Source of the DNA: Edaphobacter aggregans DSM 19364
GTDB taxonomy: Bacteria > Acidobacteriota > Terriglobia > Terriglobales > Acidobacteriaceae
Reading direction: 5' to 3'
Assembly (NCBI RefSeq): GCF_000745965.1
Contig: NZ_JQKI01000012.1
Location: 62,001 to 126,000, forward strand
DNA: 64,000 bases
This document shows positions 1 through 64,000 of this stretch, one piece after another. Each line of letters opens with the position of its first letter. Position 1 is the first letter of the stretch. The notes under the pieces were generated by a model. It was not told where the DNA came from. It worked only from the letters and a program-made list of their open reading frames with translations, and searched no databases. The position numbers and the translations under genes are program-made.

Positions 1-2007
1 GTACTCGCCAAAGTGGTAGTAAGTCTTCCCATGCCTCGCCAGGTTGCCCCACAGATACCCGCTCCACGGCTCGTTCACATCGGGAATGTTCTGCAGCAGC
101 GGATAACCCTCCGCAACTACGCCCTCGAAGTCATACGTCCTCTGCGACCCGCGATACGACTGCTGCCACGTCCTCTCCAGATAGTCCGTGCCAATCGCCG
201 CCGTCGACCACACATGCCCGTCGCCCGACACCTCGCCCGAGTCGTAAAAGTTATCCAGCACGCCAAACTTGAGCGCCAGCTTGTGCTCGTTCGGAGTAAT
301 CTCCTTGCCGTACATCGCCAGGCTCGCATCGCCATTGCCCACGCGCTTGCCGCCCTGCTCCAGATCGCCCAGCACCTGGTCGTAGGTCCGGTTCTCCTTG
401 ATGATGTAGATCACATGCTTGATCGGCCCACTCCAGTTCGAGTTGGCAGCGCTGGAATCTTTCCCAGTGTCATCCTGAGCGGAGCGCAGCGGAGTCGAAG
501 GATCTGCGCTTCTACCGCCTCCCTGCCCCGCCCTCCGCATTACCTCCGGAGCAAACTGAATCTTCTCCTCCGCCGCCTTCATGCGGTTCTGCTCCACCAC
601 CTCCGCCGTCCACCGCTTCAACTCCTTCTCCATCGCCGCCGCATCCAGCACCGCAACCGACCCGTAGAGCAACGTGCCGATGTACGTCGACTTCGACTTC
701 CCATACCGAGCCTGCGTCTCCGGAGTCACCCGCTGCGGCATATTGTTCGGCCCCGTGCCCTTACCCTTGCCCGTCGCGACGTACAACTTGCCGTTCACCA
801 TCGCCATCGCCGTCGGCAGCCACTCCGTCGGCAGAAACCCGATCGGCTCAACCATGCCCTTCGCCGCATGCGCCGCCGTCAACTTCGTTACATCCAGCAC
901 CGCCACCGCGTCCGAAGCCTGGTTCCCCACATACACCCTCTTGCTGTCCGCCGAGACCGCCAGCGCATCCGGCTCCGCGCCAAAGTAGCTCTGCCCCGGC
1001 AGCCTCGTGTCGAAGTACCCCTTCGCCGCAAACTGCCCCTTATCGATGTTCACCGCCACCACCGCATCGCGGTTCGCCAGCGCCACGTACATCGTCTTTC
1101 CATCCGGAGCGATCTCGAGCACGATCGGATGCGTCCCCGCAGCCGTCGGCGAGCTAGGCTTCAGCAGCGCAACCTTCCTCCCCACCGTGCCCGTCTTCAG
1201 ATCCAGCTCCACGACCTCGCTCGCGTTCCACAACGCCACAAACGCGCGCGACTCATCCTTCGTCACCGCCAGCCCCACCGGATACACCGAAGGCACCGCA
1301 TTCGACTCCGCCAGATCGAACCTCTTCTCGATCGCTCCCGTCCCCGCATCCATCAGCCAAACATCATCAGTCAGGTTCCCCGCGACCAGCAGCTTCTCCG
1401 CCCCACCCTTCCCAATCGTCGCAATCGCCGCAGGAAACGGAACCCCCAGGTCCCCCTCCACGCCGCCCACCAGCAGCGTCTTCCGCCCCGCAGCCAGCTG
1501 CTGCATCGGAATCTTCAACAGCTTTTCGCGCGTAATCTTCCCCGCGTCAAAGCTGTACACGATCACACCGCTGCCCACGTCCTTCGCGCCGCCATTCCCC
1601 TTCGGGTCCGTCTCCGATCCCAGGCTCGCGTAGATCCTCTTCCCGTCCCCGCTGAACGCCAGCCCCGAGTACAGCGTCTGCTTCGCCCCCACCAGCGTCC
1701 AGTCGTCCGGAAAATCCGCGACCTTGCCCGTCTGCGTATCCAGCACAGCCAGCGACTGCATGTACCTGGACTCGTACGTCCCGTACCCCGCATTCACCGT
1801 CACCACATAACGCCCATCCGGCGAAACCCCCATCGACATCGGCAGACTGTTCAGCCGCTCCGGCCCACCCGGAACCGGTCGCAAAAGCTTGCTCGTCGGC
1901 AGATCAATCCCCTGCCCGATCGCCTGTCCCGCTACCGTCTGGCCCGTGCCAGCAACCACCACCAAACCAACGATCGCCACCGCTCCCGCCAGACTCCGTA
2001 CGCCCAT
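1..2007 (-). CDS. Secreted beta-propeller/phosphoesterase fusion protein, 3' end outside the window
   Basis: The frame is open from an ATG at 2007 to the left edge (669 codons, no stop), so the C-terminus is missing. The N-terminus MGVRSLAGAVAIVGLVVVAG is a signal-peptide-like hydrophobic stretch ending near an Ala-Gly-Gln site, which suggests export. Residues about 35-470 carry YVTN/lactonase-type beta-propeller repeats (for example MGVSPDGRYVVTVNAG). From about residue 525 the motif HVIYIIKENRTYDQ opens a phosphoesterase (phospholipase C/alkaline phosphatase-like) domain, followed by DNFYDSGEVSGDGH and, at the edge, ARHGKTYYHFGEY. Between the two domains, residues about 501-513 are encoded by a short palindromic repeat. 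Substrate is unknown. The family call is well supported, the role is not. Confidence 0.85.
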   Translation of the reverse strand, partial: MGVRSLAGAVAIVGLVVVAGTGQTVAGQAIGQGIDLPTSKLLRPVPGGPERLNSLPMSMGVSPDGRYVVTVNAGYGTYESRYMQSLAVLDTQTGKVADFPDDWTLVGAKQTLYSGLAFSGDGKRIYASLGSETDPKGNGGAKDVGSGVIVYSFDAGKITREKLLKIPMQQLAAGRKTLLVGGVEGDLGVPFPAAIATIGKGGAEKLLVAGNLTDDVWLMDAGTGAIEKRFDLAESNAVPSVYPVGLAVTKDESRAFVALWNASEVVELDLKTGTVGRKVALLKPSSPTAAGTHPIVLEIAPDGKTMYVALANRDAVVAVNIDKGQFAAKGYFDTRLPGQSYFGAEPDALAVSADSKRVYVGNQASDAVAVLDVTKLTAAHAAKGMVEPIGFLPTEWLPTAMAMVNGKLYVATGKGKGTGPNNMPQRVTPETQARYGKSKSTYIGTLLYGSVAVLDAAAMEKELKRWTAEVVEQNRMKAAEEKIQFAPEVMRRAGQGGGRSADPSTPLRSAQDDTGKDSSAANSNWSGPIKHVIYIIKENRTYDQVLGDLEQGGKRVGNGDASLAMYGKEITPNEHKLALKFGVLDNFYDSGEVSGDGHVWSTAAIGTDYLERTWQQSYRGSQRTYDFEGVVAEGYPLLQNIPDVNEPWSGYLWGNLARHGKTYYHFGEY
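468..507 (-). repeat. REP-like palindromic repeat copy 1, inside the coding region
   Basis: On the minus strand it reads GATCCTTCGACTCCGCTGCG followed by CTCCGCTCAGGATGACA. It matches the intergenic copy at 27458-27503 almost base for base. Here it keeps the frame of the propeller/phosphoesterase gene and encodes DPSTPLRSAQDDT. Confidence 0.85.
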
Positions 2008-2104
2008 CACCACTCCCACTTGCCTTCTCGACCGATGCGACGGACGGCTTCATCGTCCGGCGCGCAGTGGAGATCCCTGTATTTCGTCCTGACCCTGTGA
2101 AGAA

Positions 2105-2391
2105 TTCCGGCCTAAACCTTGTCAAGCCCCCCAAATTCACAAGAGGCTATAAATCAATGAGATAGACCCCAACTAAAAGTGCCGATTAATTACCTTCCAT
2201 TCGCTATACTCGACATAGAAGGTTAAAGCAGGATGAGAATGCGCCGGGATGGCCGATTCTGATTCTAGCTATCTCTTTTATAATCAAGATTTTGACCTTT
2301 AACTCTTTTATTTCCAAGATCTTAGCTCGCACGTACCGGGCTAACTAATTTTAAATCAATATTTTGCCGCAAAACAGGGGGAGGGGGCCGC
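2105..2391 (-). repeat. Long interspersed element, copy A
   Basis: This is an AT-rich intergenic stretch in an otherwise GC-rich window. On the minus strand it begins with a C-rich run (CCCCCTCCCCCTGTTTT) directly after the galT stop. It continues through a variable AT-rich part and contains GGTAATTAATCGGCACTTTT, then TTGGGGTCTAT, and ends with GTGAATTTGGGGGGCTTGACA. The same blocks in the same order occur at 13376-13606 and 24774-24988 on the plus strand. No open frame of note runs through it. It fills the 385-bp gap between galT and the propeller gene. Confidence 0.75.
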
Positions 2392-2392
2392 C

Positions 2393-3427
2393 TCACCGAT
2401 TCGCGGCCTTCCGCAGGGTCTCCGCAGCCGACTCCGGCGTAATGTCCCGCTGCGGCGAACCCAGCAACTCAAACCCGACCATAAACTTCCGCACTGTCGC
2501 TGACCGTAGCAGCGGCGGATAGAAGTGCAGATGAAAGTGCCACTCCGGATGCTCCACTGAATCGTAAGGCTGCGGATGCAACCCCATCGAGTAAGGAAAC
2601 GGAGCGTCGAAGACCTTGTCATAAGTCGAAGTCAACGACTTCAGCATCACCGCCAGATCGTCCCGCTCTTGAGGCGTCATCGCCGCCAGATCAGCTACGT
2701 GACGAACCGGCAGGATCATCACCTCAAACGGCCACACAGCCCAGAAAGGAACCACCGCAACAAAGCTCGCATTCGCAGCCACAACCCGCTCGCCCAGCTT
2801 CACCTCAAGCTCGCGGTAAGCGCACAGCAGACACGTTCCATGCTCTGCCAGATAAGCCGCCTGAGCCGCCTGCTCCAGCACGGCCTCATTCGGCACCGAC
2901 CGGCTCGCCCAAATCTGCCCATGCGGATGCGGATTGCTCGCCCCCATCATCGCCCCGCGGTTCTCGAAGACCGCGACATAGCTGATGTCGGCGCGCCCGC
3001 CCAGCTCCTGCGTCTGCTCATCCCAAAGGTCCACGACCTTGCGGATGTCGGCAACCTCCATCTTCGCCAGCGTCAAATCGTGCCGCGGCGAAAAACAGAG
3101 CACGCGGCAGACTCCGCTCTCGCCCTCCGCGATCAGCAGGCCGCTCGCGCCCTCATCGTCGCGGAACCGCGGAACATCCGGCTTCAGCGCCGCATAGTCG
3201 TTCTCAAAGACATACGTGCTCGTGTACTTCTCCGTCCGAGCACCGCCCGCGCGCATGTTCCCCGGACACAGATAGCAATCCGGATCGTACTCAAGCGCCG
3301 CTGGCTGCACGACCTTCTCCACCTGTCCCTGCCAAGGCCTCTGCGTCCGGTGCGGCGAAACCAGAACCCACTCGCGCTTCAGCGGGTTGAACCGGCGATG
3401 AGGATTCTGCTGCAGTAAAGGATTCAA
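2393..3427 (-). CDS. galT: Galactose-1-phosphate uridylyltransferase
   Basis: GalT exchanges UMP between UDP-glucose and galactose 1-phosphate in the Leloir pathway (cytosol). The product is 344 aa, close to the usual 345-350. Visible motifs are HRRFNPLKREWVLVSPHR at the N-terminus, the metal-binding CYLCPGN, and the active-site NPHPHGQIW whose second His is the nucleophile that is uridylylated. The C-terminal half has HPEWHFHLHFYPP. The chosen start is the TTG at 3427, which overlaps the galK stop (cTTGA). An open frame continues upstream to 3580, but that would overlap galK by about 150 bp and has no GalT-like sequence. It is translationally coupled to galK. A long interspersed element begins directly after the stop. 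Confidence 0.93.
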   Translation of the reverse strand: MNPLLQQNPHRRFNPLKREWVLVSPHRTQRPWQGQVEKVVQPAALEYDPDCYLCPGNMRAGGARTEKYTSTYVFENDYAALKPDVPRFRDDEGASGLLIAEGESGVCRVLCFSPRHDLTLAKMEVADIRKVVDLWDEQTQELGGRADISYVAVFENRGAMMGASNPHPHGQIWASRSVPNEAVLEQAAQAAYLAEHGTCLLCAYRELEVKLGERVVAANASFVAVVPFWAVWPFEVMILPVRHVADLAAMTPQERDDLAVMLKSLTSTYDKVFDAPFPYSMGLHPQPYDSVEHPEWHFHLHFYPPLLRSATVRKFMVGFELLGSPQRDITPESAAETLRKAANR

Positions 3428-4593
3428 GCCGCACCGCCCTTCTTCGCCAGCGCCAGCGCGCCGTCCGAGGGCGCACAGATAAAGCAGTCCGCCTCGATCT
3501 TCATCTCCCGCGCATACTCGCGCCGAACCGCAGCCACAAAGCTCTCCGCCTGATCCGCAGCCACAACATTCACCGTGCAACCGCCAAAACCGCCACCCGT
3601 AATCCGCGCCCCAAGGCAGCCCGCCTGTCTCAGCGCAATCTCCACCAGTGCATCCACCTCCGGAGCGCTGGCCGCAAAGTCGTCGCGCATGCTCGCATGC
3701 GCCTCAACCATCAACTCGCCGAAGCGCTTCACATAACCATCCAGCAAAGCCGCGCGCGCCTCGACCACCCGAGCATTCTCGGTGATGATGTGCCGGCACC
3801 GCAGGAAGCTCGCCTCCGACATCCGATTTCGACAAGCCTCGAGATCCGCAACCGAAGCATCGCGCAGCAACTCAGTTCCACGCTCACGCCGCAAAACAGC
3901 CTGACCAGCCTCCACCTCATCGCGCCGGTCGCCGTATTCGCCCGTCGCGACTGCATGCTTCACCATCGAGTTCGCAATCACCACGCGAACCTCCTCCGGC
4001 AGCGGCAGCAGCTCAAACTCCAGCGCGCGCGTATCCAATAGCATCGCGCGATGTGCCACCGCTCCGGCAACCACAAACTGATCCATGATTCCGCTCTTCG
4101 CCCCGACGTACTCGTTCTCCGCCCTGCGGCAGAGCGTAGCAACAGTCTTCAATGGAAGCTCCGCGTCCGCAAGCGACAGCATCGCCATCGCGGCGGCCAC
4201 CTCAACCGAAGCCGACGAACTCAATCCAGCCCCAAGCGGAACATCGCCCGCAAGGCTCATGCTGAACCCGGCAACCGCAATTCCCTCCTGCCGAAGGCTC
4301 CAAAGAACACCAGCAGCGTAGTCGCTCCAGTGGCCGCGAGGGCTCCGCTCGAGAGCCGTAGTCTCGAAGCAGACCTCCTCGCCATAGTTGTCGGAATAAA
4401 ACACCGCGCGCCCGTCGCTGCGCGGGCTGATCGCAGCAACCGTACGAAAGCCGATCGCCATCGGCATCACTAGCCCACCGGTGTAATCGGTGTGCTCGCC
4501 GATCAGATTCACTCGTGCAGGCGCGGAAAAGATGCGCCCAGCCCCTCCAAACCGCTCGTGGTGCGAACGACGCACCCTCTCTTCTAATGTCAT
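3424..4593 (-). CDS. galK: Galactokinase
   Basis: It phosphorylates galactose with ATP to galactose 1-phosphate, feeding GalT. The GHMP-kinase signatures are clear: the galactokinase motif RVNLIGEHTDYTGGLVMPMA, the nucleotide loop PLGAGLSSSASVEVA, and the C-terminal GARITGGGFGGCTVNVV. From the ATG at 4593 (MTLEERVRRSHHERF) the product is 389 aa, matching the family (E. coli 382). A further ATG at 4632 adds 13 residues and is less family-like. It follows the ABC permease gene by about 50 bp and overlaps galT, so permease, galK and galT may share a transcript. No galE or galM lies nearby. Confidence 0.94.
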   Translation of the reverse strand: MTLEERVRRSHHERFGGAGRIFSAPARVNLIGEHTDYTGGLVMPMAIGFRTVAAISPRSDGRAVFYSDNYGEEVCFETTALERSPRGHWSDYAAGVLWSLRQEGIAVAGFSMSLAGDVPLGAGLSSSASVEVAAAMAMLSLADAELPLKTVATLCRRAENEYVGAKSGIMDQFVVAGAVAHRAMLLDTRALEFELLPLPEEVRVVIANSMVKHAVATGEYGDRRDEVEAGQAVLRRERGTELLRDASVADLEACRNRMSEASFLRCRHIITENARVVEARAALLDGYVKRFGELMVEAHASMRDDFAASAPEVDALVEIALRQAGCLGARITGGGFGGCTVNVVAADQAESFVAAVRREYAREMKIEADCFICAPSDGALALAKKGGAA

Positions 4594-4643
4594 TGACTCA
4601 ACCAGATCAAAGGAATAGCAAGCTCTCCTCATCCTACAGCCTG

Positions 4644-7226
4644 CTACTCCTCACGCAGCACCTCAAGCGGCTTCTGGCCGAGCACACGGAAGCTCGCCGC
4701 CCATCCTGTCGCAACGGTCACCGCGGCCGTAGCCAGCAGCGCCACCGCAGTCCAGCTCCAGTGAAAGTGATAAGGCACCGTCATCCGGCCAAGCAGCGTA
4801 CGAGCAATCAGATTGGCAAAACCGATCCCCACCACGCCAGCCACCAGCCCCAGAACCGCGAACTCGATCGAGAAGACCGAAGCGATCCTCGCCCGCGTCG
4901 CGCCCAGCGTCTTCAAAACCACCACCTCGCGCACCCTGCGATAACGCGTCCCTGCAATCGCGCTGGCCAGAATGACAATGCCTGCAAAGACGCTGAACGC
5001 AGCCAGAAACTGGATCACGTAGGTGATCTGAATCACCACCGAGCGCACCGTCTCGAGCGCCTGCGCCACATTGATCACCGTCACCGTCGGATAGTCCTTG
5101 TAGAGCGCTCGCTGCACCTCGCCCACGCGGTCTGGGTCCGAGTGAACGCCCCCGTACCAGACAACCGGAAGCCCTTTGAGCACCGCCGGTGGAAGGAAAA
5201 ACTCAGCACGCGAGTACGTGTGTTGACCATCTGCCTTCGTAAGCGCTACGACGGCAGCGACGACCTGCGAATCCTGCGCCGCAAACGTGACCTTCGACCC
5301 AATCTTGACACCCAGCCGCTCAGCAGCCCTGCGGCTAATGGCAACGACCGGACGCGACTCTCCCGCGCTCCACCACTTCCCGTCCGTCACCATCGTTCCC
5401 GCAGGCGGCGCCGTAAACGACGTCACCGAGATCGTCTGCAGCATTCGGCGCGGAAAGTTTTTGAGCTTCGCCTGGTTCGCTGGAACTCCATCGATCGCGA
5501 TGATCCGCGACGAGACGACCGGCAGAAGTTCAGGATCCGCCGTCACAGCAGGCTGCGCCTTGAGCAGCCGCCGAACGCCCTCGACCTCGGCGCTCGTAAT
5601 GTCGATCAGAAAGACGTTCGGCAGGTTCGGCGCGCTTGACAGATGAAGTTCCGAGACAACTGCCTGCTGGACCAGATAGACCGACATAATTTGCATCACG
5701 CCCATGCCAACGGCGGCCAGCAGCGCAGCCGAAGGATTTCCCGGACGATAGAGGTTCGCCAGTCCGTGCCGGACCGCCGACGGCAGCCGCAACCGCGTCC
5801 GGCCGAGAAACCAGCGCAACCCTGCGAGCAGAGCCGCGCACGCCCCCAGCAGAACCGCGAGCACTGCCACAAGGCCGAGCGAAAAGACCTTGCCCACAGT
5901 GGCAGAATCGGACAGCGTCGTCGCGATCACTGCCAGGCCGCCAAGGATCAGCGCCACGGCAACGATCTGAGAAAAGTTCTTCGTGATCTTACGGAACAAC
6001 GCGCTCACGAACGGATCGTTCGAGTCCTCCACCGCGCGCCGGAAGATCAAGACCGGCCTTACGGCGCGGATGTCGAGAAGCGGCGGCAGGGTGAACAGCA
6101 GCGTTGTAAGGACGCCGGCGCCGAGGCCGGTAAGAACCGTGCGCATCTGAATATGCACCGCAGTCGGTACGTTGAGCAGTCTGCCCAGCAGGTAAGGAAA
6201 CGCCAGCTGCACCGCTGCCCCGAAGGCGACCCCGAGAATGCCGCCCAGCAGCCCGAGCAGCAGCGTCTGGATCAGGTAAATCCGTATGATCTCGCCCGAG
6301 TTGGCTCCGAGCGACTTCATGATCGCGATTGTGTCGAGCCTTTGTTCGAGATGCGCGCGCATCGCCATCGCGACACCAACTGCTCCGAGCACCAGAGCAA
6401 CAAGACTCATCAACGACAGGAGACTCGTCGCACGATCCAGCCCCTGAGTCAGCGCCGGATTCGTCTCGCGATAGTCGATCACCTGCGCCTCTGGAAGCAG
6501 CTTTTCCAGCCGCGTCTTCAGGTCAGCGACTGCCGACTCGGAGATCGGTGCGCCGTTGGCCGGCTTCGGAACCTTGTACAGATAACGCTGCCCCGCGTGG
6601 CTGCCCGGTGCCAGCAGCCCGCTTGCGTCCAGGCCATCGCGCGAGATGAGGACACGCGGCCCCGCGGCGAAGTTCCCCGAGAGGCGATCCGGCTCGTTCA
6701 CCACGACAGACGCGATGCGGAAGATTCGATTGCCGATCTTCAATGAGTCGCCTACATTCAAGCGGAGCCTGACCAGAAGATCATCTGCAACGACAACGGC
6801 GTCGCTGGTTAACACATCCTTCAACCTGCTAGCCGGCTGAAGCTCCACATCGCCGTAAAAGGGATAGCGCGCCGGGTCGACGGCCTTCAACGAAACAAGC
6901 AATGGATCGAGCGTCTTCGCGGAGCTTGCCATTGAGAGCAGCTCTGTCACAGGAGTTATCTGGATCGACTCGGCCTCAATCGCCGCAAGCCCCTTCTGCT
7001 CCTCCGGCGTGGGCTGTTGAAACATGCGAGCCGAGAGATCTGCAGCCATGATGGAACGCGCGCGATCGAGCAGCGCACTCCGGAACGACGACGAAAATCC
7101 ACGGACTCCCGTCAGCGCCGCAACGCCAATCGCAACCGATAGCACGACGAAGAAGAAACGGCCGCGCGACGAGCCGATCTCTCGTACGGCGATCTTCATC
7201 GCGGAGCGATAAGTGAGCGAGGCCAT
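4644..7226 (-). CDS. FtsX/MacB-type ABC transporter permease (YbbP-like)
   Basis: An 860-aa inner-membrane permease with the YbbP layout: an N-terminal helix (residues about 21-40), a large periplasmic MacB-type domain, three FtsX helices around residues 270-390, a second hydrophobic set around 415-490, another periplasmic domain, and a final FtsX block (about 730-845, including VLKTLGATRARIASVFSIEF). The upstream ATPase gene ends two bases before the ATG, so the two form one exporter. YbbAP-type systems belong to the lipoprotein/lipid-export branch of ABC proteins; the substrate here is unknown. The pair sits divergent from a TesA-like gene as ybbAP does in E. coli. Confidence 0.9.
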   Translation of the reverse strand: MASLTYRSAMKIAVREIGSSRGRFFFVVLSVAIGVAALTGVRGFSSSFRSALLDRARSIMAADLSARMFQQPTPEEQKGLAAIEAESIQITPVTELLSMASSAKTLDPLLVSLKAVDPARYPFYGDVELQPASRLKDVLTSDAVVVADDLLVRLRLNVGDSLKIGNRIFRIASVVVNEPDRLSGNFAAGPRVLISRDGLDASGLLAPGSHAGQRYLYKVPKPANGAPISESAVADLKTRLEKLLPEAQVIDYRETNPALTQGLDRATSLLSLMSLVALVLGAVGVAMAMRAHLEQRLDTIAIMKSLGANSGEIIRIYLIQTLLLGLLGGILGVAFGAAVQLAFPYLLGRLLNVPTAVHIQMRTVLTGLGAGVLTTLLFTLPPLLDIRAVRPVLIFRRAVEDSNDPFVSALFRKITKNFSQIVAVALILGGLAVIATTLSDSATVGKVFSLGLVAVLAVLLGACAALLAGLRWFLGRTRLRLPSAVRHGLANLYRPGNPSAALLAAVGMGVMQIMSVYLVQQAVVSELHLSSAPNLPNVFLIDITSAEVEGVRRLLKAQPAVTADPELLPVVSSRIIAIDGVPANQAKLKNFPRRMLQTISVTSFTAPPAGTMVTDGKWWSAGESRPVVAISRRAAERLGVKIGSKVTFAAQDSQVVAAVVALTKADGQHTYSRAEFFLPPAVLKGLPVVWYGGVHSDPDRVGEVQRALYKDYPTVTVINVAQALETVRSVVIQITYVIQFLAAFSVFAGIVILASAIAGTRYRRVREVVVLKTLGATRARIASVFSIEFAVLGLVAGVVGIGFANLIARTLLGRMTVPYHFHWSWTAVALLATAAVTVATGWAASFRVLGQKPLEVLREE

Positions 7227-7228
7227 GA

Positions 7229-7957
7229 TTAGCGAGCCATCGCGGGGTGAACCGCTTGTTGGTGTTCGTCGGAGATGACGAGCCCATCACGCAGCACGAT
7301 GCAGCGGTCGGCGTAGCTCGCCAGAGCAGGATCATGCGTCACCAGTACCAGCGTCGTTCCCTCCACTCGATTCAGGTTAAGCAGCAATTCGAGTACATGC
7401 GCTCCGTTCGTCGTGTCGAGATTTCCCGTCGGCTCATCGGCCATCACGATCGGCGGACGCAGGATGAAGGCGCGCGCCAGCGCCACACGCTGCTGTTCGC
7501 CACCAGATAGCTGAACTGGATAGTGATCGAGCCGGTCGCTGAGTCCCACGTTGGTCAGCAGGGCGCGCGCACGCTCCATCCCGGCCTTGCCATCCGATCC
7601 GTTTGCGTTCAACTCGTACGGAAGAAGCACATTCTCAAGCGCAGTCAGTGTAGGAACAAGCTGATACGACTGGAAGACGAAGCCGACGGTCCTGCCGCGC
7701 ACCTTCGCCAGTTGGTCTTCGGGCAGATAAGAGATCGCAGTTCCGTTGAGGCGAACATCGCCCGCGCTCGGTGTGTCGAGCCCAGCCAGAAGCCCCAGCA
7801 ACGTCGACTTGCCGCTTCCCGAGGAACCCATCACGGCAACGAACTGCCCGCGCGGCACCGTAAAGCTGATCCCCTTGAGGATATCCACCGTGCGCGTCCC
7901 GTTGCGGATCGATTTGTGCAGATTCTCCACGGCAATCATCGTTGCTGCTTCCGTCAC
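7229..7957 (-). CDS. ABC transporter ATP-binding protein (YbbA/LolD family)
   Basis: The 242-aa ATPase subunit powers the adjacent FtsX-type permease at the inner membrane. Walker A is [12 protein letters not shown], the Q-loop is in [18 protein letters not shown], the signature is [15 protein letters not shown], Walker B is [13 protein letters not shown] and the switch His is in LVLVTHD. The long form uses a GTG at 7957 preceded by GGGGAGTGCGAAG, a good ribosome binding site; an internal ATG at 7939 is possible. The gap to the divergent lipase gene is 52 bp, so both promoters must be packed there. Confidence 0.93.
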
Positions 7958-8009
7958 CTTCGCACTCCCCTTCGGCCGTCTTCCAGCGTGTTTGATAGAT
8001 TCTTAGCAG

Positions 8010-8756
8010 ATGCGGCGAGTCGCAATTGCTCCTATAGTAGCGGTTCTTCTGATGCTGTCGGCCGGCTGCCGATCGAAGGAATCACCTCCGCCTCAGCCGG
8101 AAGCGGCTTCCAGTGCCGTGCCCGACTCCATTCCTCCCGCTCAACCAGACGTTCCGACTCCGAGTTTAGTGGAGCAGGACTCTCGTCCACTGATTGTCTG
8201 CTTCGGTGACAGCCTCACCGCCGGCTACGGAACCGAGGCCGGACAGGCTTACCCGGACTATCTCCAGGCCGAGCTTGACCACCGACGCTACTCGTATCGC
8301 GTCGTCAATGCGGGCATCAGCGGCAACACAACCAAGGACGGCGTGGCACGTGTCGCCTCCATCGTCGCCATGAAGCCCGCAATCGTCGTGGTCGAGTTCG
8401 GCGGCAACGACGGCCTCCGCGGCCTGCGCATCGCCGACACCCGCGCCAACCTCGATCAGATCCTATCGACGCTTACCGCGAGCGGGACAAAGGTCGTTCT
8501 CGCAGGCATCACACTCCCTCCGGACTACGGCGCGGACTACATCCGGCAGTTCAATGAGACCTACGTTCTGCTGGCGAAAAAGTTCAACGTTCCCATGCTC
8601 CCCTTCTTGCTCAAGGGAGTCTTCGGCGTCGACGGAATGATGCAACCAGACCGCACCCATGCTACTGCTGCGGGAAACAAGGTCGTCGCAGAGAACGTCT
8701 TCTCGCTGATCCAACCCCTGCTGAACAAGGAAGCTTCTACCCCATCACGACGATAG
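8010..8756 (+). CDS. SGNH/GDSL-type arylesterase or lysophospholipase lipoprotein (TesA-like)
   Basis: The 248-aa protein starts MRRVAIAPIVAVLLMLSAGC, a lipoprotein signal peptide with lipobox LSAGC, so it is probably lipid-anchored in the envelope. The SGNH blocks are all present: FGDSLTAGYG (block I, nucleophile Ser), GISGNTTKDG (block II Gly), EFGGNDGLRG (block III Asn) and DRTHATAAG (block V Asp and His). Such enzymes cleave short-chain esters, thioesters or lysophospholipids. A Pro-rich linker (residues about 25-55) separates the anchor from the domain. It is divergent from the YbbA/YbbP-type pair. Its 3' end overlaps the convergent truB by 20 bp. Confidence 0.92.
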   Translation: MRRVAIAPIVAVLLMLSAGCRSKESPPPQPEAASSAVPDSIPPAQPDVPTPSLVEQDSRPLIVCFGDSLTAGYGTEAGQAYPDYLQAELDHRRYSYRVVNAGISGNTTKDGVARVASIVAMKPAIVVVEFGGNDGLRGLRIADTRANLDQILSTLTASGTKVVLAGITLPPDYGADYIRQFNETYVLLAKKFNVPMLPFLLKGVFGVDGMMQPDRTHATAAGNKVVAENVFSLIQPLLNKEASTPSRR

Positions 8757-9609
8757 GCTGCATCAGCGTGCCTGCAATCCGCCGCCCGATGGCCAGCAGG
8801 TCGACCGGCGTCGTGAAGATCTTCACCAGCGAGGCAGTCGAGAAGTCGGGCAGATTGACCTGCATGCCGTTGCGAATCCTACCTGCCGTCTGGTCATCGA
8901 CGGTGATGCTCGGCATCTCGGGCAGCAGCGTACGCGGATGAGGAAGGCGAGCCTCGATCTCCGCCGTCGTGAGTGTTTTGAGTTCATCAACGCTGATCGC
9001 CTGATCCAGCGTGAAGGCTCCCGCACGCGTGCGCCGAAGTGCTGAAAGATGAGCTCCGCACCGCGCAAGCTGGCCAATCTCTTGCGCGACGGAGCGGACG
9101 TAGCCACCAGCAGAGACGTGCATGGTGAAGGCCGCCTCGTCGCCTTGGAGCGACAGCAGGCTGAAGTCGTGAATGGTGATGCGCGCGGGCTTGACCGGAA
9201 CCTCAGCGCCGGCACGCGCCAGCTTGTGGGCAGGAACTCCCTGAATCTTCTTCGCCGAGAATACCGGCGGAACCTGGTCTATCGTTCCGCGAAACCGCGA
9301 GGCTAGATGCTGGAGTTCAGCAAGCGAACTGGTCAGCGGCCGGGTCTCGGATGTCGCGACGCCGTCTGCATCGAAGCTGTCCGTTGCGAATCCGAAACGA
9401 ATCCTGCCTTCGTACCACTTCTCTGACTCGCCGAAGAACTGGGCGAGCCGCGTGTATTTGCCGATGAGCAGGGGCAGAACGCCGGTTGCCATCGGATCCA
9501 GCGTGCCCAGGTGACCGATTGATCGCTCACCGGTCGCGCGCCGTACGATTGAAACTACGTCGTGCGAGGTCACGCCGCCGGGCTTGTCTACTACCAGAAG
9601 TCCATTCAT
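8737..9609 (-). CDS. truB: tRNA pseudouridine(55) synthase
   Basis: TruB isomerises U55 in the T-loop of tRNAs. The 290-aa protein opens with MNGLLVVDKPGGVTSHDVV, followed by the catalytic motif IGHLGTLDPMATGVLPLLIG, whose Asp is the nucleophile. KWYEGRIRFGFATDSFDADG and PPVFSAKKIQGVPAHKLAR are also TruB blocks. A C-terminal PUA-like segment follows (about 235-285). Length fits the family. The last 20 bp overlap the convergent lipase gene. Confidence 0.95.
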   Translation of the reverse strand: MNGLLVVDKPGGVTSHDVVSIVRRATGERSIGHLGTLDPMATGVLPLLIGKYTRLAQFFGESEKWYEGRIRFGFATDSFDADGVATSETRPLTSSLAELQHLASRFRGTIDQVPPVFSAKKIQGVPAHKLARAGAEVPVKPARITIHDFSLLSLQGDEAAFTMHVSAGGYVRSVAQEIGQLARCGAHLSALRRTRAGAFTLDQAISVDELKTLTTAEIEARLPHPRTLLPEMPSITVDDQTAGRIRNGMQVNLPDFSTASLVKIFTTPVDLLAIGRRIAGTLMQPIVVMG

Positions 9610-9629
9610 TCCAACGTCTAGTTTAGACG

Positions 9630-10238
9630 CTAGAAGCCGCTGCCGTTGCGCCGCACGAGCGAGAGAAACTCATTGCGGGTCTGTAGCTGGGTCTTGAAGA
9701 CGCCCAGCATCGCGGAAGTAACGGTGAACGAGTGCTGCTTCTCGACGCCGCGCATCATCATGCACAGGTGCTGCGCCTCGAGGATGACGGCGACTCCCTG
9801 CGGGCTAATGGCCTCGGTGATCGCCTCGCCGATCTGCCGCGTCAGACGTTCCTGCACCTGCAGGCGTCGCGCGAAGACATCGACCAGCCGCGGAATCTTG
9901 CTGAGCCCAATCACCTTTCCGTTCGGCACGTAGGCGACGTGCGCCTTGCCGAAGAACGGCAGCAGATGGTGCTCGCACATCGAGAAGAACTCGACGTCCT
10001 TGACGATGACCATCTCGTCGTAGTCGACGTCGAACAGCGCCCCATGCAGGACGTCATTGATGTCCTGCTTGTAGCCGCGCGTCAGAAAGGCCATCGCCTT
10101 CTCCATCCGCTCGGGCGTGCGGATCAGGCCGTCGCGGTTCGGGTCCTCGCCGAGGCGGGTGAGGATCTCCCGGTAGAGGTCTTGCGTGGCGAACTCGGAG
10201 AGAGCGGCTGCTTCAATCGTGCTGTTTGTTCTGGCCAT
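9630..10238 (-). CDS. folE: GTP cyclohydrolase I
   Basis: FolE converts GTP to 7,8-dihydroneopterin triphosphate, the entry to folate, biopterin and queuosine precursors. From the ATG at 10238 ([16 protein letters not shown]) the protein is 202 aa, typical in length. Key motifs are the zinc/catalytic [38 protein letters not shown] and [11 protein letters not shown]. The frame is open upstream to 10418, but that part overlaps the pterin synthase gene and is not FolE-like. It lies 14 bp after two PTPS-family genes, so the three probably form a pterin operon. Confidence 0.95.
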
Positions 10239-10252
10239 ATGAGTGGGCCTTC

Positions 10253-10681
10253 CTAAAGTGTCCCTGCCGCGGGTCGTGCCTCTCCAGCGTAGTCGAAGGA
10301 GTTGTTGCTGGTCTCCTCGACGTGAACGCGTTCGAGACGAGCGGCAGGAAATCTTGCAAAGATGCGGTGAATCTCCATAGATAGATTCTCCGTCGTGGAG
10401 ACCTGATTCGCAAAACATTCGAGCGTATTCAGATTCATTTGATCAAAACGGTCGATCAGATTTTTTTGTGCGAATGCATCGAGATCGGCGAGGTTACAGA
10501 CCATCCCCGTCACTGGGTCGACCTTGCCGCTCAGCGTCACCTGCACGGTGTAGTTGTGGCCGTGACCGTGCGGGTTGTTGCACTTGCCGAATACCTCGCG
10601 ATTCTCCGCCTCGTCGTACGCCGCTGAGTGCAGCCGGTGCGAGGCGCTGAAGTGATAGCGGCGGGAGAGGTAGGCCTTCAT
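10253..10681 (-). CDS. 6-pyruvoyl-tetrahydropterin synthase/QueD family protein, paralogue A
   Basis: The 142-aa protein resembles animal-type PTPS more than compact Que[11 protein letters not shown] carries the first zinc His and [19 protein letters not shown] the catalytic-position Cys and two zinc His residues. [17 protein letters not shown] and [15 protein letters not shown] also follow the PTPS pattern. At the place of the Asp-His pair of canonical enzymes (DHKNL in human PTPS) it has FDQMNLN, so the catalytic His is replaced by Gln. The pterin-anchoring Glu is kept in HVEETSNN. Its ATG overlaps the stop of paralogue B (ATGA), a sign of coupling. It may make a different product or act with paralogue B. 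Confidence 0.88.
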
Positions 10682-11106
10682 GCCTGCTCTCCAAACGCCT
10701 CTTCGCCGTAGAAGTCGGCGAAGAGGTCGGGCAGCTCATAGACGCGCACACGATGCAGCTTCGCGTGGGGGATCTTGCCATCGAGCCGCTTCCAGATCGC
10801 GATGGCGATGTTCTCGGTCGTCGGAATGCTCGTGCGAAACTCCGGCACCTCGAGGTTCAGATGGCGGTGATCGTAGACGCTGACGACCTCGCGCTCGAGG
10901 ATGTCTTTCAACTGCTTCAGGTCGACGACGAAGCCCGAGACAGGGTCGACGTCGCCGGCGACGGTGACTTCGAGCGTGTAGTTGTGGCCGTGACCGTTGC
11001 GGTTGGCGCACTTACCGAAGACTCTCCGGTTCTCCTCCTCGGACCAATCGTCGATCCAGTAGTAGTGGGCGGAGGAGAACTCGGCTTTACGGGTAAGAAA
11101 GATCAT
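10678..11106 (-). CDS. 6-pyruvoyl-tetrahydropterin synthase/QueD family protein, paralogue B
   Basis: This is the upstream member of the tandem pair, also 142 aa. It has the zinc His in FSSAHYYW, the Cys and His set in GKCANRNGHGHNYTLEVTV, the catalytic Asp-His in VYDHRHLNLEVPEF, and STENI-like IPTTENIAIAIWKRL. All expected PTPS/QueD catalytic residues are therefore present, unlike in paralogue A. The substrate would be dihydroneopterin triphosphate made by the FolE encoded downstream. Whether the product is 6-carboxy-tetrahydropterin (queuosine route) or 6-pyruvoyl-tetrahydropterin (biopterin route) cannot be told from the sequence; queC and queE are not nearby. Confidence 0.88.
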   Translation of the reverse strand: MIFLTRKAEFSSAHYYWIDDWSEEENRRVFGKCANRNGHGHNYTLEVTVAGDVDPVSGFVVDLKQLKDILEREVVSVYDHRHLNLEVPEFRTSIPTTENIAIAIWKRLDGKIPHAKLHRVRVYELPDLFADFYGEEAFGEQA

Positions 11107-11157
11107 CGTTACTCTCTTCTAGTTAGACGTTCGGCGAATCAGCGCGGATGCACTGGA

Positions 11158-12231
11158 TCAGCGGCTGGTTCGGTAGGTTCGTCCCTTCCATTCGACGGCG
11201 CGCCGCAGCTTGTGATCGATCGCGCTGCGCACCAGGAGGTAGACAAACAAGGGTATACCGAGGATCGACAGTGCTACATCGACCGCAGGGAAATTGGACC
11301 GGGCCACGCGCGCGTAGAAGCGCCACAGCGTTCGTGCCCAGAGCAACAGCAAAGCAACTCGCTGCCAGCTGACGAGCCATGACACTCCCAAGGCTAGCGC
11401 GGGCAGACCGAAGTAGAGCGTGAGATCCAGCACACGCCAGGCCGCGAGATAGATGGGCCGGGGAAACAGCAGCGCGAGGTTCTTGGCCCAGCCCTCGATC
11501 ATCGCCGCGGTCGTGCGATACATACGCGTGGAGAGCGCCTCGGGCGCATAGCGGAAGCGAATCGTCTTGCGGTTGCGTTTGAAGTTGCGGGCAAGGGCAA
11601 CGTCCTCGAGCACCTCGGCGCCGACGGCGCGGTGCCCTCCCACCGAGAAGTACGCCTCACGGTCGACTAGCAGGAACTGGCCGTTGGCCGCTGCAATGCG
11701 GCGCTCGGGATCGTTCACCTCTTTCATCGAGTAAACGCTGGCGAGTTCGGAGTAGACAAGAGGCATCACCGTGCGCTGCCAGAAGCCGGAGACGAGCTGG
11801 CGAGGCGAGTAGGAGAGCAGCAGGGCGTGGTGACGCTCGGCCTCGCGAATCGAGCGCGAGAGGTCGTTAGGCTCGTGGACGGTGTCGGCGTCGGTGAAGA
11901 GCAGCCACTTGCCGTGGGCCTGCTGCGCTGCGGCCCAGCAGGCGTTGTTCTTGCCGGTCATTCCGGACTTGGGATCGAGCGGTGGGGCGTCGAGGACGGC
12001 GACTCCAGCGTGCTTTGCGGCGATTTCGGCTGCGATCGCGCGCGTGCGGTCGGTGGAGTCGTCGTTGACGACGATCAGTTCCCAGTGGCGGCCGAGCTCG
12101 AAGCCCGGCTCGGACTGGCTGACGAGGGAGGCGAGGCAGGCGGGCAGCGATGCCTCTTCGTTGCGCGCCGGGACGATCACCGAGAGCTCGATCTCGGCTT
12201 GTCCGCTAGGCTGGCCTGCTTCCTGGGTCAC
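11158..12231 (-). CDS. Membrane-anchored family 2 glycosyltransferase
   Basis: The 357-aa protein has a GT-A fold start, IELSVIVPARNEEASLPACL, the nucleotide-sugar motif VVNDDSTDRT, the metal-binding FTDADT and the acceptor-region AEVLEDVALARNFKR. The C-terminal third (about 255-335) is hydrophobic with three or four membrane helices, as in hopanoid- or carotenoid-associated GT2 enzymes such as HpnB. The sugar and acceptor are unknown. It precedes the pterin genes by about 50 bp on the same strand, and its start is about 28 bp from the divergent TlpA-like gene. Confidence 0.85.
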   Translation of the reverse strand: MTQEAGQPSGQAEIELSVIVPARNEEASLPACLASLVSQSEPGFELGRHWELIVVNDDSTDRTRAIAAEIAAKHAGVAVLDAPPLDPKSGMTGKNNACWAAAQQAHGKWLLFTDADTVHEPNDLSRSIREAERHHALLLSYSPRQLVSGFWQRTVMPLVYSELASVYSMKEVNDPERRIAAANGQFLLVDREAYFSVGGHRAVGAEVLEDVALARNFKRNRKTIRFRYAPEALSTRMYRTTAAMIEGWAKNLALLFPRPIYLAAWRVLDLTLYFGLPALALGVSWLVSWQRVALLLLWARTLWRFYARVARSNFPAVDVALSILGIPLFVYLLVRSAIDHKLRRAVEWKGRTYRTSR

Positions 12232-12259
12232 GACTTCGTATTATAGGAAGGTGGAGCGT

Positions 12260-12742
12260 ATGGTGCGGAGAGCGTTGGCAAGTCTGGTGTTGATTCTGCT
12301 GACTGCGGGTTGCGATCGCGGTCAGCATCCCAAGCAAGTGGACAAGGTCGCGCCGTCGTTTTCGATCAGTGATGGATCGAACTCGGCCGATCTTGCGAAG
12401 CTGCGCGGCAAGGTGGTGCTGCTGAACTTCTGGGCGACCTGGTGTCCTCCGTGCGTTGCAGAGCTGCCATCACTGATGGAGCTGCAGCGCAGGATGCCGC
12501 AGGTCGCCGTGGTCGCGATCAGCACGGACGAGGACGAGGCTGCGTACAAGCGGTTCCTCGTGGATCATCATGTCGAGTTGACGACGGTTCGCGACGGGCA
12601 GCAGAGGGTCAACGCGCTCTATGGCAGCTTCCGCTATCCGGAGACGTATGTGATCGACCGGAACGGAATGCTGCGGCGAAAGTTCATCGGGCCGCAGACG
12701 TGGACGAGTCCGGAGATCATGGACTACCTGGCGAACCTATAG
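12260..12742 (+). CDS. TlpA/ResA-like thiol-disulfide oxidoreductase lipoprotein
   Basis: The 160-aa protein starts MVRRALASLVLILLTAGC, a lipoprotein signal with lipobox LTAGC. A thioredoxin fold follows: KVVLLNFWATWCPPCVAELP holds the CPPC redox pair, and YPETYVIDRNG contains the cis-Pro region. Such proteins reduce disulfides in the envelope, for example in cytochrome c maturation. The ATG at 12260 has GGAG just upstream (GTGGAGCGTATG); a GTG nine bases upstream is an alternative. The open frame upstream is an antisense shadow of the glycosyltransferase. The 3' end overlaps the HAD gene by 6 bp. Confidence 0.9.
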   Translation: MVRRALASLVLILLTAGCDRGQHPKQVDKVAPSFSISDGSNSADLAKLRGKVVLLNFWATWCPPCVAELPSLMELQRRMPQVAVVAISTDEDEAAYKRFLVDHHVELTTVRDGQQRVNALYGSFRYPETYVIDRNGMLRRKFIGPQTWTSPEIMDYLANL

Positions 12743-13357
12743 CCTGAGGCCGTGCGAGTGGCGCATCGGCGACCAGACCTGGCGGATGTCGTAGGCTCGC
12801 ATTGCGGCGCGCCGGGCGGATTCGAGTCCTTCGTCGGAGTCTTCGAAGACGATGACTCGCTCGGGCTTCATCCGCATGCGGCGGGCGGCCTCGAGGTAGA
12901 CGTCCGGGGCGGGCTTGCCGTGCTCGACATCGTCGGCGGTGACGATGGTGTAGAAGAGGGGGCGCAGGCGGGTGGCGATCAGCGTTGCCTCGACGTTCTT
13001 CCTGATTCCGTTGGAGGCGACGGCGAGGGGGACCTTGCCGAACCACTGGCGGGCGACGTCGGCGACCACCTTGATCTCCTGGATGAGGTGGATGCTGGCG
13101 AGGTAGGCCTCGTTGACACGCTCGTAGAAGTCGGCGCGGGCGAGCGACTCGACCTTGAAGTCGGCCTCGTAGGCGTCGAGGAGGTCGTCGGGACCGAGGC
13201 CGTGGCGGGGGTGGTACCACTCCGGGGTCATGTTGAGGCCGATGGGAGCGAGGGCCTGCTGGAGCGAGTAGAGGTGTGCTTCGGCGCTGTCGACGAGGGT
13301 TCCGTCGCAGTCGAAGATCAGAGCGTCGAAGGTTCCTTTCTCGAGCGGGAAGGCCAT
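12737..13357 (-). CDS. HAD-superfamily phosphatase (beta-phosphoglucomutase/YqaB-like)
   Basis: From the ATG at 13357 the product is 206 aa. HAD motif I is FDCDGTLVDS (nucleophile and acid Asp), motif II is LAVASNG, motif III Lys is in EHGKPAPDVYLEAARRM, and motif IV is VIVFEDSDEGLESAR. A four-helix cap (residues about 20-85) lies between motifs I and II, as in phosphonatase-like HADs. The substrate is probably a small sugar phosphate. An open frame continues to 13636 but runs through the interspersed repeat and is not protein-like. It converges with the TlpA gene with a 6-bp overlap. Confidence 0.9.
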   Translation of the reverse strand: MAFPLEKGTFDALIFDCDGTLVDSAEAHLYSLQQALAPIGLNMTPEWYHPRHGLGPDDLLDAYEADFKVESLARADFYERVNEAYLASIHLIQEIKVVADVARQWFGKVPLAVASNGIRKNVEATLIATRLRPLFYTIVTADDVEHGKPAPDVYLEAARRMRMKPERVIVFEDSDEGLESARRAAMRAYDIRQVWSPMRHSHGLRL

Positions 13358-13375
13358 GGTTGATTGTACGGAGTG

Positions 13376-13606
13376 CGGGGTCCCCCTCCCCCTGTTTTTC
13401 GTGCAAAGTCTTCGAAGTAGAGACTTTAGCTTGGTACTTCTGTTGCGTCGCTGGTCTGCGATGAGGCCATTTGGCTTGCCGCCTTCCGGCGGAAGGCTTC
13501 TTGCCTGCTTCTGGTTTAAGGATAGCAAGCCGAGGGTAATTAATCGGCACTTTTTGTTGGGTCTATTTTGTTGATTTGGAAAGGTTTGTGAATTTTGGGG
13601 GCTTGA
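13376..13606 (+). repeat. Long interspersed element, copy B
   Basis: It starts with GGTCCCCCTCCCCCTGTTTT, just upstream of the HAD gene start, then has GTGCAAAGTCTTCGAAGTAG, AGACTTTAGCTTGGTACTTC, GGTAATTAATCGGCACTTTT, GTTGGGTCTATTTTGTTGAT and finally GTGAATTTTGGGGGCTTGAC. The first two blocks recur at 24793-24836 and the last three are also in copy A. An internal inverted repeat (GCCGCCTTCCGGCGGAAGGC, about 13479-13498) could form a hairpin. No open frame of interest runs through it. Confidence 0.78.
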
Positions 13607-13633
13607 CAAACCCATCGTTGGTGGCCGCATGGG

Positions 13634-13676
13634 CAAAATGCGGGGGGGTTCTTCGCCTTCGGCTCAGAATGACGGA
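13634..13676 (+). repeat. REP-like palindromic repeat copy 2
   Basis: AATGCGGGGGGGTTCTTCGC followed by CTTCGGCTCAGAATGACGG. This is the short form of the repeat family, here directly after the long interspersed element in the 586-bp gap between the HAD and SDR genes. Confidence 0.75.
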
Positions 13677-13744
13677 GGGGTGGAGGTGAGGTTGGTGCCA
13701 GGGCTAAAGAGGGTGCTGAAAAAGTGGCTCGCGGGAAAAACGCG

Positions 13745-13812
13745 ACCTCGGCGGCTAAAGCCGCATTCAAAACAGGGCAGTTACGGCCCGGCTGAAGCCG
13801 TGCCCTTAAGCA
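13745..13812 (+). repeat. GGCTAAAGCC-type hairpin repeats
   Basis: Two short hairpins follow each other: GCGGCTAAAGCCGC and ACGGCCCGGCTGAAGCCGTG followed by CCCTTAAG. The same GGCTAAAGCC/CCCTTAA pattern occurs at 14754-14818 and, as GGGGTTGAAGCCCC, near 27183. The rest of 13677-13943 holds nothing else that can be supported. Confidence 0.6.
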
Positions 13813-13943
13813 AGACGGTTTTTCAGTACCTTCGAAAGCCCTGGCCTACTCAGAAGCAAACCGTCCGTGGAGGAACGAGAGCCCCATCCCGGAAAGCTGA
13901 CGCCATCCGTCTGGAAGGAGCAGACCATCGAAGGTGGCAGGAG

Positions 13944-14720
13944 CTACTGGTTTACTCCGCTGGCCAGGAAGCCGCCGTCGACGACGAGGACTTCGCCGGT
14001 GACGAAGGTGGAGGCGTTGGAGGCGAGGTAGATGGCCGAGCCGACGAGTTCTTCGGTTTTGCCGAAGCGGCCCATGGGGGTCCGCATGAGGAGCTCTTTG
14101 CCGCGGTCGCTCTCGTCGAGGAGCTTCTGATTGAGGGCGGTGCGGAAGACTCCGGGGGCGATGGCGTTGACGGTGACTCCGCGGGCGCTCCACTCCACGG
14201 CGAGGGACTTGGTGAGGGCGGCGACGGCGGCCTTGGAGGCGGCGTAGGCGGTGACCTCTTTGAGGGAGACGAAGGAGTTGAGCGAGGCGATGTTGATAAT
14301 GCGGCCGTAGCCGCGCTCAAGCATGTGCCTTCCGAAGATCTGGCAGGCGCGGAGGGTGCCGGTGACATTGGTGTCCATGATGTCGTTCCAGGTCTCTTCG
14401 GAGACGGTGAGGGTGGGCTCGCGCTTGATCTTTCCGGCGGAGTTGATGAGGATGTCGACCTTTCCGAACTCCTTGAGGGTCCCTTCGAGGACGGCCTCGA
14501 GGGAGGCGCGGTCGCCGACGTCGGAGGTGAGGCGTAGTGCGCGGCGGCCCTTGGCTTCGATGGCCTGAGCGGCCTCTTCGACCTGCTCGGCACGGCGGGA
14601 GGTGGCGACGACGTCGGCGCCCGCCTCGGCTAGCCCGACTGCCATTGCCAGGCCGATGCCTGAGGTTCCGCCTACGACGACTGCCGACTTGCCGGTGAGA
14701 TCAAACAAAGGGTACGCCAT
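13944..14720 (-). CDS. Short-chain dehydrogenase, probably a sugar-acid oxidoreductase (gluconate 5-dehydrogenase/KduD-like)
   Basis: The 258-aa SDR has the NAD(P) motif VVVGGTSGIGLAMAVGLAEAG, NSAG (INSAGKIKREP), the catalytic Ser and YxxxK (IINIASLNSFVSLKEVTAYA then ASKAA) and a C-terminal VDGGFL. Its layout (PLFDLTGKSAVVVGG) matches gluconate 5-dehydrogenase and KduD-type enzymes acting on hexonates and keto-acids. The ATG at 14720 is preferred because GAGAGGA lies 9 bases upstream; an ATG at 14729 sits directly on that site. In this cluster it could reduce fructuronate to mannonate, which is inference from neighbours. Confidence 0.85.
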   Translation of the reverse strand: MAYPLFDLTGKSAVVVGGTSGIGLAMAVGLAEAGADVVATSRRAEQVEEAAQAIEAKGRRALRLTSDVGDRASLEAVLEGTLKEFGKVDILINSAGKIKREPTLTVSEETWNDIMDTNVTGTLRACQIFGRHMLERGYGRIINIASLNSFVSLKEVTAYAASKAAVAALTKSLAVEWSARGVTVNAIAPGVFRTALNQKLLDESDRGKELLMRTPMGRFGKTEELVGSAIYLASNASTFVTGEVLVVDGGFLASGVNQ

Positions 14721-14740
14721 GAAAATCATTCCTCTCTTGC

Positions 14741-14818
14741 TGTGTGTTTTACCTCAGGGGCTAAAGCCCCCTTTTTGCCTTCGACTCTTGCGGCACGGCT
14801 AAAGCCGTGCCCTTAACA
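14741..14818 (+). repeat. Leader-shared motif plus GGCTAAAGCC hairpins upstream of the SDR gene
   Basis: TGTGTGTTTTACCT (14741-14754) is identical to a stretch immediately upstream of the tagaturonate epimerase gene (16923-16936). It is followed by CAGGGGCTAAAGCCCCC and GCACGGCTAAAGCCGTGCCC hairpins, the second ending CTTAACAAAA. These hairpins belong to the same small repeat class as 13745-13812. Confidence 0.6.
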
Positions 14819-14834
14819 AAACAACTCGCATTGT

Positions 14835-14905
14835 GAAACCGCAGATCCTTCGACTGCGCCTCTCGCGGTGAGACCGCGAGAGGCTTCGCTCAGGATGACA
14901 CTTTA
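14835..14905 (+). repeat. REP-like palindromic repeat copy 3, with an inserted hairpin
   Basis: The outer parts GCAGATCCTTCGACT and TTCGCTCAGGATGACACTT match copy 6. The loop is replaced by a perfect 12-bp inverted repeat, GCCTCTCGCGGT-gag-ACCGCGAGAGGC, so one palindrome is nested in another. It lies between the SDR and gluconokinase genes. The following 14906-14974 contains short direct repeats of GTTCGTG. Confidence 0.75.
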
Positions 14906-14974
14906 TTCAGGTTCGTGGTTCGTGATGTGCGAGGTTCGTGGTTCGTGATTCAGGTGCGTGGTTCGTGTATCTGG

Positions 14975-15499
14975 TTATAGAGCTGTTTTGTTCGTTGCGG
15001 GAATCTTGTTGAGAATGCTTTGGACGACCTGCTCCGGGGGGCGATCATTCACTATACGCAAAGCGTCGGCGGGAGGCTCGAGTGTATCGAGCTGGCTCTG
15101 GAGCAGCGCGGGGTTCATGAACTCGTGGTGGCGCTCGGCGAGCCGCTCGGCGAGGACAGCTTCGGGGGCGTCGAGCCAGACGAAGGTGATGGAGTCATGC
15201 GGGATTCCGGCGGCGAGGGTGTCGCGGTACTTCTGTTTGAGGGCGGAGCAGGCGAGGACGCCGTTTTTCCCTTCCTTGTACCAACCTTGCATGAGTTTGT
15301 TCAGGGTCTCGAGCCAGGGCTGGCGGTCTTCATCGTTGAGGGGGTGGCCGGCGGCCATCTTCTGCTTATTGGCTGGGGGGTGGTAGTCGTCGGCGTCGGC
15401 GAAGACGGCCCCGGCGCGGCTGGCGAGCAGCTTGCCGATGGTGGATTTGCCAGAGCCGGTGACTCCCATCAGGACTACGATCATCTTCTGCTTGAACAT
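14975..15499 (-). CDS. gntK: Gluconokinase
   Basis: It phosphorylates D-gluconate to 6-phosphogluconate (cytosol), feeding the pentose phosphate or Entner-Doudoroff route. The 174-aa size is typical of GntK. The P-loop is VLMGVTGSGKSTIG, followed by FADADDYHPPANKQKMAAGH with the gluconate-binding region, LNDEDRQPWL, VLACSALKQKYRD and the lid/phosphate-binding LAERLAERHHEFM. The start chosen is ATG 15499; ATG 15484 is possible. The frame is open to 15691 but overlaps the upstream gene. It sits in the same-strand run with the SDR, tagaturonate epimerase and LarA-family epimerase. Confidence 0.94.
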   Translation of the reverse strand: MFKQKMIVVLMGVTGSGKSTIGKLLASRAGAVFADADDYHPPANKQKMAAGHPLNDEDRQPWLETLNKLMQGWYKEGKNGVLACSALKQKYRDTLAAGIPHDSITFVWLDAPEAVLAERLAERHHEFMNPALLQSQLDTLEPPADALRIVNDRPPEQVVQSILNKIPATNKTAL

Positions 15500-15653
15500 C
15501 CTATCGGTCAGGATTGATCGGGCATTTGGCCCTTTGTTTTCTTGCTCGACCCTCTGGGGGCTCTGCCCCAGGCTGGTATAAAGCGGGCCTACGGCCCTTT
15601 GTTTCTGCACCTGCCGCAAGCATCCCTTCAGAGGTGCTGCAGACTGCCGTTTC

Positions 15654-16922
15654 TTATGATCCCAGAAAGACCGGGCGGATGTGTCTATCAAAGAGATTCG
15701 TCGTTACATTTCGTGCGACGACCTCTTCGTTGGCCTCGAGCGCTTCGAGGTAGCGTGAGCCCATCCTGGCCGCGACCTTGAAGCCGACGTGGAGCAGCTG
15801 GCGGAGGCTGGGGTTGTAGCACGGATTGGACTGGTCGTGACGGAGCGCGGAGACGAACTGCTGGCTGGTCCAGTGATCGACGTCGTCGGGCGTGGGGAGC
15901 TTTGCGGGGTCGATGTCGATGACAGTGGCGTAAGGGGCGCAGAGCTCCTCGCGATGACCGTAGGCCTCGCGGTAGACCTCTTTGGCGATGGTCAGACCGG
16001 AGCCGCCGGCCTCGGCGAGGCCGATGAGCTCTTCGAGCCAGGTGGTACCGGCGGTCTTGAGGTGCAGGCCGGCGCCGGTGGCCTGCACGGTCTCGTAGAT
16101 GGGCTTGTAGATGGAGAACTTGTCGGAGCCGGAGTGGACGCTGAGCTTGAGGTTCGCGGGCAGGCCGTAGGTTTTGACGGCGAAGGCGATGGCGGCGATG
16201 TCTTCGCGGAACTCGCGGGCGAACTGCTGGACGTCGCCGACGTAGTCGACGCCCTTGTTGAAGCGGCCGGTGAACTTGGGAGCGATGGTCTGGAGGGGGA
16301 TCTTCTCGTCGGCGATGGCGGCGAGGATGATGAGCAGCTCGACGGGGGTCTGGGGCGAGTCGGTCTCGTCCATGGAGACCTCGGGGATGAAGCGGCCAGC
16401 GCCCTTGTTCTCGACGAGGAAGCGGTAGATGCGCCCGGCGTCCTGGACGGCGGCGAGGAACTTGTTGGCGATGCGGGTGACGAAGGCCTCGTCGGTCTTG
16501 AAGGGCTCGGTGATGCCGGGGATGGTGACGGTGCCGATCAATTCAGGGTGGCGAGCGACGAAGGCCTTCACGTCGGCCGCGGCGGCGGGCTTGCCGATCA
16601 TCTCGGCGACGTCGAGGGTGAAGAAGTCGCAGGGGGCGAGGAAGCGCGAGACCGTGGAGAGGTTGATGTGGTCTGCGTCGAGGAAGTAGGGCTTGTTCCA
16701 GACTAGCTCCTTGACGGCGGCGTCGGCGGCCTTGCGGGTCTGGGCGGGGTCGCTGCCGATGATGTTGTGCTCGCGGTTGGACTTGTTCCAGACCGGGGAG
16801 ACTTCGACGCCCGCCTTCGCGGCCTGAATGCATGCGGAGAGCTGTGCCTTTGCCTGGTGGGCGAATCGATCACCTACGCCGATGGAGAATCTTGGAAGCT
16901 GGTTTGTCAGGGTATCGCCCAT
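15654..16922 (-). CDS. uxaE: Tagaturonate epimerase family protein (UxaE-like)
   Basis: The 422-aa protein matches the UxaE family by overall pattern, including IGVGDRFAHQAKAQLSA near the N-terminus, FFTLDVAEMIG, and the characteristic LKLSVHSGSDKFSIYKPIYE around residues 255-275. UxaE (first characterised from Thermotoga hexuronate catabolism) interconverts D-tagaturonate and D-fructuronate, replacing the classic separate galacturonate branch. No signal peptide is visible, so it is cytosolic. It follows the LarA-family gene by 86 bp. The leader holds TGGTCCAACCA and the TGTGTGTTTTACCT motif. The symbol rests on family resemblance only. Confidence 0.82.
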   Translation of the reverse strand: MGDTLTNQLPRFSIGVGDRFAHQAKAQLSACIQAAKAGVEVSPVWNKSNREHNIIGSDPAQTRKAADAAVKELVWNKPYFLDADHINLSTVSRFLAPCDFFTLDVAEMIGKPAAAADVKAFVARHPELIGTVTIPGITEPFKTDEAFVTRIANKFLAAVQDAGRIYRFLVENKGAGRFIPEVSMDETDSPQTPVELLIILAAIADEKIPLQTIAPKFTGRFNKGVDYVGDVQQFAREFREDIAAIAFAVKTYGLPANLKLSVHSGSDKFSIYKPIYETVQATGAGLHLKTAGTTWLEELIGLAEAGGSGLTIAKEVYREAYGHREELCAPYATVIDIDPAKLPTPDDVDHWTSQQFVSALRHDQSNPCYNPSLRQLLHVGFKVAARMGSRYLEALEANEEVVARNVTTNLFDRHIRPVFLGS

Positions 16923-16955
16923 TGTGTGTTTTACCTATCCCTATTGGTCCAACCA
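16923..16955 (-). promoter_or_regulatory. Candidate operator and shared leader motif upstream of uxaE
   Basis: 16945-16955 reads TGGTCCAACCA, an inverted repeat TGGT-N3-ACCA about 23 bp before the ATG. The same architecture (TGGTAAAACCA) lies 30 bp before the LarA-family gene. 16923-16936 (TGTGTGTTTTACCT on the plus strand) is repeated upstream of the SDR gene. E. coli ExuR/UxuR-type sites have a TGGT..ACCA core, so a GntR-family hexuronate regulator is possible. This is inference. Confidence 0.4.
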
Positions 16956-17008
16956 CTTGCAACCGTCCCAGCATACTCATCTGGGCGAGGATAGGCAAGA
17001 AGGCGATG

Positions 17009-18283
17009 TCAGTCTTTGAAACGTCCGCGATAGGCCCAGAGTCCGAGGCCGGGGTTGGAGATGTAGAAGATCTCCTCGCCGTCGACGGTGTTCCAGCCGT
17101 CCTTGAGGAGGTCCGGGTTATATTTGGCGGTGTAGCGGGCGAGTTCGCCGTACTGGAAGTGGACGCTCTCGATCTCCTGCCGGGTGAGGTGGCCGGGGCA
17201 GTAGCGGATGGTGAAGCGGCCTTCGCTGGAGCCGTGGATGAGGTGCGCTGCGGCGGAGAGGTTGCCGGCGAGGGCGGGGTCCTCCTTGACTGCCTCGAGG
17301 GTGCGCGGGGTTCCGCAGTAGCCGTACTTGCGGATGAGCTTGTCGATGGCGGCGTCTTCTCCGAACTCGTGGACGCCGGGGGCAAGGACGATGAGTTCGG
17401 CGTTGTCGGCGAGCGCCATGCGGGTGCGGTAGACGCTCTTGTTGCCGAGCCATGTGGAGCGGAACTCGTGGGGGTCGAGAAAGACGACTGCCTTCTTGAT
17501 CTCGCGGTCGAGCATCTGGAAGTTGACCTGGAGCGAAAGGGCGGCGGCGAGGTTGAAGCACTCGACGTCATCGCCGATGTAGAGGCCGCGGAGGGCGAGC
17601 TTGCCTGCGGCGTTTTTGCCGACGACGGTCTGGATGTAGACGATGGGGAGGCTCTTGGCGAAGTGGTCGCTGGCGTAGTTGAGGACGCGGCGGACGGGGG
17701 TGTCGGCGCGGCCCATCATGCGCTCCATCCCGTAGACGGCGCCGAGGAAGTGGGAGCGATGGATGCCGATGGAGCCGCCGGTTCCGACGAAGATGTTCTT
17801 GTTGTAGTTGGCCATGCCGACGACCTCGTGAGGGACGACCTGGCCGATGGAGAGGATGAGGTCGTGGCCGCCGTCGCGGAGAAGTTTGTTTACCTGCGCG
17901 GGCCAGCAGTAGTCGACCTTGCCTTCGGAGACCTCGTAGAGGAAGGCGCCGGGGACCTCGCCGAGGGTGACGACATCGTTGCGCCAGTCGTGGACGCGGA
18001 AGAGCTCGCGGGGGGTAGCGCCGTACATGTTGGCGATCTCGGAGTCGGTCATGGCCTTGTGGGTTCCGAGGGCGGGGAGGACGTCGGTGAGGCGCGAGCC
18101 ATAGTACTGCCAGGCGAGTTCGGTGATGACGCCGGACTGCGAGTGGAAGCGGGTGAAGTCGGGCGGAACAGCGAGGACTCTATTGCGGGGGCCGATGGCA
18201 TCCAAAGCGGAGAAGAGGGCGGTGCGAAGGTCGTCGGCCGACATCTCCGTGGTCGGACTTCCTGCGGCGAAGTAGAGGCTCAT
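17009..18283 (-). CDS. LarA-superfamily nickel-pincer epimerase, probable D-gluconate/D-mannonate 2-epimerase
   Basis: The 424-aa protein carries the LarA set of key residues: Arg45 in PPDFTRFHS, His75 in ALGTHKAM, His152 in GQVVPHEVVG, Lys162 in NYNKNIFVG and His178 in GIHRSHFLGA, matching in order and spacing the cofactor- and nickel-binding residues of lactate racemase (R75, H108, H174, K184, H200). It lacks the SGGAKS-type text of true LarA, so it belongs to a divergent subgroup. Known LarA homologues include D-gluconate 2-epimerases, and the neighbouring gluconokinase and tagaturonate epimerase support that substrate. The larBCE cofactor genes are not in the window. Confidence 0.8.
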   Translation of the reverse strand: MSLYFAAGSPTTEMSADDLRTALFSALDAIGPRNRVLAVPPDFTRFHSQSGVITELAWQYYGSRLTDVLPALGTHKAMTDSEIANMYGATPRELFRVHDWRNDVVTLGEVPGAFLYEVSEGKVDYCWPAQVNKLLRDGGHDLILSIGQVVPHEVVGMANYNKNIFVGTGGSIGIHRSHFLGAVYGMERMMGRADTPVRRVLNYASDHFAKSLPIVYIQTVVGKNAAGKLALRGLYIGDDVECFNLAAALSLQVNFQMLDREIKKAVVFLDPHEFRSTWLGNKSVYRTRMALADNAELIVLAPGVHEFGEDAAIDKLIRKYGYCGTPRTLEAVKEDPALAGNLSAAAHLIHGSSEGRFTIRYCPGHLTRQEIESVHFQYGELARYTAKYNPDLLKDGWNTVDGEEIFYISNPGLGLWAYRGRFKD

Positions 18284-18312
18284 GGCATCTCATCTTACGC
18301 TGGAGAAGTGCG

Positions 18313-18323
18313 TGGTAAAACCA
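18313..18323 (-). promoter_or_regulatory. Candidate TGGT-N3-ACCA operator between the LarA-family gene and the hydrolase gene
   Basis: TGGTAAAACCA lies 30 bp upstream of the LarA-family start and just before the divergent hydrolase ATG, in a context CGTGGTAAAACCAATTTGG that partly extends the symmetry. It shares its arms with 16945-16955. The regulator is unknown. Confidence 0.4.
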
Positions 18324-18344
18324 ATTTGGGACAAGGAGAACATG

Positions 18345-19088
18345 ATGTTGGAACAGGATGTTGATCTGACGACGGCCGATGGTACGGTGGATGCGGTGCT
18401 CTTCACACCGGATGCGGAGAAGGCGCTGCCGGGTGTGCTGCATATTCCGGATATCAGGAGCATCCGCGAGACGCATCGCGCGATGGCACGCAGGCTTGTT
18501 GGCGAGGGGTACACAGTGCTGATGCCGAATCCGTTCTACCGGACGAGCAGGTCGCCGGTGTTTGCGCCTGAGATCAAGCACGGGAGCCCGGAGTTTATGA
18601 AGCGGATTCAGGAGTTGATCGCACCGCTGACTCCGGAGGGGCTGGAGCAGGATTTAAGTGTTTATCTGGATTACCTGACCTCGCGGCCTACGACGGCGAT
18701 CGGCAAGGTGGGTGTGGTGGGCTACTGCATTGGGGGAGGCATCGCGCTGCGAGCGGCGGCGGTGAAGCCTGACCGCGTGGGGGCGGTGGCTTCGTTTCAT
18801 GGCGGAGGGTTGTATAAGCCCAGTGATCCGGCGAGTCCGCACCTTGTGCTGCCGCGGGTGAAGGCGATCCTCTACTTCGGCCATGCGGTGAAGGACGGGA
18901 GCATGACCGCGGAGGATATTGCGGGGTTCGAGAAGGCGCTTGAAGAGTGGGGTGGGGATTATACGAGCAAGGTGTACGACGGAGCGCACCATGGATGGAC
19001 GGTTCGCGACAACCCGGCCTACAACGAGCCACAGGCGGAGCGGGCCTTTGCGAAGATGATGGCGCTGTTCCGTGAGACGCTTGGGTGA
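18345..19088 (+). CDS. Dienelactone hydrolase family protein
   Basis: The 247-aa alpha/beta hydrolase has the DLH nucleophile motif VVGYCIGGGIALR with Cys as nucleophile, VASFHGGG after it, and a C-terminal His in YDGAHHGWTVRD. The Asp is probably that in the FGHAVKDGSM segment. DLH enzymes open lactone rings, but many relatives have other ester substrates, so the function is open. The ATG at 18345 is best supported by AAGGAG six to seven bases upstream; the ATG at 18342 and an upstream frame beginning at 18282 are less likely. No signal peptide. Confidence 0.88.
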   Translation: MLEQDVDLTTADGTVDAVLFTPDAEKALPGVLHIPDIRSIRETHRAMARRLVGEGYTVLMPNPFYRTSRSPVFAPEIKHGSPEFMKRIQELIAPLTPEGLEQDLSVYLDYLTSRPTTAIGKVGVVGYCIGGGIALRAAAVKPDRVGAVASFHGGGLYKPSDPASPHLVLPRVKAILYFGHAVKDGSMTAEDIAGFEKALEEWGGDYTSKVYDGAHHGWTVRDNPAYNEPQAERAFAKMMALFRETLG

Positions 19089-19117
19089 CTTTATGGGTGG
19101 GGGCGGAGTGAGTGGAG

Positions 19118-19161
19118 AAGCAGGTTCCTCCACTCCGCTTCGCTACGGTCGGAATGACACC
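19118..19161 (+). repeat. REP-like palindromic repeat copy 4
   Basis: GCAGGTTCCTCCACTCCGCT followed by TCGCTACGGTCGGAATGACA. It belongs to the CAGGTTCCTCCACTCCGC subtype that also occurs at 38425-38480. It lies between the convergent hydrolase and CAP genes. Confidence 0.75.
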
Positions 19162-19207
19162 GCGCGGGAGACTTAGCTGGCCGCGATGAGTGTGGAAGAG
19201 AGTTAGC

Positions 19208-19990
19208 TCAGGGGTAGAGCAGGACTGCGATGTTATATGCGGTGAAGGGGCCGGTGTTGTTGTCCGCGCAGGCGGCTACGACAGCCTGGTGGTAGCGGCC
19301 TGAGTTGATGCGGCTCGCGAGCTGGTCCGGCAGCTGGTCGAGGCGCGAGGCAGTGTAGCGCATGATGAACCAGGGCTTGTGCTGGCCGGCGAAGCCGGTG
19401 TCCATGCCGCAGGTGCGGCGCGCATCGGCGAGAGAGGCGGTGCGGCTGGTGGGACCGACGTTGAGGCCTCTCTGGGAGAGGAGGCGCGCGACGGTGGCCT
19501 CCTGCTGATTGAAGTTGATCGTTACGACGGTGGAGGCGAAGTCTTCGACGGCGTAGAACTGGCCTGCATGGGTAACTACTGCGATGCCGACCACGTTCAC
19601 GTGGGGATCGAGAAGGTTGGCGCGGTGCCCCTTGGAGTTCATCCACATCTGATGAAACATGCTGGAGTCGGGGGCCTGGGCGACGTTCTCGGTGATGAGG
19701 GAGAAGTGCGCTCCGGCGCGGGCGCCGCGCTCGGAGAGTTCGGGCTCGCCGGGAAACTGATGCGAGATGCCGTTGTGGGCGGCCATCTGCATGGCGTGGA
19801 AGCGGGCGGCCTTGGCGAGCACCGGGTCGTTGCGGAGCTTGGGAAGGCCGCGCGCGGCACGCTCCTGGTTGGCGGCGGCGAGGAGATACTGTTCGGCGAC
19901 GTTGCCCGTTAGCCTGGGCATGGACGAGGCGGCGACGGCCTGGAGCGGAAGGAAGACGATGGCTCCCAGCAGCAGGGCAATGCGAAGCAT
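19208..19990 (-). CDS. Secreted CAP/SCP-domain protein
   Basis: From the ATG at 19990 the protein is 260 aa with signal peptide MLRIALLLGAIVFLPLQAVA and a cleavage-like AVAASS. Residues about 30-155 form a CAP (SCP/PR-1) domain: LLAAANQERAARGLPKL, the His in ARFHAMQMAAHNGISHQF, TENVAQAP and NSKGHRANLLDPHVN. The C-terminal 100 residues have no recognised domain. A longer start at ATG 20104 would add 38 Ser/Arg-rich residues before the signal peptide and is less likely. Bacterial CAP proteins are secreted or surface proteins of mostly unknown role. The 322 bp upstream (19991-20312) hold nothing clear. Confidence 0.87.
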   Translation of the reverse strand: MLRIALLLGAIVFLPLQAVAASSMPRLTGNVAEQYLLAAANQERAARGLPKLRNDPVLAKAARFHAMQMAAHNGISHQFPGEPELSERGARAGAHFSLITENVAQAPDSSMFHQMWMNSKGHRANLLDPHVNVVGIAVVTHAGQFYAVEDFASTVVTINFNQQEATVARLLSQRGLNVGPTSRTASLADARRTCGMDTGFAGQHKPWFIMRYTASRLDQLPDQLASRINSGRYHQAVVAACADNNTGPFTAYNIAVLLYP

Positions 19991-20312
19991 GAGGTCACGT
20001 GCCCGAGAGCTGACGTCAGAGAGCGGAGCGTCCGTTCCACGAGACGAGGCTGTCTTGGTACCGGCCCTTAGGGGGCCGTTGCTGCTGGAGGTCGAGCGAT
20101 TCATTGTGCCTGTCCCGGTTCTCTGTCGCCCTTGGAGTGGCTTATCGCGGCTGGTCTCTCGAATGTTAGGAAGAGGAGGAGGCGCAGTTAATCCCACTTT
20201 TGGGGGAGGTGAACCAAGGCAGAGAGGAATACGGGAAGATGCAGCAATGTTGCGAACATGGAACGACTGCAGGGTTAGACACGAGTTGGGAGATTTCGTT
20301 TCGCGGAGATCT

Positions 20313-21281
20313 TCAGGATGCGCCGATGAGGCGGTCCCGAACCTGCTGCCACGTGCGGCCAATTCCCTCTTCGAGCGACGTGGTGTGGCGCCAGCCGAGG
20401 GTGTGGAGACGGGTGACGTCCATGAGCTTGCGCGGCGTGCCATCGGGCTTTGTGGTGTCAAATACGAGCGAGCCGGAGTAGCCGACGACGCGCGCGACGG
20501 TCTCGGCGAGCTCGCGGATGGTGACGTCCTCGCCGGTGCCAATGTTGATCAGGGGCGGATCGGTCTCGGTAAAGAGGGTGTTGTAGGTGGCGTCGTCGAG
20601 ATTCATCAGGAAGACGCATGCCTGGGCGAGGTCGTCGGAGTAGAGCAGCTCGCGGCGGGGCGTTCCGGTTCCCCAGACCGTGACCGTGGGCGCGTTCGTG
20701 CGAATGGCCTCGGCGGTCTTGCGGATGAGCGCGGGGAGGACGTGCGAGTTGGCGAGGTCGTAGTTGTCGCCGGGGCCGTAGAGGTTCGTCGGCATGGCGG
20801 CGAGATACTTGGTGCCGTACTGGCGGTTGTAGCTCCAGCACATCTCGATGCCGGCGATCTTGGCCAGCGCGTAGGGGCGATTGGTGGGCTCGAGCGGGCC
20901 GGTGAGCAGAGAGGACTCGGGCATGGGCTGCGGAGCGAGCTTGGGGTAGATGCAGGAGGAGCCGAGGAAGAGCAGGCGCGTGACCTGGTTGCGATAGCTG
21001 GCATCGATGATGTTGGTCTGGAGGATGAGATTGTCGCGGATGAAGTCGGCGGGGTAGGTGTTGTTGGCGAGGATGCCGCCGACCTTGGCCGCGGCGAGGA
21101 AGACGTACTCGGGCTTCTCCTTCGCGAAGAAGTCATTGACGGCGGACGTGTCGAGGAGGTCGAGCTGCTCGCGTGTGCGGGTGAGGATGTTGGTGTAACC
21201 GAGGCGCTGAAGCTCGCGATGGATGGCGGAGCCGACGAGGCCGCGATGACCGGCGATGAAGATGCGGGAGTCTTTGTTCAT
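20313..21281 (-). CDS. fcl: GDP-L-fucose synthase
   Basis: It converts GDP-4-keto-6-deoxy-mannose to GDP-L-fucose by epimerisation and NADPH reduction. The 322-aa extended SDR has the nucleotide motif [16 protein letters not shown], the catalytic Ser in [20 protein letters not shown], and the Tyr/Lys pair in [33 protein letters not shown] is family-typical. It follows gmd on the same strand by 136 bp and shares the pathway. A short REP-like repeat lies between the two genes. Confidence 0.95.
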
Positions 21282-21360
21282 AGGGCGTCCGTTTCGTACA
21301 CCAGCTGGTTAGCAATTTCTCCTGATCGAATCTCATTGTGGCGCTCAAGCGAAATACTCA

Positions 21361-21400
21361 GATTCTTCCCCTTCGCTTCGCTCAGGGTCAGAATGACGGC
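21361..21400 (+). repeat. REP-like palindromic repeat copy 5
   Basis: ATTCTTCCCCTTCGCTTCGC followed by TCAGGGTCAGAATGACGG, between gmd and fcl. It is nearly the same as copy 7 at 27531-27581. Confidence 0.75.
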
Positions 21401-21417
21401 GTATGGAGGTTCATTCA

Positions 21418-22503
21418 TCAGCTTTCCCTGACGTTGTAGGCGTCGAAGCCGTGTTGGCGGACGAGCGCGTCGCGCTGCGCGGATTTGAGATCGGCCGCAA
21501 CCATCTCTTCGACGAGCTGATCGAAGCTGGTGCGCGGCGTCCAGCCGAGTTCGCGGTGTGCCTTGGATGGATCGCCGAGGAGGGTTTCGACCTCAGTGGG
21601 GCGGAAGTAGCGGGGATCGACGGCGACGACGACCTTGCCGTTCTTGTCGAGCGCCTTCTCGTCGACGCCGCTTCCCTGCCAGGTCAGCCCGAGGTCAAGA
21701 CGCGCGGCGCAGCGCTGGACGAACTCGCGCACGCTGTACTGCTGGCCGGTGGCGATGACGTAGTCCTGGGGCTTTTCCTGCTGGAGCATGAGCCACTGCA
21801 TCTCGATGTAGTCACGGGCGTGACCCCAGTCGCGCTTCGCGTCGAGGTTGCCGAGGAAGAGCGCCTCCTGCAGGCCCACCTTGATGCGGGCGAGGCCGCG
21901 GGTGATCTTGCGGGTGACGAAGGTCTCGCCGCGCAGGGGCGACTCGTGATTGAAGAGGATGCCGTTACAGGCGAAGATGCCGTAGGCCTCGCGATAGTTG
22001 ACGCAGATCCAGAAGGCATACATCTTGGCGACAGCGTAGGGCGAGCGCGGATAGAAGGGCGTCGTCTCGCGCTGCGGGATCTCCTGCACGAGGCCGTAGA
22101 GCTCCGACGTAGAAGCCTGGTAGAACTTCGTCTTCTTCTCGAGGCCGAGGATGCGGATGGCTTCAAGCAGGCGGAGTGGTCCGATGGCGTCGGCGTCGGC
22201 GGTGTACTCGGGCTGCTCGAAGGAGACCTGGACGTGAGACTGCGCGCCGAGGTTGTAGATCTCATCGGGCTGCACCTTCTGGACGATGTGGATCAGCGAG
22301 GAGGAGTCGGTGAGGTCGCCGTAGTGGAGGATGAAGTGCGGATTGGGCTGGTGCGGATCCTCGTAGATGTGGTCGATGCGATTGGTGTTGAACAGCGATG
22401 CGCGGCGCTTGATGCCGTGGACCTCGTAGCCTTTGGCGAGGAGAAACTCGGCGAGATAAGCTCCGTCCTGGCCGGTCACTCCTGTAATCAGGGCTCTCTT
22501 CAA
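21418..22503 (-). CDS. gmd: GDP-mannose 4,6-dehydratase
   Basis: It makes GDP-4-keto-6-deoxy-D-mannose from GDP-mannose, the precursor of GDP-fucose and related deoxyhexoses. The 361-aa protein starts [20 protein letters not shown] with the TGxxGxxG motif, has [20 protein letters not shown], the catalytic Thr/Ser region in [11 protein letters not shown], and the YxxxK in [16 protein letters not shown]. Its ATG overlaps the upstream glycosyltransferase stop (ATGA), so the two are coupled. Together with fcl and the WcaI-type gene it suggests fucose-containing exopolysaccharide synthesis. Confidence 0.96.
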
Positions 22504-23876
22504 AACGTGGACTCTCCTTCGTGCTGGGGTGGGCTTGGGGCAAGTTTAGCTGATGAAGAGACGAGGCTGATCAGATCGCTCTCGAACTGTTGGAGGACCT
22601 GTTGCCTTCCCAGATGCCGGACGGCGTAGCAGCGAGCGTTGGCTCCGAGCCGCGTCCGGAGGGCCGGGTCTGCGATGAGGCGCTCGACGGCTGCGTGGAG
22701 CGCGGCGGGATCTTCGGTAGGAACGACGAGACCGCAGGAGGTGGCGCCGGCGATGACGCGGGCGACCTGCGTGCCAGGGTCGGCGGTGGCGATGACGGGG
22801 CGGCCGCTCGAGAGTATGCCGGTGAGCTTGGAGGGCATGACGAGGTCGGCGGCGCCGGCGCGCTGCGGGAGCAGGTGGATGTCGGCGGCGTTGAGCAGGT
22901 CGTTGAGCCGCTCGAGGGGTTGCAGCGGAAGCAGGGTTACGTTGGAGCGGCCGTTGACGAGCGATTCGAGCGTCGGGCGGAAGGCTCCATCGCCGCAGAA
23001 GAGGAAGTGCACGCTGGGGTCGTGCTCGAAGGAGGCGGCGAGCGGGGCGAGGAGTTCAAGGCCCTGCTTGGCTCCCATGTTGCCGGCGTAGAGGAGGACG
23101 GTTTTGCCTTCGAGGTTGAGTTCGCGGCGGAAGGAGTTGGGTGGTGTGGCGGGGTCTTGTGGGCCCGGGGTTTGAGGATAGACGGAGTCGATGTCGACCC
23201 AGTTGGGGAAGAGAGTGATGCGGTCGGCAGCGACACCCTTGGTCGCGGCTCGCTCGACCATCTTGTGCGAGATGCTGGAGACGCGGGTGAAGGCGCGGGT
23301 GAAGGCCTGCTCGAGGCCGAGGGCGAGGGCGTGGACGGGGCCCTGCGCCGGGAGGAGGCCGAGGTCGAAGGCGGCTTCGACCTCGAAGTCCTGTACGTGA
23401 AGCCAGGAGGCGGCGCCGGTGGCCCGGGCGACGAGCAGCGCGAGCGGAGCGCCGAAGAAGGTGGGTTCGACGGTGAAGACGACGTCGGGATTCCAGAGGC
23501 ACTGGCGCAGCATGACCGGCAGGCTGCCGAGCATGAAGGAGAAGAGATGCGCCATGCGTTTGATGCCGGTGGGCTTTGCGGGGACGTAGAGGGGCGTGCG
23601 GTAGACGACGGGCTCGCCGGGATGTTTTTCCGTGCGGTAGCGTTTGCCGCGGTAGTCTTCGCGGATGCTCCAGGAGGGGTAATACGGGGGTGCGGTGACG
23701 ACACGGACCTCGTGGCCTCGCCGGGCGAGCCAGGATGCCATCTCGCCGGTGTATTTGCCGATGCCTGTTAGCTCGGGGTGATAGTTGAGGCCGTAGATCA
23801 GGATTCGCACTGATGGCAGTTTACAGGGAGGCTCCAACACGATTTGCGGTTGCGCGACTGGGCGCGCAGGCTTCAT
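22500..23876 (-). CDS. WcaI-family glycosyltransferase
   Basis: The 458-aa GT4-type enzyme shows the WcaI start [20 protein letters not shown], then [18 protein letters not shown] and the GT-B C-terminal donor site with [23 protein letters not shown] and [20 protein letters not shown]. WcaI acts on fucosyl exopolysaccharide (colanic acid) in enterobacteria, which fits the neighbouring GDP-fucose genes. The first 21 residues are not family-like, so a GTG at 23813 (VRILIYG) is a real alternative start. Only 14 bp separate the ATG at 23876 from the divergent permease gene, too little for two promoters. Confidence 0.88.
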
Positions 23877-23890
23877 GCTGAGAGACAGGC

Positions 23891-24766
23891 GTGAGTGAAG
23901 CGAGACCCAAAGATAGTCCCCGGATTCGAATCCTGAATCGATTTAAGGAGCAGCCGCTGGCCGCCATCGGTGTGGCTCTGCTGGTCGTGTTTCTGATCGG
24001 TGCGCTGTTTGCGCCGTGGCTGGCTCCGGACGATCCGGCGGCTCTGGATCTGCATGGGCGACTGGTGGGGCCGAGCGCGGCGCACTGGTTCGGGACCGAT
24101 GAGCTGGGGCGGGATATTCTCTCGCGGACGTTGTATGGGGCGCGGATCTCGCTGATCGTTGCGGTGAGCGTGGTGGCGCTCTCGCTGGCGATCGGGCTGG
24201 TGGCTGGTTGTGTTGCGGGCTTTTATGGCGGATGGCTCGATACCGCGATCACGACGTATGTGATGAATGCGTTTCTGGCGCTGCCGGGGATTCTGCTGGC
24301 GATTGCGTTTGTTGCCTTCATGGGGCCGGGGCTGTGGAACGTGATTGTGGCGCTTGCGATCTCCGGGTGGGTTGGTTACGCGCGGCTGGTTCGCGGGCAG
24401 GTGATGGCCGTGAAGGAGCGCGAGTATGTTGAGGCTGCCCGGGCGCTTGGTGCGAGCGATCTGCGGATTCTGTCGCGGCATGTTCTGCCGAACATAGTGC
24501 AGCCGCTGATCGTGCAGGCGGCGGTGGGGATGGCGACGGCGGTGATGGCGGAGGCGACGTTGAGCTTCCTGGGGCTCGGGGTTCCGCCTCCGGCGGCCAG
24601 TTGGGGGTCGATGCTGAACGACGCTCGGTCGCACCTGTTCGACTCGCCGCATATGGTGTTCTTTCCGGCGATGGCGGTGATGCTTTGCGTGCTGTCGTTC
24701 AACTTCATCGGGGACGCTCTGCGGGACTTCATGGACCCGCGAACTCGGCTGCGGGCTGGGCTATAG
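23891..24766 (+). CDS. Oligopeptide/dipeptide ABC transporter permease, DppC/OppC type
   Basis: The 291-aa protein has six membrane helices and the DppC pattern: an N-terminal helix after RILNRFKEQPLAAIG, FGTDELGRDILSRTLYGAR, the EAA loop VEAARALGASDLRILSRHVLPN and TLSFLGLGVPPPAASWG. The start is a GTG at 23891. Its expected partner (DppB type) is at 28505-29539 on the opposite strand, and no binding protein or ATPase gene lies beside either. The 14-bp distance to the divergent glycosyltransferase is odd and suggests a rearrangement join. A long interspersed element begins just after its stop. Confidence 0.93.
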   Translation: MSEARPKDSPRIRILNRFKEQPLAAIGVALLVVFLIGALFAPWLAPDDPAALDLHGRLVGPSAAHWFGTDELGRDILSRTLYGARISLIVAVSVVALSLAIGLVAGCVAGFYGGWLDTAITTYVMNAFLALPGILLAIAFVAFMGPGLWNVIVALAISGWVGYARLVRGQVMAVKEREYVEAARALGASDLRILSRHVLPNIVQPLIVQAAVGMATAVMAEATLSFLGLGVPPPAASWGSMLNDARSHLFDSPHMVFFPAMAVMLCVLSFNFIGDALRDFMDPRTRLRAGL

Positions 24767-24773
24767 TAGTACC

Positions 24774-24988
24774 CCTCCCCCCCCCACTTAATTGTGCAAA
24801 GTCTTCGAAACAGAGACTTTGGTTTGGTACTTCTGGTGTCGGCTCCTTCCTGAGAGTTAAATGCGAATGCCCGGCGGTGGCCGGGCATTTTCCTTCACTG
24901 ATTTAAGTATAGCGGGTGGGGTGGAATTAATCGGCAACTTGGATGTGGTTTGGCTTGTTTGGTTTACGCGATTTTTGGGCTTGACAAC
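24774..24988 (+). repeat. Long interspersed element, copy C
   Basis: It begins with CCCCTCCCCCCCCCACTTAA, then GTGCAAAGTCTTCGAAACAG, AGACTTTGGTTTGGTACTTC, TATAGCGGGTGG, GGAATTAATCGGCAACTTGG and CGATTTTTGGGCTTGACAAC, in the same order as copies A and B. A strong hairpin lies inside at 24866-24889. It starts within 10 bp of the permease stop codon. Confidence 0.78.
24866..24889 (+). terminator. Terminator-like hairpin after the DppC-type gene
   Basis: AATGCCCGGC-GGTG-GCCGGGCATT forms a perfect 10-bp stem followed by TTCCTT. It is 100 bp after the permease stop, inside the interspersed element. Confidence 0.65.
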
Positions 24989-25227
24989 ATTTTCGACTGG
25001 GCGGGCTGTGGAAAAATCGCTTTGTCCTTGAAGACTAATCCACCACGACTGGATCACTTTCCAATTCGCCGACAACTCAGAAGTTAAGTCACGAGATGGG
25101 CGTCATCGTTACTCACGCACGCGCTAGTCTTTCGAGGACAATGCCGCCGTGATGATGTCCTTAGCGTTATTGCTCTTGAGCAGTTGTCCAGCCTGTCATT
25201 GGGGAGGGAGCCCCTTCCTGAGTGAAT

Positions 25228-25990
25228 GGAGGCAGAAGCGCTGTCCAAAGCGATCAACGATCCGGATGAGGAGGTGCGGAATAACGCGGTACGGGCTTTA
25301 GCCGTCTTGTCCGCCGTACCCGGAAGCGAGGGATGCGGATATGGAGCATCATCCCTTCCAGGCTTTGCCGATTGCACCGAGAACCGCATCGTTGATTGGC
25401 TTCTTGGAGAAAGTTGCATAGGTCAGTGTGTCTCCCGTGTGTAGGGGAAGCACGGAGCGCACCTTCTCCAAAGGCAGGCCTCCGTAACCGAAATAATTGA
25501 TCGGGCCAACCTGCGACAAAACGGGTGAGATAAATAGTAGAAGTGCACGACACGGAAGTATGATCGTCTTCGTGATCGCTTGGGTCTGCGACCGGTGCAC
25601 ATATCCCAATAAGGCAGCCGCAGCACGGCGTTGCTTAGGGTCACCCGCAGTCTGGAGTACGTTCCTAATCTCTGGCTCACGTTCAAGTGCATAAGCACGC
25701 ATCGCGAGGTTGACAGCTTTCAAGGATGGATCTATTGAAATCATGTACCCCTGCGAATCGTCTTCTTCAGCCGAGCCGCGAGCCACCGCCTGCCCAAGAA
25801 CTCCCATCTCCTGCTCGTACAACTGCAGCCCTTTGTCATCCAGATGGGATCTACTAAGAGGAACAGTGCTGGTTGGAACAGGTCGTGAGGTTGAACCGGC
25901 TAGCCCAACGAAAATTAGCAGACGCTGCGAATCGTCGCAGCAAACAACATTGATATCGGTTGGAGCATTTGAACCTCGAACCTCGAGAAC
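25228..25990. pseudogene. Scrambled remnant of a secreted HEAT-repeat protein gene
   Basis: Three pieces of what appears to be one gene are present in the wrong order and orientation. On the minus strand 25990-25580 encodes a middle part (APTDINVVCCDDSQRLLIF through YEQEMGVLGQAVARGSAEED to ALLGYVHRSQTQ). It then runs at about 25575-25360 into an N-terminal part (ALLLFISPVLSQVGPINYFG to INDAVLGAIGKA). The C-terminal HEAT segment (ALSKAINDPDEEVRNNAVRA LAVLSAV) is on the plus strand at 25228-25335. The natural order would be signal peptide, GAIGKA, APTD, RSQTQ, then ALSKAIND. There is no start codon for the middle piece. The order is inferred from how the ends fit. Nothing convincing is visible in 24989-25227. 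Confidence 0.7.
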
Positions 25991-26199
25991 TTAAATCGAG
26001 CTAATCATACCGAGGCACGATGGAACGTGCCTGCTGTGACCGCGAAGGCTGGCCCGGAAACAAGGTAGGCATACTCGAGTTCGAGGGTGTCGTATTCTCG
26101 TTTAGTCCCCACAAGTCTTGCTTCTCGGAAATTAACCAGTCCGTGATTCGCTATAGACAGAGGCGCGAAGACGGGCGATCTCGCGTATGCTTGGCGCTG

Positions 26200-26697
26200 A
26201 TGTATTGGGGGTGTGGTTTGCGTAAAGTTGTGGTTTCGAAGAGTGACGAGAAGAAGCAGCCAGCGGCGGGAGAGTGGCTGGATATCGAGAAGATTGCCAC
26301 GGCGGAGATCAGCTCGGAGGATCCGGCGTTTCCGATCGATAATGCCCTGGACAAGACCGGTACAGGTGGATGGCGGGCGAGTGGGACGGGTCCGCAGAGG
26401 ATTCGGTTGCTGTTCGATGAGCCGCAGAGGATTCGGCGGATTCAGCTTCACTTTGTGGACAGGGAGTCGGAGCGATCGCAGGAGTTCTGGCTGCTGGCGC
26501 TGGTGGGCGATGAGCTGCGTGAGGTGGCTCGGCAGCAGTGGAACTTCTCACCGAATGGAGCGCCGGAGGAGTTGGAGGACTACACGGTGGAGCTTGACGG
26601 CGTGAAGGCGCTGGAGCTGAGGATCGATCCGGACAGGAGCCATGATCCGAAGCAGAGCCGGCATGTGGCTTCGCTTGAGCGGCTTCGTTTAGCGTAA
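26200..26697 (+). CDS. Discoidin-like carbohydrate-binding-type protein, function unknown
   Basis: The 165-aa product (from ATG 26200) reads KVVVSKSDEKKQPAAGEWLD, then a compact beta-rich module with ATAEISSEDPAFPIDNALD, GTGGWRASGTGPQRIRLLFD and ELRIDPDRSHDPKQSRHVAS. The pattern of a PIDNAL-type loop, WRA and LRFDEPQRI resembles F5/8 type C (discoidin) domains, and such stand-alone proteins are annotated as carbohydrate-binding. No signal peptide is visible. A TTG at 26218 (LRKVVVSK) may be the true start; the frame is open to 26020 but that part is not protein-like. The next gene begins 4 bp after its stop, so they are probably co-transcribed. Confidence 0.72.
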   Translation: MYWGCGLRKVVVSKSDEKKQPAAGEWLDIEKIATAEISSEDPAFPIDNALDKTGTGGWRASGTGPQRIRLLFDEPQRIRRIQLHFVDRESERSQEFWLLALVGDELREVARQQWNFSPNGAPEELEDYTVELDGVKALELRIDPDRSHDPKQSRHVASLERLRLA

Positions 26698-26701
26698 CGG
26701 C

Positions 26702-27157
26702 ATGTTGGTTGGTGTGATCTCGGATACGCATGGGCTGCTGCGGCCGGAGGCGCTGGTGGCGCTGGCCGAGGCGGAGCATATTCTGCATGCCGGGGATGTG
26801 GGGAATATCGAGATTCTTGACGAGCTCAGGAAGATTGCGCCGGTGACGGCGATTCGCGGGAATGTGGACGTGTACGGCGCGTGCGCGGAGCTGCCGGCGA
26901 CGGAGATGGTGGAGCTGGGCGGGCGGTTCTTCTACATGGTGCACTCGGTGCATGATTTGGATCTCGATCCGCGGGCGGCGGGCGTGGATGTGGTCGTGAG
27001 CGGGCACTCGCACAAGCCTTTGGTGGAGCATCGGAAGGGCGTGATGTATCTGAATCCGGGGAGTGCGGGGCCTCGGCGGTTTAGTTTTCCGGTTTCGGTG
27101 GCGCTGGTGACGGTGGGGGATTCAGTGGAGGCTCGGGTGGTGGGGTTGTTGGTTTAG
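26702..27157 (+). CDS. YfcE/MJ0936-type metallophosphoesterase
   Basis: The 151-aa cytosolic protein has every metal-binding motif of the family: VISDTHG, HAGDVGN, AIRGNVD, MVHSVHD (in place of GH..), VVSGHSHKP and YLNPGSAGPRR. Members hydrolyse small phosphodiesters in vitro; physiological substrates are mostly unknown. It begins 4 bp after the discoidin-like gene. Downstream is a 465-bp repeat-rich gap. Confidence 0.9.
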   Translation: MLVGVISDTHGLLRPEALVALAEAEHILHAGDVGNIEILDELRKIAPVTAIRGNVDVYGACAELPATEMVELGGRFFYMVHSVHDLDLDPRAAGVDVVVSGHSHKPLVEHRKGVMYLNPGSAGPRRFSFPVSVALVTVGDSVEARVVGLLV

Positions 27158-27176
27158 TTTCGCCGGTTGGAGAGGA

Positions 27177-27350
27177 AGGCATACCCCAGGGGTTGAAGCC
27201 CCTTTCTTTTTGTGGCGATTGAGAGGCCCAAGACTGAAAGCCTTGGGGTACCCAGAAGCGACAGAGGTTCGAGCTTCGCTCGAATAACCCACATCTCAAA
27301 ATCGAGATGTGGGGCACCCGACGCCCGGCGTGAAATGCAGCGTAGCCGAG
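27177..27350 (+). repeat. Cluster of short hairpins
   Basis: Several inverted repeats follow each other: CCCCAGGGGTTGAAGCCCCT, CCCAAG-actgaaag-CCTTGGGG, TTCGAGC-ttc-GCTCGAA and CCCACATCTC-aaaatc-GAGATGTGGG (27288-27313). No open frame is supported here. The stretch fills the gap between the phosphoesterase gene and the first REP-like copies at 27458. Confidence 0.55.
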
Positions 27351-27457
27351 CAGAATACAGGGGTCTCTCCACTGCGCGCTATGCGCTCCGATCGAGATGA
27401 CGACGAACAGCAAACGTCACTGCGACCGCTTTAAGGAGCCTTCACGCCCGCTCACGC

Positions 27458-27503
27458 GAACCGCAGATCCTTCGACTCCGCTGCGCTTCGCTCAGGATGA
27501 CAC
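27458..27503 (+). repeat. REP-like palindromic repeat copy 6
   Basis: GCAGATCCTTCGACTCCGCT followed by GCGCTTCGCTCAGGATGACA. It is the clearest full-length copy of the family. Confidence 0.8.
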
Positions 27504-27530
27504 TTCCTTTGGGATTTATGGCGCTACTGG

Positions 27531-27581
27531 CGAAATGCGGGGTTCTTCCCCTTCGACTTGCTCAGGGTCAGAATGACGGCC
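27531..27581 (+). repeat. REP-like palindromic repeat copy 7
   Basis: GGCGAAATGCGGGGTTCTTC followed by CCCTTCGACTTGCTCAGGGT and CAGAATGACGG. It lies 28 bp after copy 6 in the same orientation. Confidence 0.8.
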
Positions 27582-27622
27582 TTGGATTCCCGAGGCTTGC
27601 ATGAGTGGGAGTTTGCGGTGCG

Positions 27623-28315
27623 CTACTTCGTGTCGAAGGTGACGGTGCTGAGGATGGATTCGAGGCGGTGGCGGACGGCGTTGAGTTCGGCGGGGGTGAT
27701 GTCGCGGACGCCGCTGACGTCGCCTCCGCAGAAGGTGTTGATGACGAGGTCGAAGCGGTAGCAGGAGCTGTTGCGGTAGGCGGTGTAGATCTCGTCACGG
27801 GCCTCGGTGCAGATGGTTCCGTGCTCGTCGTAGCCGTGGGTGAAGGGTGTTCCGGCGATCTGCGCGGTGGTGACGCTTCGGGGAGCCTGGGCGGAGGCCT
27901 GGGTGCGGCAGAGGGCCTCGGTGGTGCGGGGGGTGACGCTGAAGTAGAAGAGGGCTCCGGAGAAGGTGGAGGTGGGGTGTGGGTTGAAGGCGATGGTGGC
28001 GACGCCGCGCATGATACCGGACATGGGTGCAGTGCGGACGTCGAAGGCGAAGGTGCTGACCTCGGCGTCGTGGCGGGTGAGGGTCCAGCCGGCGGGGACT
28101 TTGAAGCTGACGCCGTAGCGCTGGTCGTGGAAGGCGCTGGCGGCGGGGGTGGTGGGGTCGGGTACGGGGATGTTGGACGGGACGCCGAGGAGCGGGAGGC
28201 GGGGCTTGGCGGGGGCCACCGACGGCGTCTGGGCGGTGAGATGCACGGCGAGGAAAAGGACGGCAGAGATCACGGCGGCGGCACGGCAAAGGACAGGGCG
28301 AAGGAAGTTTTTCAT
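27623..28315 (-). CDS. Secreted protein of unknown function
   Basis: The 230-aa product has a signal peptide (MKNFLRPVLCRAAAVISAVL then FLAVHLTAQ). After a Pro-rich linker, residues about 60-225 form one mixed alpha/beta region with YGVSFKVPAGWTLTRHDAEV, a PsbP/lipoprotein-like opening seen in many secreted stress proteins, and GALFYFSVTP. Four cysteines (CRTQ, TICTE, SSCYR, TFCGG) could form two disulfides. I do not recognise a named family. It stands alone, bounded on both sides by REP-like repeats. Confidence 0.8.
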   Translation of the reverse strand: MKNFLRPVLCRAAAVISAVLFLAVHLTAQTPSVAPAKPRLPLLGVPSNIPVPDPTTPAASAFHDQRYGVSFKVPAGWTLTRHDAEVSTFAFDVRTAPMSGIMRGVATIAFNPHPTSTFSGALFYFSVTPRTTEALCRTQASAQAPRSVTTAQIAGTPFTHGYDEHGTICTEARDEIYTAYRNSSCYRFDLVINTFCGGDVSGVRDITPAELNAVRHRLESILSTVTFDTK

Positions 28316-28440
28316 GCTTCTCGAACCGTGCGGCGAGCGGTCTCGCTGCTTCTACAGGATAGCAGTGGAGGGGCGGGGAGGTTCTGCAACGGATGGGGGA
28401 GGGGTGGGGCGGTATGATCCCCGAGCTTGCTCGGCGCTAC

Positions 28441-28484
28441 GGGCGAAATGCGGGGGTTCCTCGCTGCGCTCGGAATGACGCCTT
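28441..28484 (+). repeat. REP-like palindromic repeat copy 8
   Basis: GGGCGAAATGCGGGGGTTCC followed by TCGCTGCGCTCGGAATGACG, just after the DppB-type stop codon (minus strand). It is nearly identical to copy 9, which lies inside the start of that same gene. Confidence 0.8.
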
Positions 28485-28504
28485 TTAAATTAAAGGGATT
28501 AGAC

Positions 28505-29535
<1,031 letters not shown>

Positions 29536-29539
<4 letters not shown>

Positions 29540-30945
29540 TGGGTGGCTTCCCTGTTCTCTTCTTCGTAGTGGGCGAAGTCGATGGGGGAGTCGATGGGTT
29601 CGACGTTGACGCGGGAGATGCGGTGGCCGGCCATCTCGGCGATGGTGAATCGGCGGCCGCCGTAGACGATGTTCTCGCCAGTGGTGGGGATGTGGCCGAA
29701 TTGGGCGAGGAGGAAGCCGGCGAGGGTCTCCACGCCCTCGCGGGGGAGATCCCAGTGGAGCTGGGTGCAGAGGTCGCGGAGAGTGGCGGAGCCGTCGAGC
29801 GACATGACGCCGGTGGCGGAGGGGAGCGCGGAACGGGTGAGGTCGAACTCATCGTCGAGCTCGCCGACGATTTGCTCGAGGATGTCTTCGGCGGTGACGA
29901 GGCCGACGATGGAGCCGAACTCGTTGACGACGATGGCGATCTGGCGGCGGGTCTGCTGGAACTCCTGGAGGAGCTCGATGGCGAGCTTGGTCTCGGGGAC
30001 CATGGTGGGGGTGCGCATGATCTGGCGGAGGGTGAGGCCGGACTGGCCTCGGCCTCCGAGCGCCAGAGCGACGGAGCGCATGTGCATGAAGCGGGAGATG
30101 TCTTTCGAGTAGACGATGCCGATGATGTTGTCGACGCCGGAGCTTGGGCCGGTGGCGGCAGGATCGTAGACGGGAACGCGGGAGTGCTGCTCTTCGACGA
30201 TGCGGGCGCTGGCCTGCTCGACGGGCATGTCGGCGGGGAGGGAGAAGATCTTGCCGCGGGGAGTCATGATCTCGCGGACGAGGACGTGGTTGAGCTCGAT
30301 GGCGCGGTGGATGATCTCCTCCTGGAAAGCGGGGAGGAGTCCCATGCGGCGGGTGGCGGTGGCGATGAGCTTGAGCTCTTCGGGCGAGTGGACGGCGCCT
30401 TCGCCGCGGAGAGGGGCGCGGAAGAGACGGAGGACGAGGGCGGCGGAGACGTTCATGAGCTTCACGACGGGGCGCGTGATGCGGATGAAGACGTCCATGG
30501 GGCCGGCGACGGCGAGGGCGATGCGTTCGGCGCGCTGGAGGGCGAGGGACTTGGGGACGAGCTCGCCGAGGAGGACCTCGAAGTAGGTGATGAGCGCGAA
30601 GGCGAGGATGACGGCGACGGTGTGTGCGTAGATGACGGCGTGCGGAGGCAGCACGTGCAGCCAGATGGCGGCGAAGCGGAGGAGCATCTCGGCGACGGCG
30701 GGCTCGCCGATCCAGCCGAGAGCGAGGGAGGCGAGGGTGATGCCGAGCTGCACGGCGGGGAGGAACTCGTCGATGGTGTGCTTGAGCTTGAGGGCGGTGC
30801 GGGCGCCGGGGCGACCGAGGGCGATGAGCTGCTGGATGCGGGTCTCGCGGACGCTGACGAGGGCGAACTCGGCCGCGACGAAGAAGCTGGTGGCCAGGAT
30901 GAAGAAGGCCACCAGGATGACGCGAAAGAGAATCCACTCGGGCAT
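29536..30945 (-). CDS. CNNM/CBS-domain membrane protein (hemolysin/CorC-HlyC family)
   Basis: The 469-aa protein starts with a DUF21/CNNM membrane domain (helices near residues 5-25, 60-85, 95-125), including FFVAAEFALVSVRETRIQQL and GITLASLALGWIGEPAVA. A CBS pair follows (about 210-340; MTPRGKIFSLPADMPVEQAS and IVYSKDISRFMHM), then a C-terminal CorC_HlyC domain (about 350-450; GVMSLDGSATLRDL). CNNM/CorC proteins are linked to Mg2+ or Co2+ efflux; the family name hemolysin is historical. It overlaps the DppB-type gene by 4 bp and is 48 bp after the TPR gene. Confidence 0.92.
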
Positions 30946-30993
30946 TTGATGTCAGTGTAAACGGCGCGCAGCCGGGGAGAATCCGTTCGCTTG

Positions 30994-31731
30994 CTACGCG
31001 GGAAGGCGTTTGAGCATTGCGGTCGCGCTGCGGAACCAGGGGCGCTCGCGGCGGCGCAGATAGCCGGGCATGGCGGGCTTCTTGTCGAGGACCTTTTGGG
31101 CCCACTCGCGGGCCTCGGCGGTGCGGCCCTCGGAGGCGAGCAGCTCGGCGAAGTTGAGGTAGGTCTCGGAGGCAGTGGAGAGAGCGGTCGCCTGGCGGAA
31201 GAGAGCTTCGGCCTTGATCTTCTGGCCGGTGAGGGCGTAGGCGTGGGCGAGCCTGCCGGCGGCGAGGTGGAAGTCGTAGGCGGCGTCGGCGGAGACGACG
31301 CGCTCGAGGTCGGGGATGGCGGCTTGGGGGTCGTTGAGGCGGAGGGCGCAGACTCCGCGGCGGTAGAAGGGGTCGGGGCTGTCTGTGCGCGGCGTGATGG
31401 CGTGGTCGAAGGCCTCGCGCGCCTGCCGGAAGCGACCGTCATCCATGTAGAGGTCGCCGAGCTCCTCGTAGTTTCCGGCGGAGGGGTTCTGGCGGACGAT
31501 GGCTTCGAGCTGGCCGATGCGCTTGCGGCGGGAGAAGAGCTTGAAGGAGTTACCGAGGAGGCCGAGGTCGGGGAGCGCCTCGACGCAGAGATAGATGAGG
31601 GCGCCGAAGGGGCCGAGGAAGAGGATGACGAAGATCCAGTAGTTATCGGGCCGGCGGCGTATGAAGTGAATGATTGCCAGTCCCTGGAGGATCAGGCCCC
31701 AGGGATAGAGGAAGTGGCTCAGCAATCCCAT
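30994..31731 (-). CDS. Membrane-anchored tetratricopeptide repeat protein
   Basis: The 245-aa protein opens with two membrane helices (residues about 5-22 and 32-52: GLILQGLAIIHFI, WIFVILFLGPFGALIYL) and then carries TPR-like helical pairs from about residue 80 to 230, for example YEELGDLYMDDGRFRQAREA, PFYRRGVCALRLNDPQAAIP and TYLNFAELLASEGRTAEARE. The TPR part should face the cytoplasm or periplasm as a docking scaffold. Known as 'PLD nuclease N-terminal-like' membrane plus TPR architecture in related genomes by my recollection only. It heads the run leading into the CNNM gene. Confidence 0.82.
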   Translation of the reverse strand: MGLLSHFLYPWGLILQGLAIIHFIRRRPDNYWIFVILFLGPFGALIYLCVEALPDLGLLGNSFKLFSRRKRIGQLEAIVRQNPSAGNYEELGDLYMDDGRFRQAREAFDHAITPRTDSPDPFYRRGVCALRLNDPQAAIPDLERVVSADAAYDFHLAAGRLAHAYALTGQKIKAEALFRQATALSTASETYLNFAELLASEGRTAEAREWAQKVLDKKPAMPGYLRRRERPWFRSATAMLKRLPA

Positions 31732-31814
31732 GGGTTTCGGTGCCCTTCGTTGGTTATGGGATGAAAATGCTGGAAGGAATCATACAACCTTCGGATTTTC
31801 GGAAGTAGCCTCCC

Positions 31815-32197
31815 CTACCTCATCGCTGCGCCCTCGCTCACCCGCTTCGGACAAATGTTGTTCCCCATCGCTTGTCGATAGCCTTTGAGGAAGATGACCA
31901 CTCCCACCAGGTTGAGGACAGGGAAGAGTCGGAGAGGCGGATTCCGGCGGCGACGGCGAGCCATTCGGGCCGGCGGCGCCACTGCCAGAGTGTGATCGCC
32001 TGACCGAGAGCGAAGGCAAACCACGGCCTCCGGAGCGGCGCAGGAGGGCGACTTCGAGGGCCGCGCCTGTGCTGTGGTGGAAGAGATGGAACCACAGCTG
32101 GGGGGCGACCCAGGAGTTCGCGAAGATGGTGATGTCTTCGATGAGAGCGCCCCAGGGGTAGAGGACGACGAAGGGTCTTCAGGCGGCGATCGATCAT
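31815..32197 (-). pseudogene. Decayed small membrane-protein gene with several frameshifts
   Basis: Reading from ATG 32197 (MIDRRLKT) a coherent membrane protein emerges only by changing frame three times: FVVLYPWGALIEDITIFANS then WVAPQLWFHLFHHSTGAALE, next FAFALGQAITLWQWRRRPEW, and finally FPVLNLVGVVIFLKGYRQAM ending at TAG 31815. Each piece is hydrophobic and GC-typical while the other frames are not. The YPWG start resembles the adjacent TPR membrane protein. Sequencing error could explain one shift but hardly three. No other gene is visible in 31732-32298. Confidence 0.65.
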
Positions 32198-32298
32198 GAG
32201 GAGGCGACCTCCATTATTGCTCCTACGCTACTCCGGAGAGCTTGTTCGTGCTTCGTCGGCAGGCGTATTGTTGATCAGGCAGTTCCCGAGGGTTCGTC

Positions 32299-32922
32299 AT
32301 GCGATCTTTCTCTGCGGTAGAACTCCTTCTTGTGTTGGCGCCCGTTGCGCTTTCAGGTCAGGACAATGCGGCAAAAAAGGATGACTCTGGGAAGGTCTAC
32401 AAGGTCCCGCTACAGCTTCAAACGCCTGAGGGCGGCGACCGCTACAAGCTGAGTAAAGACATTGCTCTTGGTTTGTTTCAACAGATTACGCCGCCTTCGG
32501 CGAACGCATGCCCGGTGAGTCTGAGAATACAGCCGCAGGGCACCGTCACGATGTACAACACCGGTGACGAAGGGCAAGGTCGGACACCGGGACTTAGATT
32601 AGCGCTGACCGTTTACAACTGGTATGCAGGAAATGTTGTCTCGTCTGTGATCAAGGTTTATGGCTTTGATGGATCGGTCCAGACGATGCCAGTTGACCCG
32701 ATTCGCAGGGAATCCCATGAGGTCTCGCGAACTTTGACGTTGAACCTTTCGGTCCTGGGCAAGCGCTGGGCGAGCACGGAGCTTACGATGCAAAAGTTCG
32801 GACCAGTGCGGCGGATCGAGGTGCAGTCAGTCGAGTTTGCGGATGGGACGAGCTGGAAGGCTGCGGAGCAAGGCCTGTGCAGCTTCAAGCCGGAGCTGCT
32901 GATGCTGGTGGGTAGCCGCTGA
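32299..32922 (+). CDS. Secreted protein of unknown function
   Basis: The 207-aa product begins MRSFSAVELLLVLAPVALSG, a signal peptide, followed by a charged linker (QDNAAKKDDSGK) and a beta-rich domain with LFQQITPPSANACPVSLRIQ, LRLALTVYNWYAGNVVSSVI and FADGTSWKAAEQGLCSFKPE. Two cysteines may pair. No family recognised. It stands alone on the plus strand and converges with trxA over a strong terminator. A GC content a little lower than its neighbours is visible. Confidence 0.78.
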   Translation: MRSFSAVELLLVLAPVALSGQDNAAKKDDSGKVYKVPLQLQTPEGGDRYKLSKDIALGLFQQITPPSANACPVSLRIQPQGTVTMYNTGDEGQGRTPGLRLALTVYNWYAGNVVSSVIKVYGFDGSVQTMPVDPIRRESHEVSRTLTLNLSVLGKRWASTELTMQKFGPVRRIEVQSVEFADGTSWKAAEQGLCSFKPELLMLVGSR

Positions 32923-32947
32923 AGCAGGAGTTCGCGGAGGAAAGCGG

Positions 32948-32977
32948 AGGCCCGGCTGCTCAGTGAGCGCCGGGCCT
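32948..32977. terminator. Bidirectional terminator between the secreted protein gene and trxA
   Basis: AGGCCCGGC-tgctcagtgagc-GCCGGGCCT followed by TTC, with a 9-bp perfect stem, in the gap between the convergent genes. Confidence 0.75.
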
Positions 32978-33000
32978 TTCTGATTCGGAAGACAGACGGT

Positions 33001-33333
33001 TTAGGCGAGGACCTTAGTGACCGACTTGTCGATGGTGTCCTTGGGGACGTAGCCGACGATCTGCTCGGCGACCTTGCCGCCCTTGAAGAGGAGGAGCGCG
33101 GGGATTCCGCGGATGCCATAGCGCATGGGGGTCGCGGTGTTGGCGTCAACGTCCATCTTCATGACCTTGAGCTTGCCCTGATAGTGGCTGGCCACTTCAT
33201 CGACGACGGGAGCGAGCGCGCGACACGGGCCGCACCAGGCCGCCCAGAAATCCACTAGAACCGGCTGCTCCGATTGAAGGACATCCTTCTCAAAATTTGC
33301 GTCGTTTACTTCAGTTACGAACTGTCCTGCCAT
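33001..33333 (-). CDS. trxA: Thioredoxin
   Basis: The 110-aa cytosolic protein is full-length thioredoxin: VLVDFWAAWCGPCRALAPVV with the WCGPC active site, KMDVDANTATPMRYGIRGIP with the cis-Pro, and LLLFKGGKVAEQIVGYVPK. It reduces protein disulfides and ribonucleotide reductase using thioredoxin reductase. GGAGGAAGTAA precedes the ATG. It stands alone, with a 327-bp gap upstream that holds the hairpin at 33515-33550 and no other supported feature. Confidence 0.96.
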   Translation of the reverse strand: MAGQFVTEVNDANFEKDVLQSEQPVLVDFWAAWCGPCRALAPVVDEVASHYQGKLKVMKMDVDANTATPMRYGIRGIPALLLFKGGKVAEQIVGYVPKDTIDKSVTKVLA

Positions 33334-33514
33334 TTACTTCCTCCGAGAGTGCTCTGCGATTGCCACCCATTCCGGCCGAGCAACTTACATAATAATAGAT
33401 GCTCCAAGGGGCCTGTGGTTTCAGAACTCGACGACAGGTGTTGAAATGGGACCTACAACCTTCTGGTGAAGCTGGTCTTTCCGATAGAAGGAGCTATCCG
33501 GGTTAAAGAGGAAA

Positions 33515-33550
33515 CGCCCGGACCCCTCGCTTAGAAGGGGTCAACGGGCG
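33515..33550 (-). terminator. Hairpin downstream of thrB, probable terminator
   Basis: CGCCCGGACCCCT-cgcttaga-AGGGGTC-aa-CGGGCG has a 13-bp stem with a 2-nt bulge. On the minus strand it is followed by TTTCCTCTTT, which suits termination of the thrC-thrB transcript. A small structured RNA in 33480-33600 cannot be excluded. Confidence 0.6.
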
Positions 33551-33660
33551 GCGTAGCAGCCCTCCCCAGAACTGCCCACAAGCGATACAGTACGGGGTTG
33601 GCGGAAAAACGTAAAGGAATCTTAGGTAACTCATTGAAGTATTACTGGATTGTTAGTTCT

Positions 33661-34569
33661 TTAACGGTACTCTGCAGGTCCGGCGATGGTGGTCTGGACG
33701 ATCTCGAGAGCGGGTTCCTGCGCGGCCTCGCGGATGACCGGGAGAAGTCCGGCAGTGAGTGGGGAGGTCTCGGCGATCAGGAGGACGGAGGGGCCGGCTC
33801 CGCTGAGGGCGACTCCAAGAATGCCGGGGGTTCCGCTGAGGGGGAGCAGGCGCGGCAGGAGGGGGCAGGCCTCTAGGCGGTAGGGCTGGTGGATGCGGTC
33901 CAGCATGGCGGAGGCGAGCAGATCGCCTCGGCCCTGCGCGAAGGCGGAGACGAGCAGCGCGGTGGCCTGGATGTTAACGACGGCGTCGGCGCGGGAGTAG
34001 CGGTCCGGCAGCAGAGCGCGCGCCTTGCTGGTGGAGAGCGAGGCCGGGGGGAGCGCAAGCAGAAGGTTCCAGTTGATGTTTTGGCTGTAGGTTGCTGTCT
34101 TTACTGAAGATGATTCGTACATCGCCGAAACAGTCATGCCGCCGCAGAAGCAGGCGGCGACGTTGTCCGGATGGCCTTCGCGGTGGCAGGCCTCTTCGAG
34201 GATCTGCTGCGGGGTCCAGTTGAGCTGACCGAAGTGATTGGCGAGGAAGACTCCGGCGAGGAGAGCGGCGGCGCTGGAGCCGCAGCCCATGCCGAGGGGA
34301 ATCTCGTTGTGCAGCTTGAGGAGGAGGCGGGGGGAGAAGCGGCCGGCGTTCGCGAGGACATCGGCGTAGGTGGTGAGGATGAGGTTGTTTTCGATGGCCG
34401 CACATAGGTCGGCGTTGCGGCCAGTAGCGTCGATGTGGAAGGCGCCGGATTGGGAGACTTCGGCGTCGATGGTGAGGTAGAGGGCCATGGCGAGGCCGAG
34501 GGAGTCGAAGCCGGGGCCGAGGTTAGCGGAGGTGGCGGGGAGGCGTAGGTGGAGGGGAGGCGTAGTCAT
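33661..34569 (-). CDS. thrB: Homoserine kinase
   Basis: It makes O-phosphohomoserine from homoserine and ATP, the step before threonine synthase. The 302-aa GHMP kinase has LRLPATSANLGPGFDSLGLA at the start, the ATP loop EIPLGMGCGSSAAALLAGVF and a C-terminal VALSGAGPSVLLIAE. HREGHPDNVAACFCGG is also typical. It lies 120 bp after thrC on the same strand, with a REP-like repeat between them. Confidence 0.95.
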   Translation of the reverse strand: MTTPPLHLRLPATSANLGPGFDSLGLAMALYLTIDAEVSQSGAFHIDATGRNADLCAAIENNLILTTYADVLANAGRFSPRLLLKLHNEIPLGMGCGSSAAALLAGVFLANHFGQLNWTPQQILEEACHREGHPDNVAACFCGGMTVSAMYESSSVKTATYSQNINWNLLLALPPASLSTSKARALLPDRYSRADAVVNIQATALLVSAFAQGRGDLLASAMLDRIHQPYRLEACPLLPRLLPLSGTPGILGVALSGAGPSVLLIAETSPLTAGLLPVIREAAQEPALEIVQTTIAGPAEYR

Positions 34570-34611
34570 GCTGCGATCCGGGTGTTCCCGTTCTGATTCC
34601 GTGGCTCGACG

Positions 34612-34651
34612 GTCAAAATGCGGGGGTTCTTCGCTGCGCTCAGAATTACGA
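34612..34651 (+). repeat. REP-like palindromic repeat copy 10
   Basis: TCAAAATGCGGGGGTTCTTC followed by GCTGCGCTCAGAATTACG. It sits between thrC and thrB. Confidence 0.75.
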
Positions 34652-34689
34652 TCATTTTCTTGTGGCGATCAAATTTGGTTTGAAGAGTT

Positions 34690-36087
34690 TTATGCGTGGA
34701 CCAGCTTCATCTGGGATTCGAGGGCGCGGAAGACGGTGTCGGTGTCTGGATCGAGGACGATGGGGGGCTTGCGCAGGGCGGCGTGTGCGGCTTGGTCGGC
34801 TAGGGAGATCTGGGCGTTCTCGGCGTCGGTGAAGAGTTCTCCGCGGTGGTAGTCGATGGTGTAGGCGGAGTCTTTCAGGGTGTGGCCGGTGAGGATGAGG
34901 ACGACGCGCTCTTCCCTACCGATCCTGCCCTGGGCGACGAGCTTTTTGAGGCCGGCGAGGGTGACGGCGGAGGCGGGCTCGCAGCCGATGCCTTCGGCGC
35001 CGATCTCGGCCTTGGCGAGGGCGATCTCCTGCTCGGAGACCTGCTCGCACCAGCCGCCTGTGGTGCGGAGAGCGCGGAGGGCCTTTCGCCAGGAGGCGGG
35101 GTTGCCGATGCGGATGGCGGTGGCGCGGGTGTTGGCCTTGACGGGGATGAGTTCCTGACCGTTGTTCTCGGCGATGGAGCGGAAGAGCGGGTTGGCGCCT
35201 TCGGCCTGGATGATGCTGACCCGGGGGATGCGCGGGATGAGGCCGAGGTGGTGCATCTCTGAGAAGCCCTTGGCGAGGGCGGAGCCGTTGGCGAGGTTGC
35301 CGCCGGGGACGATGATGTGCTCGGGGACCTGCCACTCAAGCTGCTCGACGAGCTCGAAGGCGGGGGTCTTCTGGCCCTCGAGGCGGTAAGGGTTGACGGA
35401 GTTGAGCAGGTAGATGGGGAAGCGGGTGACGAGGTCGGTGAGGACGCGGACGCAGCCGTCGAAGTCGGTGCGGAGCTGGATGGTGAGGGCCCCGTAGTCC
35501 ATGGACTGAGAGAGCTTGCCCCAGGCGATCTTGCCCTCGGGGATGAAGACGATGGAGCGGAGGCCGGCGCGGGCTGCGTAAGCGGCCATCGCGGCGGAGG
35601 TGTTGCCGGTGGAGGCGCAGGCGACCCATTCGAAGCCGCGCTCGCGGGCGACGGAGAGGGCGGCGGTCATGCCGGTGTCCTTGAAGGAGCCGGTGGGGTT
35701 CATGCCCTGGTGTTTGGCGAGGATCCAGTCGACGCCGAGCGCTTTGGAGGCTCGGGGAAGGTCGTAGAGCGGTGTGTTGCCCTCGCGGAGGGTGACGACG
35801 TGGTCGAGGTCGTCGACGATGGGGAGGAGGTCGCGGAAACGCCAGACTCCGGACTGGTCAACCGCAAGGGATGATGTCCGGCGCTCCTGCCAGAGCCAGC
35901 GGAGGGCGCTCGCGTTGGGGAGCTTCGAGTCGGAGGCCGGAGTGTCGCCGTTGGGCAGCGTGGACCAGGGGTAGATCACGTCGTAGAGGCCGTTGCACGT
36001 GGGGCAGCGGAATATGCTGTTTACGGCGGTGCCGGCAATCCTTGCGCCGCACTCTGTGCATCGGAGCTCATGTGTCGCGATTTTCAT
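34690..36087 (-). CDS. thrC: Threonine synthase
   Basis: The PLP enzyme converts O-phosphohomoserine to threonine. From ATG 36087 it is 465 aa. A zinc-ribbon-like start (LRCTECGARIAG, FRCPTCNGLYDVIY) is followed by a fold II PLP domain: VTLREGNTPLYDLPR, the PLP-Lys in NPTGSFKDTGMTAALS, CASTGNTSAAMAAYAARAG, and the phosphate-binding IVPGGNLANGSALAKGF. The open frame upstream to 36303 overlaps the divergent modA leader and is not protein-like. Divergent from modA with 68 bp between. Confidence 0.95.
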   Translation of the reverse strand: MKIATHELRCTECGARIAGTAVNSIFRCPTCNGLYDVIYPWSTLPNGDTPASDSKLPNASALRWLWQERRTSSLAVDQSGVWRFRDLLPIVDDLDHVVTLREGNTPLYDLPRASKALGVDWILAKHQGMNPTGSFKDTGMTAALSVARERGFEWVACASTGNTSAAMAAYAARAGLRSIVFIPEGKIAWGKLSQSMDYGALTIQLRTDFDGCVRVLTDLVTRFPIYLLNSVNPYRLEGQKTPAFELVEQLEWQVPEHIIVPGGNLANGSALAKGFSEMHHLGLIPRIPRVSIIQAEGANPLFRSIAENNGQELIPVKANTRATAIRIGNPASWRKALRALRTTGGWCEQVSEQEIALAKAEIGAEGIGCEPASAVTLAGLKKLVAQGRIGREERVVLILTGHTLKDSAYTIDYHRGELFTDAENAQISLADQAAHAALRKPPIVLDPDTDTVFRALESQMKLVHA

Positions 36088-36155
36088 GGTTTCTTTTAGG
36101 GTACCGTACTCGGCGGGGTGAGCCAAAGGCGGGCGGGCTTCGTCTGCGGGCGGCG

Positions 36156-36914
36156 ATGGTGCTGGCTGCAGCGGTGTGCGGCGGTTTTGCGCAGGCACAG
36201 CAGCCGGCGAAAGCTTCGAAGGATCTGCGGGTAGCGGCTGCGGCCGATCTGCAACCGGTGCTCCCCGTGTTGGCGGAACGATACGAGAAGGCGACCGGCG
36301 CAAAGCTGGCGGTGAGCTATGGGTCGTCGGGAATGCTGACGACGCAGATTCTGAACGGCGCGCCGATGGATCTTTTTCTGGGGGCGGACTTTGTGTTTCC
36401 GGAGAAGATCGTCGCGGCGGAAATGGCGGATGCGAAGAGTCCCACGCCCTATGCGCGCGGCACGCTGGTGCTGTGGGCGCGCAAGGACTCCCCGCTGCAG
36501 CCGATCAGCCTGGATACACTGGTGGACAAGCGGGTGAAAACGGTCGCGATTGCGAACGATCTGCATGCGCCGTACGGGCAGGCGGCGGTGTCGGCGCTAC
36601 GGCGGCTGAATATGTACGACCAGGTGAAGCCGCACCTGGTGGTGGCGGAGAATATCGCGCAGACGGCGCAGTTTGTGGAGTCGGGCAACGCGCAGCTGGG
36701 GCTCATCTCGCTGACGGCGGCGAGCACGCCGCGCTTTCAGGCGGAGGGGACGTTTGTGCGCGTGCCGAAGAGCTCGTATGTGCCGATTCTGCAGTGCGCG
36801 GTAGTGATGGCGAAGTCGGACAGGCGGGCCGAGGCGCATGCCTTTCTGGACTGGCTGCTGAAGCCGGAGATCCAGGCGGTGATGGCAACGATGGGGCTGG
36901 AGCCGGTGAAGTAG
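36156..36914 (+). CDS. modA: Molybdate ABC transporter substrate-binding protein
   Basis: The 252-aa periplasmic protein has a short signal peptide (MVLAAAVCGGFAQAQQ) and the ModA fold: DLRVAAAADLQPVLPVLAER, VSYGSSGMLTTQILNGAPMD LFLGAD, YARGTLVLWARKD, and NVQIALQQ-like sequence YDQVKPHLVVAENIAQTAQF VESGNAQLG. It binds molybdate or tungstate for ModBC. The ATG at 36156 is the only sensible start. It is the first gene of modABC, with 58 bp to modB. Confidence 0.93.
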   Translation: MVLAAAVCGGFAQAQQPAKASKDLRVAAAADLQPVLPVLAERYEKATGAKLAVSYGSSGMLTTQILNGAPMDLFLGADFVFPEKIVAAEMADAKSPTPYARGTLVLWARKDSPLQPISLDTLVDKRVKTVAIANDLHAPYGQAAVSALRRLNMYDQVKPHLVVAENIAQTAQFVESGNAQLGLISLTAASTPRFQAEGTFVRVPKSSYVPILQCAVVMAKSDRRAEAHAFLDWLLKPEIQAVMATMGLEPVK

Positions 36915-36972
36915 GAGCGGGTGATTCGAGCGCGGCGAGAAGCGCGGCGGGGGGTGTGTAGACTTTCGCTGT

Positions 36973-37659
36973 ATGGATACACAGGCGCTTTGGCTGACAC
37001 TGAAGCTGGCGGCGAGCACGACGGCGATTCTGCTGGCGATTGCGCTGCCACTAGCGTGGTGGATTGCGTCTGGCCGCGGCGTGGCGCGGGCGCTGGCGCA
37101 GGCCGTGGTGGCGCTGCCGCTGGTGCTTCCGCCGACGGTGCTTGGGTATTATCTGCTGGTTCTGATGGGGCCGCTGACGTGGCCGGGACGGCTGCTGATG
37201 CGGATGTTTGGGCATCCGCTGGCGTTCAGTTTTACGGGGCTGCTGGTGGGGTCGGTGCTGTACAGTCTGCCGTTTGCGGTGCAGCCTCTGGTGGCGGGAT
37301 TCAAGGCGGTGGATACGGGGTATGTTGAGGCAGCGGAGGGGTTGGGAGTGCGGCCGTTCGCGGTGTTTCTTTCGGTGGTGCTTCCGCTGGCGCGCGCTTC
37401 CCTGCTGACGAGTGCGGTGCTGGCGTTTACTCACACGGTGGGGGAGTTTGGAGTGGTGCTGATGCTGGGCGGAAATATTCCCGGGGCGACCCGGACGCTC
37501 TCGATCTCGCTGTACGACCAGGTGCAGGAGTTCAACTACGCGGCGGCGAACCGCACGGCGCTGCTGCTGCTGGTGATCTCGCTGACGGCGTTGCTGGCGA
37601 TCTACCTTGTGCCTGCGTTGCGCAGGGTGGACGGAAGGCAGGCCGACGTTGCCCGGTAG
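36973..37659 (+). CDS. modB: Molybdate ABC transporter permease
   Basis: The 228-aa inner-membrane protein has five helices and typical ModB text: ALPLVLPPTVLGYYLLVLMG, LVGSVLYSLPFAVQPLVAGF, the EAA loop YVEAAEGLGVRPFAVFLSVV LPLAR and HTVGEFGVVLMLGGNIPGAT RTLSISLYD. It forms the channel for molybdate. modC starts inside its last codons. Confidence 0.95.
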   Translation: MDTQALWLTLKLAASTTAILLAIALPLAWWIASGRGVARALAQAVVALPLVLPPTVLGYYLLVLMGPLTWPGRLLMRMFGHPLAFSFTGLLVGSVLYSLPFAVQPLVAGFKAVDTGYVEAAEGLGVRPFAVFLSVVLPLARASLLTSAVLAFTHTVGEFGVVLMLGGNIPGATRTLSISLYDQVQEFNYAAANRTALLLLVISLTALLAIYLVPALRRVDGRQADVAR

Positions 37660-38389
37660 CCTGCTGACGGTGGCGATGCGGCATCGTGTGGGCGCGGTCG
37701 CGCTCGATGTGAACTTTCGGCTGACGCACCCGTGGACGGTGCTCTTTGGGCCTTCGGGCAGCGGAAAGACGACGGCGCTGCGGGCTATCGCGGGGTTTGT
37801 GCAGCCGGATGCCGGGAGGATCGAATCGGCGGCGGGGGCGTGGTTCGATGCGGCGGCTAATGTCTTCGTTCCCCCGCACAAACGTGCGGTGCGCAGTGCG
37901 GGACAGATGGCGCGGCTGTTTCCGCATATGACGGTTAGCCGCAATGTCGAGTACGGGAGCGGATGGGCGTCAAAGCCTCATGACGCTCACGATATCGCGC
38001 AACAGGTGATGACTTCGTTCGGCCTGGAGCAGCTTGCGGACAGGATGCCTAAGGATCTTAGCGGGGGTGAGCGGCAGAGAGCGTCTGTGGCGCGGGCGCT
38101 GGTTGCAGCGATCACCTTCGATTGGGAGGCGGAGAGGCCTCTGCTGCTGCTGGATGAGCCGCTGGCTGGACTGGACGTCGCGATGCGTGACCGGATGGCC
38201 GCGGAGTTGAAGCAGTGGACGGAGCGGTGGAAGATTCCTGTGCTCTCGGTGACGCATGCGCTGGGCGAGGCGTTTCAGCTGGAGGCTGATGTGGTGAAGA
38301 TTGCGGACGGCCAGGTGGTCGAACACGGGCCGGTGGGCGAGGTTCTGGCGGAGGAGAGACTGCAGTTGCTGAAGCAGCTGCGGGGTTAG
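37649..38389 (+). CDS. modC: Molybdate ABC transporter ATP-binding protein, short form
   Basis: The 246-aa ATPase has Walker A FGPSGSGKTTALRAIAGFV, the signature LSGGERQRASVARALV, Walker B LLLLDEPLAGLD and the His of SVTHALGEA. The start is taken as the TTG at 37649 (LPGSLLTVAMRHRVG), which overlaps modB by 11 bp; GTG 37670 and ATG 37676 are alternatives. E. coli ModC has about 350 residues with a C-terminal molybdate-binding MOP domain; here the protein ends right after the ATPase core, so that regulatory domain is absent. Confidence 0.92.
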   Translation: MPGSLLTVAMRHRVGAVALDVNFRLTHPWTVLFGPSGSGKTTALRAIAGFVQPDAGRIESAAGAWFDAAANVFVPPHKRAVRSAGQMARLFPHMTVSRNVEYGSGWASKPHDAHDIAQQVMTSFGLEQLADRMPKDLSGGERQRASVARALVAAITFDWEAERPLLLLDEPLAGLDVAMRDRMAAELKQWTERWKIPVLSVTHALGEAFQLEADVVKIADGQVVEHGPVGEVLAEERLQLLKQLRG

Positions 38390-38424
38390 TTCTGCACAGC
38401 GCGGCTCCGCTGGTGTCCATGGCC

Positions 38425-38480
38425 TTGCAGACAAACAGCAGGTTCCTCCACTCCGCTGCGCTCCGGTCGGAATGACACTT
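38425..38480 (+). repeat. REP-like palindromic repeat copy 11
   Basis: CAGCAGGTTCCTCCACTCCG followed by CTGCGCTCCGGTCGGAATGA and CACTTATTTTTT. Located between the convergent modC and murB; the T-run at its end could let it act as a terminator for modC. Confidence 0.78.
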
Positions 38481-38499
38481 ATTTTTTGGCAGGTGAAGA

Positions 38500-39555
38500 C
38501 TAGCCGACCTGCACTGGTTCCTGCTCGAGCAGGATGCCAAAGCGCTGCTCGACTGTTCTGCGGATGGTGTCGCGGAGCGCGATGATCTCGGCAGCGGTTG
38601 CGTTGCCGCGATTGATAAGCGCGAGGGTGTGGCGGGAGGAGATGCCGGCGTTGCCCATGGCGTAGCCTTTGACGAAGCCGGCGCGCTCGAGCAGCCAGGC
38701 TGCGGGGAGCTTGATCTGGTGGTTGTCTGCGGGCCAGTGGGGGATCTTGTCCTTTGGTGTACTGAGCGCGGCGGCGATGCGGTCGAGGACGCTTGAATCC
38801 ACAACAGGGTTTTTGAAGAAGGAGCCGGCGCTGCGGCAGTCGGGTTCGCCGTCGACGAGGAGCATGCCCTTGGCGTGGCGGATGTCGCGAACGGCGAAGT
38901 AGACCTCGATGGGTGTGGGCTGCGTGCTGCCGAAGTGGCGTGTGAGGTCGGCGTAGGTGAGGCGCGGCTTTCGCGCGGGATCGAAGCGGAAGGTGACGGC
39001 GGTGACGATGTGGCGGCCGCGGTGGGTGGTGTTGAAGATGCTCCGCCGGTAAGCGAAGCCGCACTGCTGGTTGGAGAGCTCGACGAACTGGAGGGTTTCG
39101 AGGTCGAGCGCACGGACGGAGGTGATGGTCTCGGAGACCTCCTGGCCGTAGGCTCCGACGTTCTGGACGGGAGCTCCGCCGACGGAGCCGGGGATTCCGG
39201 CGAGGCATTCGATGCCACTGATTCCCTGCTCGCAGATGGAGAGGACGAAGTCGTTCCACTCGACGCCGGCGGGGACGGTCTCGTAGAGGAGGCCGTCGCG
39301 GTCGGTGGGGGCGAGAGGCTTGCGGATGGCGATGTGGAGAACCAAACCGGGAAAGCCGGAGTCCGAGACGAGAAGGTTGCTGCCGCCGCCGAGGACGAAG
39401 ATGGGGAGCGCCTGCTGGCGTGCAAAGGCGACTGCTTCGCACAGGTCGGGCTCGGTGTGGACCTCGGCGAAGTAGCGCGCCGGGCCGCCGATGTGGAGGG
39501 TGGTGTAGGGGGCGAGCGGGCTCTGTTGCTGGATGGAGATGGAAGACGTCTGCAC
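38500..39555 (-). CDS. murB: UDP-N-acetylmuramate dehydrogenase
   Basis: MurB reduces UDP-GlcNAc-enolpyruvate to UDP-MurNAc with FAD and NADPH in peptidoglycan synthesis. The 351-aa form shows TLHIGGPARYFAEVHT, the FAD motif LPIFVLGGGSNLLVSDSGFP, GIECLAGIPGSVGGAPVQNV GAYGQEVS, the catalytic Ser region AGSFFKNPVV and a C-terminal E (LLERAGFVKGYAMGNAGIS). The start is a GTG at 39555 (VQTSSISIQQQ), since no family-like sequence lies before it although the frame is open to 39702. The layout is the E. coli-type (type I) enzyme. Confidence 0.93.
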   Translation of the reverse strand: MQTSSISIQQQSPLAPYTTLHIGGPARYFAEVHTEPDLCEAVAFARQQALPIFVLGGGSNLLVSDSGFPGLVLHIAIRKPLAPTDRDGLLYETVPAGVEWNDFVLSICEQGISGIECLAGIPGSVGGAPVQNVGAYGQEVSETITSVRALDLETLQFVELSNQQCGFAYRRSIFNTTHRGRHIVTAVTFRFDPARKPRLTYADLTRHFGSTQPTPIEVYFAVRDIRHAKGMLLVDGEPDCRSAGSFFKNPVVDSSVLDRIAAALSTPKDKIPHWPADNHQIKLPAAWLLERAGFVKGYAMGNAGISSRHTLALINRGNATAAEIIALRDTIRRTVEQRFGILLEQEPVQVG

Positions 39556-39748
39556 GGGTTTGAGAGTACAACACCCGCGGCGGGGGAACGAGAAGGCATT
39601 GAGCGGGAAGAATTTATCTTTTGTCGAACCTTGAACGATGCGCACAGGTGGCGTGCCGGACGGCGAGGCCGGTACAATCGGGGAAGGACGAAATTCCTGC
39701 ATCTAACGTGCTGCGGTTCGCAGTTTTAGATCTTCAAAGGGGGAAGGT

Positions 39749-40174
39749 ATGTATCCAGAGATTATGGTTATTCCGATGCGCGAGGAGCTGACGCGCGCCG
39801 GACTGAAGGAGGTTCGCAGCGCGGCCGAGGTGGATGCGGCGCTGGCGCAGCCCGGAACCACGATGGTCGTAGTGAACTCGATCTGCGGATGCGCGGCGGG
39901 CAAGATGCGCCCCGGCGTTCGGCTGGCGATGCAGCACACGACGACGCCGGATCACTCGGTGACGGTGTTTGCGGGCCAGGACCGCGAGGCGACCGAGAAG
40001 GCGCGGAGCTACTTCCAGGGCCATCCTCCGACCTCGCCGGCGATCGCGATTCTTCGCGACGGGCAACTGGTGTACCTGATGCAGCGCTCGGCGATCGAGA
40101 CCTCGACGGCGCCTGCGATCGCGCAGGAGCTGGCGCGGGCCTTCGATACATACTGCGCGAAGACCACGGCGTAA
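39749..40174 (+). CDS. BrxA/BrxB family bacilliredoxin
   Basis: The 141-aa protein matches the YphP/YqiW family: MYPEIMVIPMREELTRAGLK at the N-terminus and the CGC active site in VVVNSICGCAAGKMRPGVRL. Bacilliredoxins remove bacillithiol (or other low-molecular-weight thiol) from proteins after oxidative stress; in acidobacteria the partner thiol is unknown. A strong GGGGGAAGGT precedes the ATG. It ends at a clear terminator and is a single-gene unit. Confidence 0.93.
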   Translation: MYPEIMVIPMREELTRAGLKEVRSAAEVDAALAQPGTTMVVVNSICGCAAGKMRPGVRLAMQHTTTPDHSVTVFAGQDREATEKARSYFQGHPPTSPAIAILRDGQLVYLMQRSAIETSTAPAIAQELARAFDTYCAKTTA

Positions 40175-40189
40175 GACGCCTCAAGAAAT

Positions 40190-40228
40190 AAGGGCCGGGC
40201 ATCGAGCAGGTTTCGATGTCCGGCCCTT
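40190..40228 (+). terminator. Terminator after the bacilliredoxin gene
   Basis: AAGGGCCGGGCATCGA-gcaggtt-TCGATGTCCGGCCCTT forms a 16-bp stem with one G-T mismatch, followed by CGTGTTTTCC. Confidence 0.8.
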
Positions 40229-40281
40229 CGTGTTTTCCACCGCTCAACTGAAAGCGCGATTCGCCGACAGAGGGAGTAACC

Positions 40282-41231
40282 ATGTCGACCTCCGGCCAAA
40301 CTCTCGCCTGCCTGCCGTCTGTCTGCCTTGAGGAACCCGAGCACGAGAGGGCGGAGTCCGCGTACGCTGCGCTGCTGGGCAGCGGAGCGACGATGCGACG
40401 CCTTCGGCTGCAGATCGAACGCATCGGGCCACACTTTCGCACGGTGCTGGTGCGCGGGGAGATGGGCACGGGCAAAGAGCTGGTGGCGCGCGCTCTGCAC
40501 GAGAGGAGCGGACGCGCGGGCGAGGCATTCGTCTTCTGCCATGCGGCGACGCTCGCCGAGATGGCGGAGGACGAACGTGGCGACTGGCTTCGCGGGAACA
40601 TGGGTTCCGCAGATGCGGGTACGCTGTTCGTCGATGGCGCCGAAGAGCTGTCGGTGGGCGGGCAGCGGGGGCTGCTTCGGATGCTTGAGCAGAAGATGGG
40701 CTCGCGAGTGATCGTCTCGACGGCTGAGGACCTGCGAAGCATGGCGGCCGCGGGACGGTTCCGGCAGGACTTGTACCATCGACTGGCCAGGGTGGAGATC
40801 GTCGTTGAGCCGTTGCGGAATCGAACGGAAGACATTCCTGACCTGGCGATGCACTTCATGGAGAGGTTTGCCGCTCAGTACGAGCGGAGCGTTGAGGCTA
40901 TTGCTCCTGACACCATGGAGAGGCTGCGGAGCCACGCGTGGCCCGGCAACGTTCGCGATTTCGAGAACGTTCTGCGCAACGGCGTGTTGCAGTGCCAAGG
41001 AACAGTGCTGGGAGCGAATGACCTTTCGTCGCTGGTGGGTTTTACCATGCCGAGTGCGGATAGCAGGCCGGTGCATCAGGAGACACCAGCGCGGCTGCAG
41101 GATGTGGTGGAACAGCATGTGGTGCGCGCGCTGCGAGAGTGCTCCGGCAACAAGGTTCGCGCGGCGGAGTGCTGGGAATCAGCCGCTCGACGCTGTACCG
41201 GATACTGGATGGGTGCTCGGTAAATGGCTGA
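40282..41231 (+). pseudogene. NtrC-like AAA+ regulator without GAFTGA, frameshifted in its DNA-binding domain
   Basis: The open frame (40282-41223, 313 aa) contains a sigma-54-activator-like AAA+ domain: Walker A VRGEMGTGKELVARALHE, a Walker B-like GTLFVDGAEEL, arginine-finger region GRFRQDLYHRLARVEI, and AWPGNVRDFENVLRNGV. The GAFTGA loop that contacts sigma-54 is missing and the Walker B Glu is replaced (VDGAEE). There is no receiver domain. Near 41169 one base appears lost: after GNKVRAAE the frame reads CWESAARRC, whereas the +1 frame gives LGISRSTLYRILDG, a perfect Fis-type helix-turn-helix, ending at TGA 41231. GGGAGTAACC precedes the ATG. It is listed as pseudogene because of the shift; a sequencing error is possible. 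Confidence 0.72.
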
Positions 41232-41281
41232 GAAGCGAGACGCGTACGCGATACACTGGGAGCCGAAGCTCTGAGGTGTGC

Positions 41282-43078
41282 GTGAAGAAGAACGTTGTCG
41301 TTTCGTTTGTTCTGGCCGGCAGTCTGGTATTTAGTTTCGGAAGTCTCTCGCTGGATGCGCAGGTCCAGGCATCGGCTGTGAATTCTGTCGCGGCGCGTAG
41401 CAAGGTTCTCTCCTCGTTGTTTTCCGAGATCTGGGAAGATCGGCTGAAGCACTCGCCGGAGTTCGCGTCGTTTCTTGGTGACAAGCGATACAACGACCAG
41501 TGGACGGACTACTCCGTTGAGGAGGTAAACGCTTCGCTGGCGCGCGGGCGCGTGTTTTTGCAGCGGCTGGCCGAGATCGACACGGCGGGCCTGACACCGC
41601 AGGAGGTGCTGTCGCGTGATCTGATGGTGCGCTCTCTGACCGATGATCAGGAAGGGGCGCGGTTCAAGGAGTGGGAGATGCCGGTGAACCAGTTCAGCGG
41701 CTTCCCCACCGAGATGGCGCGGCTGGTGAACGATCTCGCCTTCGACAACGGGAAGGACTACGACGACTACGTCGCACGACTGAAGAAGGTTCCGACAGTC
41801 TTCTCGCAGAACATGACGAACATGCAGTTGGGCATGGACGAGCACCGTGTTCCTCCGCAGTATCTGCTGGAGAAGGTGCAGACGCAGACAGAGGCGCTGG
41901 CCTCGCAGAAGCCCGAGGACAGTCCGTTTGCGCTGCCGCTGAAGAAGTTCCCGGCATCGGTCAGCGCGGCCGAGCAGAAGCGTATCTCCGGCGAGGTGCT
42001 GGATGCGATCTCGACCAGTGTGTTGCCGTCGTATCAGCGCTTCGCACGGTTTCTGAAGGCGCAGTATGTTCCGGCGGGACGCAAAGATCCGGGCGCGTGG
42101 GCGCTGCCGGACGGCGATCCCTACTATGCGTTCCGCGTACGCCAGAGCACGACCGAGACCAAGACCCCGGCGGAGATTCATCAGATAGGACTCGATGAGG
42201 TGAAGCGCGACGAGAGCGAGATGCTGGCGATCGTGAAGAAGCTCGGGTTCGCGGACATCAAGAGCTTTAGCGCTGCGCTGAAGGCGAATCCGAAGGAGCA
42301 TCCAGCGTCGAAGGAGGCGCTACTTGATGGGTACAAGGGCTACATCGCGCAGATGCAGCCGAAGCTTCCGGGGCTGTTCGGAACACTGCCGAAGGCTAAG
42401 CTGGAGGTAACGGCGGTGCCCGCCTTCATCGAGAAGGATCAGGCGGCGGCGTACTACAACCCCGGCAGCCAGGATGGAAAGCGGCCGGGCCGCGTGTATG
42501 TGAACACATACAACGCGACGGAGCGGTCGCTGGCTCCGGTGGAGGCGGTCTCGTATCACGAGGGCATTCCGGGTCACCACCTGCAGATCTCGATCGCACA
42601 GGAGCTGACAGGGCTGCCGGAGTTCCGCAAGCAGTCCTACTACACGGCGTATACCGAGGGCTGGGCGCTTTACAGCGAGCGGCTGGGCAAGGAGATCGGC
42701 TTCTATCAAGACCCGTACAGCGACTATGGGCGGCTGGAGGCTGACATCTGGCGCGCGATCCGGTTAGTCGTCGATACCGGCGTTCACTCGAAGCACTGGA
42801 CACGGCAGCAGATGGTGGACTACTTCCGTGAGCACTCGGCAATTGACGAGACGAACATTCAGGCTGAGGTGGACCGCTACATCGCGTGGCCGGGGCAGGC
42901 GCTTGGCTACAAGATGGGCCAGTTGAAGATTCTGGAGCTGCGGCAGAGGGCGCAGACAGCGCTGGGGCCCAAGTTCGATCTGAAGGCCTTCCACGATGTC
43001 GTGCTGGATTCTGGCGCGCTGCCGATGGACGTGCTGGAGCGTCAGGTGGATGCGTGGATCGCCGCGCAGAAGAAGTAA
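41282..43078 (+). CDS. Secreted DUF885-family metallopeptidase-like protein
   Basis: The 598-aa protein starts at a GTG (41282) with GAGGTGTGC before it. A signal peptide (VKKNVVVSFVLAGSLVFSFG, then SLSLDAQ) precedes the DUF885 domain, which carries the zinc-peptidase-like motif VSYHEGIPGHHLQISIAQEL (about residue 425) and the downstream Glu in YTAYTEGWALYSERLGKEIG. Such proteins are thought to be carboxypeptidase-related, exported peptidases. The open frame upstream to 40805 is a shadow of the AAA+ gene. It is followed 28 bp later by proC. Confidence 0.9.
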   Translation: MKKNVVVSFVLAGSLVFSFGSLSLDAQVQASAVNSVAARSKVLSSLFSEIWEDRLKHSPEFASFLGDKRYNDQWTDYSVEEVNASLARGRVFLQRLAEIDTAGLTPQEVLSRDLMVRSLTDDQEGARFKEWEMPVNQFSGFPTEMARLVNDLAFDNGKDYDDYVARLKKVPTVFSQNMTNMQLGMDEHRVPPQYLLEKVQTQTEALASQKPEDSPFALPLKKFPASVSAAEQKRISGEVLDAISTSVLPSYQRFARFLKAQYVPAGRKDPGAWALPDGDPYYAFRVRQSTTETKTPAEIHQIGLDEVKRDESEMLAIVKKLGFADIKSFSAALKANPKEHPASKEALLDGYKGYIAQMQPKLPGLFGTLPKAKLEVTAVPAFIEKDQAAAYYNPGSQDGKRPGRVYVNTYNATERSLAPVEAVSYHEGIPGHHLQISIAQELTGLPEFRKQSYYTAYTEGWALYSERLGKEIGFYQDPYSDYGRLEADIWRAIRLVVDTGVHSKHWTRQQMVDYFREHSAIDETNIQAEVDRYIAWPGQALGYKMGQLKILELRQRAQTALGPKFDLKAFHDVVLDSGALPMDVLERQVDAWIAAQKK

Positions 43079-43106
43079 CGGCGCGCGATTCTGGTAGCCT
43101 CTTGGA

Positions 43107-43961
43107 ATGAGCGAAGAGACCTACGAAGTATTGGCGCCGGCGCCGACGATGCCTGGCGTGCGAGTGGCGATTCTTGGCACTGGCAAGATGGGCGGCATCC
43201 TGCTTCAGGCGTTTCTGAAGAATAACCTGCTTTCGCCGGAGCAGATCTTTGCGACGGTGCATCATGCGGAGCGCGCGCAGGCGCTGTCGGCGCAGTTCGC
43301 CATTGAGGTGACAACGGATAACCTGGCCGCAGCCGAACAGGCCGATGTGATTCTACTGGGCGTGAAGCCGATCCAGGTTCCAGCGCTGATCGAAGAGATC
43401 AAGCCGGCGCTCTCGCCGAAGAAGATGATCCTCTCGTTTGCCGCTTCGGTGAAGACGCGGACCATCGAAGACATCGCGGGCTGGGAGCTTGGTGTGGTTC
43501 GCGCGATGCCGAACACTCCGGCGATGCTCGCGGCGGGCATCACGGCGCTGTGCGCTGGCAGGTTCGTCTCGACCGAGCAGATGGCGATTGCGCAGAGAAT
43601 CTTCCATACGGTGGGCCGCACCGTCGTTGTCGATGAGAAGCACATGGATGCGGTGACGGGGCTCTCGGGGTCGGGTCCGGCGTTTCTCTACATCATCATC
43701 GAGGCACTGGCCGAGGCTGGTGTGAACGTCGGGCTGCCGCGTGATGTCGCCACGCTGCTGGCCGCGCAGACGACGCTGGGTTCGGCGCGCATGGTGCTGG
43801 AGACGGGCTATCATCCTGCGCTGCTGAAGGATGCGGTGACGACGCCGGCGGGCTGCACCGTGGACGGCATCCTGGAGTTGGAAGCGGGCGGGCTGCGCGT
43901 GACACTGATCAAGGCCGTGAAGCGCGCGACCCAGAGGGCGAAGGAGCTGGCCAACGGATAA
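43107..43961 (+). CDS. proC: Pyrroline-5-carboxylate reductase
   Basis: The last step of proline synthesis: P5C to proline with NAD(P)H. The 284-aa protein has the Rossmann start VRVAILGTGKMGGILLQAFL, ILLGVKPIQVPALIEEI, RAMPNTPAMLAAGITAL, and the signature DAVTGLSGSGPAFLYIIIEA. A 15-residue N-terminal tail precedes the fold. It lies between the peptidase and heme A synthase genes with short gaps on the same strand. Confidence 0.95.
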   Translation: MSEETYEVLAPAPTMPGVRVAILGTGKMGGILLQAFLKNNLLSPEQIFATVHHAERAQALSAQFAIEVTTDNLAAAEQADVILLGVKPIQVPALIEEIKPALSPKKMILSFAASVKTRTIEDIAGWELGVVRAMPNTPAMLAAGITALCAGRFVSTEQMAIAQRIFHTVGRTVVVDEKHMDAVTGLSGSGPAFLYIIIEALAEAGVNVGLPRDVATLLAAQTTLGSARMVLETGYHPALLKDAVTTPAGCTVDGILELEAGGLRVTLIKAVKRATQRAKELANG

Positions 43962-43986
43962 GGCCGGATCTTCGTACAATGCTGGT

Positions 43987-44949
43987 ATGGCCACAACAAG
44001 TGCGATGACGGCAAGGCACATCACGCGAGCACTCGTGCGCTATGCGTGGTTCGTGGTTGGCTACAACATCCTCGTCATCCTGTGGGGAGCGCTGGTGCGC
44101 GCGACGGGTTCGGGCGCGGGCTGCGGCAATCACTGGCCGCTGTGCAACGGGCAGGTGGTGCCTCTGTCGCCGCGCGTGGACACTGTGATCGAGTTCACGC
44201 ATCGCTGCATGACGGGCGGCGCTACGTTCATTGTGCTGGGACTGCTCCTCTGGACCTTTCGCGCAACGGTGAAGGGACAGGCCGCGCGCGTGGCGGCGGT
44301 CGCTTCGACGGTGCTGCTGGTGAACGAGGCGCTCCTTGGCGCGCTGCTCGTGAAGCTGGGGTACGTGACCGGCAATCAATCGGTGGGTCGCGTGGTCGTG
44401 CTCTCGATCCACCTGAGCAATACGCTGCTGCTGTTGGGCGCGCTGACGCTTACGGCTGCGCTGCTCGGCACGGGGCAGCGGACGCGTGAACTCAGCCTGC
44501 GCGGCGTGCGCGCGATGTGGGCGCTGACAGGGCTGGCCGCGACGATCGTGGTTGGAGTGAGCGGATCGCTGGCTGCGCTGGGCGATACGCTCTTCCCTGC
44601 CTCGTCGCTGCGCGCGGCCGTGGAGCAGGACTTCGCGGCGAGTTCGCCGCTGCTGCTTCGGCTGCGCGGTGTGCATCCTTTGAGCGCGATCCTTGCGGCA
44701 GCATTTGTGATCTGGCTGGTGACGCAGGCGCGACGGGCGAACAAGGCACGGCTCGCGAACGTGGTGCTGGCGCTGCTTGGCGTGCAGTTCGTGCTGGGTG
44801 TGATGGACGTTGTTCTGCTCGCGCCAGTGTGGCTGCAGATTCTGCACCTGCTCGGCGCAGACCTGTACTGGGTCGCTCTGGTGACGCTTGCGGCGGAGTA
44901 TCTCTGGTCGCCTTCAAGCGTGGAGGTCGGCGGATTCAGTATCGCTTGA
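43987..44949 (+). CDS. ctaA: Heme A synthase, COX15/CtaA family
   Basis: It oxidises heme O to heme A for cytochrome c oxidase in the cytoplasmic membrane. The 320-aa protein has eight hydrophobic helices and the four heme-ligand-type histidines of the family: EFTHRCMTGG, VLSIHLSNT, RLRGVHPLSAI and LQILHLLGADLYWV. The early motif GALVRATGSGAGCGNHWPLC NG is a CtaA signature with the paired cysteines. Its 3' end overlaps the convergent TlpA gene by 14 bp. Confidence 0.93.
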   Translation: MATTSAMTARHITRALVRYAWFVVGYNILVILWGALVRATGSGAGCGNHWPLCNGQVVPLSPRVDTVIEFTHRCMTGGATFIVLGLLLWTFRATVKGQAARVAAVASTVLLVNEALLGALLVKLGYVTGNQSVGRVVVLSIHLSNTLLLLGALTLTAALLGTGQRTRELSLRGVRAMWALTGLAATIVVGVSGSLAALGDTLFPASSLRAAVEQDFAASSPLLLRLRGVHPLSAILAAAFVIWLVTQARRANKARLANVVLALLGVQFVLGVMDVVLLAPVWLQILHLLGADLYWVALVTLAAEYLWSPSSVEVGGFSIA

Positions 44950-45457
44950 TCAGGCTCTCGGGTGCGGGGCCTTTGCGTTCGTTCAGGAGCCAATCGACTG
45001 CGGTGCGCACATCCTCGTCACGCGCCTCGCCCATGATGCGCGTAATGATCTCACCCTGGTCGTCGAGGATGAGCGTGCCGGGAACGATGTCTCCCAGGTC
45101 CACGCGGCCCAGCATGTCCGTGTCGCCGCCGAGCCATATGTCCATCGTGATGTTATGGCTGGAGACGAAGGGCTGTATCTTGGCGCGATCCTTTGGCGAG
45201 TCGATGGAGATGGCAACGAAGCGTGCCTTGCCGGCATAGGATTGCGCCAGGCTGGAGAGCCGGGGGAGTTCCTGCTGGCAGGGTGCGCACCATGTCGCCC
45301 AGAAGCTGACGACTGCGATGGAGCCGCGCAGCGAAGCGATGCGCTGCGTGTATCCGTTCATGTCTCTCAACTCGAGATTAGGAACGCGCTTTGCCACAGA
45401 CGTGGCGGCCGGCAGGAACAGCACAAGCAGAGTCGTGGCTCGAATGGCGCGGATCAT
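44936..45457 (-). CDS. TlpA-like thiol-disulfide oxidoreductase
   Basis: The 173-aa protein has an N-terminal signal or anchor helix (MIRAIRATTLLVLFLPAATS) and a thioredoxin fold with VVSFWATWCAPCQQELPRLS (CAPC redox site) and VPGTLILDDQGEII (cis-Pro). It probably reduces periplasmic disulfides, perhaps in apocytochrome or copper-centre maturation, which would fit its position convergent to ctaA. It overlaps ctaA by 14 bp. Confidence 0.9.
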   Translation of the reverse strand: MIRAIRATTLLVLFLPAATSVAKRVPNLELRDMNGYTQRIASLRGSIAVVSFWATWCAPCQQELPRLSSLAQSYAGKARFVAISIDSPKDRAKIQPFVSSHNITMDIWLGGDTDMLGRVDLGDIVPGTLILDDQGEIITRIMGEARDEDVRTAVDWLLNERKGPAPESLIKRY

Positions 45458-45543
45458 CGGAGATAACTATCCGCCAAAGGGCGGGAGAGAGGCAAGTAAC
45501 AACGCACCGTTAATCGCCCGAGAGACGTGAAGAGCGCACGCAA

Positions 45544-45570
45544 AATGGCCCACCATCATGGTGGACCATT
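45544..45570 (-). terminator. Hairpin after the lysine-rich repeat protein gene
   Basis: AATGG-c-CCACCAT-c-ATGGTGG-a-CCATT, a 12-bp stem with one mismatch, 25 bp after the minus-strand stop at 45595. On the minus strand TTT follows. Confidence 0.6.
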
Positions 45571-45594
45571 CGTGTGAAATCGGAAGACGCAGCA

Positions 45595-46020
45595 CTATTG
45601 CTGAGAGGGCTTGCCTTCGACCTTGTGGATCGCCTTCTTTGTACCTTCGGCAGTCTTGTCGGCGACCGTCTCTGTACCCTTCACCGTCCCATGGGCTACT
45701 TTCTTCGTACCTTCGGCGGTCTTGTCAGCGACGACCTCTGTACCCTTCGCGGTCCCATGGGCTACCTTCTTCGTACCTTCGGCGGTCTTGTCGGCGACCT
45801 TCTTGGTACCCTTCACCGTCTCGTGGGTTGCGTCCTTTGTGCCTTCGGCTGTCGTGTCATAAGCCTTTTCGGTTCCTTTGCTTACGCCATGGGCGGTGTC
45901 CTTCGCGGCTGTCTTTGTCTCAGTGCCAGCCTTCTGGACGTCTTGCTTTGCATCCTGGGCCAACGCTCCAACAGCAAACGTCCCAGCGAGGACGAGAACT
46001 CCAAATCTTGCTACTTGCAT
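45595..46020 (-). CDS. Secreted lysine-rich repeat protein, LEA-like
   Basis: The 141-aa product begins with a signal peptide (MQVARFGVLVLAGTFAVGAL AQ). The rest is a low-complexity, Lys/Thr/Ala-rich, amphipathic pattern with an 11-residue sub-period: VADKTAEGTKKVAHGTAKGT and close variants occur three times (about residues 71-130), preceded by degenerate units (TAAKDTAHGVSKGTEK). No Cys or Trp is present. The pattern resembles group 3 LEA proteins and apolipoprotein-like helices, so a role in desiccation or envelope protection is possible. Nucleotide repeats of about 66 bp underlie it. It is alone between the TlpA gene and a small gene cluster. Confidence 0.85.
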   Translation of the reverse strand: MQVARFGVLVLAGTFAVGALAQDAKQDVQKAGTETKTAAKDTAHGVSKGTEKAYDTTAEGTKDATHETVKGTKKVADKTAEGTKKVAHGTAKGTEVVADKTAEGTKKVAHGTVKGTETVADKTAEGTKKAIHKVEGKPSQQ

Positions 46021-46087
46021 AGTCTTCTTCTCCTATTGTTTAGATACTATCGAAGGATCATTGTTGCCGACAATAGTCGTGGCGGGG

Positions 46088-46333
46088 TTACGAGGCCGGC
46101 TCTTGCGTGCGCTTACGCAGTTGCTGATTTTTGATCAGCAGCTCGGCCACCAGACGCTGGAGACGCAGGTTCTCACTCTCGAGCTCGACGATGCGCGAAG
46201 CGGACACGCTGTCTTTGCCGCTCCGGTGCGGCGACGAGAAGGGGTCACGGCCCGTGCTGTAAGCCACGCCCCCGCAATGATGCTTCGGCTGGCTGGTCTC
46301 AGGCATACTTTCGATGCTCTCTTCCTCAAACAT
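46088..46333 (-). CDS. Small coiled-coil protein, function unknown
   Basis: The 81-aa product has GGGTGAGGATTTC before the ATG, a good ribosome binding site. The N-terminal half is polar and low-complexity. The C-terminal half, SASRIVELESENLRLQRLVA then ELLIKNQQLRKR, is a leucine-zipper-like coiled coil of about five heptads. A frame on the same strand at 46135-46365 lacks such features and is rejected. No partner is apparent; it follows a small membrane protein gene by 47 bp. Confidence 0.65.
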   Translation of the reverse strand: MFEEESIESMPETSQPKHHCGGVAYSTGRDPFSSPHRSGKDSVSASRIVELESENLRLQRLVAELLIKNQQLRKRTQEPAS

Positions 46334-46380
46334 GAAATCCTCACCCTTTTGACGAAGGAAGACACTGGAATGTTCCGGAC

Positions 46381-46707
46381 TTAGGGTTCCACGCCTTTGC
46401 CCACGGGGCTGCGGCCGCAGCGCATGCCCTGACGGAATCGCTCACGCTCTTCGGGTGTCATCTGCTCCCAGCGCTCTCGCATGCGGTGGCGCCATCGTCC
46501 GCCGCCGGAGTGTCGATGAAAGCCTCCGAAGAGAAGCTTCGAGAGCAACAACAGCCCAAGCGCCTGCCAGAAGGTAATCGCGCGCAGCCCGAAGAGCTGC
46601 GGCATCATGGCATTCCACAGGCTCATCACAACGAAGCCGATCGCGGTGGCGGCGATGAGGACTATCAGAACGATCCTGACCGCCCTTGCTGCTCGATTTG
46701 AATTCAT
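46381..46707 (-). CDS. Small membrane protein next to the ECF sigma factor
   Basis: Start at ATG 46707 (MNSNRAARAVRIVLIV) because AAGGAG lies seven bases before it; the ATG at 46725 includes that site. The 108-aa product has one helix (about residues 10-33) and a second (about 43-60), then HRHSGGGRWRHRMRERWEQM TPEERERFRQGMR, a His/Arg-rich tail typical of small proteins encoded after ECF sigma genes, some of which sense metals or act as partners of the sigma factor. It starts 42 bp after the sigma gene stop, so the two are probably co-transcribed. Confidence 0.8.
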   Translation of the reverse strand: MNSNRAARAVRIVLIVLIAATAIGFVVMSLWNAMMPQLFGLRAITFWQALGLLLLSKLLFGGFHRHSGGGRWRHRMRERWEQMTPEERERFRQGMRCGRSPVGKGVEP

Positions 46708-46748
46708 GTCTATCTCCTTGTTCATTTCGTTCGTCTCACCAGGGCCGC

Positions 46749-47357
46749 CTAGCGGTTTGCGAAGTCGTTGTAGATTGCCTGCAGCCGGCGGCGCAGGTGC
46801 AGCACGGCGTATCGTTTGCGCGAGAGGAGCGTGTTGATGCTGAGGCCGGTCTCGTCGGCAAGTTGCCGGAAGCTTGTGCCTGCCAGCTCGTGCGCGATGA
46901 AGACCTCTCGCTGCTCCCGGGGCAGATCGTCGAGCGCATCTTCGAGAGCCTCGAACAGAACGGCGCGGGCGTAGGCGGCCTCCGGACCGTCGTCGACAGA
47001 AGGCAAGAGATCTTCGAGCAGCAGGCGCGATCCTTCGGCTTCGGCTCCGGCCGGCTCGCTCAGCGAATCGGCTCGTTTGCTGCGGAAGCGATCGACGATT
47101 CGATTGCGCGCGACGCGAAAGAGCCAGCCGGTGACGTGTTCGATGGGCTTCATCATGCGATAGGCCTGAAGAAGCTCATAGAAGACGTCCTGCAGGATGT
47201 CCTCGGCATCACCGGTATCGGTAACGTGGCGGCGGATGAAGCTCCGCAGCCTGGACTCGTCGCGCTCGATGGCCTCGGCGAGGAGCTGATCCTGCTCGGA
47301 GATGGTCCAACCGTCGGTGGGCGTCTGGTTCATCTGTCTACAAGACGGACGAGCCAT
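46749..47357 (-). CDS. ECF-type RNA polymerase sigma factor
   Basis: The 202-aa protein shows sigma region 2 (ESRLRSFIRRHVTDTGDAED then ILQDVFYELLQAYRMM and HVTGWLFRVARNRIVDRFRS KR) and region 4 (LDDLPREQREVFIAHELAGT SFRQLADETGLSINTLLSRK RYAVLHLRRRL). It lacks a region 3. The ATG at 47357 is the longest; ATG 47333 (MNQTPTDGW) is an alternative. No strong ribosome binding site is seen; TACAAT lies just upstream. The gene downstream encodes a small membrane protein that may modulate it. Confidence 0.92.
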   Translation of the reverse strand: MARPSCRQMNQTPTDGWTISEQDQLLAEAIERDESRLRSFIRRHVTDTGDAEDILQDVFYELLQAYRMMKPIEHVTGWLFRVARNRIVDRFRSKRADSLSEPAGAEAEGSRLLLEDLLPSVDDGPEAAYARAVLFEALEDALDDLPREQREVFIAHELAGTSFRQLADETGLSINTLLSRKRYAVLHLRRRLQAIYNDFANR

Positions 47358-47461
47358 TGCGGATATTGTATTTAGCGGCTTTTTTTTCCGCAGGTGGAAG
47401 ACATTTGCGGAATTGTTGATACTGGGTGTGGAACACCAGTGCTGTAAACTCTTAGACTTCT

Positions 47462-49648
47462 ATGAGTGCTGATCGAATAACGGCGGTATCTGCGCTGCCC
47501 CGCGCAGCCAGGAAACAGATTGCGACTCCAAAGACCCGGCCTAAGGCGGTGGAGAGCCTCTTCTTCAGCCGCGACGAGTCGTGGCTGAAGTTCAACTGGA
47601 GGGTTCTGGAGGAGGCCGAAGACCCGTCGAATCCCCTGATGGAACGGGTGAAGTTTCTGGCGATCACGGCGAGCAATCTCGACGAGTTCTTCGAGATACG
47701 GGTCGCAGGCATGCTGCAGCGCATCGAGGACGGATACAATCAGCCTCAGCCTCTGGACGAAGGCGGACTGACGCCGCAACAGCGTCTGGACCGGCTGAGC
47801 GAGAGCATGGCGAGATTCGTCAAAGCGCAGTATGCCTGCTGGAATCAGCGGCTTTTGCCAGCGATGCAGGTGGAGAAGATTCGAGTCCTGCGCTGGGGCG
47901 AGTTGAACGACGCCGCTCGTGACCAGGCGCTGGAGTTCTACGCGAACGAGGTGGATCCGCTGCTGACGCCGGTGACCATCGATCCTTCGCATCCCTTCCC
48001 TCGCGTGCTGAACAAGGCGCTGTGCCTGGCGCTGCTGCTGCGACACAAGCGGAAGCTCAACGGCGCGAAGAACGCTCCCGCGGCGCTGGGCGTAGTGACG
48101 GTGCCGCGCTCCCTGCCGCGGCTGATCCCGCTGCCGAGCGAGGAGAACTGCTGCGACTTCGTCATGCTGCACGAGTTGATCGAGTCCCAGGTGGAGAGGA
48201 TGTTCCGCGGCTATGAGGTGCTCTCGAGGGCGGCCTTCCGGGTGACCCGCAACAGCAATCTCTACATGCAGGAAGAGGAGTCGCGGTCGGTGCTGGAGAG
48301 CGTGCGCACGGAGCTGCATAACCGGCGCAAGGGCGACGCCGTCCGGCTGGAGATCGAGAGCACGGCCACGGAAGAGATCGTCGAGCGGCTGAGAACCAAC
48401 TTCGAGCTCGAGCCCTGGCAGGTCTTCAAGACCGACGGGCCGGTGAACCTTTCGCGTCTGATGAACCTCTACTCGGAGGTAAAGCGACCGGCGCTGAAGT
48501 ATCCGCCTTTCTCCGGCCGCGAGTTCCGGCTCAGCAGGAAGTCCAAAGATATCTTTGAGGAGCTGCGAAAGACGGATGTGATGCTGCATCATCCCTTCGA
48601 CTCCTACTCGACCGTAGAGGAGTTCATCGAGTCCGGATCCGTCGATCCCAACGTGATCTCAATGAAACAGACGCTCTATCGCACCAGCAAGGACTCGCCG
48701 ATCTTCCGCTCGCTGATCGAGGCGGCGCAGAGCAAGGACGTTACGGTGGTGGTGGAGCTGATGGCAAGGTTCGACGAGGACTCGAACATTCGCTGGGCTC
48801 GCGACCTGGAGGACGCCGGCGTGGGCGTCTTTCACGGTATCGTCGGATACAAAACGCACGCGAAGCTGGCGCTGCTGGTGCGTCGCGATCCGGATGGCGT
48901 GGTTCGGCGCTACGCGCACCTGGGAACCGGAAACTACAACCCGGTCACGGCGCGCTTCTACACCGACATCAGTATGCTGACGTCGCAGACCGAGCTGACC
49001 TTGGCCGTGCAGAAGTGCTTCAACTACCTGACCGCCGAGACCGACTCGGACACCTACGATCCGCTGCTGGTCGCGCCGCTGAACCTTTCCGACCGGCTGG
49101 TCGAACTGATCGAGCGCGAGGCGGAGCACGCGAAGGCAGGAAAACCGGCAGCGATCATCGCGAAGATGAACGGGCTGATTGACCGCCGCACCGTGGAGGC
49201 ACTCTACGCGGCGTCGCAGGCCGGTGTCGAGATCGACTTGATCGTGCGCGGAATGTGCTCGCTGAGGCCTGGGGTCAAGCGGCTGAGCGAGCGGATCCGC
49301 GTGCGCAGCATCGTGGGCCGGTTCCTCGAGCACAGCCGAATCTTCTGCTTCGCCAACGGCGGCGAGGAACAGATCTACTGCGGCAGCGCGGACTGGATGC
49401 CTCGCAACCTCATCGAGCGATGCGAGGTGCTGTTCCCCGTCACCCAGCCCGACCTGAAGGACCGCCTGCGCAACGAGATCCTGAAGGCCTACCTGGACGA
49501 CAACGTGAAGGCGCGGCTGCTGCAGCCGGATGGAGAGTATATCCGGGCTCCGCGGACGGGAGCACCGTTCAGCGCGCAGGACTATCTGATGCAGGTGGCC
49601 GAGAATATGGACGAGCGAACGGCGGCGGCCAGAGAGAAGTCCGCCTGA
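47462..49648 (+). CDS. ppk1: Polyphosphate kinase 1
   Basis: It makes inorganic polyphosphate from ATP. The 728-aa protein has the full PPK1 layout: an N-terminal domain (RPKAVESLFFSRDESWLKFN WRVLEEA), a middle domain, and two phospholipase-D-like catalytic domains. Conserved residues include the phosphorylated His466 in GYKTHAKLALLVRRD, the second catalytic His in GRFLEHSRIFCFANGG, and CGSADWMPRNLIERCEVLFP V. A short hairpin-like GCGGCTTTTTTTTCCGC lies upstream at 47373-47394. The gene stands alone. Confidence 0.96.
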   Translation: MSADRITAVSALPRAARKQIATPKTRPKAVESLFFSRDESWLKFNWRVLEEAEDPSNPLMERVKFLAITASNLDEFFEIRVAGMLQRIEDGYNQPQPLDEGGLTPQQRLDRLSESMARFVKAQYACWNQRLLPAMQVEKIRVLRWGELNDAARDQALEFYANEVDPLLTPVTIDPSHPFPRVLNKALCLALLLRHKRKLNGAKNAPAALGVVTVPRSLPRLIPLPSEENCCDFVMLHELIESQVERMFRGYEVLSRAAFRVTRNSNLYMQEEESRSVLESVRTELHNRRKGDAVRLEIESTATEEIVERLRTNFELEPWQVFKTDGPVNLSRLMNLYSEVKRPALKYPPFSGREFRLSRKSKDIFEELRKTDVMLHHPFDSYSTVEEFIESGSVDPNVISMKQTLYRTSKDSPIFRSLIEAAQSKDVTVVVELMARFDEDSNIRWARDLEDAGVGVFHGIVGYKTHAKLALLVRRDPDGVVRRYAHLGTGNYNPVTARFYTDISMLTSQTELTLAVQKCFNYLTAETDSDTYDPLLVAPLNLSDRLVELIEREAEHAKAGKPAAIIAKMNGLIDRRTVEALYAASQAGVEIDLIVRGMCSLRPGVKRLSERIRVRSIVGRFLEHSRIFCFANGGEEQIYCGSADWMPRNLIERCEVLFPVTQPDLKDRLRNEILKAYLDDNVKARLLQPDGEYIRAPRTGAPFSAQDYLMQVAENMDERTAAAREKSA

Positions 49649-49655
49649 GGCTCAT

Positions 49656-49678
49656 CCGCCCGTCGCTTGGACGGGCGG
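49656..49678. terminator. Hairpin between convergent ppk1 and the sedolisin-like gene
   Basis: CCGCCCGTC-gcttg-GACGGGCGG, a perfect 9-bp stem without a clear T-run, between stops at 49648 and 49704. Confidence 0.5.
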
Positions 49679-49703
49679 CGCCGTAAAGGCCGATGTGCGC
49701 GAG

Positions 49704-52469
49704 CTACTGAGCCGTAACCTGAAACGTGACGTTCGTGCTGTGCACCACGCCCCCTGCCACGGCCGTGATGGTGATGTCGTAGGTGCCGGCTGCGGCGTTC
49801 GTCACGGTCGGCGTCGTCGTGTTCGAAGGGGAGCTGGACGACGATCCCCCTCCGCAGCCAGCGGCCGTGAAGACTCCGGCGGAGAGAACGACAGCCAGCA
49901 GCGCTCCCCAGCGGCGGCGGCGCGGAAGGGTAAGCAGAAGGGCGCACGCTAGTGTGGCCCCCGAGCCTGCCTCGTACCAGGGCATGTGGCGTGAGCTGCC
50001 GTGGCGCGCGACAACGTCCTGCGAGCTGCTGGTCTTCGCGCTGTTCTGGTAAGCCGCAATCGTAAAGGTCGTGGTAACCGCGCTGGACGAGGTAATGTTG
50101 ACTGGGTTCACCGAGAACGTGAACTGCGAGGCGACCGGCGTCTGAGCCGTGGCCGTGACATTAATGGTGCCGGTGAACCCGTTGAATGGCGTGAGCGTGA
50201 AGGTGACACCGGATGCTGTGCTGCCGGAACGCGCCGAGGCGCCAGCCTGACACGGTGTCAGGGCAAAGTCCTTCTGGGCCGACGAGACGACATCGATGAC
50301 GAGTGCCCCCTTGGAGCCCGCGAGGGCTGCATTTCCTGAGTAGATGGCGCTGACGGTGTGGCCGCCCGACGTGAGCGCCGTGGTGTTCAGGTTGTAGGTA
50401 GCGGTTCCGGTCCCATCGAGCGCGACATTCGAGGCCGGATCGGCGAGAGCGACGTTGTCGACAAGGATCTGAACGCTGCCGGAAGCGATGCCACCGCTCA
50501 CGCCTGTGACCTTGATCGTCAGAGGAACACTGCCGGACGAGACGCCGCATGTCGCGCTGGACGAAGAGACCGTCGTGCTCGTAATGGTAGTGCCGATCGT
50601 GGCGCCTGTCCCGGCGGGCGTAACCTGGCTCCAGTAATTGACGAAGTTGGCGACATCCAAGCTGCCCCAGCCGGTGGCGCGGTCATAGCCCGGTCCGGCA
50701 GAGTAACCGATGCTGCCGCCGGTCGGGCAGTCCTGCGTGCCCACGACGCACGTGCTGTTGTTGTTGCCCGACGTGACATCGTGAAAGACGTTGCCATAGT
50801 AGGTGCTGTTGGCCAGGCCGTAGATCGTCGGGTTGACGTTGCCAAGCCCCGTTGTCGCGCCCAGCTTCTGCTCAAGCAAAGCAAGAATGCCCGCAAACGC
50901 CGGAGAACCGACCGAGGTTCCTCCCACGACGTTGAGGTTGCTGCTGGCGTTACGATATCCGTTAGTGCACGAGCCGCGCGAACAGAAGAGATAGCCGTCG
51001 TGCGCAGAGGCGGCGTTCAGTGAGATGTCCGGCACATCGCGCGACTGGTCCGTTGGCACACCGTTGCCCACCTGCCACGCCGGTTTGCTGAAGTAGCTGC
51101 TGACACCGCCGCCGCCAGCGCCGAGGCCGGTGGAGTTCGACTCGTTCCAGACCGTCTCCGGAATATAGCCGAGCGCGGAGCCCGAGTAGCTGCCGTTGGT
51201 GCCACCCCAGTAGGTTCCCGACCCCTCATTGAACATCGTTCCACCAGCGGCGGTCACAAAGGGAGAACTCGCGGGGAAGTCCACGGCAAGGCCCTGGGTT
51301 GCGGTCGGCAGCTGATAGTCGCAGTCGGTCGCGCCGGAGTCGCCCGACGGCCCGATGACCGTACTTCCCTGCGCATTGGCCTGTTGGAAGTATTGATTGA
51401 GGACGTTCAGGTTCGACTGCCCCCAGGCGACCTCGCACGCACCGTAGCTGATGCTGATGATCGGCGCGACCTTATTCGTGATCGAATAGATCAGCGCATC
51501 CATCACCGAGACCGACTGGCTGGCGCCCGCGGTAACGAAGACAATCGTGGCTCCGGGAGCCACCGCACCCGACCACTCCACATCAAGCTGCGCCTCATCG
51601 ACGTCGCCGGTCACGGTTCCCGCAACATATCCCGGAATCGTCACGATCGTCGGCGTACTGGCCGGCAGGCCCGAGGCACTGCGAAATGCGGCGACGTCGG
51701 TCAGGCTGATGTCCGTCTGGCCTGCAATAGCGATGGTAATGCCCGTACCCGTAACGGAGTTCTGGATCAGCGGATTCCCGTTATAGATAGTGAAGAAATC
51801 GCCCGGGGCAATGTAATGACTGCCGCTGATCGACGAAGTGAACTGAGGGCGCACGGCGGCGCGCGACTGCAGCTTGAAGTCGTTCAACCCGGTAATTCCC
51901 GAGACCACGCGCGCGATGGCCGCGGGAAGCGTGGGGTCCGTGACGTTGGCAAAGTGCTGCACGCCGTTCTCGGTCATGCTGTGAATGCTGGTGCCGAAGG
52001 CGCGCTCGACCTGCCCGATCGTTCCGCTGACGGTGACGTAGTTCAGGCTGGGAGCGACGGCGGTGATGGTGAGGCCCCTGCCTGAGAGCCACGCCTTGAC
52101 CGTGGCGAGATCCGCGCTCGACATGCCAAAGCGCGCGCCGTACTGCTGCGGCGTAAGCCACTGGTGATAAAGCGGCGAGCTGGGATTCTGCTGATCGATG
52201 AGCAGCTGCGTAAGGTCGGCCTGCTGCGCCGCGGTCATATTAAAGTGCACGCTGACCGAGGAGAGGACCCGGTCCGCGGGCGCCTCACCGAGATCCGTTG
52301 CCCGGCGCGCCCGCAACGGAATCGTATGCTGCACCGAAGCGCGTTCGGTGTCGGTGACGGCAGCGTCAATGCGGTTTTGTACCGCGGCGCGCGCGAAGGA
52401 GGACGAAGGCCCGAAGAAGGCTAGGACGGGCACCAGGATACGAGAGACCAGACGGCTGAAGTTGGACAT
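49704..52469 (-). CDS. Secreted S53 (sedolisin)-type peptidase with Ig-like domains and a C-terminal membrane anchor
   Basis: The 921-aa protein has a signal peptide, a pro-peptide activation domain (about 40-200; SVHFNMTAAQQADLTQLLID, HQWLTPQQYGARFGMS), and a sedolisin peptidase domain (about 210-590). The acid pair is visible as GDVDEAQLDVEWSGAVAPGA and the nucleophile Ser in VVGGTSVGSPAFAGILALLE; SGDSGATDCDY holds the oxyanion Asp. Two Ig-like repeats follow (about 615-800). Near the C-terminus come two helices separated by PRRRR, then TAAGCGGGSSSSS and a last beta-rich module ending FQVTAQ. Sedolisins are acid proteases, which fits acidic soils. Confidence 0.92.
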   Translation of the reverse strand: MSNFSRLVSRILVPVLAFFGPSSSFARAAVQNRIDAAVTDTERASVQHTIPLRARRATDLGEAPADRVLSSVSVHFNMTAAQQADLTQLLIDQQNPSSPLYHQWLTPQQYGARFGMSSADLATVKAWLSGRGLTITAVAPSLNYVTVSGTIGQVERAFGTSIHSMTENGVQHFANVTDPTLPAAIARVVSGITGLNDFKLQSRAAVRPQFTSSISGSHYIAPGDFFTIYNGNPLIQNSVTGTGITIAIAGQTDISLTDVAAFRSASGLPASTPTIVTIPGYVAGTVTGDVDEAQLDVEWSGAVAPGATIVFVTAGASQSVSVMDALIYSITNKVAPIISISYGACEVAWGQSNLNVLNQYFQQANAQGSTVIGPSGDSGATDCDYQLPTATQGLAVDFPASSPFVTAAGGTMFNEGSGTYWGGTNGSYSGSALGYIPETVWNESNSTGLGAGGGGVSSYFSKPAWQVGNGVPTDQSRDVPDISLNAASAHDGYLFCSRGSCTNGYRNASSNLNVVGGTSVGSPAFAGILALLEQKLGATTGLGNVNPTIYGLANSTYYGNVFHDVTSGNNNSTCVVGTQDCPTGGSIGYSAGPGYDRATGWGSLDVANFVNYWSQVTPAGTGATIGTTITSTTVSSSSATCGVSSGSVPLTIKVTGVSGGIASGSVQILVDNVALADPASNVALDGTGTATYNLNTTALTSGGHTVSAIYSGNAALAGSKGALVIDVVSSAQKDFALTPCQAGASARSGSTASGVTFTLTPFNGFTGTINVTATAQTPVASQFTFSVNPVNITSSSAVTTTFTIAAYQNSAKTSSSQDVVARHGSSRHMPWYEAGSGATLACALLLTLPRRRRWGALLAVVLSAGVFTAAGCGGGSSSSSPSNTTTPTVTNAAAGTYDITITAVAGGVVHSTNVTFQVTAQ

Positions 52470-52673
52470 GTTCTGCTCGGGACGACCTGCCTAGAGTTTA
52501 CGTTGCCGTGATCAATCTCCGGATAATGAACAGACCCGGCTGCCGGATTTTCAGATGCATCTCATTAGACCAACGACGCCGGGAAAGGTTTCGGTGGAAC
52601 GACGGAAGCTTCCAACGAGACAGACGACGAAAGACCAAAACGGGACGCACCTGCGACTTATTGAATTGTGGTT

Positions 52674-55639
52674 TTATTGGATCGTCACCTGGTACTGGTA
52701 GGTGTGACGAACCGTATTAGTGCCGTCGCTTCCGGCAGTGGTAAGGGTGAAGACCTGGGTTCCGAGCGGGGTTCCGGGATCGGTGACGGTGGGAACGTCC
52801 GTGGCCTGCGTCCCCGCGCCGCACCCGATGTTCGCCGTCAGGCAGAGGGCAGCGAAGAACAGTGCCAGTCTCGACCACCCGATGCGGCGGCGAGGCGCGG
52901 CAAAGCAGAACAGCGCGGCAAGAGCCGTGCCCCCAAAAAAGTTCCACCGGCCGTCAAGCCTGGCCTTTTGCGTTGTGGTGGTCGTCGTGGTGGCCGCCGT
53001 CGTCGTGATCTGCAGCGTCGTGCTGCCGCCACCACTGAGCGTGACCGGGCTGAAGGAGCAGGTCGCCTCAGCGCTTGACGGCGGAGAGCAGCCGAAGGTC
53101 ACAGTGCCTTTGAAGCCTCCAACCATGCCCAGCAGCATTACCACCTTGCCCGTCTGCCCTGCCTTCAGGGTCAGGGTCTGCGGCACGCTGGTAAGGTTAT
53201 AGTCCGCCATCGTGATTGCGAGCGTGGACGAGGTCGCGATGCTGAAGTTCGCGTCGCCGCTATAGATGGCGTAGACGCTGTGTGTGCCTGCGAGCAGGCC
53301 GGTGGTCGAGAAAGTCGCGATGGACTGGTTCGGACCGTTAGGCGTCAGCGGCGTAGGCGTGCCCAGCTGAAGCGCAGATCCGTTGAAGGTGTCGTAGAAG
53401 GTGATGCTGCCCGTGGGGCCGACGGAGTTCGTCGCCGTGGTGAAGACCGTCGCCGTAAAGACAAGATTGACGCCGGCAAGCGTCGTCGTGGTGTTCGAGG
53501 TCAGGGTAAGGGTGGAGGGCAGAAGCGTTGGCTGAACCGACTGTGGGACTGAGTTGCTTGGATTCCAGTTCGCGTCGCCGCTGTACTTTGCGACGATGCT
53601 GTGCTGGACGTTGCCGGAGAGCGTCTTGCTCGTCGTGGCTGCATTGGTCGCAACCGGCACCGTCGCGATCAGCACGCCATTGTCATAGAACGTCACGTTG
53701 CCGCCAAAGCTATATGTATCAGTGCCATTGCCCGCGTTGTTGATGGTGGCGGTGAGCGTCACCGGCTGGCCGGCCTGCGGAGACTGCGGGGTCAGGCTTA
53801 TGGTCGTAATCGTGTTTCCCTTCGCCGTCGTGAAGGTAAGGTCGACAGGGGTCTGGCACTGGAAGTTCTGGTTGCCCGCGCAAGTCACCTCCACCGTGTA
53901 CGGCTGCGTCTGCGGCTTGGGAGCGTTGATGACGATGTTGGACGTCGCCGTGTTTCCGCCTGGATTCGGGGAGAGCGTTGCATTGAAGACTGCTCCCGTA
54001 ACGGCCTCAATCGTTGCGGTCACGGTACCGGAGGGGGCGGCTGAAGAGGTCGGCAGCTTGACCGTCGCCGTAACCGTTGCAGTTGCTCCGTAGGGTACGT
54101 TCTGGGTGGGAGAGATCGTCGCCGCCAACGTGGCAGTCACAGATCTAACATTAATTCCTATACCGGTACTGGTACTGGGCGCATAGTTTGGATCCCCGGA
54201 GTAATTCGCAATGATCGTATAGGCGCCGAAATCCAGACTGCTCGTATGAATGTCGCCGTGCCATTTGTCAGCTGTGCGGAGCCGATGGTCGTCCCCTGCA
54301 ATGAGGTAAAGGTTACTGTACCCGTAGGACCCGTTGCAGCATAAGACGAGGGTGTAATGGAAGAAGCCAGTTTGATCGGCGTGCCATAATCCACAGTGTA
54401 TTGATCCGCAATGAGCGACGTTGTCGTACTGATGGAACCCGTGCCGCGCGGAAAGACCTTCACCAGTGTCTGAAGGTTCACCATGCCGAGCCCCGTGTTC
54501 GCTTCCCATGTGCCGCTCGCTCCATCGGGCTGCGTGTAGAGGTCGGGCGTCGATGCCAGCGAATACAGCGTGGCGTTGATATTGCCCTGACGACCTCCCC
54601 CCTCCGTCTGCTGCAGGATCGATGCCATCGCGTGTGTGAAGTCTTCGATCGATGTGGTCGTCAGATCGGGCGCATGACGCAGGCCATCGTCAGGCAGTCC
54701 CGGCGCGCTCTGCCAGGAAGGACGAGGGTCAACGACTGCAAGAGGCGACGTGAGCGGGGCCGTGATCAACGCAGTGGCTTCGGCAAGATCGCCTGCCTGC
54801 GCTCCGATGCTCTGCGCATCGCAGGTGTTCGACGTCACGACCGTAATGCCCTGCGCCGCGGCCTGGCGGAAGAGCGCGCGATAAGCCTCATAGTCCGGCT
54901 GGCTCAGCGTGCCGGTGCAATCGCTCGTCGTCAGCGCGAGAATCGGGGAGGAGTTTGCATCGATCGCCGCTGCTGCAGCATCGAGCGGATCGGTCGCATC
55001 GCTCGAGAGGATCGTCGTCAGCCCGTTCGTCGAGATCGCCGCGACCTTCGTCTTCACGGGAGAAGGCATGTCGTCGAGGCCGGAGATCTCAGCGATCGCA
55101 GAGGAGACCTCCTGCGGCATCGACGGGCGTACTGTGCTGGCGTAGTACTGCGTTCCCGACACACTGTAGGCACGCAGTGTGACGGCAAAGGCTCGCTGCA
55201 CCTGGTCTGCGGTGCCTGAGACCGCGATGCGCGTCTTTGTCGCGGCGACACCGTCGACCGAGAGTCCCTGCGACTGAAGCCACGCCGTCGTCGCGGCGAT
55301 CTGGTCGTCCGTAGCTCCGTACGTTGCGGCGAACTGCGGCGGGGTAAGCCAGTGATGGTATGACGAAGAAGAGGGCGTGATCTGCTGATCGAGGGCAGCC
55401 TGGCGATCGGGAGTCGCCTGCAGACGCAGCGTCAGATGCATGGGCTGCGAGACCGGCAACGGGCCCACATCGACTGCCTCGGAGGGGCTGTCGATTGCGT
55501 CGATCGTACGCGCCGCAACCACGCGCTGCTGCGCGTGCAGAGAGGAAACGACAAAGCAAACAGGCAGAAGTGCCGCCACGACGGACGGCAAAGCAACGCG
55601 GACTCTGCGATGCAAAGGATGACGTGTAACCATGGGCAT
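52674..55639 (-). pseudogene. Second S53-like protein, frameshifted and lacking a canonical triad
   Basis: Two overlapping frames (54158-55639, 493 aa, and 52674-54509) read as one protein when joined near 54246: LTNGTATF from the first continues as TSSLDFGAYTIIANYSGDPN from the second, so one base is missing. The joined product would be about 987 aa: signal peptide, activation domain (HLTLRLQATPDRQAALDQQI, HHWLTPPQFAATYGAT), a shortened peptidase-like domain, at least five Ig-like repeats, and a C-terminal two-helix anchor with PRRR and ANIGCGAG. The GTS nucleophile motif and the Glu/Asp motif of sedolisins are not recognisable, so it was probably non-catalytic even before the shift. It may be a structural or adhesive protein. 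A 200-bp gap lies before the next gene. Confidence 0.78.
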
Positions 55640-55760
55640 TCCGCACGATGGTTACAGACGTGCCTTCAAAAGGCAACGCAAACGGACAGCCGAAAGGGGT
55701 AATTCGACTGGTCCTTTTGTGGGATGGTCAACGAGCGATCATCGCGGTCAAACTCAAGCG

Positions 55761-57572
55761 TTACAGCGCGTACTTCCCTGCCCGGATCACATGCTGCGCC
55801 ACCTGCCGCCGAAGACCGATCGTGTCGGCCGGATCATGCTTCGCAAGCCTGCGCAGGATCGCAAGCTGCGTGCGAAGCATGTCACCCTCGGCAACAGTAG
55901 CGATCACACGCCGCGCGGCCAGCTCGATCTTCTCCATCGCCACCGAAGCGTAGATGCGAGCCATCGCCACGGGAATCTCGGCTGTGCCTTTTGCCGAGAG
56001 CTTCTCCGCGCGCAGAATCGCCGACTCCATCGCGAAGACCTCGATGATCATGTTAGCGATGGCCCCCATCACCTCCTGCTGTTCGGTCAATTGCTGCATG
56101 TACTTCTGCGTTGCAGCGCCTGCAGCGAAGAGCCCAAGCTTCTTCGCGCTCGCAAGCAGGTTGAACTCCTCCGCCAGCGGCCCCTCACGCTCCTCCTTCT
56201 CGACCGGGCCGGCCATCACCTCGTCCATCACCTGCTTGATGGCGGGCATCAGCGCAAGCTTGCCGCCCATCGCCGACTTCATCAGCCAGCCCGTGATGAT
56301 CAGCCGATTGATCTCGTTCGTGCCTTCAAAGATGCGGTTGATGCGCGAGTCGCGGTAGGCGCGCTCCGCCGGATACTCCTCCACGTAGCCATAGCCGGCG
56401 TAGATCTGCAGTATCTCGTCCACGACAAGGTCGAGCATCTCGGAGTCCCACACCTTGCAGATGCTGCACTCGACGGCGTAGTCCTCGATCGCCTTCTGGA
56501 TCGCCGCAGTGTCGTGCTTGTCCACCTGTGCCAGCGCCGCGTCGATCATCCCCACTGCGCGGTAGCTGAGAGCCTCGCCCACAAAGACGCCAACGGCGCA
56601 GTCGGCAAGCTTCTCCTGTATCAATCCAAACTCGGAGATCGGCTTTCCGAAGGCCTTGCGGTCCTTCGCATAACGAATCCCGTTGGCGATGCACATGCGC
56701 GCTGCGCCCACAGCGGCATTGCCCAGCTTGTAGCGGCCGACGTTCAGGATGTTGAACGCGATGTGATGACCCTTGCCAACCTCGCCCAGCAGATTCGACG
56801 CAGGAATCCTGCAGTCGGCGAGAATCAGCGGGCACGTAGAGCTGCCGCGAATGCCGAGCTTGTGCTCCTCCTTGCCGACGGTGAACCCCGGCGTCCCGCG
56901 CTCGACGAGAAACGCGGTCAGTCGCTCCTTGCCTGCATCCTTGCCCTCCTTCACCTCGCACTTCGCGAAGATGGTGAAGAGATCGGCAAAGCCTGCGTTC
57001 GTGATCCACATCTTCTCGCCGTTGAGCGTGTAGGTCTGGCCATCCTCCGAAAGCACAGCGCGCGTTCGCGCGTTCAGGGCGTCAGAGCCGGAGGTCGACT
57101 CCGAGAGCGCATAGGCGCCGATGAACTCGCCGCTCGCCAGCTTCGGCAGATACTTCTTCTTCTGCTCCGCCGTGCCGTACCACACGATAGGCAGCGTACC
57201 GATCCCGACGTGCGCCGAGAACGCAACCGAGAAGCTTCCCTGCTTGGCGATGTTGTCCGCGATGATCGCCGACGTCACCTTGTCCATCTCAAGGCCGCCG
57301 TACTCCTCGGGGATATCGACCGACGTGAGCCCAAGTTCGCTTGCGTGCTTGATGAGGCGTCGCGTCACGGAGAAGTCCTTCGCTTCGATCTGGTCCGAAA
57401 CCGGAACGATCTCGTTCAGAGCAAACTCCGCCGTTGTCTGCGCGATCTGGCGATGCTCCTCGGTGAAGTCTTCGGGGAAGAAGCAGTCGGCAGGAGTTGG
57501 GTTGGAGATGAGGAAGCTTCCGCCGGGAATGATCTTCTTGTCAGTGGGCGTTGGGGTCGTCATTGTGGCCAT
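55761..57572 (-). CDS. Acyl-CoA dehydrogenase, long form
   Basis: The 603-aa flavoprotein catalyses the first step of beta-oxidation. It has the family's N-terminal, middle and C-terminal domains: LTSVDIPEEYGGLEMDKVTS, the FAD/substrate loop GAYALSESTSGSDALNARTR, ITNAGFADLFTIFAK, QIYAGYGYVEEYPAERAYRD and the catalytic Glu in RINRIFEGTNEINRLI. About 190 extra C-terminal residues, including a helical region, make it the VLCAD/ACAD9-like size class. It is the last gene of the operon, 21 bp after the thiolase gene. GAGCCGCATC precedes the ATG, a weak site. Confidence 0.93.
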   Translation of the reverse strand: MATMTTPTPTDKKIIPGGSFLISNPTPADCFFPEDFTEEHRQIAQTTAEFALNEIVPVSDQIEAKDFSVTRRLIKHASELGLTSVDIPEEYGGLEMDKVTSAIIADNIAKQGSFSVAFSAHVGIGTLPIVWYGTAEQKKKYLPKLASGEFIGAYALSESTSGSDALNARTRAVLSEDGQTYTLNGEKMWITNAGFADLFTIFAKCEVKEGKDAGKERLTAFLVERGTPGFTVGKEEHKLGIRGSSTCPLILADCRIPASNLLGEVGKGHHIAFNILNVGRYKLGNAAVGAARMCIANGIRYAKDRKAFGKPISEFGLIQEKLADCAVGVFVGEALSYRAVGMIDAALAQVDKHDTAAIQKAIEDYAVECSICKVWDSEMLDLVVDEILQIYAGYGYVEEYPAERAYRDSRINRIFEGTNEINRLIITGWLMKSAMGGKLALMPAIKQVMDEVMAGPVEKEEREGPLAEEFNLLASAKKLGLFAAGAATQKYMQQLTEQQEVMGAIANMIIEVFAMESAILRAEKLSAKGTAEIPVAMARIYASVAMEKIELAARRVIATVAEGDMLRTQLAILRRLAKHDPADTIGLRRQVAQHVIRAGKYAL

Positions 57573-57593
57573 GATGCGGCTCCTTACGTGAAC

Positions 57594-58778
57594 TTAATTG
57601 ATAGCCTCGAAGATTCCAGCGGCGCCCATGCCTCCGCCGACGCACATGGTTACCATGCCATACTTTGCGTTGCGGCGAGGCATCTCGCGCAGCAGCGTCG
57701 CGGTAAGTTTCGCTCCCGTGCAGCCAAGCGGATGCCCCAGCGCGATCGCTCCTCCATTGACGTTGAGCTTCGTCGGGTCGATGCCGAGCACCTTAATTAC
57801 GGCCAGCGACTGCGCCGCAAATGCCTCGTTCAGCTCAATCACGTCGATTTGATCCAGAGACAGACCCGCCATCTTCAGCGCCTTCGGAATCGCGTGGATC
57901 GGGCCGATGCCCATCTCCTCGGGATCACATCCCGCGTAGGCGAAGGCGATGAACTTCGCCATCGGCCTGATGCCCAACGACTGCGCACGCCCGGCGGACA
58001 TGACGACCGCCGCCGCTGCACCATCGGAGGTCTGCGACGAATTTCCCGCTGTCACCGTTCCATTCGCATGAAAAACTGGCTTCAACTTCGCCAGCGCCTC
58101 GAGTGAGGTATCGGCACGCGGTCCCTCATCCATCCTGAAGGTCGACTCCACCACCTCAGCCTTGCCCTTGCCATTCACGCTCGTCGACGTCACGGGCACA
58201 GGAACGATCTCATCATCGAACCTGCCCGACTGAATCGCCGCAAGCGCCTTCTGATGGCTCTGGTACGAGAACTCGTCCATCGTGTCGCGCGTGATGCCGT
58301 AGTGCGCCGCCACACGCTCCGCCGTCAGCCCCATCGACATATACGATCCGGGATAGTTATCGACTAGCCACGGATTCACCGAGATCTTGTTGCCCCCGAA
58401 GGGCACATACGACATGCTCTCCGTTCCGCCGGCGACGATCACGTCCGCACCGCCTCCGCGAATGCGATCCGCCGCCAGCGCAATCGACTGCAGACCCGAG
58501 GCGCAGTAGCGATTGATCGTCATAGCCGATGCAGTCACCGGCAGGCCCGCGCGAAAGCTCGCGACACGGGCGACGTTCATTCCCTGCTCGGCCTCAGGCA
58601 TCGCACAGCCGAGGATGACGTCCTCCACCTCCGACTTATCGAGCTGAGGCACGCGCTCCAGCGCGCCGATGATCGTAAGTGCAGCGAGATCGTCGGGCCG
58701 CGTCGTGCGTAGCGTGCCACGCGGAGCCTTGCCAACCGGCGTGCGTACTGCTGAGGCGATAATGACTTCGTTGTTCAT
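57594..58778 (-). CDS. Acetyl-CoA acyltransferase (thiolase)
   Basis: The 394-aa thiolase cleaves 3-ketoacyl-CoA with CoA at the end of each beta-oxidation round. The nucleophile Cys is in [19 protein letters not shown] (about residue 88), the second Cys and Gly-rich C-terminus in [20 protein letters not shown], and the His in [18 protein letters not shown]. It lies 15 bp after the fadB-type gene and 21 bp before the dehydrogenase gene, clearly one operon. The FadA role follows from that context. Confidence 0.95.
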
Positions 58779-58793
58779 GATGCTTCCTTCCTG

Positions 58794-61286
58794 CTAGTTC
58801 CTTAGCGGCTTGCCGGTCTTGAGCGTAAAGGCGATGCGCTCCTGCGTCTTCTTCTCGCCGCAGAGCGAGACAAACGCCTCGCGCTCCAGATCGAGCAGGT
58901 ACTGTTCACTGACGGGTGTGCCTGGAGCCACCTTGCCTCCGGCGAGAATGTATGCGGCCCAGTTGGCCACCTTTGCGTCGTGGTCGGAGATGTACTGTCC
59001 CTCGCGCATCGTCCACACTGCGAGCTTCAGCGTGGCCAGCACAGATTCACCCGGCGCCGGAATATCGGTTCGTGGAACAGGCGCCGTGTAGCCTGCATCG
59101 GCCTGAGCACGCGCCCGCAGCTTCGCATCCGTCACCAGTCGGTCGCGATTGATCGTGATGCTGTCCGAGTGGCGCAGGAAGCCAAGCCCGCGAGCCTCAG
59201 CTGCGCTCGTCGAGACCGTCGCCTTCGCTATGGTCTCAAAGTTCTTCTTGATCGCCTCGAAGATCTCAACGCCCTCGCCGCGCGCATCCGGCCGAATGCT
59301 CGAGCCTGCCTCGATCGATCGAAGCACGATCTCCTTGCAGCCGCCGCCTCCGGGGATCAGGCCAACGCCAGCCTCCACCAGTCCCATGTACAGCTCGGCA
59401 TGCGGCTGTCGTGCTGCGGCGTGCAAGCTGATCTCGACGCCTCCGCCCAGACACATTCCGTATGGCGCGACGACAACCGGCCGCGGGCAGAACTTGATCG
59501 CCTGCGTCATGTTCTGGAAGCTCCGCACCATCAGGTCAACCTCGTCCCACTCCTGCTCCTGCACTGCGAGCAGAAGCTGCATCAGGTTCGCGCCGACGGA
59601 GAAGTTCGTCGAGTCGCCTGTGATCACGAAGGCCTCGAAGTTCGCCACCTGCTCGCTCGTGGGCTTCAGCGTCTGCGTGATCAGCGAGACGATGTCGCCC
59701 CCCAGAGCATTCATCTTCGAGTGCAGCTCAATCGCCGCCACGCCATCGCCCAGATCGACCACCGACGCTCCGGCATTCTTCTTCATCACGCCGCGTGCCT
59801 TCTTGATCGTCGCAATCGACGTCGTTCCCTCGGCCGCGGGAACAGGCTTGTAGCTCTCGGCGAACGGATCGAAGTAGCACCGGCCGCTCGCCGAGCTTAC
59901 ATCGTCGCGATACCACGTTGGATTCGCCTCACCGTTCTTGCCGGCCCACGCCAGCAGCTTCTCCACGTTTGGCGCAATCGTCAAACCGGCGGCGCGCATC
60001 TTCTCCGTCGTCGCGCGTACACCGGCCGCGTCGAAGAGCTCAAACGGCCCAAGCTCCCAGTTGAAGCCCGTGCGCATCGCCGTGTCGACTTCGACGATGT
60101 TCTCCGCAGGCTCCGTGTCGTCCTTCGAGACGCGATTCGCCGCGTAGGTGAACAGCTCCGTCAGCAGAGGCCAGTAAAATCGCGCAGCCTTATCGGTCGT
60201 TGCGTCCGAATGCAGAAGCTGCGCCACACGCGCGCCCGTCGCTTCGACGTTCTTCGCCATCTCCAATGCCGGAAACTTCGGCCGCTCTGCCGGGCGATAG
60301 TCCAGCGTCTGCCAGTCGAGCACGTGGCGCAGGTCGCGACCCTCGGCATCCTTCCCGGCCTTCTTGTAGAAGCCCTGCCCCGCCTTGTCGCCGATCCACT
60401 TCTTCTCCAGCATTGTGCCGATGAATGCAGGGAGCTTCACGTCCGAGCGCTCGTCGCCGATGCCCGCGGCCTTCGCCTCGAAGTTGCGCGCCACATGCAC
60501 CAGCACGTCGATCCCGACCATGTCGCCCAGGCGAAACGTTCCCGTCTTCGGCCAGCCCAGCGCCGAGCCGGTCAGCGTATCGACCTCTTCGATCGTCAGC
60601 CCCTGCTCCTGCATCAGGCGAATCGCATTGCCCATTGAGAAGGTCCCGATGCGGTTCGCAATGAAGTTCGGCGTATCACGCGAGCGCACGATCGCCTTGC
60701 CCAGGCGCTGATCGCAGAAGTGCGCAATTGCCGCAACTGCCTCTCGATCGGTCTCGGCCAGTGGAATAATCTCCAACAGCCGCATGTAGCGCGGCGGATT
60801 GAAGAAGTGCGTGCCAAAGAACAGCGGCTTCATCGCTGCCGGAAGTCCATCGGCGAGGCTGGCAATAGGCAGTCCGCTGGTGTTCGTCGTCAGAATCGCG
60901 TCGCCGCGCCGGTGCTGCATCACCTTCGCATAGAGCGCGTGCTTGATCTCAAGATTCTCCGCGACCGCCTCGATGATCCAGTCGCAGTCTGCGATCAGCA
61001 CCATGTCGTCTTCGAAGTTCCCCGGCGTAATCAGCCTCGCTGACTCGACCGCGTAAAAGGCTGCCGGTTTGGCCTTCTTCAGCCCGTCCATCGCGGAAAG
61101 GACGATCCTGTTCCGCTCCTGTTTCGGAGCCGCCGCGTCCACGTCGGGAGGAACGATGTCGAGCAGGACAACCGGAAGTCCGGCGTTGGCAATATGTGCA
61201 GCGATCCGCGATCCCATGGTTCCGGCGCCGAGGACAGCAACCTTGCGAATGGTTCGGCTGGGCGCGGAGTGTGTGCTGGTCGGCAT
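58794..61286 (-). CDS. 3-Hydroxyacyl-CoA dehydrogenase/enoyl-CoA hydratase fusion
   Basis: The start is ATG 61286 (MPTSTHSAPSRTIRKVAVLG), giving 830 aa; the frame to 61421 would run through the operator. The N-terminal NAD-binding dehydrogenase (VAVLGAGTMGSRIAAHIANA then GLPVVLLDIV; FFGTHFFNPPRYMRLLEII) is followed by two C-terminal dehydrogenase folds and then a crotonase-like hydratase (about 540-760; APYGMCLGGGVEISLHAAAR, GLIPGGGGCKEIVL). The order is opposite to E. coli FadB. It catalyses hydration and oxidation in beta-oxidation. It is first of the three-gene operon. Confidence 0.94.
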   Translation of the reverse strand: MPTSTHSAPSRTIRKVAVLGAGTMGSRIAAHIANAGLPVVLLDIVPPDVDAAAPKQERNRIVLSAMDGLKKAKPAAFYAVESARLITPGNFEDDMVLIADCDWIIEAVAENLEIKHALYAKVMQHRRGDAILTTNTSGLPIASLADGLPAAMKPLFFGTHFFNPPRYMRLLEIIPLAETDREAVAAIAHFCDQRLGKAIVRSRDTPNFIANRIGTFSMGNAIRLMQEQGLTIEEVDTLTGSALGWPKTGTFRLGDMVGIDVLVHVARNFEAKAAGIGDERSDVKLPAFIGTMLEKKWIGDKAGQGFYKKAGKDAEGRDLRHVLDWQTLDYRPAERPKFPALEMAKNVEATGARVAQLLHSDATTDKAARFYWPLLTELFTYAANRVSKDDTEPAENIVEVDTAMRTGFNWELGPFELFDAAGVRATTEKMRAAGLTIAPNVEKLLAWAGKNGEANPTWYRDDVSSASGRCYFDPFAESYKPVPAAEGTTSIATIKKARGVMKKNAGASVVDLGDGVAAIELHSKMNALGGDIVSLITQTLKPTSEQVANFEAFVITGDSTNFSVGANLMQLLLAVQEQEWDEVDLMVRSFQNMTQAIKFCPRPVVVAPYGMCLGGGVEISLHAAARQPHAELYMGLVEAGVGLIPGGGGCKEIVLRSIEAGSSIRPDARGEGVEIFEAIKKNFETIAKATVSTSAAEARGLGFLRHSDSITINRDRLVTDAKLRARAQADAGYTAPVPRTDIPAPGESVLATLKLAVWTMREGQYISDHDAKVANWAAYILAGGKVAPGTPVSEQYLLDLEREAFVSLCGEKKTQERIAFTLKTGKPLRN

Positions 61287-61332
61287 GCTGGTGATCTCTC
61301 CCTCCGGCGAAAGCCCGGACGCGGTGAAGCAT

Positions 61333-61350
61333 ACTGAATGACCATTCAGT
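61333..61350 (-). promoter_or_regulatory. Perfect palindrome, candidate TetR-family operator of the beta-oxidation operon
   Basis: ACTGAATGACCATTCAGT is a perfect inverted repeat with 8-bp arms and a 2-bp centre, 47 bp upstream of the fadB-type start. TetR-family fatty-acid regulators (FadR of Bacillus and relatives in other phyla) bind TGAATG...CATTCA sites, so acyl-CoA-controlled repression is likely. No regulator gene is in the window. Confidence 0.65.
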
Positions 61351-61486
61351 CCGTCAAGAACAGCAAAACAACACACGGTAAATTTCTCATTCTGAGACGC
61401 ATTCGTGCTCCGCCGCACCACGAACCGTTATGATTCGGACGAGCGCTACGAGACATTGAGCGGCGCCTTGGAGGTAGCAGATAGAG

Positions 61487-62674
61487 ATGAAGACCTTCTC
61501 ACGGAGAGAGTTTTGTGCGCTGGCCGGCGCAACCGCTGCCAGCCTTCGCAGCATGGATGCCTGGGCGGCACCGCTCAAGGGAGCCTACGAGCTGGTAGCC
61601 TCCACCGACCGCACCCGCATCCTCGCCGCAGCTGACAAATACCTCTCTGAGCAGCCCATCACCGTCACGGCCTCGCACTCCGAGCGCAGCCCCGGCGGCG
61701 CACACGATTTCTTCTCCGAGGGCGACTACTGGTGGCCAGATCCTGAGAACCCTGGCGGCCCCTACATCCGCCGCGACGGCGAATCCAATCCGCAGAACTT
61801 CAACGGCCACCGCGAGGCGATGATCCGGCTTAGTCTCATCGTCCCTGCTCTCACTGCGGCGTGGATGCTCACGCGGCAGAAGAAGTACTCCGATCACGCC
61901 GAAAAACACCTGCGCGCCTGGTTCGTCGCCCCCGACACGAAGATGAATCCGAGCCTGCAGTACGCCCAGGCTATCTTCGGGGTGAGTAAAGGCCGCGGAA
62001 CCGGCATCATCGACACGCTGCATCTCGTCGAGGTCGCCCGAGCCGCCACGCTGCTGCGCAACGGCAGCGCGCTTAAGTCCGGCGCGGAGGTTCGCCGCTG
62101 GTTCGCCGACTACCTCGAATGGATGCGCACCTCGAAGAACGGCCAGGAGGAGCGCGACGCCGCGAACAACCACGGAACCTGCTGGGTCCTGCAGGCCGGC
62201 GAATTCGCCCGCTTCACCGGCAACACCGAGGTCATGGAATGGTGCCGCGACCGCTTCCGCACCACGCTCGTCCCCAAACAGATCGCGCCCGACGGCAGCC
62301 TTCCTCTCGAACTCGCGCGAACCAAGCCCTACAGCTACTCGCTCTTCGACATGGATGTGCTCTGCGGCATCGCGCAAAGCCTCTCCAACAGGCAGGAGAG
62401 CCTCTGGAGCTTCTCAACTCCTGACGGCCGCGGCCTCGCGAAGATGATGGAGTTCATGGTTCCCTTCATCGCCGACAAGTCGAAGTGGCCCTACAAGCAC
62501 GACGTCGAGCACTGGGACGACTTCCCTGTCCGCAATCCGGCGCTGATCTTCTCCGGCATCGCCTATGACAAGCCCGAGTACATCACGGTCTGGAAGCGGC
62601 TCAACCCCGACCCCACCGTCCCCGAGGTCATTCGCAACTTCCCCATCCGCCAGCCGCTTCTGTGGATCTCCTGA
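61487..62674 (+). CDS. Secreted alginate lyase-family protein (PL5-like)
   Basis: The 395-aa protein has a Tat-like signal (MKTFSRREFCALAGATAASL). The catalytic domain shows the all-helical alginate lyase pattern: FFSEGDYWWPDPENPGGPYI RRDGESNP, YAQAIFGVSKGRGTGIIDTL and the conserved NNHGTCWVLQAGEFARFTGN with Asn and His of the active site; RTKPYSYSLFDMDVLCG also fits. Family members cleave uronic-acid polymers by beta-elimination; the exact polymer is unknown. GGAGGTAGCAGATAGAG precedes the ATG. It ends at a terminator shared with the convergent hydrolase. Confidence 0.9.
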   Translation: MKTFSRREFCALAGATAASLRSMDAWAAPLKGAYELVASTDRTRILAAADKYLSEQPITVTASHSERSPGGAHDFFSEGDYWWPDPENPGGPYIRRDGESNPQNFNGHREAMIRLSLIVPALTAAWMLTRQKKYSDHAEKHLRAWFVAPDTKMNPSLQYAQAIFGVSKGRGTGIIDTLHLVEVARAATLLRNGSALKSGAEVRRWFADYLEWMRTSKNGQEERDAANNHGTCWVLQAGEFARFTGNTEVMEWCRDRFRTTLVPKQIAPDGSLPLELARTKPYSYSLFDMDVLCGIAQSLSNRQESLWSFSTPDGRGLAKMMEFMVPFIADKSKWPYKHDVEHWDDFPVRNPALIFSGIAYDKPEYITVWKRLNPDPTVPEVIRNFPIRQPLLWIS

Positions 62675-62689
62675 ACCTTCCGCAAAGAA

Positions 62690-62723
62690 AGAGAGCCGCC
62701 GGAAATCATCGCATCGGCTCTCT
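62690..62723. terminator. Bidirectional terminator between the lyase and GH88/105 genes
   Basis: AGAGAGCCG-ccggaaatcatcgcat-CGGCTCTCT followed by CTG; 9-bp perfect stem between convergent stops at 62674 and 62740. Confidence 0.65.
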
Positions 62724-62739
62724 CTGTTCTGCAGTCTGA

Positions 62740-64000
62740 CTACTTCCCGCCCGCCAGCCGGTTCATCTGATAACCCGCCATCAGGAAGCCTCCCACGCCG
62801 TACACATGGCTGGACGAGGGCTTGAACTTGCCCGGCTGCGCATCCACCGGCTGAATCGAGCCCAGCCGTCCGTCCGCGTAGACGTGCTGCAACATTCCCT
62901 TCCACGACTTCTCAACAACAGGGAGGTACGTCTTGCGATCGAGGATGTGCTCGTTGATGCCATACGCAATCGCGTACGTAAAGAACGCCGAGCCCGAGAC
63001 CTCCGGAAGCTCATACGCGCCCGGATCGAGCAGTCCCGAACGCCACAAGCCGTCTTCGCCCTGGATGTTCTTCACTGCCTCGGCCATCTCCTTGAACTGC
63101 GCGATGTACTTCGGCCGGCTCGGATAGTTCTTCGGCATGATCTCCAGGACCTTCACCAGGCCGCCCAGAACCCATCCATTGCCGCGCGACCAGTAGAGGC
63201 TCTTGCCGTTCGCCTGTTTCTGCGTCAGGTAGCGCTCGTCGCGGAAGTAGAGGTGATCGGTCGGGCTATAGAGCTTTGCCGAGGTCTGCCACCACTCCTT
63301 GTCCATATAGTCGAGATATTTCCTGTCGCCCGTCGCCTTGTACAACTGGGCCAGCACCGGAGGAGCCATGTACAGTGCATCGCACCACCACCACACCAGC
63401 TTCGCAGGATCATCCGGACGAGCCACCAGGCGATCCATCACCTCATTCGTGTTCGCCATCCGCACCGGCTTGCGCTGAGCCTTCGGATCGCGCAGGTAGA
63501 GATACATATACGACTTGCCCATCGCCTCGTCGTCGGCGTGCGGAAAGCGATTGTCGATCAGCAGCCACTGCTCTTCTTCAGAGTACTTCTCGACTGCATT
63601 CCGAAACGTCGGATCGCCCGTAGCATCCGACGCAGCAAGCAGACCGTCGTACATCGCGGCATAGGTCCACAGCCGGTTGAACGTCGGCTCCGCCACCTTC
63701 ACCTGCCAGTCGGCGACCTTCTTGATCACCGCCTGGATCGCCTTCGGCTTCAGATCGGACGAGATGTCGGTGGCAAGCGGTCCGGGATCATCCGGCGCAT
63801 CGCCCGAAGCCTTGGAGTCCGGCACAGGCTTATTTGCATGCGCAGGAGCGGGAGCGGCCTGCGCAAACGCAGCCGTGCTGGCGCCCACCATCGCGCTCAC
63901 AGCAACCAGGCCAAGCGCACTCGCCCGGCGAAGACCACGCAAATCCAAGAAAGAGGGACGCAGAGAGAGCGACGACCCCGACGACGCGGGGGATCGCAGT
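62740..64000 (-). CDS. GH88/GH105 unsaturated glycuronyl (rhamnogalacturonyl) hydrolase, 5' end probably outside the window
   Basis: The 402 residues from a TTG at 63948 contain a signal-peptide-like helix (ASALGLVAVSAMVGASTAAF A). The frame stays open to the right edge (LRSPASSGSSLSLRPSFL) and the TTG has no ribosome binding site, so the true start may lie outside. The catalytic domain is an (alpha/alpha)6 barrel: HADDEAMGKSYMYLYL, WWWCDALYMAPPVLAQLY with the catalytic Asp, LYWSRGNGWVLGGLVKVLEI, EDGLWRSGLLDPGAYELPEV SGSAFFTYA and HVYGVGGFLMAG. YteR-type enzymes hydrolyse the unsaturated galacturonyl end made by rhamnogalacturonan lyases, so this fits pectin use. Confidence 0.9.
   Translation of the reverse strand, partial: LRSPASSGSSLSLRPSFLDLRGLRRASALGLVAVSAMVGASTAAFAQAAPAPAHANKPVPDSKASGDAPDDPGPLATDISSDLKPKAIQAVIKKVADWQVKVAEPTFNRLWTYAAMYDGLLAASDATGDPTFRNAVEKYSEEEQWLLIDNRFPHADDEAMGKSYMYLYLRDPKAQRKPVRMANTNEVMDRLVARPDDPAKLVWWWCDALYMAPPVLAQLYKATGDRKYLDYMDKEWWQTSAKLYSPTDHLYFRDERYLTQKQANGKSLYWSRGNGWVLGGLVKVLEIMPKNYPSRPKYIAQFKEMAEAVKNIQGEDGLWRSGLLDPGAYELPEVSGSAFFTYAIAYGINEHILDRKTYLPVVEKSWKGMLQHVYADGRLGSIQPVDAQPGKFKPSSSHVYGVGGFLMAGYQMNRLAGGK

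Follow-up and report, generated by a model that had tools for sequence, protein, structure and literature searches.

Four genes on the minus strand of a 64,000-nucleotide stretch of Edaphobacter aggregans DSM 19364 DNA ('the window' below), at positions 13944–18283, probably encode the central steps of a pathway for hexuronate catabolism in which D-mannonate is epimerised to D-gluconate by a LarA-superfamily protein of group 18 (LarA18). The route is supported by the genes and their families, by residues and predicted folds, by linkage and co-occurrence, by the presence of larB, larC, larE, uxaC and gnd in the genome and by the fact that no uxuA was detected there. A joined hexuronate-to-gluconate pathway had been suggested in a preliminary description of the window, and the genomic checks proposed with it mostly come out in its favour: larB, larC and larE are present, relatives show the linkage and no uxuA was detected in this genome. 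The pathway as such is known, since it has already been proposed in print for Thermotoga maritima.

In the proposed route UxaC, encoded elsewhere in the genome, would convert glucuronate to fructuronate and galacturonate to tagaturonate, and UxaE would epimerise tagaturonate to fructuronate. An SDR oxidoreductase would then reduce fructuronate to D-mannonate. LarA18, loaded with the nickel-pincer nucleotide (NPN) made by LarB, LarC and LarE, would invert C2 of mannonate by abstraction and return of a hydride, giving D-gluconate; GntK would phosphorylate gluconate, and Gnd, also encoded elsewhere, would feed the pentose phosphate pathway by decarboxylating 6-phosphogluconate. Saturated hexuronates would bypass KDG, the carboxyl carbon of the hexuronate would leave as CO2 at the Gnd step, and the product would be pentose phosphate, not pyruvate. 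Each activity in this scheme, together with its direction, is to be read as a prediction.

The preliminary description had named four same-strand genes; the positions and the LarA, UxaE and gluconokinase families stand, and the family assignment of the SDR is less specific. The four genes are loosely packed, with intergenic gaps of ~85, ~155 and ~245 bp, which counts against the route, and a promoter scan gave no excess over shuffled sequences (1 found versus 0.9). The grouping is not a chance one, because the linkage repeats in relatives and in other phyla. As for the pectin-type genes described at 61–64 kb of the window, the GH88 gene is there (62740–63948), but the lyase (61487–62674) belongs to the alginate-lyase family PF05426. 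The products of GH88 are unsaturated uronates, which normally enter through KduI/KduD and KDG, and GH88 therefore gives no argument for the proposed route.

The LarA gene (17009–18283, 424 amino acids) is assigned to group 18, as a predicted D-mannonate/D-gluconate 2-epimerase, from its family match, residues and predicted fold. It scores 651.8 bits against the NCBIfam family NF052594 (NPN_18_hexonate; cut-off 500) and 30.9 bits against Pfam Lar_N (cut-off 23.3). The NPN-binding and catalytic residues D42, R45, H75, H152, K162, H178 and K282 are all present, including the five cofactor residues (R45, H75, H152, K162 and H178) picked out earlier from the sequence, and all seven are conserved without exception across 12 aligned sequences, the window protein among them. 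Alignment with 4nar places E153, V154, A346 and H347 at the four specificity positions, again invariant among the 12; five acidobacterial LarAs that do not belong to group 18 also have E, V, A and H throughout, and GntEs usually carry the same residues, as stated in the relevant section of PMC11770544. The closest match to the predicted fold is 4nar itself, the T. maritima GntE2, at an identity of 22% in the structure alignment, a value that counts against the route. Group assignment relative to T. maritima was made from NCBIfam scores and 4nar: the window LarA, above the group-18 cut-off, is not in the sequence group of GntE2 (group 20), and the T. maritima control gave no match above the group-18 cut-off of NF052594. 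The description of that family, 'putative hexonate epimerase', is itself a hypothesis; the group-18 substrate was hypothesised in 2020 as 'a hexonate', with no further detail in the passage of PMC7583248 that treats it. Group-18 LarA is taken here as a putative hexonate epimerase; the assays in the cited papers cover other groups, which counts against the route.

The third gene (14975–15499) encodes a predicted P-loop gluconokinase of the GntK/IdnK type, with 161.5 bits against TIGR01313 (cut-off 113.75). The mechanically called ORF is longer (14975–15691); the family match begins at residue 72 of the frame, and the start, read from the sequence, is likely the ATG at 15499. The gene set would also be compatible with a kinase that acts first, phosphorylating mannonate and leaving LarA18 to epimerise 6-phosphomannonate to 6-phosphogluconate, and there is a precedent in extracts of Lactobacillus suebicus, for which the pertinent part of PMC6978723 reports mannonate kinase and 6-phosphomannonate 2-epimerase, with a gntE homologue in the proteome. 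We consider this order unlikely: the window kinase scores as a gluconokinase, the specificity positions of the LarA match those of GntEs acting on free mannonate, and E. coli GntK is cited in the same part of PMC6978723 as unable to use mannonate.

Between the LarA and kinase genes lies a gene (15654–16922, 422 amino acids) for a UxaE-family tagaturonate/fructuronate epimerase. It matches PF16257 with 159.8 bits (cut-off 27.1), beginning at profile position 80 of 475, and with the first 79 positions unmatched it is a short form. Structures that match its predicted fold are 9lhu and the Cohnella UxaE 6il9 (TM 0.79 of the query for 6il9). The nearest folds include enzymes filed as tagatose epimerases, and both the UxaE and the SDR of the window diverge from solved structures. 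This divergence, together with the wording 'a hexonate' in PMC7583248, would fit a LarA18 that works on another hexonate (an altronate, idonate or gulonate epimer pair, for example) in a cluster for a different sugar acid. Such an assignment seems to us very unlikely, as linkage with UxaC, UxaE, GntK and Gnd sets hexuronates as the start and 6-phosphogluconate as the end, and the step that joins the two at once is mannonate to gluconate.

The SDR gene (13944–14729) is the least specific member, placed through SDR families and predicted to encode a UxaD-like fructuronate reductase / D-mannonate oxidoreductase. Among its 25 best NCBIfam families the protein passes only the 'glucose 1-dehydrogenase' cut-off (227.8 versus 215 bits). 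Against D-mannonate oxidoreductase (NF006132) it scores 231.5 bits, below the cut-off of 281, and this counts against the route. Its PDB relatives include 1vl8, a 'gluconate 5-dehydrogenase' (180.4 bits), and a 71% identical SDR adjoins a different LarA type in locus L066. That the SDR works like D-mannonate oxidoreductase is predicted, and the argument for it is linkage. Least probable of all is that the SDR is KduD or gluconate 5-dehydrogenase and the cluster serves 5-ketogluconate or unsaturated uronates, not fructuronate: these families give its top NCBIfam scores, and a KduI-cluster gene directly precedes the SDR nearest PfkB–LarA18 in L083 and L091 (confirmed as KduI by family in L083 only), but the scores lie below the curated cut-offs (259.4 versus 338.85 for KduD, TIGR01832; 249.9 versus 279 for gluconate 5-dehydrogenase), and in L086, L124, L125, L132 and L136 a separate SDR neighbours the KduI-cluster gene, distinct from the one beside or before LarA18.

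For the mannonate-to-gluconate route, the rest of the genome would supply the flanking steps. UxaC (288.7 bits) and Gnd (778.6 bits, above its cut-off) are both encoded. So are larB, larC and larE, as the preliminary description had expected: larC was found by family match, larB and larE lie near it, and in locus L073 the identities to the proteins of relatives are 78.7% for larB, 77.1% for larE and 69.1% for larC. A PfkB protein resembling KDG kinases, below their cut-offs (L073:16738–17841), is within ~6 kb of larBCE and may be a kdgK, a gene whose absence from relatives the preliminary description had proposed as a check. Two galactarate-dehydratase-family proteins, both below the family cut-off, count against the route, and because of them the altronate branch stays open.

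Linkage was followed in 33 other LarA18 loci, and the four genes, expected to be linked in relatives, occur together in eight of them. Taken singly, the neighbours are the SDR (at least 69% identity) in 20 loci, UxaC in 18, UxaE in 15, GntK in 14, larE in 13, larB in 12, larC in 10 and Gnd in seven. Across 297 genomes of the phylum, UxaE was found in 27 of the 34 with LarA18 versus 11 of the 263 others, and UxaC in 32 of the 34 (one a partial match) versus 16 of 263; the seven LarA18 genomes without UxaE and the two without UxaC count against the route. Conversely, a hexonate-type LarA homologue is present in 38/38 UxaE genomes and 45/48 UxaC genomes, if 'hexonate-type' below the group-18 cut-off is taken to mean an NF052594 score of at least 100 bits; this threshold, of our choice, adds 21 genomes to the 34. 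The earlier expectation that uxuA would be absent held for the window genome, where UxuA (PF03786) gave no match, but not for all LarA18 genomes: 12 of the 34 have a UxuA match, versus 22 of 263 others. This positive association over the 297 genomes counts against the route, and the idea that LarA18 excludes uxuA was rejected on it. UxuA was matched in 34 genomes altogether; nine of these reach at least 335 bits, seven of the nine being LarA18 genomes, and most remaining matches are shorter stretches.

In other phyla group-18 LarA is often beside an SDR, Gnd and a PfkB kinase. Among the best-scoring 80 of 579 confirmed loci, which are not a random sample, tblastn found SDR in 60, PfkB in 45, Gnd in 40, UxaC in 26, UxaE in 22 and GntK in three; tblastn was used for these counts because picking the longest ORF lost genes in GC-rich loci (GntK 0, LarA 73/80). 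Phylum labels for the 80 were given by hand from titles, with L090, L095 (Methylacidiphilum) and L119 left without one. In three acidobacterial genomes PfkB occupies the exact position that GntK has in the window. An FGGY-type gluconokinase was rejected as the missing kinase, with no match above the cut-off in 68 genomes. FGGY kinases scoring 276–303 bits do lie within ~4 kb of UxaC, on the same contig, in four acidobacterial genomes, all from a single genus (G122, G180, G196 and G258), which makes a PfkB reading weaker there.

Tentatively, and at slightly less than an even chance, group-18 LarAs would act as the mannonate/gluconate epimerases in a hexuronate route that depends on nickel and spans at least five phyla, with a PfkB-family kinase outside most Acidobacteriaceae; in acidobacteria this route may be the usual one, more than UxuA. 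The phyla concerned are Acidobacteriota, Bacteroidota, Ignavibacteria, Planctomycetota and Verrucomicrobiota. The PfkB gluconate kinases of this wider reading would fall mainly into two lineages, distinct from the PfkBs beside KDPG aldolase. PfkB cluster k2 merged lineages by single linkage, and the tree splits them; it also places two LarA18-side rows (L093 and L139) elsewhere, with a long-branch warning.

With D-mannonate/D-gluconate the analysis offers a concrete candidate pair of substrates for a group of nickel enzymes whose recorded description is 'putative hexonate epimerase'; it also suggests that the supply of nickel could affect uronic-acid use in several bacterial phyla. A PfkB-type kinase would join the two gluconokinase families searched, P-loop GntK and FGGY. 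The group-18 gene context may be listed already in Table S1 of PMC7583248, and we do not claim it as new.

The closest known system is the T. maritima hexuronate route uxaE-uxaD-gntE-gntK, proposed by Rodionova 2012 as recounted in passages of PMC3750489, PMC6978723, PMC5673643 and PMC7583248. The window links the same types of gene (UxaE, an SDR reductase, a LarA-type epimerase and a gluconokinase) for the same four predicted steps. The reductase is of the SDR type in both, UxaD being described as an SDR with mannonate oxidoreductase activity (PMC5673643, citing Rodionova 2012), and GntE2 is described as converting mannonate to gluconate (PMC7583248). The T. maritima operon is described as including gnd, which is beside LarA18 in other lineages. 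The T. maritima epimerase is of group 20, whereas the window has group 18 and a short-form UxaE; T. maritima shows no match to TIGR01313, the family of the window kinase, and it has UxuA, while none was detected in the window genome. According to the growth account in PMC3750489, none of glucuronate, galacturonate and gluconate supported growth of T. maritima, which counts against the route; gntE homologues are recorded in Acidobacterium and Terriglobus, members of the same bacterial family as the window organism (in passages of PMC3750489 and PMC6978723). The LarAs of groups 19/20 (GntE1 and GntE2) and Phytophthora LarAH15, as presented in the relevant sections of PMC7583248 and PMC11770544, share the NPN-binding and catalytic residues and the E, V, A, H-type specificity residues with the window LarA; their activity was measured, whereas that of group 18 is predicted from sequence. 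The L. suebicus route has kinase and epimerase in the reverse order, with activities from extracts rather than assigned genes, and the account of these extracts in PMC6978723 gives no gluconate from mannonate, a point against the route; in L. suebicus as in the window, the isomerase route would be joined to 6-phosphogluconate and KDG avoided.

The four genes of the cluster all lie on the minus strand, in the order larA (17009-18283), uxaE (15654-16922), gntK (14975-15499, taking the probable start codon) and the SDR gene (13944-14729), and Pfam and NCBIfam agree with the families assigned to them in the preliminary description. The LarA scores 651.8 bits against the NCBIfam family NF052594 ('NPN_18_hexonate', cut-off 500), which places it in group 18 of the superfamily. 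The five cofactor residues named earlier were all right; D42 and K282 bring the set to seven, and all seven are invariant in an alignment of 12 sequences (the window LarA and 11 homologues 43-87% identical to it). Four specificity positions, described in part of PMC11770544 as usually E, V, A and H in GntEs, map by alignment with 4nar to E153, V154, A346 and H347, residues conserved without exception in the same 12 sequences and also in a second alignment of seven, five of which are acidobacterial LarAs outside group 18. The fold nearest to the predicted LarA structure (mean pLDDT 91.2) is 4nar, the GntE2 of T. maritima (E 3.4e-25, TM 0.82, 22% identity), followed by lactate racemase 5huq. The UxaE, a short form, also gives a good model (pLDDT 93.7), which has TM 0.79 to both 9lhu and 6il9. 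The SDR, which reaches no hexonate-specific cut-off among the 25 NCBIfam families listed, is the member of least certain assignment.

Palindromes of 20 bp of the GGCACGGCTTTAGCCGTGCC type, one perfect and one imperfect, flank the SDR gene (14792-14811 and 13785-13804); the four strand matches at these two window sites compare with 0.01 expected. On the opposite strand, the first ATG of a dienelactone-hydrolase-family gene (18282-19088) overlaps the LarA start; with translation from an ATG further in, near 18342, there would be space for a divergent promoter. The sequence cluster of this hydrolase is represented in six of 41 loci, window counted.

Of 297 genomes surveyed in the phylum, 34 have a protein above the NF052594 cut-off, among them all 15 of the window's genus, own genome counted. 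We compared the group-18 LarA loci of the remaining 33, several of them truncated where a contig stops, together with seven loci of LarAs outside the group; gene-cluster families in the 33 were assigned from representatives. The linkage of the four genes in relatives was borne out in part of the set, with all four found by tblastn in 8/33 loci. Taken singly, tblastn found the SDR (at least 69% identity) in 20, UxaE in 15 and GntK in 14 of these partly truncated loci, and gene clustering found UxaC in 18, larE in 13, larB in 12, larC in 10 and Gnd and a PfkB kinase in seven each.

At the genome level, UxaE occurs in 27/34 group-18 genomes vs 11/263 others (Fisher p 3e-23, relatedness ignored), and each of the 11 has a LarA homologue that scores 126-193 bits with the NF052594 model. 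With our own threshold of 100 bits for a hexonate-type LarA, such a protein is present in 38/38 UxaE genomes and 45/48 UxaC genomes among the 297, any UxuA match being found in 19 of those 48; the Fisher p for UxaC with group-18 LarA is 1e-28, relatedness again ignored. Some observations count against a simple picture: UxuA is commoner in group-18 genomes (12/34 vs 22/263), and some of these genomes lack UxaE (7/34) or UxaC (2/34). Absence of UxaE would fit a glucuronate route, since only galacturonate requires this enzyme.

The rest of the pathway is found elsewhere in the window's genome, with UxaC on contig C21 (288.7 bits) and Gnd on contig C66 (778.6 bits). Of the genes required for the LarA cofactor, larC is present with larB and larE near it, and the predicted lack of uxuA held, no UxuA match being found in this genome. 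KDG metabolism from other sources is possible, because the genome carries a KDG-kinase-like PfkB gene (L073:16738-17841, about 6 kb or less from larBCE, scoring under the KDG-kinase cut-offs) and three galactarate-dehydratase-family genes, one over the family cut-off. The assembly may be a mixture of more than one organism: its 345 contigs add up to 8.18 Mb, against 3.5-5.5 Mb in the 14 other members of the genus, and contamination is put at 7.2%; its size and contamination cast some doubt on genes from other contigs. Its larE, larC, larB and UxaC are 69-79% identical to proteins of same-genus genomes.

The uronate genes noted at 61-64 kb stand as to GH88; the lyase is there too, as a member of the alginate-lyase family PF05426 rather than of pectin type, and adjoins the GH88 gene on the opposite strand (61487-63948). 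GH88 enzymes usually release unsaturated uronates, which enter via KduI/KduD, not by the LarA/gluconate route. A protein of ~630 aa (L074:10347-12194, L035:11805-13703) has its cluster near UxaC in 10 relatives' loci, and the window's genome has a 66% identical copy adjoining UxaC; neither Pfam nor NCBIfam gives a match for the L035 member. An aldo/keto reductase (L073:6412-7434 and relatives) accompanies larB/larC in most of its cluster's nine loci, the window genome's copy being 83% identical to that of L034.

A scan of genome contigs confirmed at least 579 relatives, and we analysed the best 80 of these. By title they comprise 42 Bacteroidota, 13 Acidobacteriota, 12 Planctomycetota, six Ignavibacteria, four Verrucomicrobiota and three given no phylum; the nearest named LarAs among them are from Acidobacteriaceae, strain KBS 146 (91%) and Edaphobacter lichenicola (84%), on which ground we regard the window as acidobacterial. 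In these 80 loci tblastn found SDR in 60, PfkB in 45, Gnd in 40, UxaC in 26, UxaE in 22, MFS in 13 and GntK in three, the SDR label being broad (mostly 33-45% identity to the window SDR outside Acidobacteriota). A common Bacteroidota order is LacI regulator, SDR, PfkB, LarA, Gnd. In two loci (L083, L091) the SDR closest to LarA comes after a KduI-cluster gene. A PdxB-like 2-hydroxyacid dehydrogenase cluster (L089:9278-10420; 440 bits, cut-off 434, one member scored) is near LarA in 24 of the 80, often before Gnd, and a Gfo/Idh/MocA oxidoreductase (L094:5639-6655 and cluster; family from one member) follows shortly after LarA in 16. At locus L066 an SDR 71% identical to that of the window adjoins a LarA only ~30% identical to the window LarA, a pairing of the same reductase with two LarA types that is as expected if both epimerise the SDR product.

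The kinase seems to be exchanged among these loci. GntK (TIGR01313) is over its cut-off in 21/34 surveyed group-18 genomes and in 4/34 named genomes chosen from the best 80 (L078, L079, L088 and L137, each of which its title or genus marks as acidobacterial). Every one of the 7/33 loci with PfkB is in a genome without GntK, and tblastn found the two together in none of the best 80 loci. In three acidobacterial loci (L033, L034, L114), whose genomes have no TIGR01313 match, PfkB lies between UxaE and SDR, the place of GntK in the window and L078. Among 51 PfkBs of the named loci, 39 lie no more than two genes away from LarA; all of these fall, with five others, in one single-linkage cluster, and the four near KDPG aldolase fall, with three others, in a different one. 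A tree of 62 rows, which carries a long-branch warning, has one branch of 32 (31 on the LarA side); one of 18, with 13 beside group-18 LarAs of named or surveyed genomes, three beside other LarAs and two others; and one of 12, in which the KDPG-aldolase-side rows form their own supported sub-branch alongside the window genome's PfkB and two LarA-side outliers. We infer that the LarA-side PfkB is a gluconokinase of PfkB type; a role as mannonate kinase is less likely. None of 68 genomes has an FGGY gluconokinase match above the cut-off; weaker FGGY kinases occur near UxaC in four. Those immediately beside UxaC in two acidobacterial genomes without GntK (G122 contig C10, G180 contig C164) could possibly be alternative gluconokinases there.

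The joined hexuronate-to-gluconate route is supported but is already in print. PMC6978723 dates the proposal of the mannonate-to-gluconate step to 2012, with gntE homologues in Lactobacillus, Acidobacterium and Terriglobus. According to PMC7583248, mannonate is turned into gluconate by GntE1 and GntE2, and the hypothesis for group 18 is that it uses a hexonate. UxaD is described as an SDR with mannonate oxidoreductase activity (PMC5673643). Terriglobus and Edaphobacter share the family Acidobacteriaceae. The window cluster is, on its gene content, a new member of the published route with a group-18 LarA as putative epimerase. We consider it quite probable that the route is the T. maritima-type one from hexuronate to 6-phosphogluconate, with the group-18 LarA as mannonate/gluconate epimerase. 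A wider reading, in which group-18 LarAs fill this role in a nickel-dependent route of at least five phyla and the gluconate kinase beyond most Acidobacteriaceae is a PfkB enzyme, mainly of two lineages, is tentative, slightly short of an even chance. Both are tempered because the SDR does not reach the cut-off for mannonate oxidoreductase and because two of the PfkB rows stand apart from the two lineages. In L. suebicus, according to part of PMC6978723, phosphorylation comes first.
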